From assembly GCF_039994875.1 (NCBI RefSeq), contig NZ_CP121196.1, forward strand, positions 5,332,001-5,396,000: a stretch of DNA of 64,000 bases, in the 5' to 3' direction. Position 1 is the first letter of the stretch. Each line of letters opens with the position of its first letter. The notes beneath the pieces were generated by a model. The model was given only the letters and a program-made list of their open reading frames with translations. It made no database searches and was not told the origin of the DNA. The stretch is from Telmatobacter sp. DSM 110680 (GTDB lineage: Bacteria; Acidobacteriota; Terriglobia; Terriglobales; Acidobacteriaceae). Below are positions 1 through 64,000 of this stretch, in pieces. The translations under genes and the position numbers were made by a program.

Positions 1-1211
1 AGAAAGAAGAGACGCCCGCGCCGGAGATCACTGTGCAGGCTGAGCATCCTGAACAGGGCACGATCTCCGATCACATCACCGCCGACGCGATTCTTGCTCC
101 CCTTGCGCAGGCGGCGATCGTGCCCAAGATAAGTGCGCCCGTCAAGAAGTTCTACGTCCAGCGCGGAGCGAAGGTGAAAGAAGGCCAGCTTCTCGCAGTG
201 CTTGAGAATGGTGACCTCATCGGAGCGGCACAAGATAACAAGGGTTCCTACGAGGCTGCGCAAGCGGCCTACGCAACCGCGACCCGGGCACAGGTGCCTG
301 AAGACGCGCAAAAGGCGGAACTGGACTACGCCCAGGCCAAGGCTAATCTCGACCTCAACAACAGCATCGTAAACAGCCGTAAGCAACTCTTTGCCGAGGG
401 CGCCATCCCCGGCCGCGATTTGGACACAGCGCAGGCTGCACTGGTGCAGGCACAAGCTGCATATGATGCCGCAGCGAAGCACCTCGAGTCCATGAAGAAC
501 GTCAGCCACGAAGCCGCGCTCAAATCCGCAGAGGGCCAGCTCACGTCGGCAGAAGGCAAATACAAGGGTGCGGAGGCGCAGGTTAATTTCACTGAGATTC
601 GCAGCCCCATTAACGGCACCATCACCGATCGTCCGCTTTACGCCGGCGAAACACCGGCAGCCGGCGCGCCGCTGATCACTGTAATGGATACCTCATCTCT
701 GCTGGCCAAGGCGCATATCGCGCAGAGCCTTGCTCAGCAGATGAAGATTGGCGACTCCGCAACACTCATGGTTCCCGGCATCAAGGATCCCGTGGACGCC
801 AACGTGACGCTGATCAGTCCGGCACTCGATCCTGGGAGTACGACCCTTGAAATCTGGCTCAAGGTCGACAACAAAAAAGCCACGTTGAAAGTCGGCACGC
901 CCGTCAAAGTCTCCATCACCGGACACACCGTCGAGAACGCATTGAAGGTGCCCGCGTCTTCTATCCTCACCGCGCAGGACGGCACGAAATCCGTCATGGT
1001 GGTTGGTACTGACAGCACCGCTCACAAAAGGTCAGTCGAACTCGGAATTCAGGACGGCGATGACGTTCAGATCACCAAGGGCCTGACGACCGCGGACACG
1101 GTCATCACCGGCGGCGCCTATGGGCTCGATGATGGTTCGAAGGTAAAGGTCGGCAAGGCCGACGATGATGACGCCAAGCCCGGCGCCGGCACGGGAGGCG
1201 ACAAGGACTGA
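1..1211 (+). CDS. RND efflux periplasmic adaptor subunit (5' truncated by window edge)
   Basis: This is a membrane-fusion (HlyD/AcrA-type) adaptor that links an inner-membrane RND pump to an outer-membrane channel. The frame is open to the left edge of the window (codons from base 3), so the GTG at 33 is probably internal and the signal peptide lies outside. Visible parts in order are a first biotinyl/lipoyl half (about residues 25-60 from base 33), an Ala/Gln-rich coiled-coil hairpin (about 65-185), a second lipoyl half around the motif NGTITDRPLYAGE, beta-barrel and membrane-proximal domains, and an Asp-rich tail (DDDDAKPGAG). The stop overlaps the ATG of the pump by one base (TGATG), which implies translational coupling. 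Substrate is unknown; the acidic tail might bind metal, but that is a guess. Confidence 0.9.
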   Translation, partial: KEETPAPEITVQAEHPEQGTISDHITADAILAPLAQAAIVPKISAPVKKFYVQRGAKVKEGQLLAVLENGDLIGAAQDNKGSYEAAQAAYATATRAQVPEDAQKAELDYAQAKANLDLNNSIVNSRKQLFAEGAIPGRDLDTAQAALVQAQAAYDAAAKHLESMKNVSHEAALKSAEGQLTSAEGKYKGAEAQVNFTEIRSPINGTITDRPLYAGETPAAGAPLITVMDTSSLLAKAHIAQSLAQQMKIGDSATLMVPGIKDPVDANVTLISPALDPGSTTLEIWLKVDNKKATLKVGTPVKVSITGHTVENALKVPASSILTAQDGTKSVMVVGTDSTAHKRSVELGIQDGDDVQITKGLTTADTVITGGAYGLDDGSKVKVGKADDDDAKPGAGTGGDKD

Positions 1212-4200
1212 TGTCGATCGCCACCCCAGCACCTGTTGCGCACGAAGAATCATTCTGGCTGGTTCACTTCACGCGGCCCATATTTTTCTTCGCGGCGATC
1301 CTCACCATCGCAGGCGTTTATGCAGCTCTGCAGGTGCCCATCTCTGTCTTTCCAGAGACAAGTTTCCCTCGTGTAGTCATCGGCATCGATAACGGAGTGA
1401 TGCCCGTCGAACAGATGGAAGTCACGATCACGCGACCCATTGAAGATGCGGTGAATTCCGTCCCTGGCCTCGTCACCGTGCGCTCAACCACCAGCCGCGG
1501 ATCAGCCGAAGTCAGCCTCTTCTTCGACTGGAACGTGGACATGTACCGGGAACTGCAGTTGACGGATGCTGCTCTCAGCAAGGTCGAGCAGACGCTTCCG
1601 TCGACCGCGCGCATCACCACCAACCGTCTCACCTTCGCCACGTTTCCGATTCTCGGATACAGCCTCACCTCCGATACCGTTCCGCAGACGCAGCTATGGG
1701 AGCTGGCCACCTACGATCTAAAGCCGCCGCTGAATCGCGTCCTTGGCGTCAGCACCGTGACGGTGCAGGGTGGACAGGTGCCAGAGTTTGGGGTGACGCC
1801 CGATCCCGCGCTGCTGGCGGCTAACGGAGTGACCGTTACCGATCTCGTCAACGCGATTCAGGCTTCGAATATTGTCGATTCACCAGGTCTGTACGAAGCA
1901 AACCATGAACTCATCCTCGGCCTCGTAGGCGCGCAGGTACACGATGCGGAGGGCCTCCGCCAGCTTGTAGTGAAAACCACCGCCGCCGGCGCTCCGGTGC
2001 GCGTGGCCGACGTGGCTACGGTCGGTCCTTCAACGCTTCCCATCTACACCACCGTCACGGCAAATGGGAAGAATGCAGTCCTGCTCAATATTGCGCGCCA
2101 GCCCTCATCAAACACGGTTGCAGTCGCCGACGCAGTGAGCGCTGAACTCACGCAGTTGCGCAAGAAACTGCCGCCCGGCGTCAGGCTTGAGCCCTTCTAC
2201 GACCAGTCGCAGCTGGTTCGCGACAGCATATCGAGCGTGCGCGATGCCATCTTCATCGGGCTCATTCTCGCGTGCATTATCCTCTTCCTCTTCCTGCGCG
2301 ACTGGTCTTCGTCCCTAATCGCGGGCCTTGTTATCCCCGTCACGGTGGCCGTTACCATCCTTGTGCTTTGGGCTATCGGCCAAAGCTTCAACCTTATGAC
2401 GCTCGGTGGTCTTGCAGCCGCCATCGGCCTCGTCATCGACGACGCCATCGTTGTTGTCGAAAACATCGTGATGCATCGCGACAACGGCGAGCCTCGTGCC
2501 AGCGCCGTGCGCAAGGCGCTCAGCGAAATCACCGTACCTCTCATCGGCTCTACCATCACACCGGTAGTCGTGTTTCTGCCGCTCATTTCAGTCACCGGAG
2601 TTACCGGCAGCTTCTTCCGCGCGCTGGCAATCACCATGGCCGCATCTCTTCTAACTTCACTGATGCTGGCGCTCACATGGACGCCTGGCCTGAGCCTTGC
2701 GCTACTGCGCAATCACGATGCCGGATCCGCAGAGAATAAGCAGCATACCACTGGCCGCTTCATGGGCCGTGTGCTCAAGGTCCACCATCGCGTGCTCGAC
2801 TGGGCATTGGCCAAGCCTCTGTGGCTGGGCGCCGCATGTCTTCTGCTCGTAATCGCCACTTATTTCGGATACACTGCGCTCGGCTCTGACCTGCTACCCG
2901 AGATGGATGAAGGCGGATTCATTCTCGACTACATCATGCCCGCCGGCAGTTCCCTTACAGAAACCAACCGAGTATTGCAGCATGTTGAACAGATGCTGCA
3001 CGATACACCCGAAGTCGAAATCACCTCGCGTCGCACCGGGCTTCAGTTGGGACTCGCAGCCGTTACCGAGGCTAACCGGGGCGACTTCACCGTAAAGCTC
3101 AAGGCAAAGCGCAAGCGTTCAAGCGACGAAGTGATTGACGACATCCGCGCCGAGGTCAAGCGTACGGAACCTGAGTTGGACGTCGACTTTCCCCTCGTTT
3201 TGCAAGACATGATCGGTGACCTCTCCAACGCTCCCGAACCTATCCAGATCAAGATCTTCACCGACGATGAGAGTGTTTTGACACAACTCGGCCCGCGAGT
3301 CGGAGATGCCATCGGTAAGATCCCCGGAGTGGTTGACGTCAAGAACGGAATCGAAGACACCATAAGCGGGCCCGCGACGAATTTCCAGGTCGATCCAAAT
3401 GTAGCTGCGCGTCTAGGTTTTACGCCGACCGAAGTAGCTGAAGATGCGACGTCGATTCTCGATGGACTACCGACAAATGATCCTCTGATCGCCAACGGCC
3501 GCCCTTATACGGTTCGCCTGCGCCTGAGCGACGACCACCGCAAATCGCTCGACGCAATTCAGAATACGGTCTTCAACAGTTCAGCGGGCCACACCGCAAC
3601 GCTTGGCTCGCTCGCCACCATCACACAGCTTCCGCCGCAGAATGAGATTCTCCGCGAAAACCTGCAACGCATGGTCGTCGTCACCGGCCGCCTGGAGGGA
3701 TCGGACCTCGGCACAGCAATGGCAAAGGTTCAGAAAACCGTTCAGGGAATGCATCTGCCCCCGTCTGTGCGCGTCACCTACGGCGGGACCTACGAGGAAC
3801 AGCAGAAATCATTCCACGATCTTTTGAAGGTTCTCCTACTGGCGCTCGCTCTCGTATTCGGCGTTCTGCTTGTCGAGTTCCGCAATTTTCCTGCGCCGAT
3901 CGCAATCCTGACGTCGTCGGTGCTGTCTATCTCCGGCGTCATTCTTGCCCTGCTGGTCACTCGCACCACATTCAACGTAGCGTCCTTCATGGGTCTGATC
4001 ATGGTTATCGGCATCGTCGCCAAAAACGGCATTCTGCTGCTCGATGCCGACGAGAAATTCCGCGCTGAAGGTGTGACCGCTGCCGAAGCTATGATGCACG
4101 CCGCTCAGCGCCGTCTGCGGCCTATCGTCATGACTGCCATCGCCGCGGTCTGCGGCATGCTGCCCCTAGCCTTCGCTCTAGGCGCCGGCTCGCAGATGCT

Positions 4201-4324
4201 GCAACCGCTGGCAATCGCGGTGATCGGCGGACTGGCAATCTCGATGGTACTCAGTCTTGTCGTAACGCCAGTCGTTTACTTCCTGCTTACGCGCAATCGA
4301 AAACCTGAAGAACAACCTGCATAA
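1211..4324 (+). CDS. RND family efflux transporter, inner-membrane permease
   Basis: This is a proton-driven pump of the AcrB/MexF-like RND superfamily, 1037 aa, which is full length for the family. The N-terminus has the typical first transmembrane helix followed by PISVFPE. TM4 carries the paired acidic residues of the proton relay (GLVIDDAIVVVEN, Asp at about 409-410), and the second half repeats the fold, with GIVAKNGILLLD in the TM10/11 region. Two large periplasmic loops separate TM1-2 and TM7-8. It is coupled to the adaptor upstream. The outer-membrane TolC-like partner is not in the window, so it is either further left or encoded elsewhere. Sequence alone does not separate HAE1 drug pumps from heavy-metal pumps; the DD pair in TM4 fits hydrophobe/drug pumps better. 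Confidence 0.93.
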   Translation: MSIATPAPVAHEESFWLVHFTRPIFFFAAILTIAGVYAALQVPISVFPETSFPRVVIGIDNGVMPVEQMEVTITRPIEDAVNSVPGLVTVRSTTSRGSAEVSLFFDWNVDMYRELQLTDAALSKVEQTLPSTARITTNRLTFATFPILGYSLTSDTVPQTQLWELATYDLKPPLNRVLGVSTVTVQGGQVPEFGVTPDPALLAANGVTVTDLVNAIQASNIVDSPGLYEANHELILGLVGAQVHDAEGLRQLVVKTTAAGAPVRVADVATVGPSTLPIYTTVTANGKNAVLLNIARQPSSNTVAVADAVSAELTQLRKKLPPGVRLEPFYDQSQLVRDSISSVRDAIFIGLILACIILFLFLRDWSSSLIAGLVIPVTVAVTILVLWAIGQSFNLMTLGGLAAAIGLVIDDAIVVVENIVMHRDNGEPRASAVRKALSEITVPLIGSTITPVVVFLPLISVTGVTGSFFRALAITMAASLLTSLMLALTWTPGLSLALLRNHDAGSAENKQHTTGRFMGRVLKVHHRVLDWALAKPLWLGAACLLLVIATYFGYTALGSDLLPEMDEGGFILDYIMPAGSSLTETNRVLQHVEQMLHDTPEVEITSRRTGLQLGLAAVTEANRGDFTVKLKAKRKRSSDEVIDDIRAEVKRTEPELDVDFPLVLQDMIGDLSNAPEPIQIKIFTDDESVLTQLGPRVGDAIGKIPGVVDVKNGIEDTISGPATNFQVDPNVAARLGFTPTEVAEDATSILDGLPTNDPLIANGRPYTVRLRLSDDHRKSLDAIQNTVFNSSAGHTATLGSLATITQLPPQNEILRENLQRMVVVTGRLEGSDLGTAMAKVQKTVQGMHLPPSVRVTYGGTYEEQQKSFHDLLKVLLLALALVFGVLLVEFRNFPAPIAILTSSVLSISGVILALLVTRTTFNVASFMGLIMVIGIVAKNGILLLDADEKFRAEGVTAAEAMMHAAQRRLRPIVMTAIAAVCGMLPLAFALGAGSQMLQPLAIAVIGGLAISMVLSLVVTPVVYFLLTRNRKPEEQPA

Positions 4325-4404
4325 ATTATTGAGGGTTGATTGGTCACGATTTTCACTGACAACTGATGACTGACCACTGATCTCTGGTCTGTCACAATAG
4401 ACCC

Positions 4405-5070
4405 ATGGTCACTGAGCACATCAAGCTCTCCACAGCCGAAGCCCGCGCATTGGGCGCTCTCGTCGAAAAAGAAATCACGACACCCGACTACTACCCGCTC
4501 ACGCTGAACGCGCTCATCAACGCCTGCAATCAGCGTTCGAACCGTGAACCGGTGATGGATCTCGACGAGGACGACACACGCCAGGCACTGCACGGCCTCG
4601 AAAATAAGGGACTCGCAGGCCGCGCCCGCTCCGCTGATGGCCGTGTCACCAAGTACGAGCACTGGCTTGGGGAAGCCTTCAACTTCAGCCGCGCCGAGAC
4701 CGCTCTGATGTGTGTTCTATTACTGCGTGGTCCGCAGACACCGGGCGAGCTTCGCGGTCGCACTGAGCGCATGCATCGCTTTGACGAGATCAGCGACGTG
4801 CTCTCGGGCCTGCAAAAGTTAATGGAGCGTGATCCTTCGCTGGTCACCGTGCTGCCGCGCCAGCCAGGCACTAAGGAAGCCCGCTACGCGCATTTGCTCT
4901 CAGGACCCGTGGAATCGATCCAAATGCCGGCGAGCGCACCGTCTGCTCATTCGGTTGCTGCGACTACGCCGGAGCAGGATGACCGCATAGCACAGCTAGA
5001 ATCCGCAGTTACAGAACTACAGCGCGAAATTGCCGCGCTCCGCGAGAAGATCGATAATCTATTCGGCTAA
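4405..5070 (+). CDS. yceH: YceH family (DUF480) protein
   Basis: This is a 221-aa protein of the YceH/DUF480 family, built from two winged-helix domains. The family signature is at the N-terminus, with ARALGALVEKEITTPDYYPL followed by NALINACNQRSNREP. The second wing region is around ETALMCVLLLRGPQTPGELRGR. The last 35 residues form a heptad-patterned coiled coil (IAQLESAVTELQREIAALRE), suggesting dimerisation. The molecular role of the family is not settled; the fold suggests nucleic-acid binding. It lies 80 bp after the RND pump and is convergent with ndk. Confidence 0.9.
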   Translation: MVTEHIKLSTAEARALGALVEKEITTPDYYPLTLNALINACNQRSNREPVMDLDEDDTRQALHGLENKGLAGRARSADGRVTKYEHWLGEAFNFSRAETALMCVLLLRGPQTPGELRGRTERMHRFDEISDVLSGLQKLMERDPSLVTVLPRQPGTKEARYAHLLSGPVESIQMPASAPSAHSVAATTPEQDDRIAQLESAVTELQREIAALREKIDNLFG

Positions 5071-5095
5071 TTCGGAATCAGCTTTGGTGAGCATT

Positions 5096-5512
5096 CTAGA
5101 GTAGCTCATACCCCGCAAACCAATAGGCGATCTCGAACGCCGCAGTATCTTCGGCGTCTGATCCGTGAATCGCATTGGCCTGGATCGACTCTGCAAACAT
5201 CTTGCGGATCGTTCCCTCTTCAGCATTCGCAGGATTGGTCGCGCCCATCAGCTTGCGCAGATCGGCAATCGCGTTTTCTTTTTCCAGTACCATCAGGAAA
5301 ATCGGTCCCGATGACATGAACTCGCACAGATCATTGAAAAATGGACGCGCTGCATGCACGTGATAAAAGCCCTGCGCCTGTTGCTTGGATATCGTCTGTT
5401 TCCGAATCGAAACAAGCTTGAAACCGGCCTTCTCAATTTCGGCCAAAATGGCCCCCGCATGTCCCTTGCTCACTGCGTCCGGTTTAATGATGCTGAAAGT
5501 CCGCTGCGCCAC
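5096..5512 (-). CDS. ndk: Nucleoside diphosphate kinase
   Basis: Ndk transfers the gamma-phosphate of ATP to NDPs through a phospho-histidine intermediate, balancing NTP pools in the cytoplasm. The 138-aa product starts (M)[13 protein letters not shown] and contains the catalytic motif NAIHGSD, whose His is the phosphorylated residue, and the C-terminal segment [13 protein letters not shown] chose the GTG start at 5512 because a GAGGAG ribosome-binding site precedes it by about 7 nt and because it gives the canonical family N-terminus. The longer open frame to 5587 adds 25 unrelated residues. It is convergent with yceH and divergent from the M13 peptidase gene. Confidence 0.95.
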
Positions 5513-5604
5513 TCGGTAGCTCCTCAAAAATCTATTAGGCCCATCCATTATTGTAACGGTCACAATTGACGACCGACCCCAGCCCAATCTGCTAGAGTTT
5601 CGCC

Positions 5605-7677
5605 ATGTCTCGCTTTGCCGTTGTACTCTCTCCCTCCGGCCTTGCTTTGATCGCGTTTCTTGCCGCCGCTCCCCTCTTCAGCCAGAACGCAACACCATCC
5701 GCGCCCTCCGCGCCAGAGCTTCGCGTTTTTGATACGTCATTGATCGACAAAAATGTCGATCCTTGCGAAAACTTTTATCGCTACAGTTGCAACGGATGGT
5801 TCAAGCGCAATCCACTGCCGCCAGACCAGACCTCCTACGGCCGGTTCACCGAGCTCTATGAATTGAACCGCCTGCACCTGAAGCAGATTCTGGAAGAGTC
5901 TTCCAAACCCGACCCCAATCGCACCCCCAACGAGCAGAAAATTGGCGACGAGTACGCAAGCTGCATGGACACCGCCAATGTCGACAAACTCGGCCTCACG
6001 CCGATCAAGCCTGAACTGGATCGCATCGCGGCGCTCCGTTCTCCCGGTGAGCTGCCGGTACTGCTGGCGCATCTGCACACTATCGACGTCAACGCCTTTT
6101 TCAATTTCGGCGCCGATCAGGACTTTGCGGATGCAAACCAGGTCATCTCCTACTACGGGGGAGGCGGCCTCGGCCTGCCCGAACGCGATTACTACTTCCG
6201 CACCGACGCCAAATCCGTTGAGCAGCGCAAGCAGTACGTGGACCATGTTCACAAAATGTTTTTGCTCGCCGGCGAACCTGAGGCACAGGCATCCAAAGAC
6301 GCGGATACAGTGATGGCCATCGAGACCCGCCTTGCCAAGGCTTCGCTCACCATCACGGAGATGCGCGATCCACAAAACCTGAACCATCCGACCGATGTGC
6401 CGGCGATGGCGAAGATGCTTACCCATTTTTCGCTGATGGACTACGTCGAAGCGACACATGCGCCAGCCACCGGCAAGGCGAACGACATGGAGCCGAAGTT
6501 TTTCGCCGAGTTCAACGCGCTGGTGGGCGACACACCGCTCGACCAGATTCGCACCTATCTGCGCTGGCATCTGCTGCACGCCTTCGCCGGAACCAGCATG
6601 CCCGAAGCATTCGAGCAAGAATCGTGGAACTTCTACGCACACACTCTGAATGGCGCGGAAAAACAGCAGGAGCGCTGGAAGCGCTGCACCAGCCGAGTCG
6701 ATCGCGAAATGGGCGAGGCGCTCGGGCAGGTCTACGTCGCCAAGTATTTTCCGCCGGCTGAAAAACAACAGGCGCTGGAGATGACGCTCGCCATCGAGCA
6801 AGCCATGGGCAAAGACATCGACGCACTGGACTGGATGAGCCCCGCCACGAAGATCCAGGCCAAGGAAAAGCTCAAGACCGTCATGAACAAGATCGGCTAT
6901 CCCGACAAGTGGCGCGATTATTCGAAGCTTGTCATCGTACGAGGCGATCCGCTGGGCAACCAGGAGCGAGTACGTGTGTTCGACTTCAATCGCGACCTCG
7001 CCAAGATCGGCAAGCCGGTAGACAAAAACGAATGGGGCATGTCACCGCCTACGGTCAACGCATACTACAACTCACAACAAAACAATGTGAATTTCCCCGC
7101 CGGGTACTTTCAGCCACCGTTCTTCAGCGATAAGGAAGATGATGCCGCGAATTATGGTGATATGGGTTCAACCATCGGCCACGAACTTACGCACGGCTTC
7201 GACGATGAAGGCCGACAATTCGACAAGGACGGAAACTTGAAGGAGTGGTGGACGAAAGACGACGAGACAAAGTTCAAGGAAAAAGCCCAGTGTATGGTCG
7301 ATCAGTATGACGCCATCGAAGCCGTGCCCGGTGTCCACCTGAACGGTAAACTCACGCTCGGCGAAAACCTCGCCGATTTGGGCGGCCTCTGGCTGGCATG
7401 GATTGCATGGCAGGACAAGGCCGAAGTTGCACACCTCGACATGAGTGCGAAAACCGATGGCTACACGCCCGACCAGCGCTTCTGGATCGCCTATGCGCAG
7501 CAATGGTGCACGCAGACGCGCCCAGAGCAGCTACGCAGCCAGGCGCAAACGGATCCACACGCACCCGACGAGTACCGCACTAATTCCGTCTTGCAGGACC
7601 TGCCAGAGTTCGCAAAAAGCTTTAGCTGCAAGCCAAGCGACAAGATGGTCAGCGCGAAACCCTGTCGCATCTGGTAA
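5605..7677 (+). CDS. M13 family metallopeptidase (neprilysin/PepO-like), secreted
   Basis: This is a zinc endopeptidase of family M13, 690 aa, which is the usual length. It has an N-terminal signal peptide (hydrophobic [15 protein letters not shown]) and an N-terminal M13 domain starting with the [14 protein letters not shown] signature. The catalytic domain carries HELTH at about residues 526-530, the third zinc ligand in ENLADLGG (about 588) and the family-typical C-terminus CRIW. It likely acts in the periplasm or outside the cell on oligopeptides. It stands alone, divergent from ndk and convergent with the nitronate monooxygenase gene. Confidence 0.95.
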
Positions 7678-7705
7678 AAGCGCCAGTCCTGGAGGGCTTC
7701 GCTAT

Positions 7706-8782
7706 TTACAGAAGTCGCGAAGCCTCTTCCCACAACTCGCGTGTCAGATCGCCGGCCGGTTTCATCTGCGCCAGTTGGGCGGCCTGTCCAGCCCACATCT
7801 GCATACGATCCGGATCTCCGGCTTTTGACGCCTCTTCGCGCATCGCGCGCGTGAGTCCGCGTTGCAAGGGATATGGGGCAGGCATCGGTGCACCGGCAGA
7901 GGCAGATGCCTGAACGAATGCATTTGCAATACCGCGACCCGGCCTTCCAGTAAACGCGCTGGTGATCATCGTTTCGTCTGCTTCCGTATCTCCCAGCGCA
8001 TCGGCCCATGCTCGATTCACTTTCGCTTCAGGGCAGCGTAGAAACCCCGTCCCGATCATCGCAGCGCTCGCCCCCAGCACCAGCGCTGCCGCTACTCCGC
8101 GCCCATCGCCGATGCCACCAGCCGCGATCACCGGAATGGAAACCGCATCGACGATCTGCGGTAATAGCGCAAACAAACCCACCATCCGCCGCTCCGCTTC
8201 AGCAGCATCAAACGCCCCGCGATGTCCACCGGCTTCCATTCCCTGCGCGATGATTGCGTCCGCTCCGGCGTTCGCGGCAGTTCTTGCTTCCGTCACCGTT
8301 GTCGCTGTCGCAAACCAGAAAATTCCGCGCGCCTTCATTTCTGCCACAAAAGACGGCGGATATAAACCCATGATCGACGAGATCGCTTTGGGCTGCGCTT
8401 CCAGCAACGCCTGGCACTGCGCATCGAAATCCGGCAACACGCCTTCGGCCGCACTTTCCGGAACAGCAGGGCCCCACTGAGCAAGGTATTCCCGTTGCCT
8501 CCGTTCCAGTTCCGCATCGCGCCTCGGCTGCGGCCCCGGAATCCACAGATTGATTTGGAACTCGCACTGACTCTGATTGCGAAATTCCGTGCACCACCCT
8601 GCAATCTCTTCCGGCTTCATCAACAACGCGCCGCATGCGCCCATCCCGCCCGCGTTCGCTACAGCAATCGACAGCGATGGCGGACATGCGCCTGCCATCG
8701 GCGCAAGCAATATCGGCGTGCGAATGCCCAGGAGTGCCGCAAATGCCTCTGCGCGCGCGGCTGGGCTTTTCATATCACTCAT
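7706..8782 (-). CDS. Nitronate monooxygenase (2-nitropropane dioxygenase family)
   Basis: This is an FMN-dependent TIM-barrel enzyme that oxidises alkyl nitronates such as propionate-3-nitronate. The 358-aa protein opens with the family motif [15 protein letters not shown]. It contains [11 protein letters not shown], which matches the NMO signature, and the phosphate-binding stretch [19 protein letters not shown] with TGFL shortly after. The ATG at 8782 is preceded by GGAGGA. It lies 29 bp beyond the convergent M13 gene and just downstream of the small unknown gene on the same strand. The same fold also occurs in enoyl-reductase-like proteins, so the substrate is not proven. Confidence 0.88.
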
Positions 8783-8811
8783 GCGTCCTCCAAGAAATTA
8801 GCGAGAAGGGG

Positions 8812-9111
8812 TTATGCAGGCTTCGAAGGATAGTAATGAAGAGTGGCGAAAATGCATGCATTGGGGTTTGTCTTTGCACGCTCAATGATTTCAGTAATCT
8901 CTTCGTCGAAATTCACTTCTAAACCGACAGGTCTGACGTTCTCCGTGCCAAGCACAGTCCAGCCGTATTCTGAGAAGACGCTCGTCACCTTGGCGAAAAA
9001 CGTCGAAACAGAAGTCGCCCATACGATGACGTTTGTAAAAGCACGTGTATCGCCGTCTCCGCTACTTGGGTCCGTTAATACTTCTGCAACGCCGATCCAA
9101 AGCTCTGCCAT
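8812..9111 (-). CDS. Hypothetical protein, 99 aa
   Basis: This is a short, mixed alpha/beta cytoplasmic protein starting MAELWIGVAEVLTDPSSGDGD and ending HYYPSKPA. I do not recognise the family. The open frame extends 10 codons further upstream, but those codons run toward the sucCD terminator hairpin (9129-9155), so the ATG at 9111 is the more likely start. It sits 29 bp upstream of the nitronate monooxygenase gene on the same strand and could be co-transcribed with it. The regular spread of acidic and aromatic residues and the lack of signal peptide or membrane segment suggest a soluble protein. Confidence 0.6.
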   Translation of the reverse strand: MAELWIGVAEVLTDPSSGDGDTRAFTNVIVWATSVSTFFAKVTSVFSEYGWTVLGTENVRPVGLEVNFDEEITEIIERAKTNPNACIFATLHYYPSKPA

Positions 9112-9128
9112 CACAGGTATCCAATCGC

Positions 9129-9155
9129 AAAGGCCCACCATTGCGGTGGGCCTTT
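9129..9155 (-). terminator. Hairpin terminator downstream of sucCD
   Basis: A perfect 11-bp stem (AAAGGCCCACC / GGTGGGCCTTT) with a 5-nt loop lies 37 bp after the sucD stop. The poly-T is short on either strand (TTTGC), so it is most likely the sucCD terminator with modest intrinsic strength, possibly acting in both directions. Confidence 0.75.
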
Positions 9156-9191
9156 GCTTTGAGCTAAAAGCTAGGAGCTAGCGGCCGTCTT

Positions 9192-10064
9192 TCACTTCCC
9201 AATCACCTTTGCAAGCGTCTCGCCAATCTCCGCCGGCGAAACCACCACGTGAATCCCCGCCGCCGTCATCGCCTTCATCTTGTCGGCAGCGGTTCCCTGC
9301 CCGCCTGAGATGATCGCACCAGCGTGCCCCATGCGGCGTCCGGGAGGTGCGGTCTGTCCCGCAATGAATCCGACCACCGGCTTCTTCACATGCTGCTCCA
9401 CAAACTCTGCAGCGGCCTCTTCGGCCGATCCGCCGATTTCGCCGATCATGATGATCGCTTCAGTTTCAGGATCGTCATTCAGTAAGCGCAGCGCATCGAT
9501 ATGCGTGGTCCCGATAATCGGATCGCCGCCAATCCCAATCGCCGTCGACTGACCGATACCGCGCTGCGTCAGTTGATGCACGGCCTCGTAAGTCAGCGTT
9601 CCGGACCGCGACACGATGCCAACCGAGCCTTCCTTATGAATCCGGCCCGGCATTATGCCGATCTTCGCTTTTCCCGGCGAAATCACGCCCGGACAATTCG
9701 GCCCGATCAGCCGCGACTTCGAACTCTTCAGCTTCGCCCATACCTTCACCATGTCGAGCGTTGGGATGCCCTCGGTGATGCACACAATCAGCGGAATACC
9801 CGCGTCTTCGGCTTCGAGAATCGCATCAGCGGCAAACGGCGGCGGCACAAAAATCATCGTCGCGTTAGCGCCCGTCTCCTTCACCGCATCGGCCACCGTG
9901 TTGAATACCGGCCAGCCTTCATGCTTCGTTCCGCCCTTGCCCGGAGTCACGCCGCCCACAACCTTGGTGCCGTACTCCGCGCACCCGAGCGCGTGAAATG
10001 TGCCTTCTTTTCCGGTAATGCCCTGCACGATGAGCCGCGTATCGTTATCCACTAAAACTGCCAT
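9192..10064 (-). CDS. sucD: Succinyl-CoA ligase (ADP/GDP-forming), alpha subunit
   Basis: SucD is the CoA-binding, phospho-histidine subunit of succinyl-CoA synthetase, which makes ATP or GTP from succinyl-CoA in the TCA cycle. It is 290 aa, full length. The N-terminal Rossmann CoA-binding domain includes [16 protein letters not shown] and TPGKGG; the ligase domain has [17 protein letters not shown]. The active-site His is in the glycine-rich [14 protein letters not shown] near residue 246. Its ATG overlaps the sucC stop by one base (TAATG), so the two subunits are translationally coupled and made in equal amounts. Confidence 0.97.
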
Positions 10065-11242
10065 TATTTAACCCCTTTCGCGGCGGCCACCACCATCTCG
10101 GCAGCCTCCTTCATCGTCGCGCCCACTTGGAAATTCAATCCCGAATCCTTCAAAATCTTGCGGCCTTCTTCCACGTTGGTGCCCTCAAGCCGCAGTACAA
10201 TCGGCACCTTCACGTTCAGATTCTTCGCGGCTGCGACAACGCCAGTAGCCAGACGATCGACGCGCAGAATGCCGCCAAAAATATTAATGAAGATCGCCTT
10301 CACGTTCGCGTCCGACAGCAAAATTCCGAAAGCATGTTCAATCTGTTCCTGCGTAGCGCCGCCGCCTACATCCAGAAAGTTCGCGGGCGATCCACCGGCA
10401 TACTGAATGATGTCCATCGTCGCCATCGCCAGGCCGGCGCCGTTCACCATGCAGGCGATCGTGCCGTCTAGCTTGATGTAATTCAGCGCGTACTTGCTCG
10501 CTTCCACTTCCAGGGGATCTTCCTCGGCCACATCGCGCAGCGCCTTGATGGCCGGATGCCGGAAGAGCGCGTTGTCGTCGAATGTGATCTTTGCGTCGAG
10601 CGCGAACAGCTTGTCGTCCTTCGTCGTGATGAAGGGATTGATCTCGACCAGCGACGCATCCGTATCCATGAACGCTTTATAGAGGCTCTGCAGAAACGCG
10701 ACAGCCGCATTGATCTGCGTCGGCTTCAGCCCGAGCGCAAAGGCCAGCTTGCGCGCCTGCCATGCGCCGAACCCCACCGCAGGATCAATGGTCTCTTTGA
10801 AGATGGCCTCGGGAGTCTTCGCCGCGACTTCCTCAATCTCCATGCCGCCCGCCTGCGAAGCCATAAAGACGAGCTTCCCAGTAGCGCGATCGAGCACGAT
10901 CCCTAGATACAACTCGCGATCGATGGCCGCTGTCTCCTCGATCAGCAGCCGCTGCACCTTTTGCCCCTGCGGACCGGTCTGGTGCGTGATCAGTTGCATG
11001 CCGAGAATGTTCTTTACATGCGTCTCCGCCTCGTCGCGCGTGCGAGCCACCTTCACGCCCCCGCCTTTGCCCCGGCCACCTGCGTGAATCTGCGCTTTCA
11101 CCACCACGCCATTGGCGCCCTCGGCGAATAGTCTGCGCGCCACTTCGGCCGCTTCTTCCGGCGTATTCGCCATCTCGCCCTTGGGCACGGCAACGCCATA
11201 CTTCGCCAGGATCTCTTTTGCCTGATACTCGTGAATTTTCAT
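10064..11242 (-). CDS. sucC: Succinyl-CoA ligase (ADP/GDP-forming), beta subunit
   Basis: SucC is the ATP-grasp subunit that binds nucleotide and succinate. It is 392 aa, full length, beginning [17 protein letters not shown], with the nucleotide-binding loop [16 protein letters not shown] near residue 50 and the C-terminal flavodoxin-like ligase domain ([24 protein letters not shown]). It is first in the sucCD operon; the promoter must lie in the 387-bp gap to its left-facing side (11243-11629). No other TCA gene is adjacent. Confidence 0.97.
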
Positions 11243-11629
11243 GTCGGTAGGAACCGCAACGTCCGCTGATTATGTTCGGGAATCCAGTATGAAAAACAAC
11301 TAAAGGCCGGTCAGCGCGATCGTTCCCGCGGTATCCAAATACTATCTTGCTGCACGATAGGGTCGCAAACTGCCGCCTCGGGACGCAGTCGAGCGGTCGA
11401 CACCGACTGTGCGTTTTTGATCAGCGCGTTTCGTTCCCGGACAAAGACCACGTTGCAGATCGCCACCCTCGAACCAAACTTTACTTATGAATCAGTGACT
11501 TCAAGTTGGAGCGCTTTGGCTGGCTGCGTGCACACTCCCAGGCAGACGCACCTCGAGCAGCGACCGGTCAAAGCGGACATGTAAATCTCAAAGCCCTTCC
11601 GGCGCACCCGAGATGTTGGAGGATTCCCC
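11243..11629. other. Intergenic region between divergent sucC and DinB-like gene
   Basis: This 387-bp gap separates two divergent genes and must hold both promoters. Reading leftward, a CATAAT-like -10 lies about 30 bp upstream of sucC, but no convincing -35 accompanies it. On the right, a GGAGGA ribosome-binding site lies just before the ATG at 11630. I see no RNA gene or repeat. Confidence 0.5.
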
Positions 11630-12190
11630 ATGTTCCGATCCATTGCACGCATCGTGGCTCCTGTTGGCGTTGTGTTTGTTTTCGCCCTGGCGTCCGTGGC
11701 CAACGCCCAGATATCGCCGGACCTCCCCAATCCGACCAACGCGTCGAATCCATTGACAAGGACGTTATCCATCTTTCGCAGCAATATGCAGGACAAGATC
11801 ATGAAGTCAGCGGACGCGATGCCGGAGTCCAAATACAACTACCGGCCGACTAAGGACGTTCGCTCGTTTGCCGAGATCCTGACTCATCTGGGGGATATCT
11901 CTTACACATTGTGTTCCAGCATCAAGGGCGAATCGAATCCAGCCACGGCTACCGCGAAGGTCTCGAAGGCCGAGATCGTGGCCTACCTCAAAGGCTCCTT
12001 CACTTACTGCGACGGCGTGTACTCTGGCTTCGCGGATACGCACCTCAATGACCCAGCGGACTTCTTCGGTTTCAAGACGAACAAGATGTTCATTTTGACG
12101 CAAGTCGGAAATCATGACGCCCTGCATTATGGCAATCTCGTCACCTATCTGCGCATCAACGGCCTCGTGCCCTCCGGCGGATGGTTCTGA
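11630..12190 (+). CDS. DinB-like protein with signal peptide
   Basis: This 186-aa protein has a cleavable-looking signal peptide (VGVVFVFALASVANA, cut before QISPDL) followed by a DinB-like four-helix bundle. Matching features are the N-terminal helix LTRTLSIFRSNMQDKIMKSADAMPESKYNYRPT, shown here in part as DAMPESKYNYRPT, the EILTHLGD helix, and a C-terminal HDALHYGNL segment, where His residues usually bind a metal. DinB/YfiT relatives include metal-dependent thiol transferases; this exported version has no assigned function. A GGAGGA site precedes the ATG. Confidence 0.75.
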   Translation: MFRSIARIVAPVGVVFVFALASVANAQISPDLPNPTNASNPLTRTLSIFRSNMQDKIMKSADAMPESKYNYRPTKDVRSFAEILTHLGDISYTLCSSIKGESNPATATAKVSKAEIVAYLKGSFTYCDGVYSGFADTHLNDPADFFGFKTNKMFILTQVGNHDALHYGNLVTYLRINGLVPSGGWF

Positions 12191-12493
12191 TGGCCAGCGC
12201 CGCCGAAGGACGGCGCGCGATTCGGCGCGGAGTGGAGCGAAGCCCACCCGACAGACATGGACCGTCCGCAGGGACCCCGGGGCGCAGCGGAACGGAGCAA
12301 CCACGCGCGCACGCGGGCCGGGACGCGGCGAAACCGACCGGAGCGAAGCGCAGGGAGCAGCGCGCATAGGCTGGTGAGTTTGGTGTATCTATGGTCTTTT
12401 ATTCTGCTGCGTGTCCTGGCTGGCGTGCGAGGGTGACTGATGAGTAGCTTCGGACTGCCCACCGTCCGCTCATGACTTCAAAACAGACAGCGT
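12191..12493. other. GC-rich intergenic region with repeated GGAGCGAAGC-like motifs
   Basis: No gene is seen in this gap between two convergent genes. Bases 12215-12370 are unusually GC-rich and carry several variants of a short motif (GGAGTGGAGCGAAGC, GGAACGGAGCAACC, CGGAGCGAAGCGCAGGGAGC). These resemble the degenerate GAGCGAAGG intergenic elements seen at 29914-29976. They look like a decayed repeat cluster. Confidence 0.4.
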
Positions 12494-12970
12494 TCACCGT
12501 CGAAACCAACTCAGCGGATTCCACCAGTGGTGGGCATTTAGCCTCTCCACATGCCACCACCCGCTAAAGTGAGCTGAATAGCTCTTTCCTCGGATATCAA
12601 GGATGGAGACTTCACAAGTGTAGGGACTCTGAGTGGCTTCCGGAAGCGGACCGGGCCTGCTAGATTGCAGGTCATACTTCAATGTCAGCGTAGCGAACTG
12701 CACCAGCGAACGATCCGATCCTGAACGTGCTACGAGGTCCCAAAACACCTTCGAGTACCGGCGCGGCAATTCAGAAATCGGATCGCGGAATAAAGCGGCT
12801 GGTTGGCCCTTCTCTGTCATGAAGTCGATGGTGAGAGTATCTAGATCGGTTTCCCGTGCAAGCCTCAAAATGTGCCCCATCGAGTAATCATCGACAGAGT
12901 AGTTCATCAGGCTGGTGAAGGAATCGCCGACATTGTGCGCGACACCCTTTAGGACTTTGAATCGCGGCAT
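12494..12970 (-). CDS. Hypothetical protein, 158 aa
   Basis: I do not recognise this protein. It is soluble, with no signal peptide. It begins MPRFKVLKGVAHNVGDSFTS, has a mixed alpha/beta pattern and ends in a Trp/His-rich tail (SGWWHVERLNAHHWWNPL). The N-terminal KGVAHNVGDSFTSLMNY element suggests a compact conserved domain. It stands alone between the convergent DinB-like gene and the trpD promoter region. No strong ribosome-binding site precedes the ATG at 12970. Confidence 0.6.
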   Translation of the reverse strand: MPRFKVLKGVAHNVGDSFTSLMNYSVDDYSMGHILRLARETDLDTLTIDFMTEKGQPAALFRDPISELPRRYSKVFWDLVARSGSDRSLVQFATLTLKYDLQSSRPGPLPEATQSPYTCEVSILDIRGKSYSAHFSGWWHVERLNAHHWWNPLSWFRR

Positions 12971-13037
12971 GTGATCAATGTGATCCTATCAGTCGAGGAA
13001 AGAATTAAGGGCGAGTTACCGCCTAACTGGAAGCAAC

Positions 13038-13231
13038 TCAGAGCAGGTCGCGGCGGTCGAGGACGTCGGCTAGGCGGCGGTGGCGGTGTGTCCTTGGCGG
13101 TCGCGGTAGGTGAGCAACAGGGCGGGCTGGTGCGCGGTGTCGAGCGTGGCTAGGGCTTTCTCGAAGACGATCACGCGGACGTTGCGGGCATCGGCTGTGT
13201 GCGTTCCTTGATAGTCGCCGGCTCGTGACCA
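13038..13231 (-). pseudogene. Decayed remnant of a helix-turn-helix/sigma-like protein C-terminus
   Basis: On the minus strand an open segment encodes ARNVRVIVFEKALATL, then AHQPALLLTYRDRQGHTATAA, and then stops; a frame-shifted ADVLDRRDLL with its own stop follows within 30 bases. The first part resembles the region before the final helix-turn-helix of sigma-like acidobacterial proteins, and the last decamer resembles their extreme C-terminus. The middle and the N-terminus are missing. I infer a gene remnant with an internal deletion. It lies in the trpD upstream region. Confidence 0.35.
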
Positions 13232-13256
13232 CCAGTGCAATACCATTATGAGAGAT

Positions 13257-14333
13257 ATGGATTCGCTGAAGACTCTACTCAAGCCTCTCGCCGAAGATGG
13301 CGCACAACTAACGCGCGAGCAAGCTGCCTCCGTATTCCGCCAGATTCTCGCCGGTGAAGTCCCCGACGTCGAAACCGCCGCCCTGCTCACTGTCCTCGCG
13401 ACGCGCGGCGAGCAGGCACCGGAACTCGCCGGCTTCGTCGACGTTATGCGCGAGCAGTCTGTACCTATCCCGTTCAGCGACGAAGAGCGCGCCGAACTGG
13501 TTGACTGCGTTGGTACCGGCGGTGGTGGTCCGCTTACCTTCAACATCTCTTGCGGAGCTGCCCTTGTCGCCGCCGCAGCCGGAGCCAAGGTCGCCAAGCA
13601 TGGCAATCGCGCCGTCACTTCGCTCTGCGGAGCAGCCGACGTACTCGAAGCCCTCGGCGTGCCCATCGACCTCACGCCCGAACTCGCGGTCGAGTGCCTG
13701 CGCGAAACCGGCTTCGTCTTCCTCTATGCGCCGCTCTATCACCCCGCGATGAAGACGCTCGGTCCCCTGCGCCGCGCCCTCGGCTTCCGCACCATCCTCA
13801 ACCTCTGCGGCCCGCTCACCAATCCCGCACACGCCCGCATCCAGGTTGTCGGCGTGCTCGCTCCGAGCCGCGTTCTTCTGGTAGGCCGCGCGCTGCAGGC
13901 TCTCGGTTCAAAACGTGCCTTTGTCGTGCACGGGTCAGATGGCATTGATGAACTCACCACGACTGGCGAGTCGGTGGTCGCGCGCATTGAAGAGACAGAA
14001 CCTGGCAAAGAGCCAACCATCAAAGCAGCCCGCATGACTCCCGAGATGGCCGGACTGCCTCGCGCCACCCTCGCCGATTTCACCGGCGGCGATATCGCGA
14101 CCAACAGGGCGCTGCTCTATGACGTGCTGACCGGCATCAAAGGCGCCCGTCGCGATATCGTGTTGCTGAACGCAGCTGCGACGCTGGTTGCAGCAGACCT
14201 CGCGGGTGACCTGAAAGAAGGCGTAACCCTCGGCGCCGAAGCCATCGACTCCGGCGAGGCCGCCGCAACGCTCGCCAAACTCCGCGCTTTCGGAGAAAAG
14301 CACGCAAGAAACTTGCGGCTAAACGTTCAATGA
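13257..14333 (+). CDS. trpD: Anthranilate phosphoribosyltransferase
   Basis: TrpD joins anthranilate to PRPP in tryptophan synthesis. The protein has the PRPP/Mg loop VDCVGTGGGG, the segment KHGNRAVTSLCGAADVLEALG (Cys replaces the more common Ser before Gly-Ala), NLCGPLTNPA and the C-terminal GVTLGAEAIDSGEAAATLAKL. Length is about 358 aa, normal for the family. The open frame allows an ATG at 13248, but the ATG at 13257 has GAGAGA just upstream and gives the typical MxSLKTLL start. No other trp gene is near, so the pathway is split in this genome. Confidence 0.95.
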   Translation: MDSLKTLLKPLAEDGAQLTREQAASVFRQILAGEVPDVETAALLTVLATRGEQAPELAGFVDVMREQSVPIPFSDEERAELVDCVGTGGGGPLTFNISCGAALVAAAAGAKVAKHGNRAVTSLCGAADVLEALGVPIDLTPELAVECLRETGFVFLYAPLYHPAMKTLGPLRRALGFRTILNLCGPLTNPAHARIQVVGVLAPSRVLLVGRALQALGSKRAFVVHGSDGIDELTTTGESVVARIEETEPGKEPTIKAARMTPEMAGLPRATLADFTGGDIATNRALLYDVLTGIKGARRDIVLLNAAATLVAADLAGDLKEGVTLGAEAIDSGEAAATLAKLRAFGEKHARNLRLNVQ

Positions 14334-14403
14334 ATAGAAATACGCAATAGAGTCGCATTGAATCTCTGTGCGATCGTTGCGTCGAAAAGATCAGGAGCCC
14401 ACC

Positions 14404-15117
14404 ATGAGAAGTCCTCGGGTACTTTCAGCCTTTGCTGTGGTTTCTTCTGTCTTGACTGCTACATGTCAACAGGCCCCACAGCCTCAGCTGAAGATCGATC
14501 CCAGCAATCGGACACTTAGCGTCACAACAACTGAAACCGTTTCCGTCGAGCCCGATCTCGCCATCCTGCACATCGGTTTTGATACGCAGCCTGAAGACGC
14601 AAAGACCGCATACGCCGATGGCGCTCGTATTTCCAATGCCATCATCTCCGCGTTGAAACAAGCGGGCGTTGCCGAGCCGGATATTCGCAGTGAATCGCAG
14701 TTTCTGCAGCGCGACTTCACGAAGATCCACAAATTCAAACTCACCCAGCAATGGACCGTACGAGTCGATCCCCCCAAGGCCGCCGAGATTCTGGACATCG
14801 CCGTCACCAACGGCGCTACCACCAGCGGCGACATCGAATGGACCGTCAAGGATGAGCATGCCCTCGAAGCAAAGGCTCTTGATCGAGCCTCGACTCGTGC
14901 TCGGGAGAATGCTGAAGTTCTCGCCAAAGGCCTGTCCGTGCGCCTCGGTGCACCTATCTACATCACAAACCAGCTGACAACGATAACCCCGCGTCCCATG
15001 ATGATGAACGCTTTTGCTGCAGATCGAGCCTCTTTGGCGCCGCCGCCGCCCCTCGCCATTGAACCTCACAAAGTCAGTCGCGAAGCCACGGTATACGCCG
15101 TCTTCGCGATCGAGTAG
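14404..15117 (+). CDS. SIMPL domain (DUF541) exported protein
   Basis: This 237-aa protein has an N-terminal signal sequence (RVLSAFAVVSSVLTATC) and a SIMPL/DUF541 domain, recognisable by LSVTTTETVSVEPDLAILHIGF, the SNAIISALKQAGV helix and the repeated beta-alpha pattern to the C-terminus (REATVYAVFAIE). E. coli YggE belongs to the same family and affects oxidative stress; the biochemical activity is unknown. The start at 14404 has AGGAG 9 nt upstream; an in-frame ATG at 14368 lacks one. The gene follows trpD by 70 bp and may be read through from it. Confidence 0.85.
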   Translation: MRSPRVLSAFAVVSSVLTATCQQAPQPQLKIDPSNRTLSVTTTETVSVEPDLAILHIGFDTQPEDAKTAYADGARISNAIISALKQAGVAEPDIRSESQFLQRDFTKIHKFKLTQQWTVRVDPPKAAEILDIAVTNGATTSGDIEWTVKDEHALEAKALDRASTRARENAEVLAKGLSVRLGAPIYITNQLTTITPRPMMMNAFAADRASLAPPPPLAIEPHKVSREATVYAVFAIE

Positions 15118-15169
15118 ACGAGAACTATCCCTGCTTGCAGCCGGGCATCGTCAATGGAATCATGGCCAG

Positions 15170-16288
15170 ATGGAGCGTCCCCTTCCCCTCAGCACGTTGC
15201 TTTCGCAAATACTCGTCGCCTTCACCATCGAGTTCGACAACGAGGCCGAGCGTCGTATGCCGCATAGCACCACCGCCCATGGCCGGTCCTCCCTCAGCGG
15301 CATGCCGGCACCCTGGCTGGTTTCGATGGTCATGTGGTTCAACTGTATGCAGCACGTGGGCGATGAACCGATTTCGATCAAGGAACTAGAGCATCGCGCC
15401 CGCACCCCAACCAATTTCGATGGAATGCAGCGATGGGGTTACATCAACGTAGAGAATCCTTCAACAAAGACCGCGGTTTCCGGCAGGAAGACACAATTGC
15501 GTCGGTCGGGATCAATGATCACTGCCACGCCGGCCGGACAGGCTGCGAAAAAAATCTGGCGGCCGCTTTTCCTGGTCATCGAGGATCGTTGGCGGGATCG
15601 TTTTGGCTCACCCGAAATCACGGCGCTTCGTGAGGCGTCGCTCGTCATCGTCAAGCATCTTGACCCACGTCTTCCCGACTGCCTTCCAATTCTGAAGTAC
15701 GGGCTCTTCTGCGCCGGCCCGCTTGCGAATGCATCTTCGGCCAATCCAACGGACATCGCGAACCTGCACCTCCCGTCACTGTTGTCAAAGCTGCTCCTCT
15801 CCATTGCCCTGGAATTTGAGAGCGAATCGCCTGTTTCGCTCGCCATCTGTGCAAACGTCCTCCGCCAGCTGAACGCTGAAGGAGTCCGTATCCGGGATCT
15901 GCCGACCCTGTCTGGCGTCTCCAAAGAAGCACTCAAGATGGCAATGGGCATTCTGGTGAAAAGAAGATTGGCGCTCTTAGCGAACGACGAAAAAGCGAGC
16001 CTCTGGAAAGTAACGCGGCTGACATCCGCAGGTCTTGAGTTACAAGGCAAGTATCTGCAACAACTCGGGGCAATCGAAGAACGCTGGCAGTCTCGCTTCG
16101 GAAAGGCGGCCATCCAGACACTGCGCGAAGCTGCGCAAACGGTCACCGGCGCAGACGGTTCCGATGGACTGCTCCTGCGATCTATCGAACCCTACGCCGA
16201 GGGCTGGCGCGCCGCCGTCGTACGACCGAGCACACTGCCCCATTTCCCCATGGTCCTTCACCGGGGCGGGTATCCCGACGGTAGTTAG
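15170..16288 (+). CDS. Two-repeat winged-helix protein, putative transcription regulator
   Basis: This 372-aa soluble protein has two similar halves. Each half contains a helix like LLSQILVAFTIEFDNE or LLSKLLLSIALEFESE, then a winged-helix-like stretch (ISIKELEHRARTP / VRIRDLPTLSGVS), then a shared end (LFLVIEDRWRDRFG...LREAS / LGAIEERWQSRFG...LREAA). The repeat period is about 190 residues. The pattern fits a fused dimer of MarR-like winged-helix domains; I have seen such architecture in Acidobacteria and Actinobacteria, but I cannot name a characterised member. The ATG at 15170 is preferred because the sequence before it overlaps the SIMPL gene and lacks family character. Confidence 0.7.
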   Translation: MERPLPLSTLLSQILVAFTIEFDNEAERRMPHSTTAHGRSSLSGMPAPWLVSMVMWFNCMQHVGDEPISIKELEHRARTPTNFDGMQRWGYINVENPSTKTAVSGRKTQLRRSGSMITATPAGQAAKKIWRPLFLVIEDRWRDRFGSPEITALREASLVIVKHLDPRLPDCLPILKYGLFCAGPLANASSANPTDIANLHLPSLLSKLLLSIALEFESESPVSLAICANVLRQLNAEGVRIRDLPTLSGVSKEALKMAMGILVKRRLALLANDEKASLWKVTRLTSAGLELQGKYLQQLGAIEERWQSRFGKAAIQTLREAAQTVTGADGSDGLLLRSIEPYAEGWRAAVVRPSTLPHFPMVLHRGGYPDGS

Positions 16289-16374
16289 TTGAATCCCGAT
16301 GCGCCTTCAAACATCAAATAGTTGTTTGAACAGATACTTTTAGGCCCCCGCTGCAAGGAGCAAGGAGACTGACC

Positions 16375-17190
16375 ATGCCCAATAACACCGTTCGTCAACC
16401 CGCAATTTTCCTCCCCCACGGAGGAGGACCTTGTTTCTTTATGGATTGGACCTGGGGCCCGGCAGACACGTGGCACGCAACACAGCGCTTCCTTGAGTCA
16501 GTGGCCAGTACCCTTCCTGAAAAACCCAAAGCCCTGCTGGTCATTAGCGGCCACTGGGAAGAGCCTGCTTTCACGGCAGCCACTGCCGAAAAACCGCAGC
16601 TGATTTTTGACTACTCCGGCTTCCCTGCACACACCTATCAGCTCACCTGGCCTGCACCCGGCAATCCGGCACTCGCCGCTCGCGTCGTAGAACTGCTACG
16701 TAATGCCGGCCTGCCCTCGGCGACCGATCCCTCCCGCGGATATGACCACGGCGTCTTTGTTCCTCTGAAGGTTGCGTTTCCAGAAGCAGAGATTCCTGTC
16801 GTCACCCTGTCGCTGGATCACTCGCTCGACCCGGCTCTGCACATCGCAGCTGGCCGCGCCTTGGCCCCACTGCGCGACGAAGGCGTCCTCATCGTCGCCA
16901 GCGGCATGAGCTTCCACAATCTTCGCGGCTACATGCGCCCGGAAACTCCGGAGCGAGCCCGCGCCTTCGACGCATGGCTCACGAAGTCAGTTGAGTCGCC
17001 GGCGTCTGAGCGCGATGGCCTGCTTACCAATTGGCGCCAGGCTCCTTATGCCGCCTACTCCCATCCACGCGAGGAGCATTTGATTCCCTTGATGGTCGCC
17101 GCCGGTGCAGGAGGAGAAGCGCCCGGCAGGCTTATCTTCAGCGATGAGCCCATGGGTGCGCGGATCAGCGCCTACCGCTTCGATGGGTAA
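16375..17190 (+). CDS. LigB/DODA-type extradiol ring-opening dioxygenase
   Basis: This is a 271-aa class III extradiol dioxygenase related to E. coli YgiD and plant 4,5-DOPA dioxygenase, using non-haem iron or zinc. Visible features are FLPHGGGPCFF with the first His ligand, LVISGHWEEP with the second, GYDHGVFVPLKVAFPEA, and SGMSFHNLRGY. The ATG follows GCAAGGAG. Physiological substrate is uncertain because such proteins often act on catechol-like compounds or have quinone-related roles. Opposed, downstream, are DoxX and glutathione peroxidase genes, giving a small redox-themed cluster. Confidence 0.9.
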   Translation: MPNNTVRQPAIFLPHGGGPCFFMDWTWGPADTWHATQRFLESVASTLPEKPKALLVISGHWEEPAFTAATAEKPQLIFDYSGFPAHTYQLTWPAPGNPALAARVVELLRNAGLPSATDPSRGYDHGVFVPLKVAFPEAEIPVVTLSLDHSLDPALHIAAGRALAPLRDEGVLIVASGMSFHNLRGYMRPETPERARAFDAWLTKSVESPASERDGLLTNWRQAPYAAYSHPREEHLIPLMVAAGAGGEAPGRLIFSDEPMGARISAYRFDG

Positions 17191-17237
17191 GCGCTATCAT
17201 GGTCCGCACGAACGAACGGAAAGCGAATTCAAAGCCC

Positions 17238-17669
17238 TTAACGACTTTTAAGGCGGAGGCTCATGCCGCTATCCAGCAGAGTTGCTACCAGGCCAAACAG
17301 CATGCACAGATCCGTCCGAGCCTCATGGATGAAACTCAGCAGGCCGTAGTGCTCAAGCTTCGGTGCCGCAAATCGCGCCAGTGGATGGCCTAGAAGAATC
17401 GGCGCCTTGGTTGTGAAAATCGCGGTGAGTATCACGATCAAGAGCAACAATGCCGCGTCCCCGGCGTAGAGATTCAGAATGAGCGCACCGCCTGCCGCAA
17501 TCTCCACCGCTCCAACAAACGGTGCCAGCACGTGCGGGTAGGGCAGACCAATGTGCGCGAAGCGTCCCCAACCGAGCTCGCTGGGATACGCGAATTTCAG
17601 TATTCCCTCGGTCAGAAAGACCAAACCCACAATTACGCGGATCAAGATCATCGGAAGATTCTTTCGCAT
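17238..17669 (-). CDS. DoxX family membrane protein
   Basis: This 143-aa protein has four predicted membrane helices and the DoxX signature at the N-terminus (RVIVGLVFLTEGILKFAYP), plus GAVEIAAGGALILNLY in helix 2-3. DoxX relatives form part of thiosulfate:quinone oxidoreductase or redox-stress complexes, but most are uncharacterised. A GGGAG site lies about 6 nt before the ATG. The gene lies 17 bp downstream of glutathione peroxidase on the same strand, so the two are probably one operon. Confidence 0.88.
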   Translation of the reverse strand: MRKNLPMILIRVIVGLVFLTEGILKFAYPSELGWGRFAHIGLPYPHVLAPFVGAVEIAAGGALILNLYAGDAALLLLIVILTAIFTTKAPILLGHPLARFAAPKLEHYGLLSFIHEARTDLCMLFGLVATLLDSGMSLRLKSR

Positions 17670-17686
17670 CTCACGCTCCCAACCGC

Positions 17687-18196
17687 TTATTTGACCTCGA
17701 GTAGTTTTTCAATCTGCCTGGCCAGGCTCTCGGGCTTGGTGGTCGATGCAAAGCGATCCACGACTCTTCCATTGCGGGCGACAAGAAACTTCGTGAAGTT
17801 CCACTTGATCGCACCGCCGCCCAGCGGACCCAGCAGCCCCGGCTTCTGCTTTTTTAAAAAGCGGTACAGCGGGTGCGCTTTTTCACCATTCACATCGATC
17901 TTGGCGAAAATCGGGAAATTTACCCCGTAGTTTCGCTCGCAGAATGCACCGATGTCGGCTGCCGTTCCCGGTTCCTGCGCGCCAAACTGGTTACATGGAA
18001 AGCCCAGAACTTCGAGGCCGCGTTCCTTGTACGTCCGATAAAGAGTCTCCAGTCCGGCGTACTGAGGGGTGAAACCGCATTGGCTGGCCGTATTGACAAC
18101 CAACAGCACCTTGCCCTTGAAGTCCGCCAGACTCACAGTGCGTCCGTCCAGCGTTTCTGCCGAGAACGCATAGACAGTTTTTGAGGTGTCTTCCAT
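17687..18196 (-). CDS. Glutathione peroxidase (thioredoxin-type, Cys active site)
   Basis: This 169-aa thiol peroxidase reduces hydroperoxides. The catalytic Cys is in [12 protein letters not shown] (in place of selenocysteine). The second motif [13 protein letters not shown] supplies Gln and a second Cys likely used as resolving residue, and the third, KWNFTKFLV, supplies Trp and Asn. These features place it with the non-selenium, thioredoxin-dependent members. The ATG at 18196 is preceded by GGAG, and a GTG four codons earlier is less likely. No signal peptide is seen, so it is cytoplasmic. Operon partner: DoxX. Confidence 0.93.
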
Positions 18197-18860
18197 TTTT
18201 CTCCGCACTCCCTGTCTCTTTTGAGGATGTCATGTTGCCCGCGGCTGCGTCTAAGGATCGTGCATTCGCTCAAATCCAGTTATTTGGGAATTCAGGGACA
18301 CGTCTTTGTTCGCGACGTAATCGCGTAGGACTCTCGCGGGCTGGCCTTCGTCCGCGGAGTATTCGCTCTGCCCATTTCTGTCCGGTAAACTGATCTAGGA
18401 CCCAAATGAGCGAGCGGTTGGCGTAAAAATTGGCTGGCGGATTGTTGAGCTTTCTTCCGCGTTGTTTTTCGTCATCTGCATTGCAAAGTTCCGGGTCTCC
18501 CAAATTGACGCGATAGGCGGGGCACCCGCGGGCATGAATATTGTCTGTGGGGTACTGATTGGCGCGGCAGGAAAATTGGGGAAGGTTTCGGTTTCCGAGC
18601 CCAGCGCTTCATCCGTCGTTCGGGTGATGTCGCTGCGGTCAGAAGACATCGTCTTCGAGATGGTAAAATCAATCTTTCCTAAAGGCTGTAAACAGAACTT
18701 AAGCAGTGAGGGTGTGCATATTCTTCCCGTGAAGCCTTACCATGGACCGCACCAGTACTTGTGCTCGCCGCAGGACTCCAGTCCGGTGAAGATAGGGGGC
18801 CCCGACGGACAGGTATTTGTCCGTGGGGTACTCATCAAGCACGATTCCATCGACCGCAAA
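18197..18860. other. Long upstream region of bamA
   Basis: These 664 bp separate the divergent glutathione peroxidase and bamA. The bamA frame stays open back to 18462, but the added 133 residues have no BamA similarity and would bury the signal peptide. A TTGACG hexamer at 18505 and a TAAAAT at 18664 are possible promoter parts without convincing partners. A small CGGACA/TGTCCG hairpin at about 18808-18825 lies just before the proposed start. I see no RNA gene. Confidence 0.4.
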
Positions 18861-21731
18861 GTGCGGACTCCATTTCTGCTTTCCAGGCTCGTTTTGCTCC
18901 TGGTTCTCGTCTTCTCAGCGGGAGCTGTTGTCGCTCAGCCGGGGCAGACCATCGAGTCGATCCGGGTAATCGGAAATCGCCGTATCCCTAAGGAAACCAT
19001 CAAGGCCCGCATGTTCACTCATGAGGGGGAAACCTACGATCCGGTCTCCATTGAGCGCGATTTCAACTCGCTCTGGAACACCGGCTACTTTGAGGACCTG
19101 CGCATTGAACGCGAAGACACGGAGAAGGGCATTATCCTCAACGTCTTCGTCCGCGAACGGCCCACCATCCGGGAGATCAACTACAAGGGCAATAGTTCGG
19201 TTTCAACCTCCGACATCCTTGACCGATTCAAGAAGGAAAAAGTTGGCCTCTCCGTCGAAGGTCAGTACGACCCCACAAAGGTGATGCGCGCTCGGTCAGT
19301 GCTGGCCGAACTGCTTTCCGAACATGGCCATCAGTTCGCCATCATCAAGGCCGACGTTAAAACCATTCCTCCCGCTTCGGTGCAGATCAACTTCAATATC
19401 AAGGAAGGTCCGACCGTCAAAGTCGGCCAGATCAAGTTCACCGGCAACCAGCACCTGAGTAGCCTCTACCTGCGCCGCTCGATGAAGAATCTGAAGCCTG
19501 TAGGCATCCCCTACTCGCTGTTTCTTGAGAATCTTTTTGCCCGAACCTTCGATGCCTCCAAGCTCGACGAAGACAGCGAGCGCGTCCGCTTCGCCTACCG
19601 CGACAAAGGATACGCCAACGCTGCAGTTGAAACACCGCGCACGCAGATTCGGGATGAAGGTGGATTGAACTTCTTCACTTTCCGGCCAAATCGCGGCAAG
19701 CGCATCGATATCCTTATGCCCGTGGAAGAAGGCGACCGCTACAAGCTCGGCAGCATCACCTTTACCGGCAATCAGCACATCAGCAACCTCAAAGCGCTCC
19801 GCGGTACCTTCGCCATCAAGGATGGGGACTGGTTTAACCAGACGATTATCGGTAAGGGCCTTGAAAACCTGAAGAAGGCCTATGGCCAGCTCGGATACAT
19901 CAACTTCGGCGCCATCCCGAAGCCCATCTACGACGAGCAGAAGAAGACGGTCTCATTCCAGATCGATATCGATGAAGGCAAGCAGTTCTACGTTTCACGG
20001 ATTGAGTTTCAGGGCAACACCATCACCCGTGACCGCGTGATCCGCCGCGAGTTGCTGCTCGATGAAGGTCAGGTCTACAACTCCCAGCTTTGGGAGTACA
20101 GCCTGCTCCGCCTGAACCAGCTCGAATACTTTGAGCCGCTGAAGGTCGATCAGGACTCCGAGGCTCACCAGAACGCCGAAGCAGGCACCGTCGATCTGCT
20201 CCTCAAGGTCAAGGAAAAAGGCAAGAACTCCATCGGTCTCAACGGCGGCGTCAGCGGACTTTCCGGCGCCTTCCTCGGTGTGAACTACCAGACCAATAAC
20301 TTTCTGGGCCTCGGCGAGACCCTGAGCGTACAGGGCAACATCGGCAGCGTGAGTCGTCAGTTCCTGTTCGGCTTCTCTCAGCCATACGTGCGCAACCGCC
20401 CGCTCAACATCGGTTTCCAGATCTACAACAACAAGTCAGACTTCAATGCGGCCAAGTCCTATCAGACTTCGACCGGGACCGCACTCAATCTGACTTCAGC
20501 GCAACAATCGCTCACCCAGAATTACAACCAGGCCTCAACCGGCTTGAACTTTTCGCTGAGCTACCCGTTGCGGCGCCATGCGTTTCAACGAGTGGGCTTC
20601 ACATATTCGCTGTCGCGGGCCAATATCACGGCGTTCAGCACCGCTTCGCAGACTTATTTCCAGACCATCAGCTTCCGCTCCGGCATTCAGGGTTCAAACG
20701 CATTGGCCGGTATTATCACCAGCCAGGCGTCGTTGACCTATAGCTACAACACGGTTAACAATCCGGTTCGTCCACGCAGCGGCAAAGAGATTACGCTGGC
20801 GATGCAGGCTGCAGGCATCTGGGGTAACGTGCGCTACTTTTCCCCACTGGTTGCATACAAGACCTATCGCTCCATGCACTACCTCTCGTTCAATCCGAAT
20901 GGTCACAACGTACTGGCGTTCAAGACCCAGCTTGGGTACGTCCAGGGATTCGGCGGCGATGTGGCTCCTCCCAACAATCGCTTCTATGCCGGTGGCGACT
21001 CGGAACTGCGCGGATTCGATATTCGCAGTGCCACACCCTACGGTTATGTGCCGACGCGTCAGACTGTGCAGTTGACCAATCCCGACGGCACCTGCGTCCC
21101 GCGCGATCCTAACAATCCGCAACTCGGGCAATGCATTGCGGTGCCGATCCCGGTGTATGGCGTCGTCTCGATCGGTGGCGATACCAGCCTCACCAGCAAT
21201 CTCGAATACCGCATTCCCATCGTCGGCTCCGCGATGTTCGCGCTGTTCGATGACTTCGGCATGGATGTCGTTACCAACCACGGCCAGTTGAAGCAAAGCC
21301 CCGAGGGTTTCGCCTCTCTCACTGCTCCACTCTACGGCTGCCCGGTGTACAACAACGGTTCTTGCCAAGGCGGCATTCCTGGATCACTGGTTGGATTCCA
21401 GCGTGATATTCGTCCAGTGGCCGGAACCAATCTTGTTCCCCGCATGTCCCTTGGCGGCGAATTCTCGATTGTCATGCCGGTGATCAACGCGCCGTTCCGT
21501 CTTTATTACGCTTACAACCCGCTTCGCCTCTTCGAACGCCCCTACTGCAACGACGTGGCTCTCGGCACCAAGGTGCAGAGCTGTACAGCCCAGCTCATCA
21601 CCCGCGATTTGTTTCCCCCAGGCGGCGCAGGCGACTACACGTACCAGCAGGCCATCGAGGGATATGGAGCTCAGAATCTGTTCCGCGAACCACGAAAGAC
21701 ATTCCGCCTGAGCGTTTCTACTACTTTCTAA
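18861..21731 (+). CDS. bamA: Outer-membrane protein assembly factor BamA
   Basis: BamA inserts beta-barrel proteins into the outer membrane. After a signal peptide (FLLSRLVLLLVLVFSAGAVVAQ) come five POTRA domains, starting ESIRVIGNRRIPKETI, then GNSSVSTSDILDRF, FTGNQHLSS, FTGNQHISN and FQGNTITRDRVIRRELLLDEG, and then a 16-strand barrel ending in the BAM recognition residue Phe (RLSVSTTF). Length from the proposed start is 956 aa, larger than E. coli BamA because of longer extracellular loops. I chose GTG 18861 since it directly precedes the signal peptide; no clear ribosome-binding site is visible. A methyltransferase and two Skp genes follow. Confidence 0.93.
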   Translation: MRTPFLLSRLVLLLVLVFSAGAVVAQPGQTIESIRVIGNRRIPKETIKARMFTHEGETYDPVSIERDFNSLWNTGYFEDLRIEREDTEKGIILNVFVRERPTIREINYKGNSSVSTSDILDRFKKEKVGLSVEGQYDPTKVMRARSVLAELLSEHGHQFAIIKADVKTIPPASVQINFNIKEGPTVKVGQIKFTGNQHLSSLYLRRSMKNLKPVGIPYSLFLENLFARTFDASKLDEDSERVRFAYRDKGYANAAVETPRTQIRDEGGLNFFTFRPNRGKRIDILMPVEEGDRYKLGSITFTGNQHISNLKALRGTFAIKDGDWFNQTIIGKGLENLKKAYGQLGYINFGAIPKPIYDEQKKTVSFQIDIDEGKQFYVSRIEFQGNTITRDRVIRRELLLDEGQVYNSQLWEYSLLRLNQLEYFEPLKVDQDSEAHQNAEAGTVDLLLKVKEKGKNSIGLNGGVSGLSGAFLGVNYQTNNFLGLGETLSVQGNIGSVSRQFLFGFSQPYVRNRPLNIGFQIYNNKSDFNAAKSYQTSTGTALNLTSAQQSLTQNYNQASTGLNFSLSYPLRRHAFQRVGFTYSLSRANITAFSTASQTYFQTISFRSGIQGSNALAGIITSQASLTYSYNTVNNPVRPRSGKEITLAMQAAGIWGNVRYFSPLVAYKTYRSMHYLSFNPNGHNVLAFKTQLGYVQGFGGDVAPPNNRFYAGGDSELRGFDIRSATPYGYVPTRQTVQLTNPDGTCVPRDPNNPQLGQCIAVPIPVYGVVSIGGDTSLTSNLEYRIPIVGSAMFALFDDFGMDVVTNHGQLKQSPEGFASLTAPLYGCPVYNNGSCQGGIPGSLVGFQRDIRPVAGTNLVPRMSLGGEFSIVMPVINAPFRLYYAYNPLRLFERPYCNDVALGTKVQSCTAQLITRDLFPPGGAGDYTYQQAIEGYGAQNLFREPRKTFRLSVSTTF

Positions 21732-21739
21732 AACCAGCG

Positions 21740-21793
21740 CATCCACAAAGGGTTCGGGCTGCCTCCAGAGGCAGCCCGAAGCATCTGTGGATG
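21740..21793 (+). terminator. Nested inverted repeats after bamA
   Basis: A perfect 11-bp stem TTCGGGCTGCC / GGCAGCCCGAA (21753-21763 with 21770-21780) is enclosed by an outer 8-bp stem CATCCACA / TGTGGATG (21740-21747 with 21786-21793). No poly-T follows, so this may be a Rho-assisted terminator or a stability hairpin for the bamA mRNA. Confidence 0.65.
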
Positions 21794-21849
21794 TACACAC
21801 GCGCATTTAGACTGAGTAGAACCTCAAGGCATCCCATGCAGGAGCCCCA

Positions 21850-22659
21850 ATGAACACCGTGCAGATTCCCGCAGATCTCGATGCAGCCCTCGATGAGGCA
21901 TGGGCAGCAGCCAAAGATGTGCCGGGATTTCTGCTTGAGCAGGAAGCGCGCTTTCTGGGAACGATGGCCGTTTGCGCGCCCCGCAAGAGTGTCATCGTGG
22001 AGATCGGGAGCTTTAAAGGAAAGTCCACCGTACTCCTGGGTAAGCTGGCGCAGCGATATGGCATCGGGCCAATCGTAGCGATCGATCCCCACACCTTCCA
22101 CAACGTCGAACTGGCGGAGCATCGATCCACGCCCGGAGCGACTTCGTTCGATGCATTTCAGAAGAACCTTGAAACTGCCGGAGTCGCCAGTTCCATCGAG
22201 GTCCATCGCGCTTTCTCGAGCGAGGTGGCAGCTTCGTGGAGCCGCCCGATTGGCCTGCTATGGATCGATGGCGACCACAGCTATGCCGGCGCCAAATCAG
22301 ACTTCGACGGCTTCATTCCCTGCGTTCTTCCCAACGGATTGGTGGCCCTTCACGATGCGCTGCATGAGTTCTCGGGACCCATCCGCGTTTTCGTCGAAGA
22401 CATGTTGCGCTCCGACCGCTTCGGCGCAGCCGGGTTTGTCCATTCCATAGCCTGGTCGCAATTTCGTCCTGATGATGGAGCCAATTTTCGGACCCAGCGG
22501 GCAACGCTGGAAAGATCGGCCCGCCGGCTCCTGCCCTTCGTAGCTGACGAGCAGACTCCTCACGGCCCAAGCAAGCTTCTTTACAAGTTGAACCGCTCCC
22601 GCGTCCCACGATCGCTGCCCAGCCAGCAGCAGTGGGCAGCGCTGCTGGGCCGGCCGTAG
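21850..22659 (+). CDS. Class I SAM-dependent methyltransferase
   Basis: This 269-aa protein has the Methyltransf_24-type Rossmann fold. Motif I is VEIGSFKGKSTVLLGKLA, the acidic residue binding SAM ribose is in IVAIDPHTF, and WIDGDHSYAGAKSDFDGF and ALHDALHEFSGP form the later motifs, with HD likely metal/substrate contacts. Enzymes of this type methylate small molecules or sugars (cephalosporin hydroxylase and O-methyltransferase relatives). The ATG has AGGAGCCCCA just upstream. It lies between bamA and skp but has its own spacing, so membership in that operon is not certain. Confidence 0.85.
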   Translation: MNTVQIPADLDAALDEAWAAAKDVPGFLLEQEARFLGTMAVCAPRKSVIVEIGSFKGKSTVLLGKLAQRYGIGPIVAIDPHTFHNVELAEHRSTPGATSFDAFQKNLETAGVASSIEVHRAFSSEVAASWSRPIGLLWIDGDHSYAGAKSDFDGFIPCVLPNGLVALHDALHEFSGPIRVFVEDMLRSDRFGAAGFVHSIAWSQFRPDDGANFRTQRATLERSARRLLPFVADEQTPHGPSKLLYKLNRSRVPRSLPSQQQWAALLGRP

Positions 22660-22747
22660 GCGCCGTCACAGCTTCGGTTTACGTGGTTTAGCTGGTTCGA
22701 CGAATGGCATTGTGAATCCCTGATTCCGTTTTCTCGCTTCCTGTGGT

Positions 22748-22776
22748 TTGACCCCCCTCTTCAGCACTCATATAAT
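22748..22776 (+). promoter_or_regulatory. Sigma-70 promoter of the first skp gene
   Basis: TTGACC at 22748-22753 and a perfect TATAAT at 22771-22776 are separated by exactly 17 bp. Expected transcription start is near 22783, leaving a leader of about 210 nt before the ATG at 22994. The bases after the -10 (TAGTTCCTGCTGACGT) are repeated after the second skp promoter. Confidence 0.85.
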
Positions 22777-22993
22777 CGTTGCTAGTTCCTGCTGACGTCT
22801 CCGTCCGCGTCTATTTACCTCTGCCTCTACTGTCGCGGAGCTCCCAACTCAAAAGTCGGGGTCCCCGGCAACGGCTCAAAGGTTGCTGGGTGAAAATAAG
22901 ACCGAAGAAGGTTGCTCAGGAGGCACAGGCTCGCCTTCGCGCCATCAGGCTGCACGGCCGCCTTCCAGGGATTTCAAGGAGTATTTGATCCAA

Positions 22994-23659
22994 ATGAAAT
23001 ACACTCTTCTCTCCGTCGCCGCGCTGGCCTCTTGCCTCGCGCTCCATGCCGCCGCACAATCGCCAGCCGTCGCCGCCGCTGCTCCAAGCGAAACCGCAGC
23101 CGCGGCCGGACCAGCAAAGATCGCCGTTATCGGCTTCCAGGAAGCTGTCGCCGGGACCAACGACTTCCAGCGACGCTTCGCTGACCTGCAAAAGAAGTAC
23201 GAGCCGAAGCGCCAGCAACTCAAGACGCTGAATGACTCGATCGCCTCACTGCAGAAGGAACTCCAGACACAGTCGGCCACGCTGAGCGATTCTGAACGCG
23301 CCACCAAGGCAAAGTCTCTCGACGACAAGCAAAAGGAGATGAAGCGCGCTGGCGAAGATGCCCAGGCTGACTATCAGCAGGACATGCAGCAGACCTTTGC
23401 AGCCGTGGCCGGCAAGTTCGCCGAAACTCTGGACGCTTACTCCAAAGAGCACGGCTTCAGTGTGGTTCTCGATGGTGGAAATCAGCAGCTACCGGTTGTA
23501 ATCTACGCCAATCCCTCGGTCGATATCACCAAGGCCGTCGTTGACGCATACAACGTGAAGTCGGGCATCCCGGCTCCAGAGAAGACAGCTGCCCCCGCAA
23601 CCGCACCCAAGACAACGGCGCCCGCCCGGACCGTTCCTAAGGCCCCCGCAGCCCACTAA
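22994..23659 (+). CDS. skp: OmpH/Skp family periplasmic chaperone, copy 1
   Basis: Skp holds unfolded outer-membrane proteins in the periplasm for delivery to BamA. This 221-aa copy has a signal peptide (LLSVAALASCLALHAAAQ), the OmpH core starting AKIAVIGFQEAVAGTNDFQRRFADLQKKYEPK, a long charged coiled coil (about residues 60-140) and the end strand DAYNVKSG. An Ala/Pro-rich tail (KTAAPATAPKTTAPAR) follows and would be disordered. AAGGAG lies upstream of the ATG. A close paralogue follows at 23962, and the two share promoter, leader start and coding pattern. Confidence 0.92.
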   Translation: MKYTLLSVAALASCLALHAAAQSPAVAAAAPSETAAAAGPAKIAVIGFQEAVAGTNDFQRRFADLQKKYEPKRQQLKTLNDSIASLQKELQTQSATLSDSERATKAKSLDDKQKEMKRAGEDAQADYQQDMQQTFAAVAGKFAETLDAYSKEHGFSVVLDGGNQQLPVVIYANPSVDITKAVVDAYNVKSGIPAPEKTAAPATAPKTTAPARTVPKAPAAH

Positions 23660-23675
23660 GCTTTGAAAACACTTG

Positions 23676-23710
23676 GAGAGGCCTCGCCCCCGGCGAGGCC
23701 TCTCTTACTT
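23676..23710 (+). terminator. Intrinsic terminator after skp copy 1
   Basis: A 13-bp perfect stem GAGAGGCCTCGCC / GGCGAGGCCTCTC with a 3-nt loop is followed by TTACTT. It separates the two skp transcription units. Confidence 0.85.
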
Positions 23711-23745
23711 CAACTCCCTGTTCCCTACTTCCAAGTCCCTGCTGT

Positions 23746-23774
23746 TTGACCCCCCTACTCCGCCCCCCTATAAT
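23746..23774 (+). promoter_or_regulatory. Sigma-70 promoter of the second skp gene
   Basis: TTGACC at 23746-23751 and TATAAT at 23769-23774 are separated by 17 bp. The downstream box TAGTTCCTGCTGACGT matches that of the first skp promoter. The leader from about 23781 to the ATG at 23962 is about 180 nt. Confidence 0.85.
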
Positions 23775-23961
23775 CCTTCTAGTTCCTGCTGACGTTTCCG
23801 TCCGCTTCTTTTCTCGCCTCTGCTTTCGTCTAATTGAAAGCCCAACGAGGAAATCTGTTGCGAGGTTTCTCAGTCGGCGCGCGCAAAGAAGGTGGTTGTT
23901 CGCCTTCAAAATTTGGAATGCGCAGGCAGCCCCAGGAATTTCTAAGGAGTTTTCAAGCCGA

Positions 23962-24621
23962 ATGAAGCACTCTGTTGCATTAGTTCTCACGCTGGCCTCA
24001 GGCCTTGCCCTGACTGCCGCCGCCCAAATGCCGTCTGCTCCGGATGCAGCTGCACCCGCCACAGCGGCTCCCGCCGGTCCTGCCAAAATCGCAGTCGTTG
24101 CTTTCCAAGTCGCTGTCGCGCAGACCAACGAAGGCCAACGTAGCTTTGCCGATCTGCAGCGGAAATACCAGCCCAAGCAAAACCAGTTGAAGAGCCTGAA
24201 TGACGAAATTGACAGCCTGACCAAGCAGCTTCAGGCCTCGGGCGACAAGCTCAGCGACGCCGAACGCGCCGCTCGCGCCAAGACGATCGACGATAAAAAG
24301 AAGCAACTCGAGCGTTCTGCCGAAGACGCGCAAAACGATATGCAGAACGAGATGCAGGAACTCTACAGCGCCCTCGCCTCCAAGGTCTATGACGTACTGA
24401 ACGATTATGCCAAGGCGCATGGCTATACTCTCGTCCTCGACGTCGCTCAGCAGCAGAGCCCGGTGCTGTTCGCCACTGACTCCACGAACATAACCAAAGC
24501 CATCATCGACGCGTATAACGTGAAGTCTGGTGTGCCCGCGCCGGCAGCGCCCGCAACTGGAGCAGCACCGGTGCCGTCTGCTCCCAAGCCTGCAGCCCCC
24601 AAGGGTCTGAGTCCTCAATAA
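23962..24621 (+). CDS. skp: OmpH/Skp family periplasmic chaperone, copy 2
   Basis: This 219-aa paralogue of the preceding gene has a signal peptide (VALVLTLASGLALTAAAQ), the OmpH core (AKIAVVAFQVAVAQTNEGQRSFADLQRKYQPK), a coiled coil rich in Lys, Glu and Gln, and the same DAYNVKSGVPAP ending with an Ala/Pro tail. It shares the order of motifs and length with copy 1 but differs throughout, so the duplication is old enough for divergence, perhaps with different client sets. A strong promoter (23746-23774) and terminator (24690-24716) make it a separate transcription unit. CTAAGGAG lies before the ATG. Confidence 0.92.
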   Translation: MKHSVALVLTLASGLALTAAAQMPSAPDAAAPATAAPAGPAKIAVVAFQVAVAQTNEGQRSFADLQRKYQPKQNQLKSLNDEIDSLTKQLQASGDKLSDAERAARAKTIDDKKKQLERSAEDAQNDMQNEMQELYSALASKVYDVLNDYAKAHGYTLVLDVAQQQSPVLFATDSTNITKAIIDAYNVKSGVPAPAAPATGAAPVPSAPKPAAPKGLSPQ

Positions 24622-24689
24622 TTGGGTCTTCGCCATAGAGGGCGTCAGCTCTACCAAGACCTTTTGATTCGGATCGTTCGAACCATCAG

Positions 24690-24716
24690 AAAAGGCCCCG
24701 ATTCTTGGGGCCTTTT
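24690..24716 (+). terminator. Intrinsic terminator after skp copy 2
   Basis: A 10-bp perfect stem AAAAGGCCCC / GGGGCCTTTT with a 7-nt loop; the T-run is part of the stem. It lies 69 bp after the stop codon. Confidence 0.85.
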
Positions 24717-25001
24717 CCTACGAATTCAGATCCAAATTGAAGTGAATTGTTCGCCGCACTTTGACGCGTGTAATGATGGCGAAGCGTCTGTGGAAAAATT
24801 TGTGGATTTCTAAGGGGACGATGCACAACAAAAAGAGCTTTTCCACTCTTGCCAACTTCAACTTGCTCTGATAAACCTAGGAAGCTCCTTATTTATCTAT
24901 CAGAAGCGCAGACCACGACGGCCGTGCCCCAACCCTGCGTGCGCTCGAGATACTTGAAACCGCTACCTATAGCTTTCCACAATTTCTCATGAATGGTTGA
25001 T

Positions 25002-25022
25002 GACTTGGCTGTGAGCCAAGTC
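25002..25022 (-). terminator. Hairpin downstream of lepA
   Basis: A perfect 9-bp stem GACTTGGCT / AGCCAAGTC with a 3-nt loop lies 12 bp after the lepA stop. On the plus strand it is followed by CACCTTTT, on the minus strand by no T-run. It most likely ends lepA transcription, perhaps inefficiently. Confidence 0.6.
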
Positions 25023-25034
25023 ACCTTTTCAGAA

Positions 25035-26846
25035 TCACTTCTGCTGTTCTTCCCCCACCCTGAGTACGGCAAGAAAAGCTTCCTGCGGAATGTCCACTTT
25101 CCCGATGCGTTTCATCCGCTTTTTGCCTTCCTTCTGCTTCTCCAAAAGCTTGCGTTTTCTGGAGATATCGCCGCCGTAGCACTTGGCCAGAACGTTCTTT
25201 CTGAGGGCAGTTACCGTTTCTCGAGCCACAACCTTCGCCCCGATCGCCGCCTGGATCGCAACCTCGAACTGCTGTCGCGGAATCAACTCCCGCATCTTCG
25301 ACACCAGCGCCTTTCCGCGCTCATAGGCAAAGTCCCGATGCACAATGATCGACAGAGCATCCACCGGCTCGCCCGATACCAGGATGTCCAGCTTCACCAT
25401 GGGCGATACCCATTCCCCGGCCAGAGAATAGTCCAGCGACGCATACCCTCGGGAAATCGACTTCAACCGATCATAGAAATCCAACACAATCTCGTTCAAC
25501 GGCAACTCGTACGTAAGCAGAACTCGAGTCGGGGTCACATACTCGAAGTTCATTTGCTTGCCGCGCTTCTCCTCGACGAGTTTGAAGATTCCGCCCACAT
25601 ATTCCTCGTTGGTCAGAATCTTGGCCGTGATCACCGGCTCGCGGATCTCGTCGATGTTCGTTGGCTCCGGCCAACGCGATGGATTGTCTACTTCCAGCAC
25701 GGACCCATCCGTCATCGTGATGTGATAGCGCACGCCCGGAGCTGTCGTAATCAGATCAAGCTCGTACTCCCGCTCCAGCCGTTCCTGGATGATCTCCATG
25801 TGCAGCAGGCCCAGGAATCCGCAGCGAAAACCAAACCCCAGCGCCGCCGAACTCTCGGGTTCAAAGAAGAAGGACGAATCATTCAACCGAAGTTTTTCAA
25901 GCGCATCCCTGAGCAGCGTGTGTTCGTGCGAATCAACGGTGTACAGTCCCGCGAAGACCATCGGCTTGATATCTTCGAATCCCGGCAATTGCTCTGCCGC
26001 TGGCCGCTCTTCTTCGGTGACCGTATCGCCGATGCGCGTGTCGCTCACCGTTTTGATGGTAGCCGCGAAGAATCCCACTTCACCTGCCGAAAGCTGCGCA
26101 ATCTCCACCGGCTTCGGCATCAGCACGCCCATCGATTCAACTTCGAACGATTTGTTGTTCGACATCAGCCGGATTCGCTGCCCTTTGCGCATCGTTCCCT
26201 GCATCACGCGCACCAACACGATAACGCCGCGATACGCATCGAACCATGAGTCGAAAATCAGGGCCTGCAGCGGTGCGTCCGGATCGCCAGTTGGCGGCGG
26301 CAACCGGTGCACGATCGCCTCCAATACCTCATCAACGCCCTGGCCCGTCTTTGCGCTCACTGGAATCGCGTCGGTTGCGTCCAGCCCCACGGCCATCTCA
26401 ATCGCCTCCTGCGTCCGCACAATGTCGGCCGAAGGAAGATCGATCTTGTTGATCACTGGAATTATGTCTAGCCCATGATTGATGGCCAGGTACGCATTGG
26501 CCAGCGTCTGAGCTTCAACGCCCTGAGTTGCGTCCACCACCAGCAGCGCCCCTTCACACGAAGCCAGCGACCGCGAAACTTCATAGCTGAAGTCCACGTG
26601 CCCCGGGGTATCAATCAAGTTCAGCTGGTAAGTCTGTCCATCGCGCGCTTTGTACATCATGCGCACTGCGTGAGCCTTGATCGTGATTCCGCGCTCTCGC
26701 TCCAGGTCCATAGCGTCAAGAATCTGGGCTTGCATCTCACGACCGGTCACCGAGCCCGTCAGTTCAAGCAAGCGGTCGCTAAGCGTCGACTTCCCATGGT
26801 CGATGTGGGCAATGATTGCGAAATTGCGGAGGTATTTTACGTCCAT
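25035..26846 (-). CDS. lepA: Elongation factor 4 (LepA), ribosome back-translocase GTPase
   Basis: LepA is a ribosome-binding GTPase that affects translation and ribosome assembly. The 603-aa protein is full length and starts [21 protein letters not shown] (P-loop AHIDHGKS). G3 is DTPGHVDF and G4 is NKIDLP; the EF-Tu-like domain 2, the EF-G-like domains, and the LepA-specific C-terminal domain ([19 protein letters not shown]) follow. A 418-codon open frame on the opposite strand is a mirror of this gene. It is divergent from the MltD-like gene, with 178 bp between. Confidence 0.97.
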
Positions 26847-26920
26847 CAGGGGTAGGTAATCACTGCAGGCCTGGTACTAAAGTCAGCGATGTCTCTAGGT
26901 CATAGCTTATCATCGGCATA

Positions 26921-27036
26921 GTGCCTCGAATCGGTCTCATATACACTGCATCGACGTGCCGAGGGAGTGAGCCCCGCCTCGATGTCGGGTCTCACAGCCA
27001 GCGAACGAAACAATCAAGGCACTTATGAGACCGATT
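26921..27036 (+). promoter_or_regulatory. Structured leader of the MltD-like gene
   Basis: A 13-nt segment AATCGGTCTCATA (26929-26941) is the exact reverse complement of TATGAGACCGATT (27024-27036), which contains the ATG at 27025. Just before these, GTGCCT (26921-26926) is complementary to AGGCAC (27017-27022), which overlaps the ribosome-binding region. The segments occur in an order that prevents both pairings at once. A further CATCGA / TCGATG pair lies between. This looks like a switchable RNA leader; no known riboswitch class was recognised. Confidence 0.5.
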
Positions 27037-28989
27037 GTTCCGCGCTATGGGGTAGTGTTGTCACAGCATCAACTTTTGCGCATGATTCTTGCTCGCTTGA
27101 GTAACACGGGTTGCGTCGCGTTGACCCTGACGCTCGCCGTTTCTCTGTCAGCATGCGACCCCTCAAAACCCGCGATCTCGGCGACTCCGGTTTCCCAGGC
27201 TCTCGCTCCTGCGGTGATCTCGCCCGCGCCACAGCAGATCGTTGCGCCCGCACCGGCTCCTCCACCGCAAACCTCGGCACAACAGCAGCATCTAGAGACG
27301 CTCATTCAGCAGGTCGAAAAGGCATACTCCCTCGGCGAAGCCGCGTATAAGCGTGGCAATCTGCCTGAGGCCAAATCGAATTTCGATAATGCCGTCGATC
27401 TCATGCTCACAAGCGGCATCGACATCAAGTCAACCCCGGCACTCCAGCAGGAATTCGATCACATCGTCGATCAGATCAACGGCCTTGAGATGGAAGCCCT
27501 CAAACAAGGCAACGGGTTCACTCCCAAGACCGAAGACACCCCCGCCGAGGCCGCCAGTGATGTCACCTTCGTCGTTGATCCCAACATCGTAGCAAAGGCC
27601 AACGCTGACCTCGCGACCACCAAGTCCGACCTTCCCCTCGTGGTGAACGACTACGTCGCCTCGTACATCAACTTCTTCGCCAACACCACAAAGGGTCACA
27701 ACACCCTGCTTCACTCCTTCCAGCGAGCCGGACGTTACCGTGCGATGATTCAGCGCGTCATGAGTGAAGAGGGCGTTCCGCAGGATCTCATCTACCTTGC
27801 CGTAGCGGAGTCGGGGTTTCAGCCCCGAGCCGTCAACGCCCGATCCCGCGCCGGCGGCATGTGGCAGTTCATGCCCCACGGGAACTACGGCCTCGAGCGC
27901 AACAGCTACGTTGACGAGCGCTTCGATCCGGAAAAGTCTACCCGCGCCTACGCACGCTACATGAAATACATCTACTCGCAGCTCGGAGACTGGTATCTCT
28001 CCATGGCCGGCTACGACTGGGGCACCGGCAACATTCAGCGCGCCGTCGAGAAGACTGGCTACGCCGATTTCTGGGAGCTCTACAAGCGCAATAACCTACC
28101 CGGCGAAACCAAGAACTACGTCCCCGAAATCCTTGCCGCCATCATCATTGCTAATCACCCCACGCAATACGGCTTCGACGACATCACGCTTGACCCGCCT
28201 GTCCTCACCGACACGGTCACCATCAACTACTCCGCGGACCTGAGGCTGGTGTCAGATATAGTCGGCGCGCCGATCGACGAGCTCATCGCGCTGAATCCCA
28301 GCCTGCTGCGCATGGTTACTCCGCCCGACTACCAGTTTGACCTGCATTTGCCCGCCGGTACCGCCGCACTTTTCCAGGAAAAGATTGCCGCCATCCCGGA
28401 GAGCAAGCGCAACTCATGGCGCTATCACAAGGTCACTGCGGAAGACACGCTGGCCTCCGTCGCCCACACCTACAGCGTCTCGGTTTCGTCTCTTGCCGCT
28501 GCCAATCAATTGGACCAGACTGGCAAGCTCGATGGGGTCGAAGCGCTCGTGGTGCCCGTCGCTCCGGCCGCCTCCCCGTCCGCACACACTGTCTACTACA
28601 CCACCCGCCGCGGCGATACCCTGGTCTCCGTTGCCGATCGCTTTGGCGTCTCCCTCACCCAGCTGCGCCGCTGGAACAAGCTTCCCGCCAGCGGCATCAA
28701 GATAGACTCGGGCCGCCGCCTTCACGTCGCGGAGCCAACCGTGGTTCGCGCCAGTAGCAGCCGCAGCCGCCGCGGAAAAACCAAGACCGGTGGCACGCGC
28801 GAGGTCGCTGCCGCAACCGAGACGTCTCATGATGCGTCGGCCTCGTCGCACTCGCGCACAAGTGCGCATTCTTCCGGCAGCAACCACTCGACGCATAGCG
28901 GCACCAAGTCATCCACGAAGGGTGCGCACTCTTCGCATGCGACGAAGCATTCCTCGCACGCCAAGTCTTCCGCACACAACAAAAAATAG
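27025..28989 (+). CDS. MltD-like lytic transglycosylase with two LysM domains
   Basis: This 654-aa enzyme cleaves peptidoglycan glycan strands, making anhydro-muropeptides. It carries a lipoprotein signal (LAVSLSAC, Cys lipidated) after about 37 residues, so it would be anchored in the outer membrane. The SLT domain has YLAVAESGFQPRAVN with the catalytic Glu, GGMWQFM, and AGYDWGTGNIQRA. Two LysM modules follow (YHKVTAEDTLASVAHTYSVS and YTTRRGDTLVSVADRFGVS), then a disordered Ser/His/Lys-rich tail. A start at 27082 (MILARLSNTG) would also give a good lipoprotein signal. If 27025 is right, the start codon lies in the paired leader described above. Confidence 0.9.
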   Translation: MRPIVPRYGVVLSQHQLLRMILARLSNTGCVALTLTLAVSLSACDPSKPAISATPVSQALAPAVISPAPQQIVAPAPAPPPQTSAQQQHLETLIQQVEKAYSLGEAAYKRGNLPEAKSNFDNAVDLMLTSGIDIKSTPALQQEFDHIVDQINGLEMEALKQGNGFTPKTEDTPAEAASDVTFVVDPNIVAKANADLATTKSDLPLVVNDYVASYINFFANTTKGHNTLLHSFQRAGRYRAMIQRVMSEEGVPQDLIYLAVAESGFQPRAVNARSRAGGMWQFMPHGNYGLERNSYVDERFDPEKSTRAYARYMKYIYSQLGDWYLSMAGYDWGTGNIQRAVEKTGYADFWELYKRNNLPGETKNYVPEILAAIIIANHPTQYGFDDITLDPPVLTDTVTINYSADLRLVSDIVGAPIDELIALNPSLLRMVTPPDYQFDLHLPAGTAALFQEKIAAIPESKRNSWRYHKVTAEDTLASVAHTYSVSVSSLAAANQLDQTGKLDGVEALVVPVAPAASPSAHTVYYTTRRGDTLVSVADRFGVSLTQLRRWNKLPASGIKIDSGRRLHVAEPTVVRASSSRSRRGKTKTGGTREVAAATETSHDASASSHSRTSAHSSGSNHSTHSGTKSSTKGAHSSHATKHSSHAKSSAHNKK

Positions 28990-29050
28990 TCTTCATCACA
29001 TTTCTCTTCACGCGTTTTGATAGCTTTTCATTCGAGGTGTTGTTAGAATG

Positions 29051-29076
29051 ACTCCGCATGCGGAGTTGATTTTTTT
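29051..29076 (+). terminator. Terminator-like palindrome after the MltD-like gene
   Basis: The 16-bp palindrome ACTCCGCATGCGGAGT can form a 6-bp stem with a CATG loop and is followed by TGA and then seven T. It lies 61 bp after the stop and 60 bp before the next gene, so it probably separates the two units. Confidence 0.65.
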
Positions 29077-29135
29077 AACGCCGCAGAATTGCAGTACCCA
29101 ATCAGGGGCAGCGGCAATCCGCTGGAGGCAATCGG

Positions 29136-29687
29136 ATGGACGAAGTGATCAAGATGTACGCAATGAATGACGGTAATCCTGACCTGGAGCCGGCAGAGTC
29201 GAGCACGGATCACGATGAACTGGAAGAGGACGACGAGGTTGAAACCTCAAACGTGCTCACCTCCTCCGACGACGACGAAGGTGTTGTCGAAGAGGGTGTG
29301 ATCATCGTGGAAGCGATTCCCGTTCCAAAGCCGGCCCCCAAGAAGGCCGCGAAGAAAGCTGCCAAAAAAGCTCCGGCCAAAAAGGCCCCGGCTAAGAAGG
29401 CAGCGAAGAAAGCAGTCAAGAAGGCTGCTAAAAAAGCTCCGGCCAAAAAGGCCGCAAAGAAGTCCGCCAAGAAAACCGCTGGCGCTAAGGGCGGAAAGGC
29501 TGCGGCGAAAAAATCCGCAGCGGGTAAGCGCGCTGGCAAAACCACAAAAAGAGGTAAGAAATTGGCCGTTAAGAAAGCAGCAAAAAAGGCTCCCGCCAAG
29601 AAGGCAGCAGCGAAGAAGGCTCCTGCAAAGAAGGCGGCAAAGAAGGCAGTTAAGAAGGCAACCAAGAAGACTGCAAAAAAGAAGTAA
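29136..29687 (+). CDS. Histone H1-like Lys/Ala/Pro-repeat protein with acidic N-terminus
   Basis: The 183-aa protein has two parts. Residues 1-65 are strongly acidic (ELEEDDEVE, SDDDEGVVEEG). From about residue 66 to the end the sequence consists of KKAAKKAPAKKA-type repeats, like the C-terminal tail of histone H1 and bacterial AlgP/HctB-type proteins. The basic tail should bind DNA or RNA without sequence specificity and compact the nucleoid; the acidic head may restrain it or recruit partners. No globular domain is seen. A terminator follows at 29724. The tandem repeat would allow easy length variation between strains. Confidence 0.85.
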   Translation: MDEVIKMYAMNDGNPDLEPAESSTDHDELEEDDEVETSNVLTSSDDDEGVVEEGVIIVEAIPVPKPAPKKAAKKAAKKAPAKKAPAKKAAKKAVKKAAKKAPAKKAAKKSAKKTAGAKGGKAAAKKSAAGKRAGKTTKRGKKLAVKKAAKKAPAKKAAAKKAPAKKAAKKAVKKATKKTAKKK

Positions 29688-29723
29688 CTAGGCAACCGCA
29701 ATCTTCAAAAGGCAAGCAAAAGC

Positions 29724-29748
29724 GCCCGGCCACCCGCCGGGCTTTTTT
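29724..29748 (+). terminator. Intrinsic terminator after histone H1-like gene
   Basis: A 7-bp stem GCCCGGC / GCCGGGC with a CACCC loop is followed by six T. This is a textbook Rho-independent terminator 36 bp after the stop. Confidence 0.92.
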
Positions 29749-29913
29749 GCGCTCGTATATAAAATCGAGGGTGGGCGCTTTAGCCTCTGGACTTCTGAAA
29801 CATCGACGAACCCAGGTGCCCAGTTTTCGATCATGAGACCTGGGAAGCTGGGACCTGAGGGCAGTCTTCTTGCTGGTGGGAAGCACTTCCGCCGGCCGAC
29901 TACCCTCTTCAAC

Positions 29914-29976
29914 TGTCATCCTGAGCGGAGCAGCTTGGGGCCCCACACAGTGGGGTAAGCGGAGCGAAGGATCTGC
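29914..29976. repeat. Intergenic GTCATCCTGAGC...GAGCGAAGGATCTGC element
   Basis: The block begins TGTCATCCTGAGCGGAGC and ends CGGAGCGAAGGATCTGC, with an internal GGGGCCCCACACAGTGGGG hairpin between. From general knowledge, this sequence type is scattered between genes in many Acidobacteria genomes, and no coding role is known. The related fragments at 12215-12370 suggest the family has at least two decayed members in this window. Confidence 0.6.
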
Positions 29977-30004
29977 TGTCGCTTTCCCACGTGCCGCAGA
30001 AAAG

Positions 30005-30451
30005 CTAGCTGGGAGCCAGCAGCTGCTTCAAATGCCATTGCTGGTGCGTCACGTAGTCCTCAATCAGAAACCGCAGCGTCACCGGAGCATCCGCATCCAT
30101 CACGCAAGGAGCCTCGAGTCGCTCCTCGGGAATGCGATCCACAACCGCCATCAGAATCTCGTGCTCCGCCTCCCACCAACCGAGAAGCGTCTCCCATGTC
30201 TGCTCGGCGTAACCGTGAGCCGCGACCCAGGCATCCTGCTCATAATTTCGCCCGTTGAAAAAACCTTCGCTTGCCGCCCGAACGAACCGCTGCCGATTGT
30301 TCGTAGCCGAGTCGAGCAGGTGGCCCACGATCTGCTTCCGCGTCCACCCGCCCTCGCGCCACGGCACATCGGCAAGTCCCTCGGGCACCGAAATCAGCGC
30401 TCGATGCACGTCATCCAAACCCGTACGAAATTCCTGCGCCAATTCAGTCAT
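30005..30451 (-). CDS. DinB family protein
   Basis: This 148-aa cytoplasmic protein has the DinB four-helix fold: GWTRKQIVGHLLDSATNNRQRF with a His ligand, NYEQDAWVAAHGYAEQTW, and the C-terminal DYVTHQQWHLKQLL with two more His residues (HxxxH) for metal binding. DinB-like proteins include metal-dependent thiol S-transferases and proteins induced by DNA damage; the substrate here is unknown. It is distinct from the exported DinB-like protein at 11630. It ends 66 bp before the peroxiredoxin gene on the same strand. Confidence 0.85.
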   Translation of the reverse strand: MTELAQEFRTGLDDVHRALISVPEGLADVPWREGGWTRKQIVGHLLDSATNNRQRFVRAASEGFFNGRNYEQDAWVAAHGYAEQTWETLLGWWEAEHEILMAVVDRIPEERLEAPCVMDADAPVTLRFLIEDYVTHQQWHLKQLLAPS

Positions 30452-30516
30452 GGTCCCTCGCTAACGCCCAGTTGCCTGCCTGAGAGCTGAAAGCCAGCCC
30501 ACTGTCCACTTGGTCG

Positions 30517-31059
30517 CTAGCCCTTCTTCGCATCCGCTAGCGCTGCCAGCACCTCTTCCGAGTGCACCTGCGGATTCACCTTCGTCCACACCTTCACGAT
30601 CTTTCCCTTTGGATCGATCAGGAACGTGTTGCGCATCGCAATTGTCATCCCGTTGTAGTTGCCCAGCGAACCGTATTGGTCCACAACCTTGTGTTCAGGA
30701 TCGGCCAGCAACTTAAAGGTCAGCCCTTCCTTCGTGCAGAACTGCTTGTGGCTATCAGGAGTGTCCACACTCACGCCCACAATGACTGCGTTCGCGGCGT
30801 CAAACTTCGCCTGGTCGCGCTGAAAGTTGTGCGCTTCGATGGTGCAGCCCTGGGTCATGTCCTTGGGGTAGAAGTAAAGCACCACCCACTTGCCCCGAAA
30901 GCTATCCAGTGACACTTGGTTCCCATCCTGCGAGGGCAAAGTAAACGTGGGCGCCGTCTGTCCAACGGACGGCATCGGCTCATCGGCCGCCCGCACCGTC
31001 GCCAGCGAAACCGTCAGCGCAAACGCCGCGGCACAAACCATTAAGATCGTCTTTCTCAT
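30517..31059 (-). CDS. Exported peroxiredoxin (AhpC/TSA, BCP-like)
   Basis: This 180-aa thiol peroxidase has a signal peptide (LMVCAAAFALTVSLATVRA), which is unusual among BCP-type enzymes that are normally cytoplasmic. The thioredoxin fold begins GQTAPTFTLPSQDGNQVSLDSF. The peroxidatic Cys is in YPKDMTQGCTIEAHNFQRD, and the TxxC-type context fits the PRX-Q/BCP group. A second Cys (HKQFCTKEG) may resolve the sulfenic acid. The start at 31059 has a perfect AGGAGG upstream (CAGGAGGTTACAT); a longer frame to 31116 has none. It likely protects the periplasm from peroxide. Confidence 0.93.
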   Translation of the reverse strand: MRKTILMVCAAAFALTVSLATVRAADEPMPSVGQTAPTFTLPSQDGNQVSLDSFRGKWVVLYFYPKDMTQGCTIEAHNFQRDQAKFDAANAVIVGVSVDTPDSHKQFCTKEGLTFKLLADPEHKVVDQYGSLGNYNGMTIAMRNTFLIDPKGKIVKVWTKVNPQVHSEEVLAALADAKKG

Positions 31060-31229
31060 ATGTAACCTCCTGTTGATAGATCGGGGATGTTTCGATTGAA
31101 GTCCAGGACTGCACACCAGACCCTGCTATTGAGACGTAGCGGATGACAATCGGGGAAGTCCGCTGCCAGCAAGTATAGTCTCCAAAGCCATAAGCCAATC
31201 GATGGCCTTAGCGGTGCACTATTTGCTGT

Positions 31230-32108
31230 TCACTGCCGTCGCGGCACCGCGACGACCGCAATCCCCGCCTCGGCCGCACGCTTCAGGAGCGCCTCGCGAT
31301 CGAACAGCAGTGTCCGCCCCGCTTCCACCGACAAGCAACTCGCGCCCGCCTCAATCATCGCTTCGATCGTCTTGATCCCGATCACCGGAACATCGAAGCG
31401 CATATCCTGGTTCGGTTTCGCGACCTTCACTACCGTCAGTCTTCGTTCCAGCGTAGAAGCGGGCGATCCACCGTCATCTTCCATCGACTTCATCAGCATC
31501 CCAGCCCGCTCAATGGTAGCGTCCGTTCCTTCCATAGCCTCGACCGCCACACACGCCTGCGCCGCCACTACGACCGTCTGCCCAATGTCGAACCCAGCCA
31601 CAGCTCGTGCCACCCCCTGGCCATACTCGATATTCTTCCGCTCATCCTCGCTCGGCGCCCGGCCGCCCACGGCCTCGGTCAGTGCGCCCTCCTGGGCCAG
31701 CAGCGGCTCCAGAAACTGCGTGGAACTCATCAAGTCGATGCCCTCGTCCTCAAGCACCTTGGCCACCGCTCCCAGCAGCATGTCCGTGTTACGTGTACGC
31801 AGATTCAGCAGCAGCTTCGCCAGTCGCCAGTCCGGCCGAATACTGGAAAAGATCTGTTTGTGCTTCACCTGCCCAGCCATCACCGCGGACTTCACATCTT
31901 CCTTGTGAAATACGTCGATCAATCGCGAAAGCTCCCCCAAGGAAAGCCAGTGCACTGTAATCTTTTCGTCGGCCGCAGCTCGATCGTTGATCTCCGGGTC
32001 GGTCTCTTCGCGAATCGCCGCCACCGTCACGGCGAACCCCTGCGCCCGCGCCGCATCCAGCAGCAAGAACGGAAACCGCCCGTTGCCGGCAATCAGACCG
32101 AGTCGCAT
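31230..32108 (-). CDS. lpxI: UDP-2,3-diacylglucosamine diphosphatase LpxI
   Basis: LpxI hydrolyses UDP-2,3-diacylglucosamine to lipid X in lipid A synthesis and replaces LpxH in many non-enteric bacteria. The 292-aa protein begins MRLGLIAGNGRFPFLLLDAA (N-terminal LpxI domain) and continues with the catalytic domain (DIGQTVVVAAQACVAVEAMEGTD, FDVPVIGIKTIEAMIEAGAS), typical of DUF1009. It starts 2 bp after the lpxA stop, so fabZ, lpxA and lpxI form one operon. No lpxB, lpxC or lpxD appears in the window. Confidence 0.94.
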   Translation of the reverse strand: MRLGLIAGNGRFPFLLLDAARAQGFAVTVAAIREETDPEINDRAAADEKITVHWLSLGELSRLIDVFHKEDVKSAVMAGQVKHKQIFSSIRPDWRLAKLLLNLRTRNTDMLLGAVAKVLEDEGIDLMSSTQFLEPLLAQEGALTEAVGGRAPSEDERKNIEYGQGVARAVAGFDIGQTVVVAAQACVAVEAMEGTDATIERAGMLMKSMEDDGGSPASTLERRLTVVKVAKPNQDMRFDVPVIGIKTIEAMIEAGASCLSVEAGRTLLFDREALLKRAAEAGIAVVAVPRRQ

Positions 32109-32110
32109 GT

Positions 32111-32881
32111 CTACTTGATAACCCCGCGCTTGCTGCGCTCGATGAACTTCACCAGCATGGCCACATCCTCGCCCTCAAGCTCTCGAATCTTCTCAAGCGC
32201 CTGCGTCGTGTTCATCTTCGACACCAGCAGCAAGCGGAAGGCCCGCTGCAAAGCCTTGATCCGTTCCGCACTGAACCCGCGCCGCTCCAGTCCAATGCTG
32301 TTCACGCCGAAAGCCTTGTTCTCGCGCCGCGCCGAGGTCTTCGAAAACGGCAGTACATCCTGCGTCACAATCGTCCCGCCACCGATGAAGGCGTACTTCC
32401 CTACCGTGCAGAACTGGTGCACCGGGCTGAACGCGCCCACTGTCGCGAAGTCCTCAATGATCACGTGCCCCGCCAGCGTCGCCGCGTTGGCGAGGATGCA
32501 ACCGTTGCCTACGATGCAGTCGTGCCCGATGTGCACCGCCGTCATCAGCAGGTTCTTCGAACCTACCCGTGTAATGCCCCCTCCGCCCACCGTGCCGCGA
32601 GTGATCGTCACGCTTTCGCGAATCGTATTGTCATCGCCGATATCGGTCTGGGTGGGCTCGCCGCCGTACTTCAAATCCTGTGGCGCCATGCCCACCGCGC
32701 AGAACGGATAAAACACATTCCGCGCCCCGATGTGCGTCCTTCCATCCAGCACCACGTGCGAAATCAGCCTGCAATTCTCGCCCAGCACCACGTCCGGCCC
32801 GATCGTCGAGAATGGCCCCACCTCGCAGGAGTCAGGAACTACCGCACCTTCCGCAATCACCGCGCTGGGATGGATACTCAC
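32111..32881 (-). CDS. lpxA: UDP-N-acetylglucosamine O-acyltransferase LpxA
   Basis: LpxA adds the first 3-hydroxyacyl chain to UDP-GlcNAc, the first step of lipid A synthesis. The 256-aa product starts (M)SIHPSAVIAEGAVVPDSCEVG and forms a left-handed parallel beta-helix of hexapeptide repeats. The catalytic His is in LMTAVHIGHDC, and the helical C-terminal cap ends the protein. I chose the GTG at 32881 because it overlaps the fabZ stop by four bases (GTGA) and gives the family N-terminus; an open frame to 32998 has no LpxA similarity. It is in the fabZ-lpxA-lpxI operon. Confidence 0.95.
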   Translation of the reverse strand: MSIHPSAVIAEGAVVPDSCEVGPFSTIGPDVVLGENCRLISHVVLDGRTHIGARNVFYPFCAVGMAPQDLKYGGEPTQTDIGDDNTIRESVTITRGTVGGGGITRVGSKNLLMTAVHIGHDCIVGNGCILANAATLAGHVIIEDFATVGAFSPVHQFCTVGKYAFIGGGTIVTQDVLPFSKTSARRENKAFGVNSIGLERRGFSAERIKALQRAFRLLLVSKMNTTQALEKIRELEGEDVAMLVKFIERSKRGVIK

Positions 32882-33393
32882 TCGACCCCCGGCGCCGTGG
32901 ATGCCTGTTCCCCTGCCGCATTCGTATCTGGGCCGTCTCCATGCGCCTTGCGCTCGCGTTCCCGCGTCACCACCGCGCATGTCAGCGTCGCTTCGCACGC
33001 CAGCTTGCCATCCACCGTCGCGCGTCCATGAATCTTCCCTGCGCGCGTCCGGAACGAAAGCACATCTACTTCGATCCGCAACTGGTCGCCCGGCGTCACC
33101 GGCCGACGAAATTTGGCCCGCTCGATCCCCGTAAACACCACGAGCTTCGACTGCCGATCTTCAATCTCATGCAGCATGATGATGCCGCCCGCCTGCGCCA
33201 TTGCCTCCACCACCAGCACTCCCGGCATAATCGGATAGCCCGGAAAATGTCCCTGGAAGAACGGCTCATTGATGGTCACGTTTTTGATCGCCACCAGCCG
33301 CTTGGTCGGCTCAAACTCGGTGATCCTGTCGATCAGCAGAAAAGGGTAGCGGTGCGGAAGGAATTCCAGGATCTCCTGGATATCGAACGTCAT
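32878..33393 (-). CDS. fabZ: 3-hydroxyacyl-ACP dehydratase FabZ
   Basis: FabZ dehydrates 3-hydroxyacyl-ACP in fatty acid elongation and competes with LpxA for the same substrate pool, which explains why the two genes are often neighbours. The 171-aa hot-dog fold protein has the family start DIQEILEFLPHRYPFLLIDRI, and the catalytic His-Glu pair is in GHFPGYPIMPGVLVVEAMAQ. The last about 25 residues (GDGPDTNAAGEQAS...) are an extra, probably disordered tail. It overlaps lpxA by four bases. Confidence 0.95.
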   Translation of the reverse strand: MTFDIQEILEFLPHRYPFLLIDRITEFEPTKRLVAIKNVTINEPFFQGHFPGYPIMPGVLVVEAMAQAGGIIMLHEIEDRQSKLVVFTGIERAKFRRPVTPGDQLRIEVDVLSFRTRAGKIHGRATVDGKLACEATLTCAVVTRERERKAHGDGPDTNAAGEQASTAPGVE

Positions 33394-33583
33394 TCTCTAG
33401 CTCCACAAAGCGCGCGAAATCGAACCTCGCGCTCCCGAGGATTATAACGAAGCCGCTCCGCCCGAAATGAGGGCGCGCCCCTTCCTTGCGCAGCAAGGTG
33501 GATGGCCAGAATCAACTCTGGCTAACCGCGCCAATCAGCAAAATGAAGCGAATGGCCCAGGCTGGAGACTCGTGAGCTATCAG

Positions 33584-34411
33584 CTATTTCTTGATCTTCT
33601 TCGCCACCGCATTGATGTCCCAGAACTCTGCCGGCAAATCTTGGTTGTAATGCACCTTGTCGATGTACAACTGCCGCTGCATCTCATCGTTGTGCACGCG
33701 CGTAATCGACAGTGGAGTGGGAAATCCGTCCAGATCATGATAATCCGCGTACTCCTCGACATCCGTGTTCTTGTCTTTGTAGATCGGATCGCGCCATTGG
33801 AAGCTGCGGCTCAGCGGTAAATGGGTCTGCACATCCGTCTGAATGGTGATAGATTCATTTTCCGGCGAAATCAGCGTCACCTGGTCCGCCATGTGCCGCT
33901 CAGCCATGCGCTGCCCTTCATATACCAGGATCGTCTTCGGATCCTTCAGCCATACCTTAACCGCCAGCTCGATGGAGTGATCCCGTCTCCGCATGAAATC
34001 ATCCACCTGTTCCTGCGGCAGCGGCTTTGCGCCGCGATACGTCACTTCTATTCCCTTGCGGCCAACGTAAAACTGCACCACGTCGCGATGCTTCGTATAC
34101 TCCACCCGGTCATGATCGGGCCAAGTATGAAAATCCCAGAACAGCGTCGTCCCCGGGTCAGGCGTGCCATGAAAGAACGCCGCGATATGGCCCTCGCGCA
34201 CCACGTTCTTTATATTGAGCCAAGCGTCCCCGCCCATGGCCTTCACCATGGCGTCCAGCGTCGCGCGTGCCTTCGCAGCGTTTTTCTCGCCGGATTCATC
34301 CATCTTTGAAACTGTCTTGTTCGCACCGGCATCATCGTCCGACTGCGCCCGTAACCCCAGCGGCGTCGCCAGCAATCCCAAAGCCAGCCCAACCGCTAAT
34401 CCCTTCCGCAT
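33584..34411 (-). CDS. Exported protein of unknown function
   Basis: This 275-aa protein has a clear signal peptide (LAVGLALGLLATPLGLRAQ). The mature part begins with a charged segment and a helix LDAMVKAMGGDAWLNIKNV, a motif seen in LolA/LppX-like outer-membrane lipoprotein-sorting folds, and continues as beta-strands (FFHGTPDPGTTLFWDFHTW, LISPENESITIQTDVQTHLPLS). I suspect a periplasmic lipid-binding half-barrel but cannot prove it. GGAGGA lies 6 nt before the ATG at 34411; the open frame to 34483 overlaps the preceding SDR gene. The gene follows SDR by 46 bp on the same strand. Confidence 0.7.
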   Translation of the reverse strand: MRKGLAVGLALGLLATPLGLRAQSDDDAGANKTVSKMDESGEKNAAKARATLDAMVKAMGGDAWLNIKNVVREGHIAAFFHGTPDPGTTLFWDFHTWPDHDRVEYTKHRDVVQFYVGRKGIEVTYRGAKPLPQEQVDDFMRRRDHSIELAVKVWLKDPKTILVYEGQRMAERHMADQVTLISPENESITIQTDVQTHLPLSRSFQWRDPIYKDKNTDVEEYADYHDLDGFPTPLSITRVHNDEMQRQLYIDKVHYNQDLPAEFWDINAVAKKIKK

Positions 34412-34457
34412 TCTTCCTCCGAGCCTTTCCTTATCCCTGTTCCCTGATCCCTTGTTC

Positions 34458-35258
34458 TTACCCCACCAGCACCGCTCCCCCATTCACGTTCATCACCTCA
34501 CCGGAAATAAAACCCGCTAGCGGTGTACACAGAAACAACACCGGCCCCGCAATCTCCAGCGGTGTAGCCACACGCCCCACCGGAATCCCTGCTTTGATCC
34601 GCGAGCCCAGTGCAGGATCGCCCAGCGTCCCCGCCGACATATCCGTTGCAACCCATCCGGGAGCCACGCAGTTAACGCGAATCCCCTGCGGTGCCAGCTC
34701 ACTCGACAGGCTCTTTGTCAGACTGATCAGCGCGCCTTTCGTTACGGCATAGTCTGCGTGCAGAGCCTCCCCCCGCTGCCCAGCCGTGGAACTAATCAGC
34801 ACAATATGTCCTTTTGTTCCATCCCCGCCGGTCGCCGGCTCACCCTGCAGCAGCATCTGCCCCACCGCCGCCTGCACCAGCCCGAATACCGAGTCCAGAT
34901 TCACGGCCATCGTATTCCGCCACTGTTCCTCGGTCATCAACTCGATAGGTGCATCTTCCGAAGGCCAGACGCCATGATTCACCACCAGCGCATCCAGCCG
35001 CCCAAAGGCCTTCAGCGCCGCTCCCACAAGCGCACGCCCTTCCGCCGGCGAACTCAGATCCTGTTCGATGGGGATGCAGCGCGTCGGACCGCCACACTCA
35101 TCCATCAACGTCAGCGCCAGTTCCTTAGCCTGTCGGTAGCTGAACACGACCCGGGCGCCAGCCGCAGCAAACAGCCGCACCGTCTCCGCACCAATCCCGC
35201 GGGACCCGCCCGTGATCAGCGCAACCTTCCCATCCAATACCAGTGACACTCCCGCCAT
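34458..35258 (-). CDS. SDR family oxidoreductase (FabG-like)
   Basis: This 266-aa short-chain dehydrogenase has the Rossmann dinucleotide motif TGGSRGIGAE, the NHG motif (VVNHGVW), the catalytic Ser in LISSTAGQRG, the YxxxK pair in YAVTKGAL, and the C-terminal CVAPGWVATDMS. The fold usually reduces ketoacyl or keto groups with NADPH. Sequence alone cannot separate 3-oxoacyl-ACP reductase from other SDRs. Its position near fabZ/lpxA hints at lipid metabolism, but they are not one operon. Confidence 0.9.
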   Translation of the reverse strand: MAGVSLVLDGKVALITGGSRGIGAETVRLFAAAGARVVFSYRQAKELALTLMDECGGPTRCIPIEQDLSSPAEGRALVGAALKAFGRLDALVVNHGVWPSEDAPIELMTEEQWRNTMAVNLDSVFGLVQAAVGQMLLQGEPATGGDGTKGHIVLISSTAGQRGEALHADYAVTKGALISLTKSLSSELAPQGIRVNCVAPGWVATDMSAGTLGDPALGSRIKAGIPVGRVATPLEIAGPVLFLCTPLAGFISGEVMNVNGGAVLVG

Positions 35259-35318
35259 AACGCCAAACTAATGCGTCTCCTTGTACCCTGTCTATGTGCG
35301 ATCGCAGCCACGAAATTC

Positions 35319-36269
35319 TCAGTGGGGAGCAGCACCAATGGTGAAACTCCGCGCAGACAGATCTTCCAGCCATTTTTCATACCGGCTTCGTGGGACTTTC
35401 ACCACCGTGCGCTTCAATGGGTAGGCTTCTCGATCGCTTGATCTTGAAAGGAAGTAAGACGGCGCAGCCGATGTTTCAATTTGCAAGTCTGGCGGCGTTC
35501 GTTGGCCTGACGTTTCCACGGCGGCCGAGGATGCGGTGATTTCAATGCTGCGTCCAAAATGAATTCCATACTCCAGCGGCCTTCCAGCTTTCACGACCGA
35601 ACCAAGCTGGCTATCGAGATCTTCCAGAACCCTCTGCGCCACCCCGCCCTCTTTAGGCGCGGGTAGCAGGCACCATGAATCGTCGTTGCGACCCAGCCGG
35701 CTCAGCCTCTCCATCATTAGAGAGTCCGGCCGGCTGTTTGCGAGGTAGCGGTCAAGCTCGCGCTGAACTGTTTCGGCTGTGCCGAAAATCGCAGCGTTCG
35801 AGTCCATAATGGCCAGCCATCGCGATTCACTCAGCGCGCTGCGCTCGCGTTCAAACGCTGGCACCACAAGTATGGCGACTCCGCGATAGTGATCAATTTC
35901 TGTCTTCCCGCCCCCCACAAATCGAAAGATTGCATCTCGATTAAAATGCCCGCTGACCAGAAGGCTGTGCTCGCTCAGTATGCCTTTCAAACCTACGCCT
36001 GCAGTGAAGACAACCTGGTGAATCGAACGCGTAGTGTCCGTTCCACTGACGGCAAAAAAGTCCTGCAGATCGAGTCGGTTGCTTTCCGTGAACAGAAGAA
36101 AGCTGCTGAGTTTGTCCTCGCCCGCCGGGCGAACCATGCTCGCGATGATCTTGCTCTCGGGAGGTACCAGGCTCAGTAGCCGCTGGTCCGGCGACGACGC
36201 ACATGCAACCGCACTTGAGGTAGACAGCAAAGACAGCAGCAAAATGGCCTTGGCCTTTCGGAGCAGCAT
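35319..36269 (-). CDS. Exported hypothetical protein, 316 aa
   Basis: It has a signal peptide (AKAILLLSLLSTSSAVAC) and may be a lipoprotein because a Cys follows Ala near the cut site. The mature region (SLVPPESKIIASMVRP..., GVAILVVPAFERERSALSESRWLAIMDSN, AIFGTAETVQRELDRYL) resembles a type of acidobacterial exported protein seen with a DUF-like domain, of unknown role. The ATG at 36269 has GGAGG 8 nt upstream; the longer frame to 36347 lacks one. The tandem palindromes at 36547-36576 lie about 280 bp upstream and could regulate this gene. Confidence 0.65.
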   Translation of the reverse strand: MLLRKAKAILLLSLLSTSSAVACASSPDQRLLSLVPPESKIIASMVRPAGEDKLSSFLLFTESNRLDLQDFFAVSGTDTTRSIHQVVFTAGVGLKGILSEHSLLVSGHFNRDAIFRFVGGGKTEIDHYRGVAILVVPAFERERSALSESRWLAIMDSNAAIFGTAETVQRELDRYLANSRPDSLMMERLSRLGRNDDSWCLLPAPKEGGVAQRVLEDLDSQLGSVVKAGRPLEYGIHFGRSIEITASSAAVETSGQRTPPDLQIETSAAPSYFLSRSSDREAYPLKRTVVKVPRSRYEKWLEDLSARSFTIGAAPH

Positions 36270-36691
36270 CCGTTGTCCTCCGTGATTGTCGTGCCTATAC
36301 CCGTACAACTTCGCAACGCTGTGTTTGGTTATCGAGTTCTCAGTCAATTCCGAAAATCACCACGCCGACAAGCACGTATACCTGTTAAGCCGCAAGGCGA
36401 CGCGTCACAGGATGCAAATATCCGCAAAGTTTTCCAAGGAAGCCGCAAGGCTGTGCCGCATCAGCGACAGCGCTGACACCGATCCTGCGCAGCCAGACTC
36501 GGCCACGAGACGTCTCCCTCCAACAGACAAATTCGGAGAGTCTTACGTTACACACTGTAACGTTACATATTGTAACATTTCATTGCAAGCAGAATTCGTT
36601 TACCCGAGATTTCGAACCAATCGTCTGGCGCGCCAAGAAGCCCCCGCACCTCGAACTGGTCGCGGCGCACCGGCTTGAAGATCTATCCGGG
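36270..36691. other. Intergenic region carrying tandem palindromes
   Basis: This 422-bp gap lies between the exported protein (start 36269) and the end of the beta-barrel gene (36692), both on the minus strand. It contains the double palindrome described separately. A 130-codon plus-strand frame (36286-36678) covers most of it but has no coding character. No RNA gene was recognised. Confidence 0.5.
36547..36576. promoter_or_regulatory. Two abutting perfect 15-bp palindromes (operator pair)
   Basis: GTTACACACTGTAAC (36547-36561) is directly followed by GTTACATATTGTAAC (36562-36576). Each has 6-bp arms GTTACA/TGTAAC around a 3-bp spacer, both perfect, with a centre-to-centre distance of 15 bp. 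The design is typical of a dimeric repressor's operator; the cognate regulator is not identifiable in the window. Confidence 0.75.
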
Positions 36692-37327
36692 CTAGAACCG
36701 GAAATAAGCTCCGATCATCGGCTCTGATGTATGTGTGAATGCATTCGTCGAGGTGAAAAGCCGCGACAGGTTCGGAGCCTTGTAGAGGTTCCCGCGATAT
36801 TGGAACCGCAAGCCGAGATGGGGCAGCACTCCCCAGTCAAGCCCGGCGCCATAAAGAAACACTGGCTTGGTAGCGCTGTTCGTGCTGCTCTGTCCGCCAG
36901 TTGGCTGATTGAACAGCAGACCCACGCCGGCAAGTGCAAAAGGTCTGAAATTCGCAATGTGTGCTGAAGCTACCCAATCTCCGCTGACCTCGTGCGCATG
37001 AGCCGCAACGGACGCGGTTGACGGACACGGCGGCGTAACCCCGATTGCGCAGGTGCCGGTCGCAACCGTCGAAGTGTACCGCTGATTATCTCCGCTGAAG
37101 GAGTATGTCGCCTCATAGCCGACCAGCGGGTTGGAAATGTGCCGCAACTCAACCATCGCGCCTGCTGAATTCGATGGGCTCTGTACGGTCCCGTTTCCGT
37201 TGGTCGTTCCATTGAAAGCGCCATACAAACTGAGTGCAACGTCCGTCTGTGCCGATACCACTTGCGGAATACCAAAGCCGCCCAGCACGCTCAGCAACAG
37301 GATTAACCTCAACGGTATTTTTCTCAT
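36692..37327 (-). CDS. Outer-membrane beta-barrel protein
   Basis: This 211-aa exported protein has a signal peptide (LRLILLLSVLGGFGIPQVVSAQ). Alternating amphipathic strands follow, including DVALSLYGAFNG, FRPFALAGVGLLFN and HLGLRFQYRGNLY, and the final GAYFRF ends in Phe, the BAM signal. It fits the small OmpA-like/eight-stranded beta-barrel families with unknown role. GGGAGG lies 5 nt before the ATG; a longer frame to 37657 runs into the intergenic region. The divergent neighbour is the GLG1-type protein. Confidence 0.75.
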   Translation of the reverse strand: MRKIPLRLILLLSVLGGFGIPQVVSAQTDVALSLYGAFNGTTNGNGTVQSPSNSAGAMVELRHISNPLVGYEATYSFSGDNQRYTSTVATGTCAIGVTPPCPSTASVAAHAHEVSGDWVASAHIANFRPFALAGVGLLFNQPTGGQSSTNSATKPVFLYGAGLDWGVLPHLGLRFQYRGNLYKAPNLSRLFTSTNAFTHTSEPMIGAYFRF

Positions 37328-37641
37328 GATGGCCTCCCTAGGTGATCTCAGATTAAGAACCAGAAGAAGCTGATAAACCAGCAACGGATTTTCGTTTAGA
37401 CGTTCCGCACGAAGATTGGCGGGCGCAATCTTGTCAAAGGACACATTAAATGGACATGGAAGAGGACAATCCCAAACGTGCAAACACACCTTCAGGTGAC
37501 GGCGTGTAAATGCAGCACGGTACAATGAGCGGACCGGTGCCAAAAATCCAATATCCGGGTCAGCCCATCGACCGAATGCGCTCTTAGCCCGCAATCCTGG
37601 AGAGACATACACCTCGTTTCCCATCATGCAAGGAGGCCCTG
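37328..37641. other. Divergent intergenic region
   Basis: This 314-bp region lies between the beta-barrel and GLG1-type genes, which diverge. A TACAAT at 37521-37526 is the best -10 for the rightward gene, with GTGACG about 19 bp upstream as a poor -35. A TTGACA on the minus strand (37433-37438) lacks a matching -10. Nothing else is recognised. Confidence 0.4.
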
Positions 37642-39120
37642 ATGTCAAGATCAGCAAAGATGTTCATCCGATGCGCAGTCGCCCTGGCGCTCGCAACAAT
37701 TGTCGACGTGCTGGGACCGCAGTCGCTGTACGCGCAGGGTGGGTCGCCGCAGGCATTGGCCGACGCACAAACCGCGTGCGCCTCTGATATACAGAAGCTG
37801 TGCGCCGGGGTACCGTCAGGTGGCGGACGAATCATCGCCTGCCTCAAACAACACCAGGCGGAAGTCTCGGACAGCTGCAAGCAGGCCGTCGTCAAAGCCA
37901 TGGGAGGATCCCGAACTGACGCTCGTCCAGTAACTGTCACCCCGGCCGCGCCGCCTCTGCCAGAGCCCAGTGCGCCCGCGCCGTCGACGCCTGCCCCTCA
38001 AGCGTCCCCGTCAATCTCTGCCAAAAAAGCTGCGGTTGCTGGTACTGGCGCTTCGGGCTCTTACCTGCTCCTGAAGAAGGCGCAGATATTGGTGAATGAC
38101 CCTGATTACGATAAGACAACGTCGCCGGCGATCGAAATGTTGATTCCCAGCACTTGGGACTTCAAGGGTGCGGTCCATATGTTCGCTGGTAAAACGGGCT
38201 GTTTCAGCGAGGCCTTTTCAACGTTTTGGGAAGCCACGAGCACCGATGGCCTCACTAAGTTTCAAGGCATTCCCAACTACGCCTGGCAATACTCCGACGA
38301 CCCGCAGGAACTGCACAATCTCACCGATCCCAACCGGCGCACTCATACTGGAAACAAGACGAATGATCTTTGCCCCGTGTCGAAACCGTTGAATGCAGAG
38401 CAATATTTCCGTCAGTCCGTATTGAGCGACCTGAAGCCCGCGATGACAGTTGTATCGGTCGAGCCGTTCCCCGTCCTCGAACAGATCGTGCGCCAACGCA
38501 ATGGACTGCCGCCAGCCGACGCAGGCAACGGCGGCGCTCGCGTCGACGCGATCCGGGTACGGCTCGCGTTTCAAAAGGACGACAAACCGATGGAGCTCTG
38601 GTACTCCGTGGCGCTCGTTACCCAGACCTATCGCGTTGGCAGAGGATTTCTTTACGATCTCCATGCCGTAGGCCAGGTCGCGCTGGGTGCGCCGAAGGGC
38701 GAGCTAGATGCCAACGAAAAGCTGTTCAAGGTGGTGATCGGTTCCATTCAACCCCTGCCTCGATATACCGCTTTTACGAACAAATGGATCGCCAGTTACT
38801 ACCAGACACAAGCACAAAAAGAGGCCGCGATGGATAAGATCCAAGCCGACCTCGACAACTTCATCACCCAGACCTACCAGCACATGAGCGCCAATGCCCA
38901 GAGAGTTTCAGACATAGGCTTTCACGCCACCGATCAGAACCTGCGGGATGTGCAAACCTACCGCGATCCCTCGACCGGGCACACGTTTGAACTGAGCAAC
39001 CAGTACGGACACGCCTGGCTCAATGGCGCCAATCAGTACGTAATGAGTGATGACCCCAACTTCAATCCGAACTCGGCGCTTTCGGGAAGCTGGAATGAAC
39101 TACAGCCCGTTCAGCCGTAA
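37642..39120 (+). CDS. Exported protein with GLG1-type cysteine-repeat, 492 aa
   Basis: After a signal peptide (AVALALATIVDVLGPQSLYAQ) comes one repeat like those of the eukaryotic Golgi protein GLG1: ACASDIQKLCAGVPSGGGRI with CLKQHQAEVSDSC, that is C-x4-K-x-C-x(9-10)-C-x(10)-C in overall spacing. A Pro/Ala-rich linker follows. The main domain (about residues 150-410) begins with a LLIPSTWDFKGAV-like strand and resembles PsbP-type or bacterial lipoprotein domains. The C-terminal part has YRDPSTGHTFELSNQYGHAWLNG. Function unknown. AAGGAGG lies just before the ATG. Confidence 0.7.
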   Translation: MSRSAKMFIRCAVALALATIVDVLGPQSLYAQGGSPQALADAQTACASDIQKLCAGVPSGGGRIIACLKQHQAEVSDSCKQAVVKAMGGSRTDARPVTVTPAAPPLPEPSAPAPSTPAPQASPSISAKKAAVAGTGASGSYLLLKKAQILVNDPDYDKTTSPAIEMLIPSTWDFKGAVHMFAGKTGCFSEAFSTFWEATSTDGLTKFQGIPNYAWQYSDDPQELHNLTDPNRRTHTGNKTNDLCPVSKPLNAEQYFRQSVLSDLKPAMTVVSVEPFPVLEQIVRQRNGLPPADAGNGGARVDAIRVRLAFQKDDKPMELWYSVALVTQTYRVGRGFLYDLHAVGQVALGAPKGELDANEKLFKVVIGSIQPLPRYTAFTNKWIASYYQTQAQKEAAMDKIQADLDNFITQTYQHMSANAQRVSDIGFHATDQNLRDVQTYRDPSTGHTFELSNQYGHAWLNGANQYVMSDDPNFNPNSALSGSWNELQPVQP

Positions 39121-39506
39121 CGAGACTCACCGACAGGTGCATTGGCACGCTCTCGTCAAACAGGCAAATCAACAGCGGGAGCGGGAAGCTTGAAGATGAA
39201 GAACGTCCCTTGCGGCCGCTCGCGAAGCGGTGCCGAATCTGTCAAGTGTGCCAGCCGCATTACGGCGCTCAAACATCGCATTTAATTGGGATTAGATTTA
39301 TCCCGCGAGTTGCAGATAATTAGGTCACTCGGGAGCAAGATGGAATGAATGATCAACCATCTGCGAACAGCACCGGCATTGGATTGTCTGCAAGGGGGTT
39401 CTTTGCGACCCCCTCCCCCCGGTATTACTACTCTTTTCCTTCGCCTGTACAAAGGTAACGTGGGCATTACTGCACGTCAGAAGGATTCAGGAATCTTGGC
39501 AGAAGA
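39121..39506. other. Intergenic region between convergent genes
   Basis: This 386-bp gap holds no recognisable gene. A 7-bp stem AGGGGGT / ACCCCCT (39393-39399 with 39408-39414) follows the small membrane gene reading leftward and could act as a weak terminator. A small GGGAT / ATCCC hairpin occurs near 39290. Otherwise nothing is seen. Confidence 0.4.
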
Positions 39507-39698
39507 CTAGATCGCTCGCACCATGCGTACCGGCAGAAAGATGATCGCGCTCACCAGTTCCAATACCCCGCCAACAGCGATCCCGACAATGCGGAACGGC
39601 AACAGCAGCAGCCACACAAACGGATACGCAACCAGCGCGAGCAAAGCCAGCGGCCAGCAGATAACCAGGAGAATGCACCACAAGAGGAATTTCGCCAT
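39507..39698 (-). CDS. Small membrane protein, 63 aa
   Basis: This short protein consists almost wholly of two hydrophobic helices (LLWCILLVICWPLALLALV and PFRIVGIAVGGVLELVSAI) with Arg near the C-terminus. I do not recognise a family. The ATG at 39698 has GAGGCG at an ordinary distance; a longer frame to 39791 has none. It could regulate a membrane complex, but no function can be claimed. Confidence 0.6.
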   Translation of the reverse strand: MAKFLLWCILLVICWPLALLALVAYPFVWLLLLPFRIVGIAVGGVLELVSAIIFLPVRMVRAI

Positions 39699-39839
39699 AA
39701 CGTTCGCCTCAAACTCCGTCATCGGAATATACGCGCAGCACCCAGCGCCGGTTCCCATGAAGCGTTTTTTCCAAAGCAGGAGGAAAAACAATTTGCCAGG
39801 TAGCTATATCTCGCTTCTGAGACATGGGAAGCAAACCGA

Positions 39840-40328
39840 CTAACCAACGGCCTTTTTGCGGCTTTTTGCGCTGCCCGAACTCTTGCGCTCCACCACGCTC
39901 GCTCGCGCTTTCAACCCCAGCTTCCGCTCGCGAATGACCTTCTTCTGCTCCTTCTCCGGCAATGCCAGAACCGCTTTGGTCCGTTTCGGCAGCCTCTCGA
40001 AGATCAGTTCGTGCCCCCGGCGAAGCTCCTCTTCAATCTCTCGCGGTCTCAACGCGTCCCACCGCTCCAGCGTCACCCAGTACGCCTTGGCCAGGTAGGG
40101 AGAGGCAATTATGCCTTCAACTTCCAAGAGTTCATGGAATCGCTCCGCACCACAGTGGAACCAGAGCACCCCGGTCCCCGTGCCATCCAGATCCGTCATA
40201 GCAAACATCTTGCCGCCAATATCCCGGTCCCCCGCCCAGTAAACAAGGTGATGGCCCCAGTTCACCGTTTCCACCACATGCGGCAGCGCCATGCAGATCG
40301 CGCGGATGCGCTCGTTATCCATGCCCAA
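39840..40328 (-). CDS. MmcQ/YjbR family DNA-binding-like protein
   Basis: This 162-aa protein belongs to the YjbR/MmcQ family (CyaY-like fold). Clues are the N-terminal helix RAICMALPHVVETVNWGH, the GGKMFAMTD strand, WFHCGAERF, and SPYLAKAYWVTLERW. The C-terminus is a basic tail (RKLGLKARASVVERKSSGSAKSRKK). YjbR-type proteins are structurally DNA-binding-like; no enzymatic role is proven. It is divergent from the PadR gene. Confidence 0.88.
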   Translation of the reverse strand: MGMDNERIRAICMALPHVVETVNWGHHLVYWAGDRDIGGKMFAMTDLDGTGTGVLWFHCGAERFHELLEVEGIIASPYLAKAYWVTLERWDALRPREIEEELRRGHELIFERLPKRTKAVLALPEKEQKKVIRERKLGLKARASVVERKSSGSAKSRKKAVG

Positions 40329-40371
40329 AAGTCTAGCCTCAAATTCCTATTGAAAAAAGTAAAGAATCTAC

Positions 40372-40419
40372 TTGACGTCACACACTATTTGTCATACAGT
40401 ATGTGAAGTACAGTGTATG
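40372..40419 (+). promoter_or_regulatory. Promoter and probable autoregulatory site of the PadR gene
   Basis: TTGACG (40372-40377) and TACAGT (40395-40400) are separated by 17 bp. The -10 lies inside CATACAGTATG (40393-40403), a perfect 11-nt palindrome, and a related GTACAGTGTATG follows at 40408-40419. PadR regulators commonly repress their own promoters at such palindromes. Confidence 0.7.
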
Positions 40420-40429
40420 AGGCACAGCA

Positions 40430-40774
40430 ATGAGCGTAGCTGAAAACCTCTTTGAAAGTCTTCGTCTTGAACTTCGCCGCGGCAGCCTGACGCTGGCAGT
40501 CCTGGCTCAGCTCCGCAAGGAGCACTACGGCTATACGCTCCGCAAGGATCTGGCCGAGCGGGGTCTGGAAATCGATGAGAGCACGCTTTATCCGCTCCTT
40601 CGCCGCCTCGAGACGCAGGGCCTGTTGATCAGCGAGTGGCGTGAGGAAGACAAACGCAACAAGCGCTTTTACCACCTGTCACCGGACGGTGAACAGATCC
40701 TCGCAAAACTACTCGAGGAATGGCAGGCAATCAACACATCCATCAATCGCATCTTCGACGAACCGCAATCGTAA
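40430..40774 (+). CDS. PadR family transcriptional regulator
   Basis: This 114-aa winged-helix regulator has the PadR N-terminal domain: ELRRGSLTLAVLAQLRKEHYGYTLRKDL, with the recognition helix in ESTLYPLLRRLETQGLLISEWRE and the wing in KRNKRFYHLSPDGEQIL. It has a short C-terminal helix for dimerisation and no separate ligand domain. The adjacent HAAS-domain membrane protein is the usual partner of such PadR proteins. Its own promoter contains the palindrome at 40393-40403. Confidence 0.93.
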   Translation: MSVAENLFESLRLELRRGSLTLAVLAQLRKEHYGYTLRKDLAERGLEIDESTLYPLLRRLETQGLLISEWREEDKRNKRFYHLSPDGEQILAKLLEEWQAINTSINRIFDEPQS

Positions 40775-40810
40775 GCACCCGAATTTTGAGCAGCAATGAA
40801 GGAAGCAGCC

Positions 40811-41845
40811 ATGGAACTTCTCGACCGTTATCTGCAAGCCGTTAGAAAGTATCTGCCGACACGCCGGCAAGACGACATCATCGCCGAACTGCGCGCCAAC
40901 ATGGAATCGCAGATCGAAGACAGGGAATCTGGGCTTGGCCGTTCGCTCACCCAGGGCGAAATGGAGGATCTGCTTCGTAAAATGGGCTCGCCCGTGATCG
41001 TCGCTTCGCGCTACCAGCCGCAGCAATACCTCATCGGGCCAGCGCTCTTCCCGCTGTATATTTACGTGCTGCGCGTGGCGGTCTTGTGGGCTTTGATCGT
41101 CTACTCCATTGTGATTCTGGTCGTCCTCCCCTTGACGGTGCCCGATCACTACGACATCGTCGCCTCACTCCTGCGTACGCCCGGGGTTCTCATTAACGTT
41201 GCCGCTTGGGTAACCCTCGTCTTCGTGGCTTTCGAATTCTTCGCGGCTCGTTATCCCGAGAAGTGTCCGTCCCTTGCCGGCCTCACCGACAAATGGAATC
41301 CCAGTTCGTTGCCGCCGCTTGAGAAAGTTGATCTCTCTGGTCGCAAGCCGCGCTCGTTCACGCTGGCAGTCGCCGAAGTAGTCATCGGATATCTCTTGAT
41401 TGCATGGCTCCTTCTGATACCAAGCCATCCATTTCTCCTCATGGGACCAGGAGTGGTCGTTCTCCAAATCGCGCCATACCAGCTTGCACCGGTCTGGTGG
41501 ACCTTCTACTGGTGGATCGTCGGCCTCAACGCGCTGCAAGTGGTATGGAAAACTATCGACCTTGCTAGCGGACGATGGCAGCAGCCTGCTCCCATTCGCC
41601 AAATCATTTTCAAAGCCGTTGGCGTGATCCCGATCGCTTTGTTGCTTTCAGTTCGCGACCACATCTACGTCGTACTGAAAAACCCTTCTACCGATCAGCT
41701 TCGCTACGGCCAAAATCTCGACGTGATCAACAACAGCGTTCGCCTTGGCTTCAGCGTGATTTGCGCCATCGTTGTGGTGCAGCTTGCTTGGGATATTGGC
41801 AAGATCGTGTGGGACGCGTATCGCCGTGGCGAAGCGCCCAGGTAG
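40811..41845 (+). CDS. HAAS-domain integral membrane protein
   Basis: This 344-aa protein has an N-terminal soluble HAAS-like domain (LDRYLQAVRKYLPTRRQDDIIAELRANMESQIED, with GEMEDLLRKMGSPVIVASRY) and then about six membrane helices. Proteins of this layout are encoded directly after PadR-type regulators and are thought to transduce an envelope signal or act with them; the mechanism is unknown. I chose the ATG at 40811 because AAGGAAGC precedes it; the earlier ATG at 40796 is possible. The stop of padR is 36 bp upstream, so they are one operon. Confidence 0.85.
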   Translation: MELLDRYLQAVRKYLPTRRQDDIIAELRANMESQIEDRESGLGRSLTQGEMEDLLRKMGSPVIVASRYQPQQYLIGPALFPLYIYVLRVAVLWALIVYSIVILVVLPLTVPDHYDIVASLLRTPGVLINVAAWVTLVFVAFEFFAARYPEKCPSLAGLTDKWNPSSLPPLEKVDLSGRKPRSFTLAVAEVVIGYLLIAWLLLIPSHPFLLMGPGVVVLQIAPYQLAPVWWTFYWWIVGLNALQVVWKTIDLASGRWQQPAPIRQIIFKAVGVIPIALLLSVRDHIYVVLKNPSTDQLRYGQNLDVINNSVRLGFSVICAIVVVQLAWDIGKIVWDAYRRGEAPR

Positions 41846-41950
41846 CTACCCCTGCTTCGGCATTGCCAAGCTGCAGATTAAGCACGCTGCATCCGTTACC
41901 AATTAACGCGCGCGAACGAGGATGGCTCTCAAACGAGCATAGGAGGATTC

Positions 41951-42112
41951 ATGCGCCGACTTATCATCTATTTCAATTCTCTACTTCTCGGCATGATTCT
42001 GGGCATGGTGTTCGTGGCGATTGTCCACGGATCTACATCACATCCAGAAAAGAAGGATCATGACAACGGGATCACTATTAGCTACAGAATCCCGGGAGCC
42101 TTCAGGAGGTAG
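41951..42112 (+). CDS. Small membrane protein, 53 aa
   Basis: This short gene has a strong AGGAGG ribosome-binding site 5 nt before its ATG. The product has one transmembrane helix (IIYFNSLLLGMILGMVFVAI) followed by a polar tail with HPEKKDHDNG and ends RIPGAFRR. It may be the last gene of the padR-HAAS operon (105 bp gap). Its stop overlaps the 3' end of the opposing transporter gene by 11 bp. Family not recognised. Confidence 0.6.
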   Translation: MRRLIIYFNSLLLGMILGMVFVAIVHGSTSHPEKKDHDNGITISYRIPGAFRR

Positions 42113-43478
42113 GGAGTGTGCCTTCCGTCCTGCCGATCACTGCGGCGGCCATACAATTGCCGACCACGTTCATCATCGTTCGGCCCATGTCCATGAGCGT
42201 GTCCACGCCAAGTATCAACAAGATTGGCGCCGTGGGCAGATGGACTGCACTCGCAGTTGCCAGCAGCACAACCAGCGAGGCGCGTGGAACTCCGGCGATG
42301 CCTTTGCTCGCGGCCATCAGAACCAGCACCACCGCGATTTGCCGTCCAAACGTAAGATGAATTCCGGCAGCTTGCGCGACGAACACCGCGGCCATTGAGA
42401 GATAAACGCTTCCGCCGGTCATGTTGAAGCTGTAGCCGGTTGGGATCACAAACGAAACGATCCAACGCGGCACTCCGAACTCTTCCATACGCTCCATCGC
42501 CAACGGTAGCGCGGCCTCTGAAGCCGTGGTCGCGAATCCGATCGCGGCCGGCTCGCTGACCGCACTGATAAACCTGCCCAATGGAACCCGGAACATCGCA
42601 AGCACCGGCACCATCACCAGTAGGGCAAAGGCTGTCAAAGCGATGTAATAGGTCCCAACGAGTTTTGCAAGAGGTAGAAGCGTCGCCAGTCCGGTGCTGC
42701 CCACGGTATACGCGATCGCTGCACCGGCAGCCAACGGTGCGAGATACATAATGATCCGTGTCAATTGGAACATGACGTCAGCGAGCGATTGCAGCACCGC
42801 GATAAGTGGCGCTCTCTTCGGGTCGGGAATCATGGCCAGCGCCGAGCCAAACAGTATCGAGAAGATCGCAACCTGAAGAATCTGATTCTGTGCCACTGCT
42901 TGAGCGATGTTTTCGGGAAAGAGATTCAGTACGATCTGTTGCCAGGTTTGCGGAGTCTGGGCTGAGACCGGCGTTGCCCCTTCGAGCGCCGAAGGAATCA
43001 CGATCCCCCAACCTGCCCCGGAAATATTCATAGCAATAATGCCAATGATCAGGCCGAGTGTCGTGACAACCTCGAAAAGGACGAGTGCCTTGATTGCGAC
43101 GCGGCCCACCGAGCGCAATTCGTTGTGACCCGCGATGCCAGTCGTGATCGTCGCAAACAACAACGGCGCAACGATCATGCGGATCAGCCGTAAAAACAAA
43201 TCGCCGGGCAATCGCGCCTGTGCGGCCACATGCGGAGCATCGAGCCCAAGTTCGACTCCAGCGAGCATCGCAAGAAATGTCCACGTCATCAACGACGGTT
43301 TACGAATCGCGAACAAAGCAAAACATGCGACTCCGATCCATCGCAAGATTTCACCGGCCCCGACAAGGTGCACCAACGAAAGAGCAATGCCCGCGACCAC
43401 ACACGACACACCTGCAAGCGCAACCACCAGCGCGATGCGATCTTTCCTTAGTGAGCGTGTTGAAGCAGTTGTGGCCAT
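42102..43478 (-). CDS. Dicarboxylate/amino acid:cation symporter (DAACS family)
   Basis: This 458-aa transporter of the SDF/GltP-DctA family imports dicarboxylates or acidic amino acids with H+ or Na+. The N-terminal helices are followed by the reentrant-loop motif MAASKGIAGVPRASLVVL and by IPTGYSFNMTGGSVYLSMAAVF, both family hallmarks. The C-terminal about 30 residues (IGRTEGTLPTS) are soluble. It starts 4 bp after the thrC stop, so the two are an operon. A role in importing aspartate or glutamate that feeds homoserine and threonine formation is plausible. Confidence 0.92.
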   Translation of the reverse strand: MATTASTRSLRKDRIALVVALAGVSCVVAGIALSLVHLVGAGEILRWIGVACFALFAIRKPSLMTWTFLAMLAGVELGLDAPHVAAQARLPGDLFLRLIRMIVAPLLFATITTGIAGHNELRSVGRVAIKALVLFEVVTTLGLIIGIIAMNISGAGWGIVIPSALEGATPVSAQTPQTWQQIVLNLFPENIAQAVAQNQILQVAIFSILFGSALAMIPDPKRAPLIAVLQSLADVMFQLTRIIMYLAPLAAGAAIAYTVGSTGLATLLPLAKLVGTYYIALTAFALLVMVPVLAMFRVPLGRFISAVSEPAAIGFATTASEAALPLAMERMEEFGVPRWIVSFVIPTGYSFNMTGGSVYLSMAAVFVAQAAGIHLTFGRQIAVVLVLMAASKGIAGVPRASLVVLLATASAVHLPTAPILLILGVDTLMDMGRTMMNVVGNCMAAAVIGRTEGTLPTS

Positions 43479-43482
43479 TGGG

Positions 43483-44682
43483 CTACTTCGCCGCCGGACG
43501 CTTCAGCTTCATCGCTTCCGCGGTTACGTCTGTATACTTCAGTCCGGCGCCGGTATTAAACAGAACCACGCGATCGCTTGGCTTCAGATATCCGTTAGCG
43601 AGTAGTTTGTCGTACGCCGCAGTTACGCTTGCGCCCTCAGGAGAAAGAAATATGCCCTCGTTCCGGGCCCAGTCGAGGATCGAGACAAGGATTTCTTCAT
43701 CGCTGACGGCCATCGCTAGCCCATCCGACTCCCGCACAATGTCAAGAATGATCGTGTCGCCATAGGGCTTGGGAACGCGTAAGCCAGATGCAAACGTCGC
43801 GGCATCCTGCCACATTGTGCTGGCTGTCGCGCCCTGGTCGTAGGCGCGCACCACCGGCGCACAGCCAGACGACTGCACCGCGATCATCTTCGGCCGTTTG
43901 CCCGGCCGTACCCAGCCCAGTTCCTCCATCTCGTCAAACGCCTTCCACATTCCGATCAGACCAACTCCGCCGCCCGTAGGATAAAAAACCGCCTCGGGAT
44001 ACTCCCAGCCCAGTTGTTCCACGAGTTCGTATCCCATCGTCTTCTTGCCCTCGACGCGGAACGGCTCCTTGAGCGTGGAGATGTCGAACCAACCCTCCTG
44101 CTGCTTCCGCTCCTGCACGATGCGCGCGCAGTCTGAGATCAAGCCGTCGACGAGTTCCAGATGCGCTCCGTATGCAACCGCCTCAACGTAGTTCGCGAAC
44201 GGCACATCGAGCGGCATGAAGATATGCGCTTCAATTCCTGCTGCGGCGGCATAAGCCGCCAACGCTCCCGCCGCATTTCCAGCCGATGGCACCGCAAGCT
44301 TGCGCAGACCATAGTGCTTCGCCATCGTCACCGCCATTGCCAGGCCGCGCGCCTTGAAGGTACCAGTTGGATTAGCGCCCTCCTCTTTGACGAAAGCGCC
44401 AGCATGCCGTGTGCTCTTCAGCATCGGCGTCCAACCTTCGCCGAGCGTGACAGGAATCGCGTCTGGCAACACCGATCGATATCGCCACATCCCCATCCAA
44501 GGCCCCTCCGCATCTTTCGCAATCACCTCGCGCGCCGCCGTCCCTTTCAGATGCCCGAAGTTGTAGCGAACGAAAAGTGATCCAGCCGGCGCCGTGGCGC
44601 ATTGCGTGCATACAGTCTGTGGTGTTTCAGCGGAGATATGCGCATGGCACCGTACGCACTCAAGAAAAGCAATTTGCGGCAT
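43483..44682 (-). CDS. thrC: Threonine synthase
   Basis: ThrC converts O-phosphohomoserine to threonine using PLP. The 399-aa enzyme has an N-terminal zinc-ribbon-like segment (ECVRCHAHISAET...VCTQCAT) seen in the short ThrC class. The PLP lysine is in ANPTGTFKARG, and the later glycine-rich YPTGGGVGLIGM binds the PLP phosphate. The dehydratase-like fold is shared with cysteate or other PLP enzymes, but this length and the zinc ribbon fit ThrC. It precedes a DAACS transporter by 4 bp. Confidence 0.9.
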   Translation of the reverse strand: MPQIAFLECVRCHAHISAETPQTVCTQCATAPAGSLFVRYNFGHLKGTAAREVIAKDAEGPWMGMWRYRSVLPDAIPVTLGEGWTPMLKSTRHAGAFVKEEGANPTGTFKARGLAMAVTMAKHYGLRKLAVPSAGNAAGALAAYAAAAGIEAHIFMPLDVPFANYVEAVAYGAHLELVDGLISDCARIVQERKQQEGWFDISTLKEPFRVEGKKTMGYELVEQLGWEYPEAVFYPTGGGVGLIGMWKAFDEMEELGWVRPGKRPKMIAVQSSGCAPVVRAYDQGATASTMWQDAATFASGLRVPKPYGDTIILDIVRESDGLAMAVSDEEILVSILDWARNEGIFLSPEGASVTAAYDKLLANGYLKPSDRVVLFNTGAGLKYTDVTAEAMKLKRPAAK

Positions 44683-44753
44683 CGATGTAGAAACTCCAGA
44701 TACAGACTAGCGGTTCGCCCCGTGGGAGGCTCGGATACCAGCGAACAAAACAG

Positions 44754-46394
44754 TTAAAACTTTGCCTCGAATTCCCGGAATCGCCGCTCCAGTTCCCACT
44801 GCGCGGCAGCCTTCTCGTTCGCATCAAGAAAGCCCTTGCATGCAGCAGATGGTTTTGGCCCGCCTGGAATCTGCCCCTTGCACGCTGAAGTCGGGACGCT
44901 GAAGACATCAGGCGCAGCCCAAAGGCTCTCGCCAGCCAGAAAGTTATGCTCCATACCGGTGCGCGCCAACTGCTTCAAATCCTGATAGCTCAGATGATAG
45001 TCGTTCGCAGCGCGCACATATTCATTCGTCAGATTGATGCGACTCACGCCCTGATCGTCCGTCGAAAAAGCCACCGGCACATGCGCAGCCCGATAGTACT
45101 GGAACGGGTGATGGTCTCCGACAATGCCGAGAATTCCCTCATTCGAGCTGAGGTTGATCTCGACCATCACATGCTTTTTCGCCATCTCCTTCAGCAACTG
45201 CGGCGCATCGTCCTCATACATTGCGTCGACGCCGTGCCCGATTCGTTCCGCGTGTCCCAATTCAACTGCCTGACGAATGTGGAACTTCATGCCCTCCGGA
45301 GGCACCATTCCGGGCGCCAGTTCCCCAGCATGCAAACTGATGTGGACCTTCGGATAAAGGCCCTGCAGATACTCCACCATCTTCATGTGCAGCGTGTAGT
45401 CGCGCATCGCCACCATGTAGTCTTCCGGTTGCACAAAGTTGATGCCCACCCAGTCATCCGAGCCCTCTTCAATCGCCTGCTGCACTGTCTCAAAACCGAG
45501 CAGAGTCTGTGCGAAGACTTGCTCCGGCGAGAACGCGCGCAGTACTTGATAGATAAATCGCACTTGCACCCGGCAAGCCGGCGCGGCCTGAGGGGTTCCA
45601 CAGTGCTGAATCTGATTCCGCGAATCGATGGCTGCCTTGATCTCTGCCCGGTCCGTCATAATCTCGTCGCGCAGTCCATGATCCAGAAGTGTCTGCCGCA
45701 TCTTGGCGAAATCTGAATTGAAACCGGCCTCGTGCGCAATCCGGGCGGCGTGTCCAAAGCTGGGTGTTTCCATCAACTCGAGGTACTGATTGTTCTCGGC
45801 ATCAGCGCGCCGGGTGATCTCGTCAATCCACTGGCCTGTGTGACTTTTGTCGAGGCCGCCGAAGCGATCGAAAGTGGAAAAAAACTGATCGTGCCCGCTA
45901 TAGCCCGGCGTCGGCACGAAGTTGCGCATCGAAAAAGCATTGACAATGCGGTCGTACATGTCTTGCTGTGCCGGAGTCAGACTGCTGCCATTCAATTCGC
46001 TCGCGGGTACAAGCGGAGGTGCGCAGGGCTCCTTCACCGGCTTGCCCTGCTCGTTGCGCGCAAACTCGGCCTTTGCGGGATCGATGCATACCTTATCTTC
46101 AGCCGCCACGCGAATAATTGTCTCGGCATACACCCCGGCCCCAAGATGCATATGAAGGTCTGCCCCCTTGGGAAAATCCGCGAGAAAAGCTTGAACCGCA
46201 AGCGGCCCTTGGTGGACTGCCGCCTCATACGCACGGGTAGCGCGGGTCTCAATGGCTCCTGCTGCCGGTTGGCGCGCGACAGAAGCATCTATCGCCGGCT
46301 CAGCGGCAGAGAGACTGGCGGACTGAGTGAGGAGAGCTGCCGAGGCGAGCGAGATCGCAGTCAACTTAAAGCGAAGTGCAGACAGAGTGCGCAT
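44754..46394 (-). CDS. Exported adenosine deaminase-like (ADGF/CECR1-type) enzyme
   Basis: This 546-aa protein has a signal peptide (LTAISLASAALLTQSASLSAAE). Its catalytic domain is of the adenosine/AMP deaminase superfamily: metal-binding HMHLGAG (replacing HxH-L-D), SLHAGELAPG, GHAERIGHGVD, HVMVEINLSSNEGI, and FSTDDQGVSR with the catalytic Asp pair. Secretion and a long N-terminal extension (DFPKGADLHMHLG preceded by about 75 residues) match secreted adenosine deaminases of the ADGF group. It probably scavenges purines outside the cytoplasm. It stands alone, divergent from kduI. Confidence 0.88.
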   Translation of the reverse strand: MRTLSALRFKLTAISLASAALLTQSASLSAAEPAIDASVARQPAAGAIETRATRAYEAAVHQGPLAVQAFLADFPKGADLHMHLGAGVYAETIIRVAAEDKVCIDPAKAEFARNEQGKPVKEPCAPPLVPASELNGSSLTPAQQDMYDRIVNAFSMRNFVPTPGYSGHDQFFSTFDRFGGLDKSHTGQWIDEITRRADAENNQYLELMETPSFGHAARIAHEAGFNSDFAKMRQTLLDHGLRDEIMTDRAEIKAAIDSRNQIQHCGTPQAAPACRVQVRFIYQVLRAFSPEQVFAQTLLGFETVQQAIEEGSDDWVGINFVQPEDYMVAMRDYTLHMKMVEYLQGLYPKVHISLHAGELAPGMVPPEGMKFHIRQAVELGHAERIGHGVDAMYEDDAPQLLKEMAKKHVMVEINLSSNEGILGIVGDHHPFQYYRAAHVPVAFSTDDQGVSRINLTNEYVRAANDYHLSYQDLKQLARTGMEHNFLAGESLWAAPDVFSVPTSACKGQIPGGPKPSAACKGFLDANEKAAAQWELERRFREFEAKF

Positions 46395-46591
46395 GGTTGC
46401 TCTCCAGTGTAAGGGCTCGTCGCGAAGTTCGCACCTCGATTCTCACGAATGGCGCGTCACTTTACTTTCTCGATTCGCGCAAGCCGCAACGAAGCATAAA
46501 CTATTTCCATGGAGTTCAATGCTACCTCTCATACGTCTGAAGTGATTGTTGCCGAAAGTATGCAAAGGACGATTCCAGACCGTGCCATTTT

Positions 46592-47422
46592 ATGAAGACA
46601 CTCTTGATCGCTGACCCTGTTCGCTATCCGCGCATGACGACGGAAGAGCTCCGCAAATCTTTTCTTATAAACGAACATTCCCGGCCCGGAGAACTGAGTC
46701 TCACCTATGTTGATCTGGACAGGGCTGTGGCAGGCATCGCTAGCCCAACCAACCAGCCCATTGCCTTGGAAAGCAGTCCCGAGTTGCGGGCCGCCTACTT
46801 TACCGAGCGCCGGGAACTTGGAGCACTGAACGTTGGCGGCGATGGCATAGTCCATGTCGGCAACTCTACCTATACGCTGGCAAACCTCGATTTGATCTAT
46901 ATCGGGCGCGGCAATCCGGAGATTCGATTCGAGGCCAAGTCGAAGGAAGCACCACCAGTCTTTTATTTGCTCAGCTATCCGGCGCACGCCGTCCACCCGG
47001 TAGCCGTCGTCAAAAAAGAGGCCGCGCAGCCCACTGATATTGGCAACGCTGCACAAAGCAATCGCCGCACGATCTACAAGTACATCCACGCAGCGGGTGT
47101 GAAGAGCTGCCAGCTTGTGATGGGGGTGACCCATCTGCACGAAGGCAGTACGTGGAACACGATGCCAGCCCATACTCACATGCGGCGGTCAGAGATTTAC
47201 TTTTACTTCGACCTCGCAGAGAGTGCGCGTGTATTTCATCTGATGGGGCCACCCGAAGAGACTAGGCACATCGTTATTGCCGATCGCGAGGCCGTGATCT
47301 CTCCGGGATGGTCGATTCACGCCGGCGTTGGTACACAAGCATACAAATTCTGCTGGGGAATGGGCGGAGAAAACCAGGACTATGCCGACATGGACCCAGT
47401 AAGTCTCGCGGACATGCGCTAA
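46592..47422 (+). CDS. kduI: 5-keto-4-deoxyuronate isomerase (KduI)
   Basis: KduI isomerises 5-keto-4-deoxyuronate to 2,5-diketo-3-deoxygluconate in pectin and uronate breakdown. The 276-aa cupin enzyme has the zinc site THLHEGSTWNTMPAHTHMRR (two His and a Glu) and the family ending QAYKFCWGMGGENQDYADMD. The full-length match is unambiguous. No kduD, pectate lyase or uronate transporter is nearby, so its pathway genes must be elsewhere. It is divergent from the deaminase and followed 85 bp later by a secreted protease. Confidence 0.93.
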   Translation: MKTLLIADPVRYPRMTTEELRKSFLINEHSRPGELSLTYVDLDRAVAGIASPTNQPIALESSPELRAAYFTERRELGALNVGGDGIVHVGNSTYTLANLDLIYIGRGNPEIRFEAKSKEAPPVFYLLSYPAHAVHPVAVVKKEAAQPTDIGNAAQSNRRTIYKYIHAAGVKSCQLVMGVTHLHEGSTWNTMPAHTHMRRSEIYFYFDLAESARVFHLMGPPEETRHIVIADREAVISPGWSIHAGVGTQAYKFCWGMGGENQDYADMDPVSLADMR

Positions 47423-47507
47423 GACAAAGGTGGTGAGCAGTTCAGCTCGCCGCCTCGGTCGGTTTATAAATCTCCTCCGATTCCTCTCAGCCATGATAGA
47501 AGGAGAA

Positions 47508-50027
47508 ATGCGCAAGCTTCCCTTGCTCCTTCTACTTATTCTTCCCGTTATCACCTTGGCACAAGGCGCAAAGCCGGCACCCGCGGCTAGCGAACCGGCG
47601 GTCCCGCCCAGCATCCACGAAAAGACCGCTGGAATGAAGCACCTCGACGGCTTAATCCCGTTGGACTGGGATGCACGAACAGGCAAGCTCTATCTGGAGA
47701 TCGCCGGCCTTGGAGCGGATGGCAAAAGTTCGGATTTCATTTACGCGACCTCGTTGCCATTCGGCACGGGTTCGAATGACCTTGGTCTCGATCGTGGGCA
47801 AGTCACGGAGGGACGCATTGTTCGATTCGAGCGCGGTGGGCCCAAAGTGCTCCTGGTTCAACCCAATCTTGCCTTCCGCTCCTCGAGCAATGATCCAGAC
47901 GAGCAACTCGCGGTTACGCAGTCCTTCGCGCAGTCCGTGCTGTGGGGTTTCACCGTCGCGGCCGAGTCCCAGGACGGCGCGGTCCTCGTCGATGCCACGG
48001 ATTTCTTTCTGCACGATGCGCACGGAGTGGCTGACAGGCTCACAAACTTGAAGCAGGGTACTTATCGGGTCGATGCGTCTCGATCCGCGATTGTGCTCGA
48101 CCACACCAAGACGTTTCCGAGGAACACCGAAGTCGAAGCAGAGCTCACGTTCTCCACGGATGCGCCGCCCAAAGGAGAGTTTGTATCGAACGTCACGCCG
48201 GATCCTCATGCGATGACCGTCCGCGAGAAATCCTCGTTTATTGCATTGCCGGAGCCCGGTTTTGTCCCCCGTCGCTTCAATCCCCGCGCCGGATACTTCC
48301 CCACCAGCTATCGTGATTACACATCCGCACTCGGTGAGCCTCTCGATCAGCTCTTTATTATTCGCCATCGCTTGATCAAGCAGGACCCCAATTGCAATAC
48401 CGACTGCAAACCCGTTGAGCCTATCCATTACTACGTGGATCGCGGTGCTCCAGAGCCGGTCCGCACCGCGCTAGTTGAAGGCGCTCGCTGGTGGGACCAG
48501 GCGTTTCAGGCGGCGGGCTGGGCAAAGGGAACCTTCCTCGTCGACCTTCTTCCCGAAACCGCAGACCCAATGGATGCACGCTACAACATAATTCAGTGGG
48601 TTCACCGCTACACACGCGGCTGGAGTTATGGCTCCGCCATTGCCGATCCCCGCACAGGCGAAATCATCAAGGGTAATGTAACGCTGGGCTCATTGCGCGC
48701 TCGCCAGGATTATCTGATTGCCGAAGCGCTTTTATCGCCTTACGGGAATTCCTCTTCTCCAAGTGCGGGAAGTCCAGCTGATAATCCCATGCTGCAGATG
48801 GTACTCGCACGCATTCGTCAGTTATCTGCACATGAAACCGGCCACACCCTCGGCCTTGCACATAACTTTGCCGCATCAACAGTCACACAGAGTGACAGCG
48901 TGATGGATTATCCGCATCCCTACTTCACCCTTGACAGTGATGGGCGGATCGACGCGTCGCATGCCTACGCCGTCAACATTGGTGATTGGGATAAGGTGGC
49001 GATCAATTATGGCTATCGTGAATTCGGTTCGCACACCAATGCCGAAGAAGAAAATGCCGCGCTCAACAAGATTTTGAGCGATGCAGATCGTGCGGGCCAG
49101 GTTTTTATCACCGATGAAGATGCACGCCCATTCGGTTCAGCCCATCCGCGCGCACACTTGTGGGACAACGGCAATGATCCTGCAGCTGAACTTGATCGCG
49201 TTCTCGCTGTCCGCATGGTCGCGTTGAAGAACTTTGGTGAAAATGCGATCAAGCCCGGCACGCCCATGGCACAGTTAGAGCAGACTCTGGTTCCACTTTT
49301 TCTCTTCCATCGCTATCAGACCGAAGCTGCCATCAAAGAAATCGGTGGGCTTGACTACAGGTACAACCTGCGCGGCGACGGTCTCGCAGGCCCTGCGATT
49401 TTCGATCCCACACAGCAGCGCAAAGCACTCGACTCCGTGCTGAAGACTCTCGGGCCAGAGACGCTTACACTACCCGAATCGTTACTTCGCATCCTCCCAC
49501 CCGTTCCGCCAGGATACCCACGGACGCGTGAATCGTTCCCATCGCACACAGGCCTCACCTTCGATCCCATTGCTGCCGCCGAATCCGCGGCTGACCTGAC
49601 TCTGAGCGTCCTGCTCGATCCCGCCCGAGCCAACCGCATTATTGAGTACCACATGCGGGTTCCCGCTTCGCCGTCCCTGCGCAGTGTCCTTGAAGCCATT
49701 TCCGCAACGGTTGCCGCCCGTCCAGAGGCGGGACACACTATGTCTTCTGAAGTCGAGCGCGCGGTCGAGTTCCGCTCCGTTGAAGCGATGCTGGCTTTGG
49801 CGGTCAACCCCGCAGCCTCAAGCCAGGCTCGCGCAATCGCACAATGGCACATCCGCGATCTTCTGAAGCAGTGGAAGTCAAATCCGATGCCGCAGGATAC
49901 TGCAGAAGCGATCCACCGCTCCGCCCTCATCGATCGCATTGAGAATTTCGAGCGTGATCCCGACAAGTTCGTTCCCGCAAAGGCTGTGGAAGCTCCGCCC
50001 GGCATGCCAATTGGCGACGACGAATAG
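47508..50027 (+). CDS. Exported zinc-dependent metalloprotease (DUF5117/DUF4953-type)
   Basis: This 839-aa protein has a signal peptide (LPLLLLLILPVITLAQG). An N-terminal DUF5117-like domain (TGKLYLEIAGLG, DFIYATSLPFGTGSNDLGLDRGQ, RFERGGPKVLLVQPN) precedes a metzincin-like catalytic domain with HETGHTLGLAHN (about residues 441-452) and a Met-turn-like SVMDYPHP. A C-terminal helical domain follows. This architecture is common in Bacteroidota and Acidobacteriota, and the natural substrates are unknown. Start choice: the ATG at 47508 follows AGAAGGAG directly. The open frame to 47430 has no signal. Confidence 0.9.
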   Translation: MRKLPLLLLLILPVITLAQGAKPAPAASEPAVPPSIHEKTAGMKHLDGLIPLDWDARTGKLYLEIAGLGADGKSSDFIYATSLPFGTGSNDLGLDRGQVTEGRIVRFERGGPKVLLVQPNLAFRSSSNDPDEQLAVTQSFAQSVLWGFTVAAESQDGAVLVDATDFFLHDAHGVADRLTNLKQGTYRVDASRSAIVLDHTKTFPRNTEVEAELTFSTDAPPKGEFVSNVTPDPHAMTVREKSSFIALPEPGFVPRRFNPRAGYFPTSYRDYTSALGEPLDQLFIIRHRLIKQDPNCNTDCKPVEPIHYYVDRGAPEPVRTALVEGARWWDQAFQAAGWAKGTFLVDLLPETADPMDARYNIIQWVHRYTRGWSYGSAIADPRTGEIIKGNVTLGSLRARQDYLIAEALLSPYGNSSSPSAGSPADNPMLQMVLARIRQLSAHETGHTLGLAHNFAASTVTQSDSVMDYPHPYFTLDSDGRIDASHAYAVNIGDWDKVAINYGYREFGSHTNAEEENAALNKILSDADRAGQVFITDEDARPFGSAHPRAHLWDNGNDPAAELDRVLAVRMVALKNFGENAIKPGTPMAQLEQTLVPLFLFHRYQTEAAIKEIGGLDYRYNLRGDGLAGPAIFDPTQQRKALDSVLKTLGPETLTLPESLLRILPPVPPGYPRTRESFPSHTGLTFDPIAAAESAADLTLSVLLDPARANRIIEYHMRVPASPSLRSVLEAISATVAARPEAGHTMSSEVERAVEFRSVEAMLALAVNPAASSQARAIAQWHIRDLLKQWKSNPMPQDTAEAIHRSALIDRIENFERDPDKFVPAKAVEAPPGMPIGDDE

Positions 50028-50056
50028 ACTTCGTCTGTAAGTGCATTTGAGAGTCG

Positions 50057-50821
50057 TTACTCTGCATCCAACTCGATCGCACCTTCCTTCAGTGAAGTGC
50101 CCGTTCGCTGCTTCAAGCGGGCTACCTGGAGAAGACGAAACAGACGATCCGCAGCCACCTTCGGCGAAAGACCGCCATTGCGAATATTAGAAAGACAATT
50201 GCGGTCAGCGTCAGTGCGATCAGGACCCGGCGACCAAGTAAGGTACGCGCCCATGCTGTCGGGAGAAGACAATCCCGGTCGTTCTCCGATCAGAATCAAG
50301 CTGCACCTCGCTCCAAGGTTTGCACCAACTTCATCTCCAACCGCTACCCTTCCCTGCTGAACGATGGCGATGGGCGCCAAGTTCCACGCATTTGCAAGGA
50401 GTTGAGGAAGCAGATGGGCAAGCAGCGGGACGGCATTGCGCTCAATTGCAAGGGCCGAAAGCCCGTCGGCAATGGTGATGGCCAGGTCGCACGGGCTTCT
50501 GCGAAGCATGGCGACTGAATCGGGGTGAAGGGTACGGCCGAGATTCGGATGGCGCAGATAAGTTGCCCGATTCGGCGCGTTGGTGCGCAGTTGAATAACT
50601 ACGATGCCGGCATCTGTCAAAATCGGGAGTTCGGCAATCAGGCGTTGCGCGAATAAAGGTAGATAAAGCTCGGCATGAACGGCATCTCGCGCCAGCGCAT
50701 GGTCCCGTCGAAAGCTCAGGACTTCATCGGTGGCGATGCTGTTGCCAGTAGTCGGCAAAGACACTCGGGCCGCGGTCAAATCGCGCAGGTTTGAGAGGGA
50801 TGTTCGAGTGAGCTTCGTCAT
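50057..50821 (-). CDS. eutC: Ethanolamine ammonia-lyase small subunit
   Basis: EutC pairs with EutB to form the adenosylcobalamin-dependent enzyme that turns ethanolamine into acetaldehyde and ammonia. The 254-aa product has the family motifs TDEVLSFRRDHALARDAVH near the start, the B12-contacting segment IADGLSALAIERN, GERPGLSSPDSMGAYLTW, and DRNCLSNIRNGGL. It begins 7 bp after the eutB stop. A longer frame to 50953 overlaps eutB in another frame and is rejected. No other eut gene (transport, reactivase, microcompartment) is nearby. Confidence 0.93.
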   Translation of the reverse strand: MTKLTRTSLSNLRDLTAARVSLPTTGNSIATDEVLSFRRDHALARDAVHAELYLPLFAQRLIAELPILTDAGIVVIQLRTNAPNRATYLRHPNLGRTLHPDSVAMLRRSPCDLAITIADGLSALAIERNAVPLLAHLLPQLLANAWNLAPIAIVQQGRVAVGDEVGANLGARCSLILIGERPGLSSPDSMGAYLTWSPGPDRTDADRNCLSNIRNGGLSPKVAADRLFRLLQVARLKQRTGTSLKEGAIELDAE

Positions 50822-50828
50822 GGCAGCG

Positions 50829-52187
50829 TTATTGTCCGGCAAGCAACTGGGCTTGAAGAGGCTCGGCAAGTCGGTTCGGCATATCGCCTTCCAGCCACGC
50901 TTCAAACTCCGGTGATGGGCGAAGACCAAGAATGGATCGGAGATATAACGCATCGTGGAAAGATGTGCTCTGGTACTGAAGCATGATGTCGTCGGCTCCC
51001 GGCACCCCCATGATGTAGTTCACGCCTGCAGCTCCGAGAAGCGTCAGCAGCGAATCCATATCGTCTTGATCGGCCTCGGCATGATTGGTATAGCAAACAT
51101 CGCAACCCATTGGAAGCCCAAGCAATTTGCCGCAGAAATGATCCTCAAGACCGGCGCGCAGGATTTGCTTTCCGTCATAGAGATATTCCGGCCCAATAAA
51201 CCCAACTACCGTATTCACCAGCATTGGTTTGTAGTGTCGGGCAACGGCATAAGCTCGCGCCTCACAGGTCTGCTGATCGACCCCATGATGCGCATTCGCC
51301 GAAAGTGCGCTTCCCTGGCCCGTTTCGAAATACATGACGTTTTGACCGACGGTTCCTCGACGCAATTCAGATGCGGCCTGATTCGCCTCCGCAAGCAAAG
51401 CCAAGCTGATACCAAAAAAAGCATTCGCTTGCTCAGTACCTGCGATGGACTGGAAGACGAGGTCAACCGGTGCCCCCTGCTCAAGCGCCGCTAGTTGCGT
51501 GGTGACGTGCGCTAAAACGCAGCTTTGCGTTGGGATCGCATAGCGCTCTCGGACCGTGTCGATGAGGCGAAGTAAGTTGATCGTACCGGCCACGCTATCA
51601 CCAGCAGGATTGATTCCGATAACGGCATCGCCCGAACCAAGAAGCAAGCCGTCCACGATAGCTGCGGCAATGCCAAGCGGGTTGTCCGTCGGATGATTAG
51701 GTTGGAGTCGCGTCGATAGACGGCCCGGCAATCCGACCGTTGTCCGAAAGCGTGTAACCACGCTGATCTTACGGGCAACTGCAATCAGGTCCTGCACACG
51801 CATCAGTTTGCAGACTGCCGCAACCATCTCGGGCATCAGACCTGGGGCGATGGATTGCAGAAATTGCGTTGTCGCCTCCTCTGAGAGCAGCACGTTTCGC
51901 AATTCACCTACAGTAAGACTCGCGATGGGGGCGTGGGCAGATGCGTCATGTGTATCGAAGATAAGACGCGTGACCTCGTCCGTTTCGTATGGAATGATTG
52001 GCTCTTGAAGGAAAGCGCCGAGCGGAAGATCAGCCAGCGCCATCTGAGCGGCAACGCGTTCGACAGCACTCCGCGCGGCTATGCCTGCAAGCTCGTCTCC
52101 GGATCGCGCCGGAGTTGCCTTCGCAAGCAGTTCCCTTAGACTTCCAAAGTTGTAGTTGACCCCGTCAATGCTATGCCGCAGGAGCAT
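50829..52187 (-). CDS. eutB: Ethanolamine ammonia-lyase large subunit
   Basis: EutB is the catalytic TIM-barrel subunit. The 452-aa product has the expected length (about 450) and motifs such as VVDG-like AAIVDGLLLGSGDAVIGINPAGDS, the FISSITG-like VFQSIAGTEQANAFFGI, YFETGQGSALSANAHHGVDQQT, and CDVCYTNHAEADQDDMD near the end. It forms an operon with eutC. The ATG at 52187 is preceded by GGAG. A TPR gene ends 32 bp upstream; co-transcription is possible but not implied by function. Confidence 0.95.
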   Translation of the reverse strand: MLLRHSIDGVNYNFGSLRELLAKATPARSGDELAGIAARSAVERVAAQMALADLPLGAFLQEPIIPYETDEVTRLIFDTHDASAHAPIASLTVGELRNVLLSEEATTQFLQSIAPGLMPEMVAAVCKLMRVQDLIAVARKISVVTRFRTTVGLPGRLSTRLQPNHPTDNPLGIAAAIVDGLLLGSGDAVIGINPAGDSVAGTINLLRLIDTVRERYAIPTQSCVLAHVTTQLAALEQGAPVDLVFQSIAGTEQANAFFGISLALLAEANQAASELRRGTVGQNVMYFETGQGSALSANAHHGVDQQTCEARAYAVARHYKPMLVNTVVGFIGPEYLYDGKQILRAGLEDHFCGKLLGLPMGCDVCYTNHAEADQDDMDSLLTLLGAAGVNYIMGVPGADDIMLQYQSTSFHDALYLRSILGLRPSPEFEAWLEGDMPNRLAEPLQAQLLAGQ

Positions 52188-52219
52188 GCGAACTCCATCG
52201 CTGGATTGAAGGCAGTCTA

Positions 52220-53179
52220 TCAGCGATCCGGTGCGGTTTTGATTGATATTGGATTTGGTGTCTTCTCCGACGAATGCGCACCACTCAGCTTTGCACAGAT
52301 GTCGAACTGTTCCCGGGCGCGGTCACGCATTCCTTCTTGGCGGTAGATTTGCCCAAGCTTGAAGTGGAGACTTGATATATCGGGCGCCAGGGCGATGGCC
52401 CTCTCTAACTCGCTTTGCGCTTTCGGCAGATCTCTCTGCACCGAATAGACGTGACTCAGCTCTTCGTGGATGGTTGGATTTTGGGGCGAAAGAACGGCAG
52501 CTTTAGCAAGGAATGGGGCTGCTTCTTCAGTCTTGTTTTGGTCTACGAGCAGAGTCCCCATGTTTAAAAAAGGCTGCGCGTCCGCTGGCGCGTCTCCCTG
52601 CCAGTCAATCGCGGTCTGGAATGCAGCTTTGGCCTTTGCGAGGTCGTTCAACTCGCGCCACGCCAGGCCGATGTTGTTTTCGGCCTCCACGTACTTTGGA
52701 TGTAGGGCCAACGCGCGTTCGAAACTAGATATGGCTGCCGGAAAATCATTCTCATTGAACTTAGTCCTGCCCAGTAGATAATTCGCATCCGCGTCGTCCG
52801 GGGCTTCGGCAACTACCTCTGAAAACCACTTGTCCGCATCGCCGAAATCGCCCAGCATTACATAATCAGAGGCGACGACCTTTAGCTCATCGGGACGCGG
52901 GCGTCGAAATTTTGCACCAGCCGTGAATTCGGCAAGGGATTCTTTGGCCTTGCGCTCGCTGAAGAGCACATAACCCAACAAAAAGTGCGCGTCGGCGGAT
53001 GACGGATTGGTGTTGAGATAAGCCATTAAGGCCGACTCAGATTCCCCCAGTTTTCCAGCCGCTACAAGCGAACGCTCCTGCGCCAATGGATCCGCAGGCT
53101 CCTGGCAAACACACTCCCCGGCACATGTCGCAATCAGAAGCAATGCACAGCAAATCATTTGGACCTTTTGCTTTTCCAT
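52220..53179 (-). CDS. Exported TPR protein
   Basis: This protein of about 319 aa has an N-terminal signal (MICCALLLIATCAGECVCQ) and then several TPR repeats, e.g. AEAPDDADANYLLGRTKFNENDFPAAISSFERA, ALHPKYVEAENNIGLAWRELND and ALAPDISSLHFKLGQIYRQ. TPR arrays mediate protein-protein contacts; nothing identifies the partner. The ATG at 53179 gives a good signal sequence; the frame continues to 53203. Its 3' end is 32 bp upstream of eutB, so transcription may run through. Confidence 0.8.
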   Translation of the reverse strand: MEKQKVQMICCALLLIATCAGECVCQEPADPLAQERSLVAAGKLGESESALMAYLNTNPSSADAHFLLGYVLFSERKAKESLAEFTAGAKFRRPRPDELKVVASDYVMLGDFGDADKWFSEVVAEAPDDADANYLLGRTKFNENDFPAAISSFERALALHPKYVEAENNIGLAWRELNDLAKAKAAFQTAIDWQGDAPADAQPFLNMGTLLVDQNKTEEAAPFLAKAAVLSPQNPTIHEELSHVYSVQRDLPKAQSELERAIALAPDISSLHFKLGQIYRQEGMRDRAREQFDICAKLSGAHSSEKTPNPISIKTAPDR

Positions 53180-53362
53180 CGGATGATTATTTGCCGTTAG
53201 CATCGCATGATTTCATCTGCGTCAGCAATCGTCGCATGTCCTCCAAATTTGGACAACAGAAGAGCGCGATCGAACAGGTGCTTCACGCACGGAGTAGCCC
53301 GCGGATTCGCAGCCCTGTGCGAAGCATAGCCAGATAAAAATCGACACTCTAATTGACGCGCC

Positions 53363-54553
53363 CTATTGCGCCTTGCTCTTGATTGCGCTGGAGTCACCGG
53401 CCTGCTTTGCGACCGCTGCGCTAGCTTCTCTCTGCAAGGTCCCATAAGTACGCATCTCCTCCTGCGCCTCGGAACTTTTGCCTTGGGACCTATAGACATT
53501 GGCGAGGAGGAAATGGATAGTGGGCTCACTCGGGGTATCTTTCTCGGCCATCAACAGGTCAGGCAAGGCTTCGGGCTGCCTCCCAAGTCTCACCAGCGCG
53601 CGTGCGCGATCAACGCGGGCTTGCATGAGTGTTGGACAACGTTCGAGAGAGCTATTCAGTTGAGACAATGCTTCTTCGCTGGAATCATTGGCCTCGAGCA
53701 TTGAATTCGCCAGTTTCCAGTGGGCCATACAGTTGTTTGGATCGTTGGTGAGTTCTGCCTTGAACTCGGTTTGCGCGGACTGCCACTTTCCGATGTACCA
53801 GTATGCGTCTCCCATGTGCATGTGCGTGCCGGGCATATGCGGAGCCATGTCTACGGCTTTCTGATACTCAACGAGGGCAAGGTCGTAATTGTGCATGCTC
53901 TCGTCTATTTCCCCAGCGATCTCGTGGGCAACCATTGAATTGGGATCGATCTCGTTGATTTTCTTGAGTGAGTTTTCCGACAGTTGCAAGTAGGTCTTGC
54001 CGAGCAGATACCAGCCTTCCTGATCCTTCGGATTCCGCGCCAGGAAGTTGTTCAAGTGGTTTGCCGCTTCTTCAAGCTTCCTTGCATTGATGAGCAAACG
54101 GGCAAGCATCATTTCAACGCGATCATCCTTTGGATTCGCACTTAAGGCTCGCCGCAACAGCGGCTCAGCCTTTTCATCTGCTCCCAGTTGCACATAACTC
54201 ATCCCAAGTATTGCAACCGCCGTCGGCATGTCGGGATTGAGTTCCAGCCCGCGTTTAAGAATTTGAGATGCGTGCTGGAAGTCGTGTTGATTGAAGTAGA
54301 GAACTCCAAGATTGTTGTATGCCGCCGCCAGATGAGGTGCCAGCTTGATGATCGAACGGTATTTCTCGATTGCAGAAGCGTCGTCTCCGTTTTGAGATGC
54401 AGCATTGGCTTGTGCATACAAGCGCTGGACTGCCGGAGTGACTTCATCATCGCCCTGCTGTGCGTGGGCCGCTGCCTGAGACAAAGCGAGCAATCCAACT
54501 GCCAAAAGGCATCGCAGTCCGGGCAGTGAAAGTCTAATGGAGAGGTACTTCAT
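53363..54553 (-). CDS. Exported TPR protein, 396 aa
   Basis: It has a signal peptide (LRCLLAVGLLALSQAAAHAQ) and at least eight TPR units, e.g. IIKLAPHLAAAYNNLGVLYFNQHDFQHASQILKR, ELNPDMPTAVAILGMSYVQLGADEKAEPLLRR and DLALVEYQKAVDMAPHMPGTHMHMGDAYWYIGKWQSA. The mature protein would act in the periplasm or at the cell surface. A TATAAT at 54562-54567 lies only 8 nt before the ATG, and no ribosome-binding site is seen, so the mRNA may be leaderless. It lies just beyond the TonB receptor terminator on the same strand. Confidence 0.85.
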   Translation of the reverse strand: MKYLSIRLSLPGLRCLLAVGLLALSQAAAHAQQGDDEVTPAVQRLYAQANAASQNGDDASAIEKYRSIIKLAPHLAAAYNNLGVLYFNQHDFQHASQILKRGLELNPDMPTAVAILGMSYVQLGADEKAEPLLRRALSANPKDDRVEMMLARLLINARKLEEAANHLNNFLARNPKDQEGWYLLGKTYLQLSENSLKKINEIDPNSMVAHEIAGEIDESMHNYDLALVEYQKAVDMAPHMPGTHMHMGDAYWYIGKWQSAQTEFKAELTNDPNNCMAHWKLANSMLEANDSSEEALSQLNSSLERCPTLMQARVDRARALVRLGRQPEALPDLLMAEKDTPSEPTIHFLLANVYRSQGKSSEAQEEMRTYGTLQREASAAVAKQAGDSSAIKSKAQ

Positions 54554-54561
54554 GATCGGAG

Positions 54562-54567
54562 ATTATA
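54562..54567 (-). promoter_or_regulatory. -10 element of the TPR gene (possible leaderless start)
   Basis: TATAAT is followed by CTCCGATC and then ATG on the minus strand. A start of transcription 6-8 nt after the -10 falls at the start codon. No -35 consensus and no ribosome-binding site are visible. Confidence 0.5.
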
Positions 54568-54666
54568 TTTGATTTCTTCGCAAGTGTTTTTGGGTGAACG
54601 TCAGGTTCCCGACTCGACTTCACCGAGGTTTGGCCTACGTTCCAGCTAAAGAGAATGCAACAGGAG

Positions 54667-54700
54667 AAAAAAAGTCCGGGCTGCTGATAGGCAGCCCGGG
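54667..54700 (-). terminator. Intrinsic terminator of the TonB receptor gene
   Basis: On the minus strand a 10-bp stem (CCCGGGCTGC / GCAGCCCGGA) with a 6-nt loop is followed by seven T (54667-54673). It lies about 47 bp after the stop codon of the receptor. Confidence 0.92.
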
Positions 54701-54746
54701 ATGGTCAGGAGATTGCAGTGACACAAAGCAGTAGAAGTTGGTCAAT

Positions 54747-57700
54747 CTAAAATTCTAATCGGAAACTTACCTGCCCTTGCCGGTTCGAGATATTCGAACC
54801 CTGTGAGGTCACCTGTCCAAACGTGCCATCGCTCTTGTTGTTGTCAGGCCCGTTGAACTGCGTTCGATTGAAGGCATTGAAGTAGTCCACCGAAAGAATT
54901 CCCGTGAAGCGTTCTCCGATGTAGAAATTCTTCTTGGCGTTTAGATTCTCCAATGCCAGTGGAGCATTTCTCATTCCGCCATAGTTCCTTTGCGCGGTCC
55001 CGATCACGTACTGGTTTGGGGTCAGGGTGAACGAATTGGGATCAAACATCTGCGCAACCGGTATCTTCTTCACGAAGTAGTCACGCACACGCTTGTAGGA
55101 TGCGGTGCTAAGGCCGACGGAGGGGTTACGATCGGGGCGTTCAAACCCGTTCGGGAAGGGAGAGCCGTTCTCGCCAGGTCCATTCACCGTTCCGGATTCG
55201 TAGTCGAGGATCCAGCCAACTTGCCATCCACCGACGACATTGCCCATTTTGTGGTTGTTGACATACTTCTTTCCGGGACCGATCGGCAGCAGATAGGTTC
55301 CGCTGGCTTTCAGAGTCTGCGGCTCGTCTGCGTTGGAAATTGCCCACTCAGGCTTCTGGTTGTATTTGTTGATACCGCCAGAAGTGAAGCTGGAGAATCC
55401 GCTGCTGGTGTTATCCATCAGGCGAGAAAGCGTATATCCCGCAAGGAAAGACAATCCGTTCGAGAAGCGCTTCTCAACTTCGATCTGCGCGCCTTGGTAG
55501 TAGGTCGTTCCAAATCCTTCAAAGTTGTTGAAGATGTACGAATACTGCGGGAACGGCACAAGTGCCTGAGCCACAGTAGCCGACCCTCCAAAATCGTTGA
55601 CGAAGTTTGGATATGGCAGCGGTACGCCATCCAACGATGTCTGGCCGGGTTGGAATACATCTGCCAGCTGGGAGCCGAACTGTGCGTCGTACTTCGGGTC
55701 CATCTGGTCGATGCGATTGAGCTGGCTGGGGAGGTGGATGATACGGTTCCCCACCCAAGCTGCCGTCACGAACATGTTGTACGGAAGTTCGCGTTGCAGG
55801 TTCACGTTCCACTGTTGGCTATAAGGCGCGTACCCATCCTTCTTGGGGCTGAAAGCGTTGATCTGGTTGCCAGCGCCAAGGCCTGGACTGAAAGGAGTCG
55901 GGTTAACAGCAGGGATTTGGTTGGTGTCCCAACTGCCGAAGGAAGACGTGAAGCTACCTGTACTGTTGCGCGTAAATGAGCCGGTCAACAAGTTTCCGTA
56001 ATTGACCGCGACTTTGTTGGTGCCGTACTCATATGCTCCGCCATCGAGGAATGCGACGTCGACGCCAGCTTGAAGAACCATCTTCCTGCTCAACTGGTAT
56101 GCAAATCCTAAACGCGGACCAAAATGGCCGTAGTGGATGTCTCCGCGGGTAATCCCATTGCCAAACTTGCTCGCCGAACCAGCAATGTTGCTGCCAGGGA
56201 ATGTTCCCGGGTTGTCCTGATTGAAGAAGACAATCAGGTTGTGGTTTTCTGTAAAGGGAGCCTGAATATCCCAGCGCAGCCCCACGTTGATGGTAAGTCG
56301 AGGCGAGAGCTTGATATCGTCCTGGATGTACGGTGAGAGGTCCCAGTTGCGCAGTTCCAACTCCTGGGAGTTACTGCGGTTCGCCGAATCCGGAATACCC
56401 AGCAGGAAACTCGCAAATGCGCTGCCATACTTTCCAAAATTCGGGTCGCTCGAATTCTGAATAGAAGTGGTTCGCTGGCTGAAGTTGAAGTGACCGCCTT
56501 CAGTCTGCTCTTCGTTGTCATCCTGGTACGAACGACGGAACTCGGTGCCGATATTGAAGGTGTTCCGTCCCCTTGTCCACAACCAGTTGTTTACCAGCGC
56601 GATTCCAAGCTTGCGGTTGATGGATTGGAACCATGAGCCACTGGTGCCCCAGCTTGTGGGAGCGTGCTGGCCATCAAACGTGATGTTTGGCGGAATGTTT
56701 TCATTTGCAACGGCTCCGAACGTAGCGCCCTTGGTGATGTTGTACTGGTTGTTGATTTCACCGATCCAGCCGATGCCGGCGGTCATCACCAAGTGAGGCG
56801 AGAGCGTGTTGCTGTAGTTCAACAGAAATACGCTACCAACAGCAGGTTCATATTTCTGACTGTTCAGAGGATTGGGCGCAATCACGATGGGAGAATAGTC
56901 AAAGCTGTGAGTCGTGTAGCTGTTGCGCCACTGGCTATAGTGGAGGCTCTGTTTCGGGGTAAGCACCTGATCGACGGTGAAACCCCACACATGTTGAATG
57001 TTCGGATTGATGAAGGGGGCGAAGCTCTTGTTCGAGTCCAGACCTCCCACACCGCTTCCTGGCCGATCCGGGTCGGGAATATCACTGATCAAGGTCGCCG
57101 ACAAGGGGCTGATGCGGCTAGGACAAATTACGTTCAGCACGCCATTGCACTGGAACTGCTGGCCCGTCGTGGGATCGTAAATCGGAATTAAAGCTCCACT
57201 GCTGCCGTCGACGTAGTCTGTAAAGTTGCCGGTTTTCTCGAGGGCGGTTGGCACTGTACCAGAATTAATATCCTCGTTGTTCTGCTTGTACCATTCCTGG
57301 CTGTAGTGACCGAAGGTCCGGTTGCGCCCGTCATATACGTGAGGAATGCTGATCGGACCGCCAACGCTGAAGCCGTAATTGTTCTCGTGATCCGAAGGAG
57401 GCTTATTCACTCCGCCGAACGCGGGACCGTTGAAGAATCCGACCGAATCAAAGAAGCTGTTGCGGTTGATCTCGAACAGATCTCCGTGATAGCGGTTAGT
57501 GCCGGATTTCATCTGGTAAGTGAGCGCACCCTGTCCTAGGCCGAACTGCGCCGAAAACGTTGAACGCTCGACTTTGTATTCGTCTACCAGTTCGAAAGGC
57601 GGATTGAAGTTCGTCGTGTAGCCTTCGGTTTCCGGCTGAGGAGCGGGGATTCCGTTGTAGACAATCTCCTGCTCAAAATCGACGCCTCCGCTCACGCGGT

Positions 57701-58271
57701 GTGAGAAAGTGCTGCCCGTGGTCCCAGGAGCCGTAAACTGCAACTGATCGATTTGACGGCCTCTGCCCGAAACTTCTTCCGGGAGTGCTGCCACGACCAC
57801 CGGTTCAATCGTGCTTCCGATCTCGGGCGCCGTTGTATTCAGGGCGATTGCGTCGGAGGTGACCTGGACCGTTTCGTTAGCTGCACCAGTCGAGAGGCTG
57901 ATATCGATGGTAGCCGTCGTACTGACGTCGATGTTGATCCCTTTTTGGACTTCTTTCTTGAAGCCCGGGGCGTCAACAGCGACTGTGTATTTGCCGGGGA
58001 GTAGACCCTTGAACGAATAGGTTCCTGCACTGCTGGTCGTCGTGTTACTCGCTACGGACGTTGCCTCGTTGGTGATGGTCACCTTTGCATTCGGAATTAC
58101 GGCACCGCTCGGATCGGTGATGGTGCCGGTAACGCCTGCGCTGGCCTGCGCTTTTCCTATACGGGGAGCCAGCAAGATCAGGCATGCGATTGCGATGGCG
58201 ATGACATACCATGCGTTCGCCTTTGAGCGGCGCGGCACGGCGCACTCCTTCGAAACGGTGAATCGTCTCAC
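54747..58271 (-). CDS. TonB-dependent receptor with carboxypeptidase-regulatory-like domain (Oar-like)
   Basis: This 1174-aa outer-membrane receptor has a signal peptide (VIAIAIACLILLAPRIGKAQA). A CarboxypepD_reg-like domain (about residues 45-125; GVTGTITDPSGAVIPNAKVTI, GTYSFKGLLPGKYTV) is followed by a plug domain (about 140-260) and a 22-strand barrel ending in QVSFRLEF, whose terminal Phe is the BAM signal. Such Oar-like receptors are expanded in Acidobacteria and are linked to import of large substrates such as glycans or peptides. GTG 58271 has AGGAGG upstream; a second GTG at 58238 is also possible. Its promoter contains a LacI-type operator pair (58364-58397). Confidence 0.93.
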   Translation of the reverse strand: MRRFTVSKECAVPRRSKANAWYVIAIAIACLILLAPRIGKAQASAGVTGTITDPSGAVIPNAKVTITNEATSVASNTTTSSAGTYSFKGLLPGKYTVAVDAPGFKKEVQKGINIDVSTTATIDISLSTGAANETVQVTSDAIALNTTAPEIGSTIEPVVVAALPEEVSGRGRQIDQLQFTAPGTTGSTFSHRVSGGVDFEQEIVYNGIPAPQPETEGYTTNFNPPFELVDEYKVERSTFSAQFGLGQGALTYQMKSGTNRYHGDLFEINRNSFFDSVGFFNGPAFGGVNKPPSDHENNYGFSVGGPISIPHVYDGRNRTFGHYSQEWYKQNNEDINSGTVPTALEKTGNFTDYVDGSSGALIPIYDPTTGQQFQCNGVLNVICPSRISPLSATLISDIPDPDRPGSGVGGLDSNKSFAPFINPNIQHVWGFTVDQVLTPKQSLHYSQWRNSYTTHSFDYSPIVIAPNPLNSQKYEPAVGSVFLLNYSNTLSPHLVMTAGIGWIGEINNQYNITKGATFGAVANENIPPNITFDGQHAPTSWGTSGSWFQSINRKLGIALVNNWLWTRGRNTFNIGTEFRRSYQDDNEEQTEGGHFNFSQRTTSIQNSSDPNFGKYGSAFASFLLGIPDSANRSNSQELELRNWDLSPYIQDDIKLSPRLTINVGLRWDIQAPFTENHNLIVFFNQDNPGTFPGSNIAGSASKFGNGITRGDIHYGHFGPRLGFAYQLSRKMVLQAGVDVAFLDGGAYEYGTNKVAVNYGNLLTGSFTRNSTGSFTSSFGSWDTNQIPAVNPTPFSPGLGAGNQINAFSPKKDGYAPYSQQWNVNLQRELPYNMFVTAAWVGNRIIHLPSQLNRIDQMDPKYDAQFGSQLADVFQPGQTSLDGVPLPYPNFVNDFGGSATVAQALVPFPQYSYIFNNFEGFGTTYYQGAQIEVEKRFSNGLSFLAGYTLSRLMDNTSSGFSSFTSGGINKYNQKPEWAISNADEPQTLKASGTYLLPIGPGKKYVNNHKMGNVVGGWQVGWILDYESGTVNGPGENGSPFPNGFERPDRNPSVGLSTASYKRVRDYFVKKIPVAQMFDPNSFTLTPNQYVIGTAQRNYGGMRNAPLALENLNAKKNFYIGERFTGILSVDYFNAFNRTQFNGPDNNKSDGTFGQVTSQGSNISNRQGQVSFRLEF

Positions 58272-58363
58272 TTTGCCTCCTGGTGTTGCCCAGTTCTTTC
58301 TTAAGTGTTGGTTGGAAAGTTGAACATCGGAATGGCTCTAAATGGCCCCATTTCCCCGATTCG

Positions 58364-58397
58364 TGGAATCGATACCATTTTTGTGGTAGCGATTCCA
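58364..58397. promoter_or_regulatory. Pair of LacI-type operators downstream of the receptor promoter
   Basis: TGGAATCGATACCA (58364-58377) and TGGTAGCGATTCCA (58384-58397) are 14-bp near-palindromes around a central CG, typical of LacI/GalR operators. They are 20 bp apart centre to centre (two helical turns) and lie just downstream of the -10, where a bound repressor would block transcription. Confidence 0.75.
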
Positions 58398-58406
58398 TTC
58401 CGCGCA

Positions 58407-58436
58407 AATATACGTCGGGCAAATTTCACCTGTCAA
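58407..58436 (-). promoter_or_regulatory. Sigma-70 promoter of the TonB receptor
   Basis: On the minus strand, TTGACA (58431-58436) and TATATT (58407-58412) are separated by 18 bp. Expected transcription start is near 58400, leaving a leader of about 130 nt that contains the operator pair. Confidence 0.8.
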
Positions 58437-58672
58437 GGAGATTTTTCAAAAACGTGACCAACCGGAATCTGTCGACTTCAACAGGCTGATATTGACAATG
58501 ACTCACGAATGAGACATTTGCGCCGCCATCGCTGCCCAGGAGAATCGATTTATCCTCGATGATCTCGCCGCGGCGACTAGATCGACGTCGGTACCCTGTC
58601 GGCGATACTGCTGTTTCACGGGGATCAGGAGGGATAAGCGGCGTCGCCGCCGAAAAGTTAACTAATTAATAA

Positions 58673-60538
58673 CTACGGTAGCCGTTGGCAAAGTTGACCG
58701 CCACATAGGGCGGACATAATTCCTCGGCCCTCAGCAATAGTGAAAATGCGATCAAGGGCTGGCAGTTTGATACTCTCTTTCGCGCCTGAGGGCCAATGAA
58801 TCTCGACGCTCCCCGCATCCGTCGCATCGCCCAGGCCGAAATGGAGACGTGGGTCGTTGGTCGACACGTAGCTTCCGCCGCTGATCACATCCTGTCGTTG
58901 ACGAACTCCATTCGCAGTAAGGTAAACGGTTGCTCCGACTGCGTCACGCGGACTTCGCGGACCGCCTACGAGCTTTAGTTCAACCCAATGATGGTGATCG
59001 GCATTTACGTTTTTCAGCAGCACCGGAGTGCCATCTATCTGGTTAATGACTACGTCGATTTTGCCGTCGTTGAAGAGATCACCAAAAGCTGCTCCGCGTC
59101 CCGAAATTACTTCAGCAAGTCCAGAACCCCTGATCGGCGGGACCTCCGTGAACTTGCCGTCACGCTCGTTATGAAACAACAATGGCCGCTGCGCATACGA
59201 AGTACCCCAGTCGAGCCTGTCGGCCGCGGGATAAATGTGCCCGTTCACAAACATCAGGTCGAGCCAACCGTCATTGTCGTAGTCAAGGAATCCATCGCCC
59301 CAGCCCAGGAAAGGAATGGAGATCTTTCCAATTCCGGAGCGCATGGAGACTTCACTGAATCCACTCTTGCCCTGATTGTGAAACAGCAGCTTCGCTTCAT
59401 CTGAGAAATCGCTGATCGCGAAATCCAGCAGGCCATTATTCATGTAATCGCCTGCCGCGACGCCCATGGCAGCCACTTCACGCCCGTCTTCATTCAGTCC
59501 GAAACCTGTGGAATAGCTTGCATCCTCAAACGTCCCGTCTCCTCGGTTGAGGTAGAGATAACTCAAGGTGGAATCGTTCGCGACCACCAGATCGGGCTTG
59601 CCATCGCCGTTCGCATCTACGAATACGGGCGTCAAGCCGTAGTATTTATTCGCCTCATCCGCTACGCCCGCCTTGACGCTCACTTCGGTGAAGGTTCCAT
59701 CTCCGTTGTTGTGGAAGAGATGATCTGGCTCGCCTTCAAGATTCTTTGGACCGCACATGACCGGCTCACCTCGAAATTCGCAGTATGAAAAACCAGTAGC
59801 TTTGGTCTTCTCATAGGGCAAATTTGCGCGGTCGAAGTGAACATATCCGGAGATGAAGAGGTCGAGCCGGCCGTCTCCGTCGTAGTCTCCCCACGTCGCG
59901 CCTGCCGACCAATTGCCCAGCGCGACGCCCGCTTTTTCGGCCACATCGGTGAAGGTTCCATCATGGTTGTTGTGGTACAGCCGATTCTTCCCCCAGTTTG
60001 TCACCATAATGTCGGGCCAGCCGTCATTGTCATAATCCGCGATCGCTACGCCGAATCCCCACCGATCATTCGTAACACCTGCCTTGGCTGCGACATCGGT
60101 GAATGTCCCGTCATGATTGTTGTGAAACAGCGCGGCATGTGGCGGCTCCTGTTTGCCGTCGAGCGCATTGAATGTCGAGCCATTCACGAGGTAGATGTCG
60201 AGCCATCCATCATTGTCGTAATCGATCAGCCCAACACCGGATCCATTCGTGTCGATGATCAGCATCTTGTCCGCTGCGCCCATCGTGTGTTTCCAGCCGG
60301 ATAATCCGGCGTCTTTGGTTACATCCTTGAAAACTACGGGGCCTACGTCCACGAAGCCGCTCGCCGTGATGGGTCTCTTTTGAGAATCACGGCTGGATTG
60401 TGCTTGAGTCGACGAACTGCGACCTTGGCCGGATTGCGGAGACGGCCCCATCTGGGCGGCGACGAAAACGGCGGGCACAGCCGATGCAACGAACACCGCA
60501 ATCAACGCGCTAGCTCGCATGAGCCGATTATCCGGCAA
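58673..60538 (-). CDS. CRTAC1 family protein (FG-GAP/VCBS repeats plus ASPIC/UnbV), copy 1
   Basis: This exported protein of up to 621 aa has a signal segment (SALIAVFVASAVPAVFVAAQ). Several calcium-binding FG-GAP/VCBS repeats follow (DYDNDGWLDIYLVNGS, DYDNDGWPDIMVTNWGKN, DYDGDGRLDLFISGY, DANGDGKPDLVVAND), probably forming a beta-propeller. The C-terminus has an ASPIC/UnbV domain (HHWVELKLVGGPRSPRDAVGATVYL). Function is unknown; CRTAC1 proteins are exported and are recurrent near TonB receptors and TPR genes in this phylum. A TTG start at 60538 has GGAGGAG 7 nt upstream; an ATG at 60520 is the alternative. Confidence 0.85.
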   Translation of the reverse strand: MPDNRLMRASALIAVFVASAVPAVFVAAQMGPSPQSGQGRSSSTQAQSSRDSQKRPITASGFVDVGPVVFKDVTKDAGLSGWKHTMGAADKMLIIDTNGSGVGLIDYDNDGWLDIYLVNGSTFNALDGKQEPPHAALFHNNHDGTFTDVAAKAGVTNDRWGFGVAIADYDNDGWPDIMVTNWGKNRLYHNNHDGTFTDVAEKAGVALGNWSAGATWGDYDGDGRLDLFISGYVHFDRANLPYEKTKATGFSYCEFRGEPVMCGPKNLEGEPDHLFHNNGDGTFTEVSVKAGVADEANKYYGLTPVFVDANGDGKPDLVVANDSTLSYLYLNRGDGTFEDASYSTGFGLNEDGREVAAMGVAAGDYMNNGLLDFAISDFSDEAKLLFHNQGKSGFSEVSMRSGIGKISIPFLGWGDGFLDYDNDGWLDLMFVNGHIYPAADRLDWGTSYAQRPLLFHNERDGKFTEVPPIRGSGLAEVISGRGAAFGDLFNDGKIDVVINQIDGTPVLLKNVNADHHHWVELKLVGGPRSPRDAVGATVYLTANGVRQRQDVISGGSYVSTNDPRLHFGLGDATDAGSVEIHWPSGAKESIKLPALDRIFTIAEGRGIMSALCGGQLCQRLP

Positions 60539-60604
60539 TAGTGCTCCTCCACCGCTGAGTCTAACGCAGAGCCTTGTATGCTTGCAGAGCCACTCGCGTT
60601 GTCC

Positions 60605-62464
60605 TCAATGGGATTTGCAGGGCTTTCCTGAACACAGCGCGCCGGTGATGCCTTTGGTCTCGCGAATGGTGTAGATCCGGTCGACGGCCGGAAACGTCAC
60701 CGTTTCTGTTTTACCGGATGGCCAGTGAATTTCGGCGGTCCCCGCATCCGTGGAGTCGCCTAAGCCGAAGTGCAATCGCTGATCATTCGACGAAATGAAT
60801 CCACCACTTGAAAGCACATCCTGACGCATGCGCATTCCGTTGGCCTTGAGATAAACGGTGGCACACATCGCGTCGCGCGGGCTCTTAGGGCCGCCAACCA
60901 GTTTCATTTCAATCCAATGATGACGATCGGAGTTCACGTTCCTCAGCAGAGTCGGAGGTCCGTCGATCGGATTGATGACTACATCGATCCTGCCATCATT
61001 GAACAAATCACCAAACGCAGCGCTCCGCGCCGGAATCACATCGGCCAACCCGGTTCCAATTACCGGAGGGACATATTCGAAGACTCTCTCTCCAGAACCC
61101 GTTACGTTATGGAAGAGCAGTGGTCGCTCTGCGAACGTGGTGCCCCAGTCGTGCTGATCCACTTCGGGATAAACATGGCCGTTAGCCATAAACAGATCCA
61201 GCCAGCCGTCATTGTCATAGTCGATAAAGCCATCGCCCCAGCCCACAAATGGAATCGGAATCTTTTCGAGGCCTACTTTATCGCTTACATCCGTAAATGC
61301 ATGATCCGGATCCTGGCGAAAGAGCACTTTGTAGTCATCGGAAAAATCCGTAACGAAGAAATCAATGCCACCGTTGTTTTCATAATCACCCGCGGCAATT
61401 CCCATCGACGCTATCTCGCGTCCATCGCGATTCAGCGCGAATCCAGAATCATAGCTCTGATCTTCAAAGGATCCGTCGCCTTTGTTGATGTAGAGGTAAT
61501 TCGGCTCAGAGTCGTTGCCGACCACCAAGTCCGGTTTTCCATCGCCATTGATATCCACGAAAATCGCGGCAAATCCGTAATATGCATTCTTGTCAGCGAC
61601 GCCAGCTTTGACACTGACATCGGTAAATGTTCCATCACCGTTATTGTGGAATAGGTGATCCGGTTGCCCCTTTAGACCCCGCGGACCGCACATCACTGGC
61701 ACTCCACGAAACTGGCAGAACGATGGGGCTGCAGCCTCGGTGCCTGCTCCTGAAACTTCCTTACGTTCGAAGTGCACATAGCCTGCGACGAACAAATCCA
61801 AGCGTCCGTCGCCGTCGAAATCGCCCCATGTAGCTCCGGATGACCAGTTATCTAATGCGACTCCGGCCTTCTGAGCCACATCGGTAAACGTACCGTCGTG
61901 ATTGTTGTGGTACAGGCGATTCTTTCCCCAGTTTGAGACAAAGATGTCGGGCCAGCCATCGTTGTCGTAGTCGCCGACGGTGACGCCGAACCCCCAGCGA
62001 TCGTTCGTGACTCCGGCCTTGGCGGCAACGTCAGTAAAGGTGCCGTCATGATTGTTATGGAATAGCGCAGCATGGGGCGGCTCTTCTTTGCCGTCGAGAG
62101 CGTTGAAGGTTGAGCCGTTTACTAGGTAAATATCGAGCCACCCGTCATTGTCGTAATCGAGAAGCGCGATTCCGGATCCGTCGGTGTCGATAATCAAAGG
62201 CTTCTTCGGCGAGCCCATCTTGTGGCTCCAACCTGAAAGACCCGCGGCTTTGGTGATGTCCTTGAAAATCACCGGGCCGGAGTCTACAAAACCGCCTGCG
62301 GTGATGGGTCGCTTCTGGGCATCGTAGACGGGAGCAAACGTGCCGCCCGTTGCATTGCCGCCCTGCTGCGCGGGCGAGGTAGCCATCTGCTGGGCTGCGG
62401 CTACGGATAGGTACAGAATGGTTACGGTCAAGACACGAAGAAGCCGACCACACACATGCGACAA
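60605..62464 (-). CDS. CRTAC1 family protein (FG-GAP/VCBS repeats plus ASPIC/UnbV), copy 2
   Basis: This 619-aa paralogue of the previous gene has the same domain order: signal segment (VLTVTILYLSVAAAQQ), FG-GAP/VCBS repeats with the calcium loops DYDNDGWLDIYL, DYDNDGWPDIFV, DFDGDGRLDLFV, DINGDGKPDLVV, and the C-terminal ASPIC/UnbV part (HHWIEMKLVGGPKSPRDAMCATVYLKANG). The first of the repeats are nearly identical in both copies (GSTFNALDGK then EEPPHAALFHNNHDGTFTDV), while loops differ, so this is a tandem duplication. No clear ribosome-binding site is seen before the TTG at 62464; the exact start is uncertain. Confidence 0.85.
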   Translation of the reverse strand: MSHVCGRLLRVLTVTILYLSVAAAQQMATSPAQQGGNATGGTFAPVYDAQKRPITAGGFVDSGPVIFKDITKAAGLSGWSHKMGSPKKPLIIDTDGSGIALLDYDNDGWLDIYLVNGSTFNALDGKEEPPHAALFHNNHDGTFTDVAAKAGVTNDRWGFGVTVGDYDNDGWPDIFVSNWGKNRLYHNNHDGTFTDVAQKAGVALDNWSSGATWGDFDGDGRLDLFVAGYVHFERKEVSGAGTEAAAPSFCQFRGVPVMCGPRGLKGQPDHLFHNNGDGTFTDVSVKAGVADKNAYYGFAAIFVDINGDGKPDLVVGNDSEPNYLYINKGDGSFEDQSYDSGFALNRDGREIASMGIAAGDYENNGGIDFFVTDFSDDYKVLFRQDPDHAFTDVSDKVGLEKIPIPFVGWGDGFIDYDNDGWLDLFMANGHVYPEVDQHDWGTTFAERPLLFHNVTGSGERVFEYVPPVIGTGLADVIPARSAAFGDLFNDGRIDVVINPIDGPPTLLRNVNSDRHHWIEMKLVGGPKSPRDAMCATVYLKANGMRMRQDVLSSGGFISSNDQRLHFGLGDSTDAGTAEIHWPSGKTETVTFPAVDRIYTIRETKGITGALCSGKPCKSH

Positions 62465-62588
62465 AGATTAGCCCCCACGCGTTGAAGTGTATCGCAGTGT
62501 CATCTTCCGATAATTGAGGGCATCGACGCGGGCCGTCCAACTACCCCGCCAGGACTACAGAGCTTTCTTAGTTTTCTGCGCAAAGAGA

Positions 62589-63623
62589 TTACGCAGATGC
62601 CCACGTGGGCTTCAACGCATACACCGGAAGAATGCACGCACCTAGCAATCCCGCCTCAGCACCGAGTTTCGCCGGTAATACCTGGGTGCCTCCGCCCGGC
62701 ATTCCGGTTGAAGCAACTCTACCCGGCGCTGTGAGTGAATAGACATAACTTCGACGCTCTAGTTCCTCAAACATCACCGGCGACAGCAGGTCCCATGAGT
62801 TAGCTACTCCACCTCCGACAACGTAGAGAGGCAAATTCAAAATGTTGATCAACCCTGCCAGGCTAATTCCCAGCGTGCGGCCCGTTTCAACATAGATCCG
62901 CTTGGCATCCGCATCGCCCTGCCGCGCAGCATCAGCGAGATTCTCTGCGGTTAACGACATTTTTTCTTTGAGCCTGGCGAGGCCGGGAGCTTTTCCCGCA
63001 GCTATCAGTCTCTCGGCAGCGTTCACAACGGCGGTTGCAGACGCACACGCTTCAAGGCAGCCGTTATTGCCGCATCCGCAGAGCGCGCCATCGGGATAGA
63101 TCGTCATGTGTCCTGCTTCGCCGCCCATTCCCGTCGCGCCGTGCCAAAGCTTTCCATCCAGAATGATCCCATTGCCAACGCCAGTCCCGAGCGTCAACAT
63201 GCACATGGATTCGATTCCAAGCTGCTTTCCAAGACCCAGTTCGTATTCCGCGAGCACAGCGGCGTTCGCATCGCTCTCGATCGCGACAGGCCGCTGAAGT
63301 CGCTTCTCCATTTCAGCTAGCAGCGGAAAACCATCCCACCCCGGAAGATTGGGCGGATGATGGAGGCGCCCTGCCGGCAACTCTAGCGGTCCAGGTGAGC
63401 CGACACCGATGCCTGCAAAATCGCGAGAAGCGGAATGTTGATTGATTTGCTTCAGAATGACCGCACACATGTCGTCCACGACAGCCATTGGTCCGGCTTC
63501 GAGGCGTGTGCGCAGCGAAATTGAATCAAGCACGCCAGTACCAGGCGCGTAAGCCGCGATCCTGAGACTCGTTCCTCCAAGATCGACGCCGATAGTGAGA
63601 AACTGCGTGTTACCCAAGGCCAT
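62589..63623 (-). CDS. ROK family sugar kinase (glucokinase-like)
   Basis: This 344-aa kinase of the ROK family phosphorylates a hexose, most likely glucose or N-acetyl sugar. The ATP-binding motif is GVDLGGTSLRIA; the catalytic Asp is in IESDANAAVLAEYE; the zinc-binding Cys cluster is GCGNNGCLEACAS, with the ROK signature from LTLGTGVGNGII to GAGHM-type residues. It has no N-terminal helix-turn-helix, so it is an enzyme, not a NagC-like repressor. I prefer the ATG at 63623; a GTG at 63632 is possible. Two identical LacI-type operators lie upstream. Confidence 0.92.
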   Translation of the reverse strand: MALGNTQFLTIGVDLGGTSLRIAAYAPGTGVLDSISLRTRLEAGPMAVVDDMCAVILKQINQHSASRDFAGIGVGSPGPLELPAGRLHHPPNLPGWDGFPLLAEMEKRLQRPVAIESDANAAVLAEYELGLGKQLGIESMCMLTLGTGVGNGIILDGKLWHGATGMGGEAGHMTIYPDGALCGCGNNGCLEACASATAVVNAAERLIAAGKAPGLARLKEKMSLTAENLADAARQGDADAKRIYVETGRTLGISLAGLINILNLPLYVVGGGVANSWDLLSPVMFEELERRSYVYSLTAPGRVASTGMPGGGTQVLPAKLGAEAGLLGACILPVYALKPTWASA

Positions 63624-63756
63624 TCCGATCACCGCAAAAGCCAGAAAATGCGAACCACGCTTGCGCCTGACGCTGAAATTGAGACCACGGCAAGTGTTGG
63701 AGAAGATCCGAGAGAGCTAACCGACCTCAGTTTTCTCCGGCTCCTCCCGTTATCAC

Positions 63757-63770
63757 TGGAAACGATACCA
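63757..63770. promoter_or_regulatory. LacI-type operator upstream of the ROK kinase
   Basis: TGGAAACGATACCA is a 14-bp near-palindrome centred on CG. Its reverse complement, TGGTATCGTTTCCA, occurs again at 63918-63931, and it is close to the two sites at the receptor promoter. It lies 125 bp upstream of the kinase start. Confidence 0.7.
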
Positions 63771-63917
63771 TACCAAATCAAGAGGCTGCCATATCGGACT
63801 CAATACCGGATCACTGTCTTCGGTACTTCAGGAACGAAAGTTGGAGCTTGATTTAAATGGCGCATCACGTGAGCTAGAGTTTCCGGACGCCCTTGTGGAG
63901 CCCCACATCCACGCTCA

Positions 63918-63931
63918 TGGTATCGTTTCCA
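63918..63931. promoter_or_regulatory. Second LacI-type operator near the right edge
   Basis: TGGTATCGTTTCCA is the exact reverse complement of the site at 63757-63770. It lies 43 bp before the possible start codon at 63974, so it could regulate a rightward gene and the kinase from a shared region. Confidence 0.7.
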
Positions 63932-63973
63932 CGTGCAAATGTTTCACGTGATATCATTCGCGGCGTTGCTTCG

Positions 63974-64000
63974 ATGGCCAGTGCACGAACGAGTCGCCGG
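63974..64000 (+). CDS. Possible start of a LacI-family regulator (truncated by window edge)
   Basis: From the ATG at 63974 only nine codons are visible (MASARTSRR). The Arg-rich start resembles the run-in to the helix-turn-helix of LacI/GalR regulators, and operators of that type lie 43 bp upstream. There is no clear ribosome-binding site, and the short stretch cannot prove a gene. Confidence 0.25.

Follow-up and report, generated by a model that had tools for sequence, protein, structure and literature searches.

Can the DNA in front of an Oar-like outer-membrane receptor gene tell us what the receptor handles? Soil Acidobacteria carry many such receptors of unassigned cargo. We addressed this question for one receptor of Telmatobacter sp. 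DSM 110680 (Acidobacteriaceae), which is encoded in a 64,000-nucleotide stretch of contig NZ_CP121196.1 (positions 5,332,001 to 5,396,000; hereafter the window). Our preferred reading, to which we give a probability of about 0.82, is that two palindromes behind the receptor promoter serve as operators for a LacI-family repressor of an Acidobacteriaceae alpha-mannoside regulon that includes the receptor. At the sequence level this reading is built on the sites, the promoter geometry, their conservation, the link to a LacI gene and the genes beside the sites.

A palindrome pair behind the receptor promoter

The initial annotation had claimed two 14-mers of LacI operator type at 58364-58397, about 10 bp after the -10 element of a TTGACA-18 bp-TATATT promoter. 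The receptor gene and its control elements are as follows (window coordinates):

54747-58271, minus strand: Oar-like outer-membrane receptor with CarboxypepD_reg and OMP_b-brl_4 domains (Pfam); GTG start behind AGGAGG
58431-58436, minus strand: -35 hexamer TTGACA of the receptor promoter (scan; conserved in orthologues)
58407-58412, minus strand: -10 hexamer TATATT of the receptor promoter (scan; conserved in orthologues)
58384-58397, unstranded: operator 1, promoter-proximal, TGGTAGCGATTCCA when read on the plus strand; one departure from the consensus
58364-58377, unstranded: operator 2, TGGAATCGATACCA; exact fit to the palindromic consensus TGGWAWCGWTWCCA

Both 14-mers are present with their centres 20 bp apart, and the promoter matches its description, with a spacer of 18 bp between TTGACA and TATATT and a measured gap of 9 bases (58398-58406) between the -10 hexamer and operator 1. 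The sole departure of operator 1 from the consensus is a G for W. Together, the operators span 93-126 bp before the receptor GTG at 58271. When 57500-59500 was scanned, the receptor promoter was the only sigma-70-like match (11 of 12 positions). Because shuffled sequence contains a mean of 1.1 matches as good as this one, the promoter call leans on conservation in orthologues more than on the scan. As a rule of thumb, transcription starts about 7 bases after the -10 element. The receptor transcript is thus predicted to start near 58400, with the operators at about +10 and +30.

The consensus TGGWAWCGWTWCCA is an even palindrome with a central CG pair, which is a trait of LacI-family operators, and the pair spacing of 20 bp lies near a multiple of the helical turn, as is typical of this family. 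Ravcheev et al. 2014 (PMC4052901) describe LacI-family operators as even palindromes with a central CG, found mostly 30-140 bp before the start codon and with intersite peaks at 13, 22 and 32 bp, of which those at 22 and 32 bp were read as cooperative binding. The pair resembles the sugar regulons described there in its central-CG palindrome, its position, its spacing of about two turns and its sugar-catabolic targets. It differs from them in its spacing of 20 bp (19-22 bp in relatives) and in having many Oar-like receptors among its targets. The word "acidobacter" is absent from the main text of PMC4052901.

Exact copies of the motif in the genome

When the window was searched for a related pattern with up to two mismatches, 16 strand-wise matches were found, compared to a mean of 1.9 in 100 shuffles, none of which reached 16. 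The exact consensus occurs five times in the genome of 5,987,865 bases and its reversed control not once, while a first-order model of the window predicts 0.23 copies (P for at least five about 4e-6). The copies lie at 58364, 63757 and 63918 of the window and at genome positions 5783559 and 5860441. The initial annotation had considered that the motif might be random in the genome, but all five exact copies are found at the receptor, at the ROK kinase gene and GH38 remnant described below, and at two GH38 genes. The copies at 5783559 and 5860441 each precede an intact GH38 gene, and the two GH38 N-terminal domains that a family search finds in the genome are those of these two genes. The copies at 63757 and 63918 lie between the ROK kinase gene and the truncated GH38 gene.

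If one mismatch is tolerated, 19 copies are found in the genome versus 10 for the control, so that lone one-mismatch sites are mostly noise. The site at 58384 counts nonetheless because of its position and conservation. The four other one-mismatch places that were inspected singly are probable background, namely TGGATTCGATTCCA at 63206-63219 within the ROK coding region, a copy at 73573 within a VWA gene past the window end, and copies at genome positions 1218317, before an Ig-domain protein, and 1304060, within a PD40-repeat gene.

Genes around the receptor and a truncated alpha-mannosidase gene

The receptor gene is flanked by the following genes and sites; the last two lie past the window end and are numbered as though the window continued.

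52220-53203, minus strand: second TPR protein downstream of the receptor; homologue adjoins the receptor in several relatives
53363-54553, minus strand: TPR protein downstream of the receptor; homologue adjoins the receptor in several relatives
58673-60538, minus strand: FG-GAP / ASPIC-UnbV protein upstream of the receptor (domain scan)
60605-62464, minus strand: second FG-GAP / ASPIC-UnbV protein (domain scan)
62589-63632, minus strand: ROK-family sugar kinase (Pfam PF00480)
63757-63770, unstranded: exact operator TGGAAACGATACCA upstream of the ROK kinase (motif scan)
63918-63931, unstranded: exact operator TGGTATCGTTTCCA, interpreted as the operator that the truncated GH38 gene kept (motif scan and alignment)
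64033-64632, plus strand (genome C1:5396033-5396632): GH38 alpha-mannosidase remnant just past the window end
64688-65734, minus strand (genome C1:5396688-5397734): LacI-family regulator gene past the window end

The GH38 remnant consists of the last ~190 codons of a gene. In locus L222 the GH38 gene is intact; positions 63918-64050 align with its operator and leader (65% over 138 columns) and 64067-64632 with its 3′ part (75%), from which we conclude that about 2.7 kb of the GH38 gene was lost and its operator kept. In the same comparison, L227 gave the 3′ match alone, and L053 and L226 gave shorter leader matches. The two intact GH38 genes elsewhere in the genome, both with an operator, may cover the function of the truncated copy. 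On the kinase side, a 22-bp stretch over the operator at 63757 aligns with the ROK-side operator of L226.

In several relatives, FG-GAP / ASPIC-UnbV homologues recur before the receptor and TPR homologues behind it. Judging by strand and neighbourhood, our guess is that both FG-GAP / ASPIC-UnbV proteins belong to the regulon. No SusD family was listed among 18 neighbouring proteins (E 0.001; for one TPR protein, 25 of 26 families were shown), and the FG-GAP / ASPIC-UnbV and TPR proteins may fill the role of SusD. Behind the receptor and TPR genes, on the same strand, lie the ethanolamine ammonia-lyase subunits EutC (50057-50953) and EutB (50829-52187, both minus strand). GH127-, GH15- and GH116-type genes past the window were considered as substrate clues and discarded, as no site with at most one mismatch precedes them.

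Conservation of the predicted operator before receptor orthologues

In genomes with the LacI gene, a site with at most one mismatch was found upstream of 16 of 18 receptor orthologues. Counted here are orthologues of at least 64% identity with their 5′ end present, the own genome excluded; G142 L151, which has no 5′ end, and orthologues below 64% were left out. The positives comprise 14 of the 16 loci of one batch, together with G072 C1 (L081) and G089 C212 (L154, its 3′ end cut by the contig). The two orthologues in which no site was found are G089 C250 (L135) and G072 C4 (L136), and both genomes have another receptor copy with a site. By contrast, none of four receptor orthologues in genomes lacking this LacI (G104, G040, G043 and G099, the last a partial locus, L150) has a site with at most one mismatch upstream. 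Among shuffled upstream regions, sites were present in 5 of 8000. The initial annotation had allowed for a motif that is not conserved upstream of orthologous receptors; the 16 of 18 versus 0 of 4 speak against this, and motif distribution and orthologue conservation largely support its LacI-type reading of the pair, to which the LacI gene past the window end and the alpha-mannoside class are additions.

The promoter geometry is retained as well. A TTGACA-type promoter was found in all 14 site-bearing orthologues of the batch, and the gap between the -10 element and the site is 7-11 bp in 13 of them, the exception being L152, where the second site alone is a good match. In eight of the 14, another site (up to two mismatches) follows at 21-22 bp, compared to 20 bp in the own genome, and the pair spacing is 19, 21 and 21 bp in L221, L229 and L231, respectively. 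Eight further LacI loci were taken from public records, with several starts judged by orthologue length. In these, a site with at most one mismatch precedes all 4 receptor orthologues, all 7 ROK genes and all 5 close GH38 orthologues. Occallatibacter savannae is the nearest species-named relative among those compared (LacI 83% identity); its 21-kb stretch holds the receptor and ROK sites and no GH38 gene. More distant receptors of 45-54% in LacI genomes gave a mixed picture, with no site in G129 and G033, a one-mismatch site in G199 and G019 and an exact site in G101. In G098, whose closest LacI shares only 44%, the receptor has an exact site.

Two of the orthologues from genomes lacking this LacI, L138 (G040:C2) and L150 (G099:C125), have TGGGANCGTTATCA, a variant palindrome, at the corresponding promoter position, which suggests that operator and regulator changed together. 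In a third, L141 (G043:C156), a different near-palindrome, ATCCGGAATGTATATCCGGAT, lies behind the promoter.

Could the palindromes be chance sequences with no regulatory role? Genome-wide, one-mismatch sites are only about twice as frequent as the control, as chance would predict, but five exact sites where 0.23 are expected, all at related genes, and a site in 16 of 18 orthologues contradict this explanation so strongly that we consider its probability negligible.

The motif follows a LacI-family regulator

The regulator gene lies 6-7 kb from the receptor operators. Its product contains the LacI helix-turn-helix (PF00356) and a periplasmic-binding-protein-like sensor domain (PF13377), both over their cut-offs. 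The best model, NF047341, would make it an RbsR, but the score of 217.2 bits is far below the cut-off of 382, and for this reason the regulator is not filed as such.

We searched 200 Acidobacteriaceae genomes for the regulator and the motif. Thirty of them, the own genome included, have a LacI orthologue of at least 52% identity; the loci of this set were taken before the motif scan, genome tallies were made by hand, and G188 (LacI fragments of 124 residues, 69%) was kept out. The exact motif is present in 29 of the 30 (121 copies; reversed control 0), compared to 32 of the 170 other genomes (51 copies, of which G160, G166 and G140 together account for 18; 16 copies for the reversed control). 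The association of motif and LacI orthologue has a Fisher P of 7e-17, a value that ignores the kinship of the genomes. The one LacI genome without the exact motif is G141. Of 31 stretches centred on the LacI gene, 24 hold an exact site. No site adjoins the LacI gene of the own genome, and autoregulation is therefore not seen there.

The position of the copies was compared in a sample of 30 loci. Sites at 11 of 12 loci from LacI genomes lie in no ORF over 150 codons. In all 13 genomes sampled that have no close LacI orthologue, the copy lies inside an ORF of at least 262 codons. These copies behave as chance copies would, because most sites would fall in genes by chance. The remaining five loci were set aside: G098 (in a 315-codon ORF), G188 (43 bp into a 516-codon ORF) and G015, G140 and G160 (no ORF over 97 codons). 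Of the 32 genomes that carry the motif but no close orthologue, 18 are covered by the sample. The copies of G106 and G184 look like one and the same gene.

Helices were read for 24 LacI proteins of the set of 30, and 20 of these have the recognition stretch GVGTTTVSRVING, while the closest LacI proteins of G040 and G104 have GVAIM and GVAQM before TVSRVVNGG. The helix lends weak support, because exact sites are kept despite other residues in G015 (GVGSG), G148 (GVGAA) and G098 (GVGNA). For LacI proteins of 46-49%, an exact site lies near the gene in G015, G140 and G148; in the short stretches read, G166 and G168 have only a one-mismatch site and G117 has none.

The genome encodes seven LacI-family proteins, and related LacI proteins can have overlapping operators. 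If another of the seven bound the sites, this would also agree with the relatives that keep the motif with different helix residues. We nevertheless regard this as very improbable: across the 200 genomes the presence of the motif follows the window-adjacent LacI, exact sites occur in 24 of the 31 stretches centred on this gene, and the single own paralogue of which the helix was read (one of six) has GVSIATVSRVVNG. The window-adjacent LacI protein is our candidate repressor.

Predicted target genes in related genomes

We classed 115 of the 121 exact sites (29 genomes) and merged them to 108 regions, five of which belong to the own genome. The six unclassed sites are G142 C237, C355 and C408, the pair at G142 C10 (L102) and G072 C1:2517968 (L098). 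Targets were assigned by Pfam for exemplars and by BLAST to the exemplars for the rest, and one region can count under two headings. By a simple caller, 97 of the 115 sites are intergenic and the other 18 fall within a called ORF; many of the latter, perhaps not all, are due to overlong called starts.

The genes reading away from the 108 regions are Oar-like receptors (45), GH38 (23), ROK (12), LacI (8), GH92 (6), pro-kumamolisin-domain proteins (4), GxGYxYP proteins (3), GH76 (3), GH3 (2), sugar transporters (2), GFO oxidoreductases (2), GH47 (1), a TPR protein (1) and a phosphodiesterase (1). Two of the six GH92 regions are doubtful, as the site is perhaps inside the gene start, and no target was assigned in 10 regions (12 if these two are dropped). 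The families GH38, GH92, GH47 and GH76 comprise alpha-mannosidases or alpha-mannanases, and 33 of the 108 regions adjoin a gene of one or more of them (31 if the doubtful GH92 are left aside). It is for these 33 regions that we put the substrate class as alpha-mannosides. The four pro-kumamolisin-domain targets are large proteins adjoining exact operators (L159:750-4319, L174:4687-8226, L183:561-4016 and L211:4653-8099), with the pro-kumamolisin activation domain as their only Pfam match.

The geometry of operator and promoter differs by target. Of 48 receptor-oriented sites, 24 have a promoter match 7-16 bp before the site and 10 at 28-33 bp before it, whereas the six promoter matches at 10 ROK-oriented sites all lie on the other side of the operator.

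A real repressor with these operators could also control more than mannosides, for instance the scavenging of glycoproteins or of fungal cell walls, or hexose use in general, in which case the receptor cargo need not be a mannoside. The phosphodiesterase, the GFO oxidoreductases and the four pro-kumamolisin-domain proteins are not plainly mannose-related, and the GH3 genes, the putative GxGYxYP hydrolases and the sugar transporters beside operators would likewise fit such a regulon. The same holds for the ROK kinase, which matched best to a glucokinase-type family (NCBIfam ROK_glcA_fam; 182.9 bits, below the 260.35-bit cut-off). On the other hand, the five exact sites of the own genome point to GH38, ROK and the receptor, and the pooled targets include four alpha-mannosidase-type families. 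We therefore judge the broader regulon unlikely, although it is the most serious of the alternatives, and keep to alpha-mannosides.

Proposed mechanism and comparison with known systems

We infer repressor binding, cooperativity, inducer and transport as follows. Two repressor dimers, one near +10 and the other near +30, would sit on almost the same face of the helix and thereby block transcription, the second operator strengthening occupancy through neighbouring dimers. The likely inducer would be a mannose-type sugar released by alpha-mannosidases. The predicted regulon is scattered, comprising the receptor with its TPR neighbours, the ROK kinase (perhaps with the FG-GAP proteins) and the GH38 alpha-mannosidases, to which relatives may add GH92, GH76, GH47, sugar transporters and further receptors. 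In a regulon of alpha-mannoside genes, the receptor would import or otherwise handle alpha-manno-oligosaccharides.

The lac operator O1 of Escherichia coli is centred near +10, just behind the -10 element. Operator 1 shares this position, with the difference that the second operator is only 20 bp away here. As operator 1 overlaps the predicted start region like lac O1, the plain reading would be repression at initiation, and its position looks more like lac O1 than like an elongation roadblock.

The receptor might serve enzyme secretion instead of uptake. Oar of Myxococcus xanthus is described as required for PopC secretion (PMC6434023), and with this precedent a receptor that serves enzyme secretion could be expected to share its operator with enzyme genes, as is observed. 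The receptor is also co-regulated, by predicted operators, with a sugar kinase, which uptake would predict. We find a secretion role improbable and favour uptake of manno-oligosaccharides, given the predicted co-regulation of the receptor with alpha-mannosidases and a sugar kinase.

Its regulon content makes the system ManR-like, in that genes of mannoside breakdown and uptake are co-regulated; GH38, GH92, GH76, GH47, ROK and receptor genes lie beside predicted sites, as in a LacI-family ManR regulon. In Bacteroidetes polysaccharide utilisation loci, receptor, glycosidases and regulator form one functional unit. The same grouping is predicted here, but no SusD is listed near the receptor, its neighbours are TPR and FG-GAP proteins, and the targets are scattered over the chromosome. 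ManR of mannose and mannosides belongs to LacI-family groups (PMC4052901), with manR of Shewanella as an example (PMC2996990), while ManR of Bacteroides is of the GntR family and works with SusC/SusD (PMC3878776).

A LacI sugar regulon with tandem operators is of a kind already well known. Among the open-literature matches listed, mostly titles and abstract starts, there was no acidobacterial LacI alpha-mannoside regulon. What appears to be new is the acidobacterial member, together with the range of Oar receptors that it covers and the substrate prediction.

Implications for Oar-like receptors

The receptor gains a predicted substrate class, alpha-mannosides. A readable operator ties one receptor orthologue group, and many receptors in relatives, to alpha-mannoside breakdown, and turns receptor function into a testable prediction, namely growth on fungal or yeast mannan. 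Reading operators in this way also offers a method for the remaining Oar-like receptors. More tentatively, at slightly less than even odds, one LacI repressor may run a chromosome-wide regulon for scavenging alpha-mannan and mannoprotein across much of the Acidobacteriaceae. It would induce numerous Oar-like receptors jointly with as many as four alpha-mannosidase families and with pro-kumamolisin-domain proteins, and fungal cell walls would be the diet. If this is true, scanning for operators would yield substrates for dozens of acidobacterial receptors that are otherwise unassigned.
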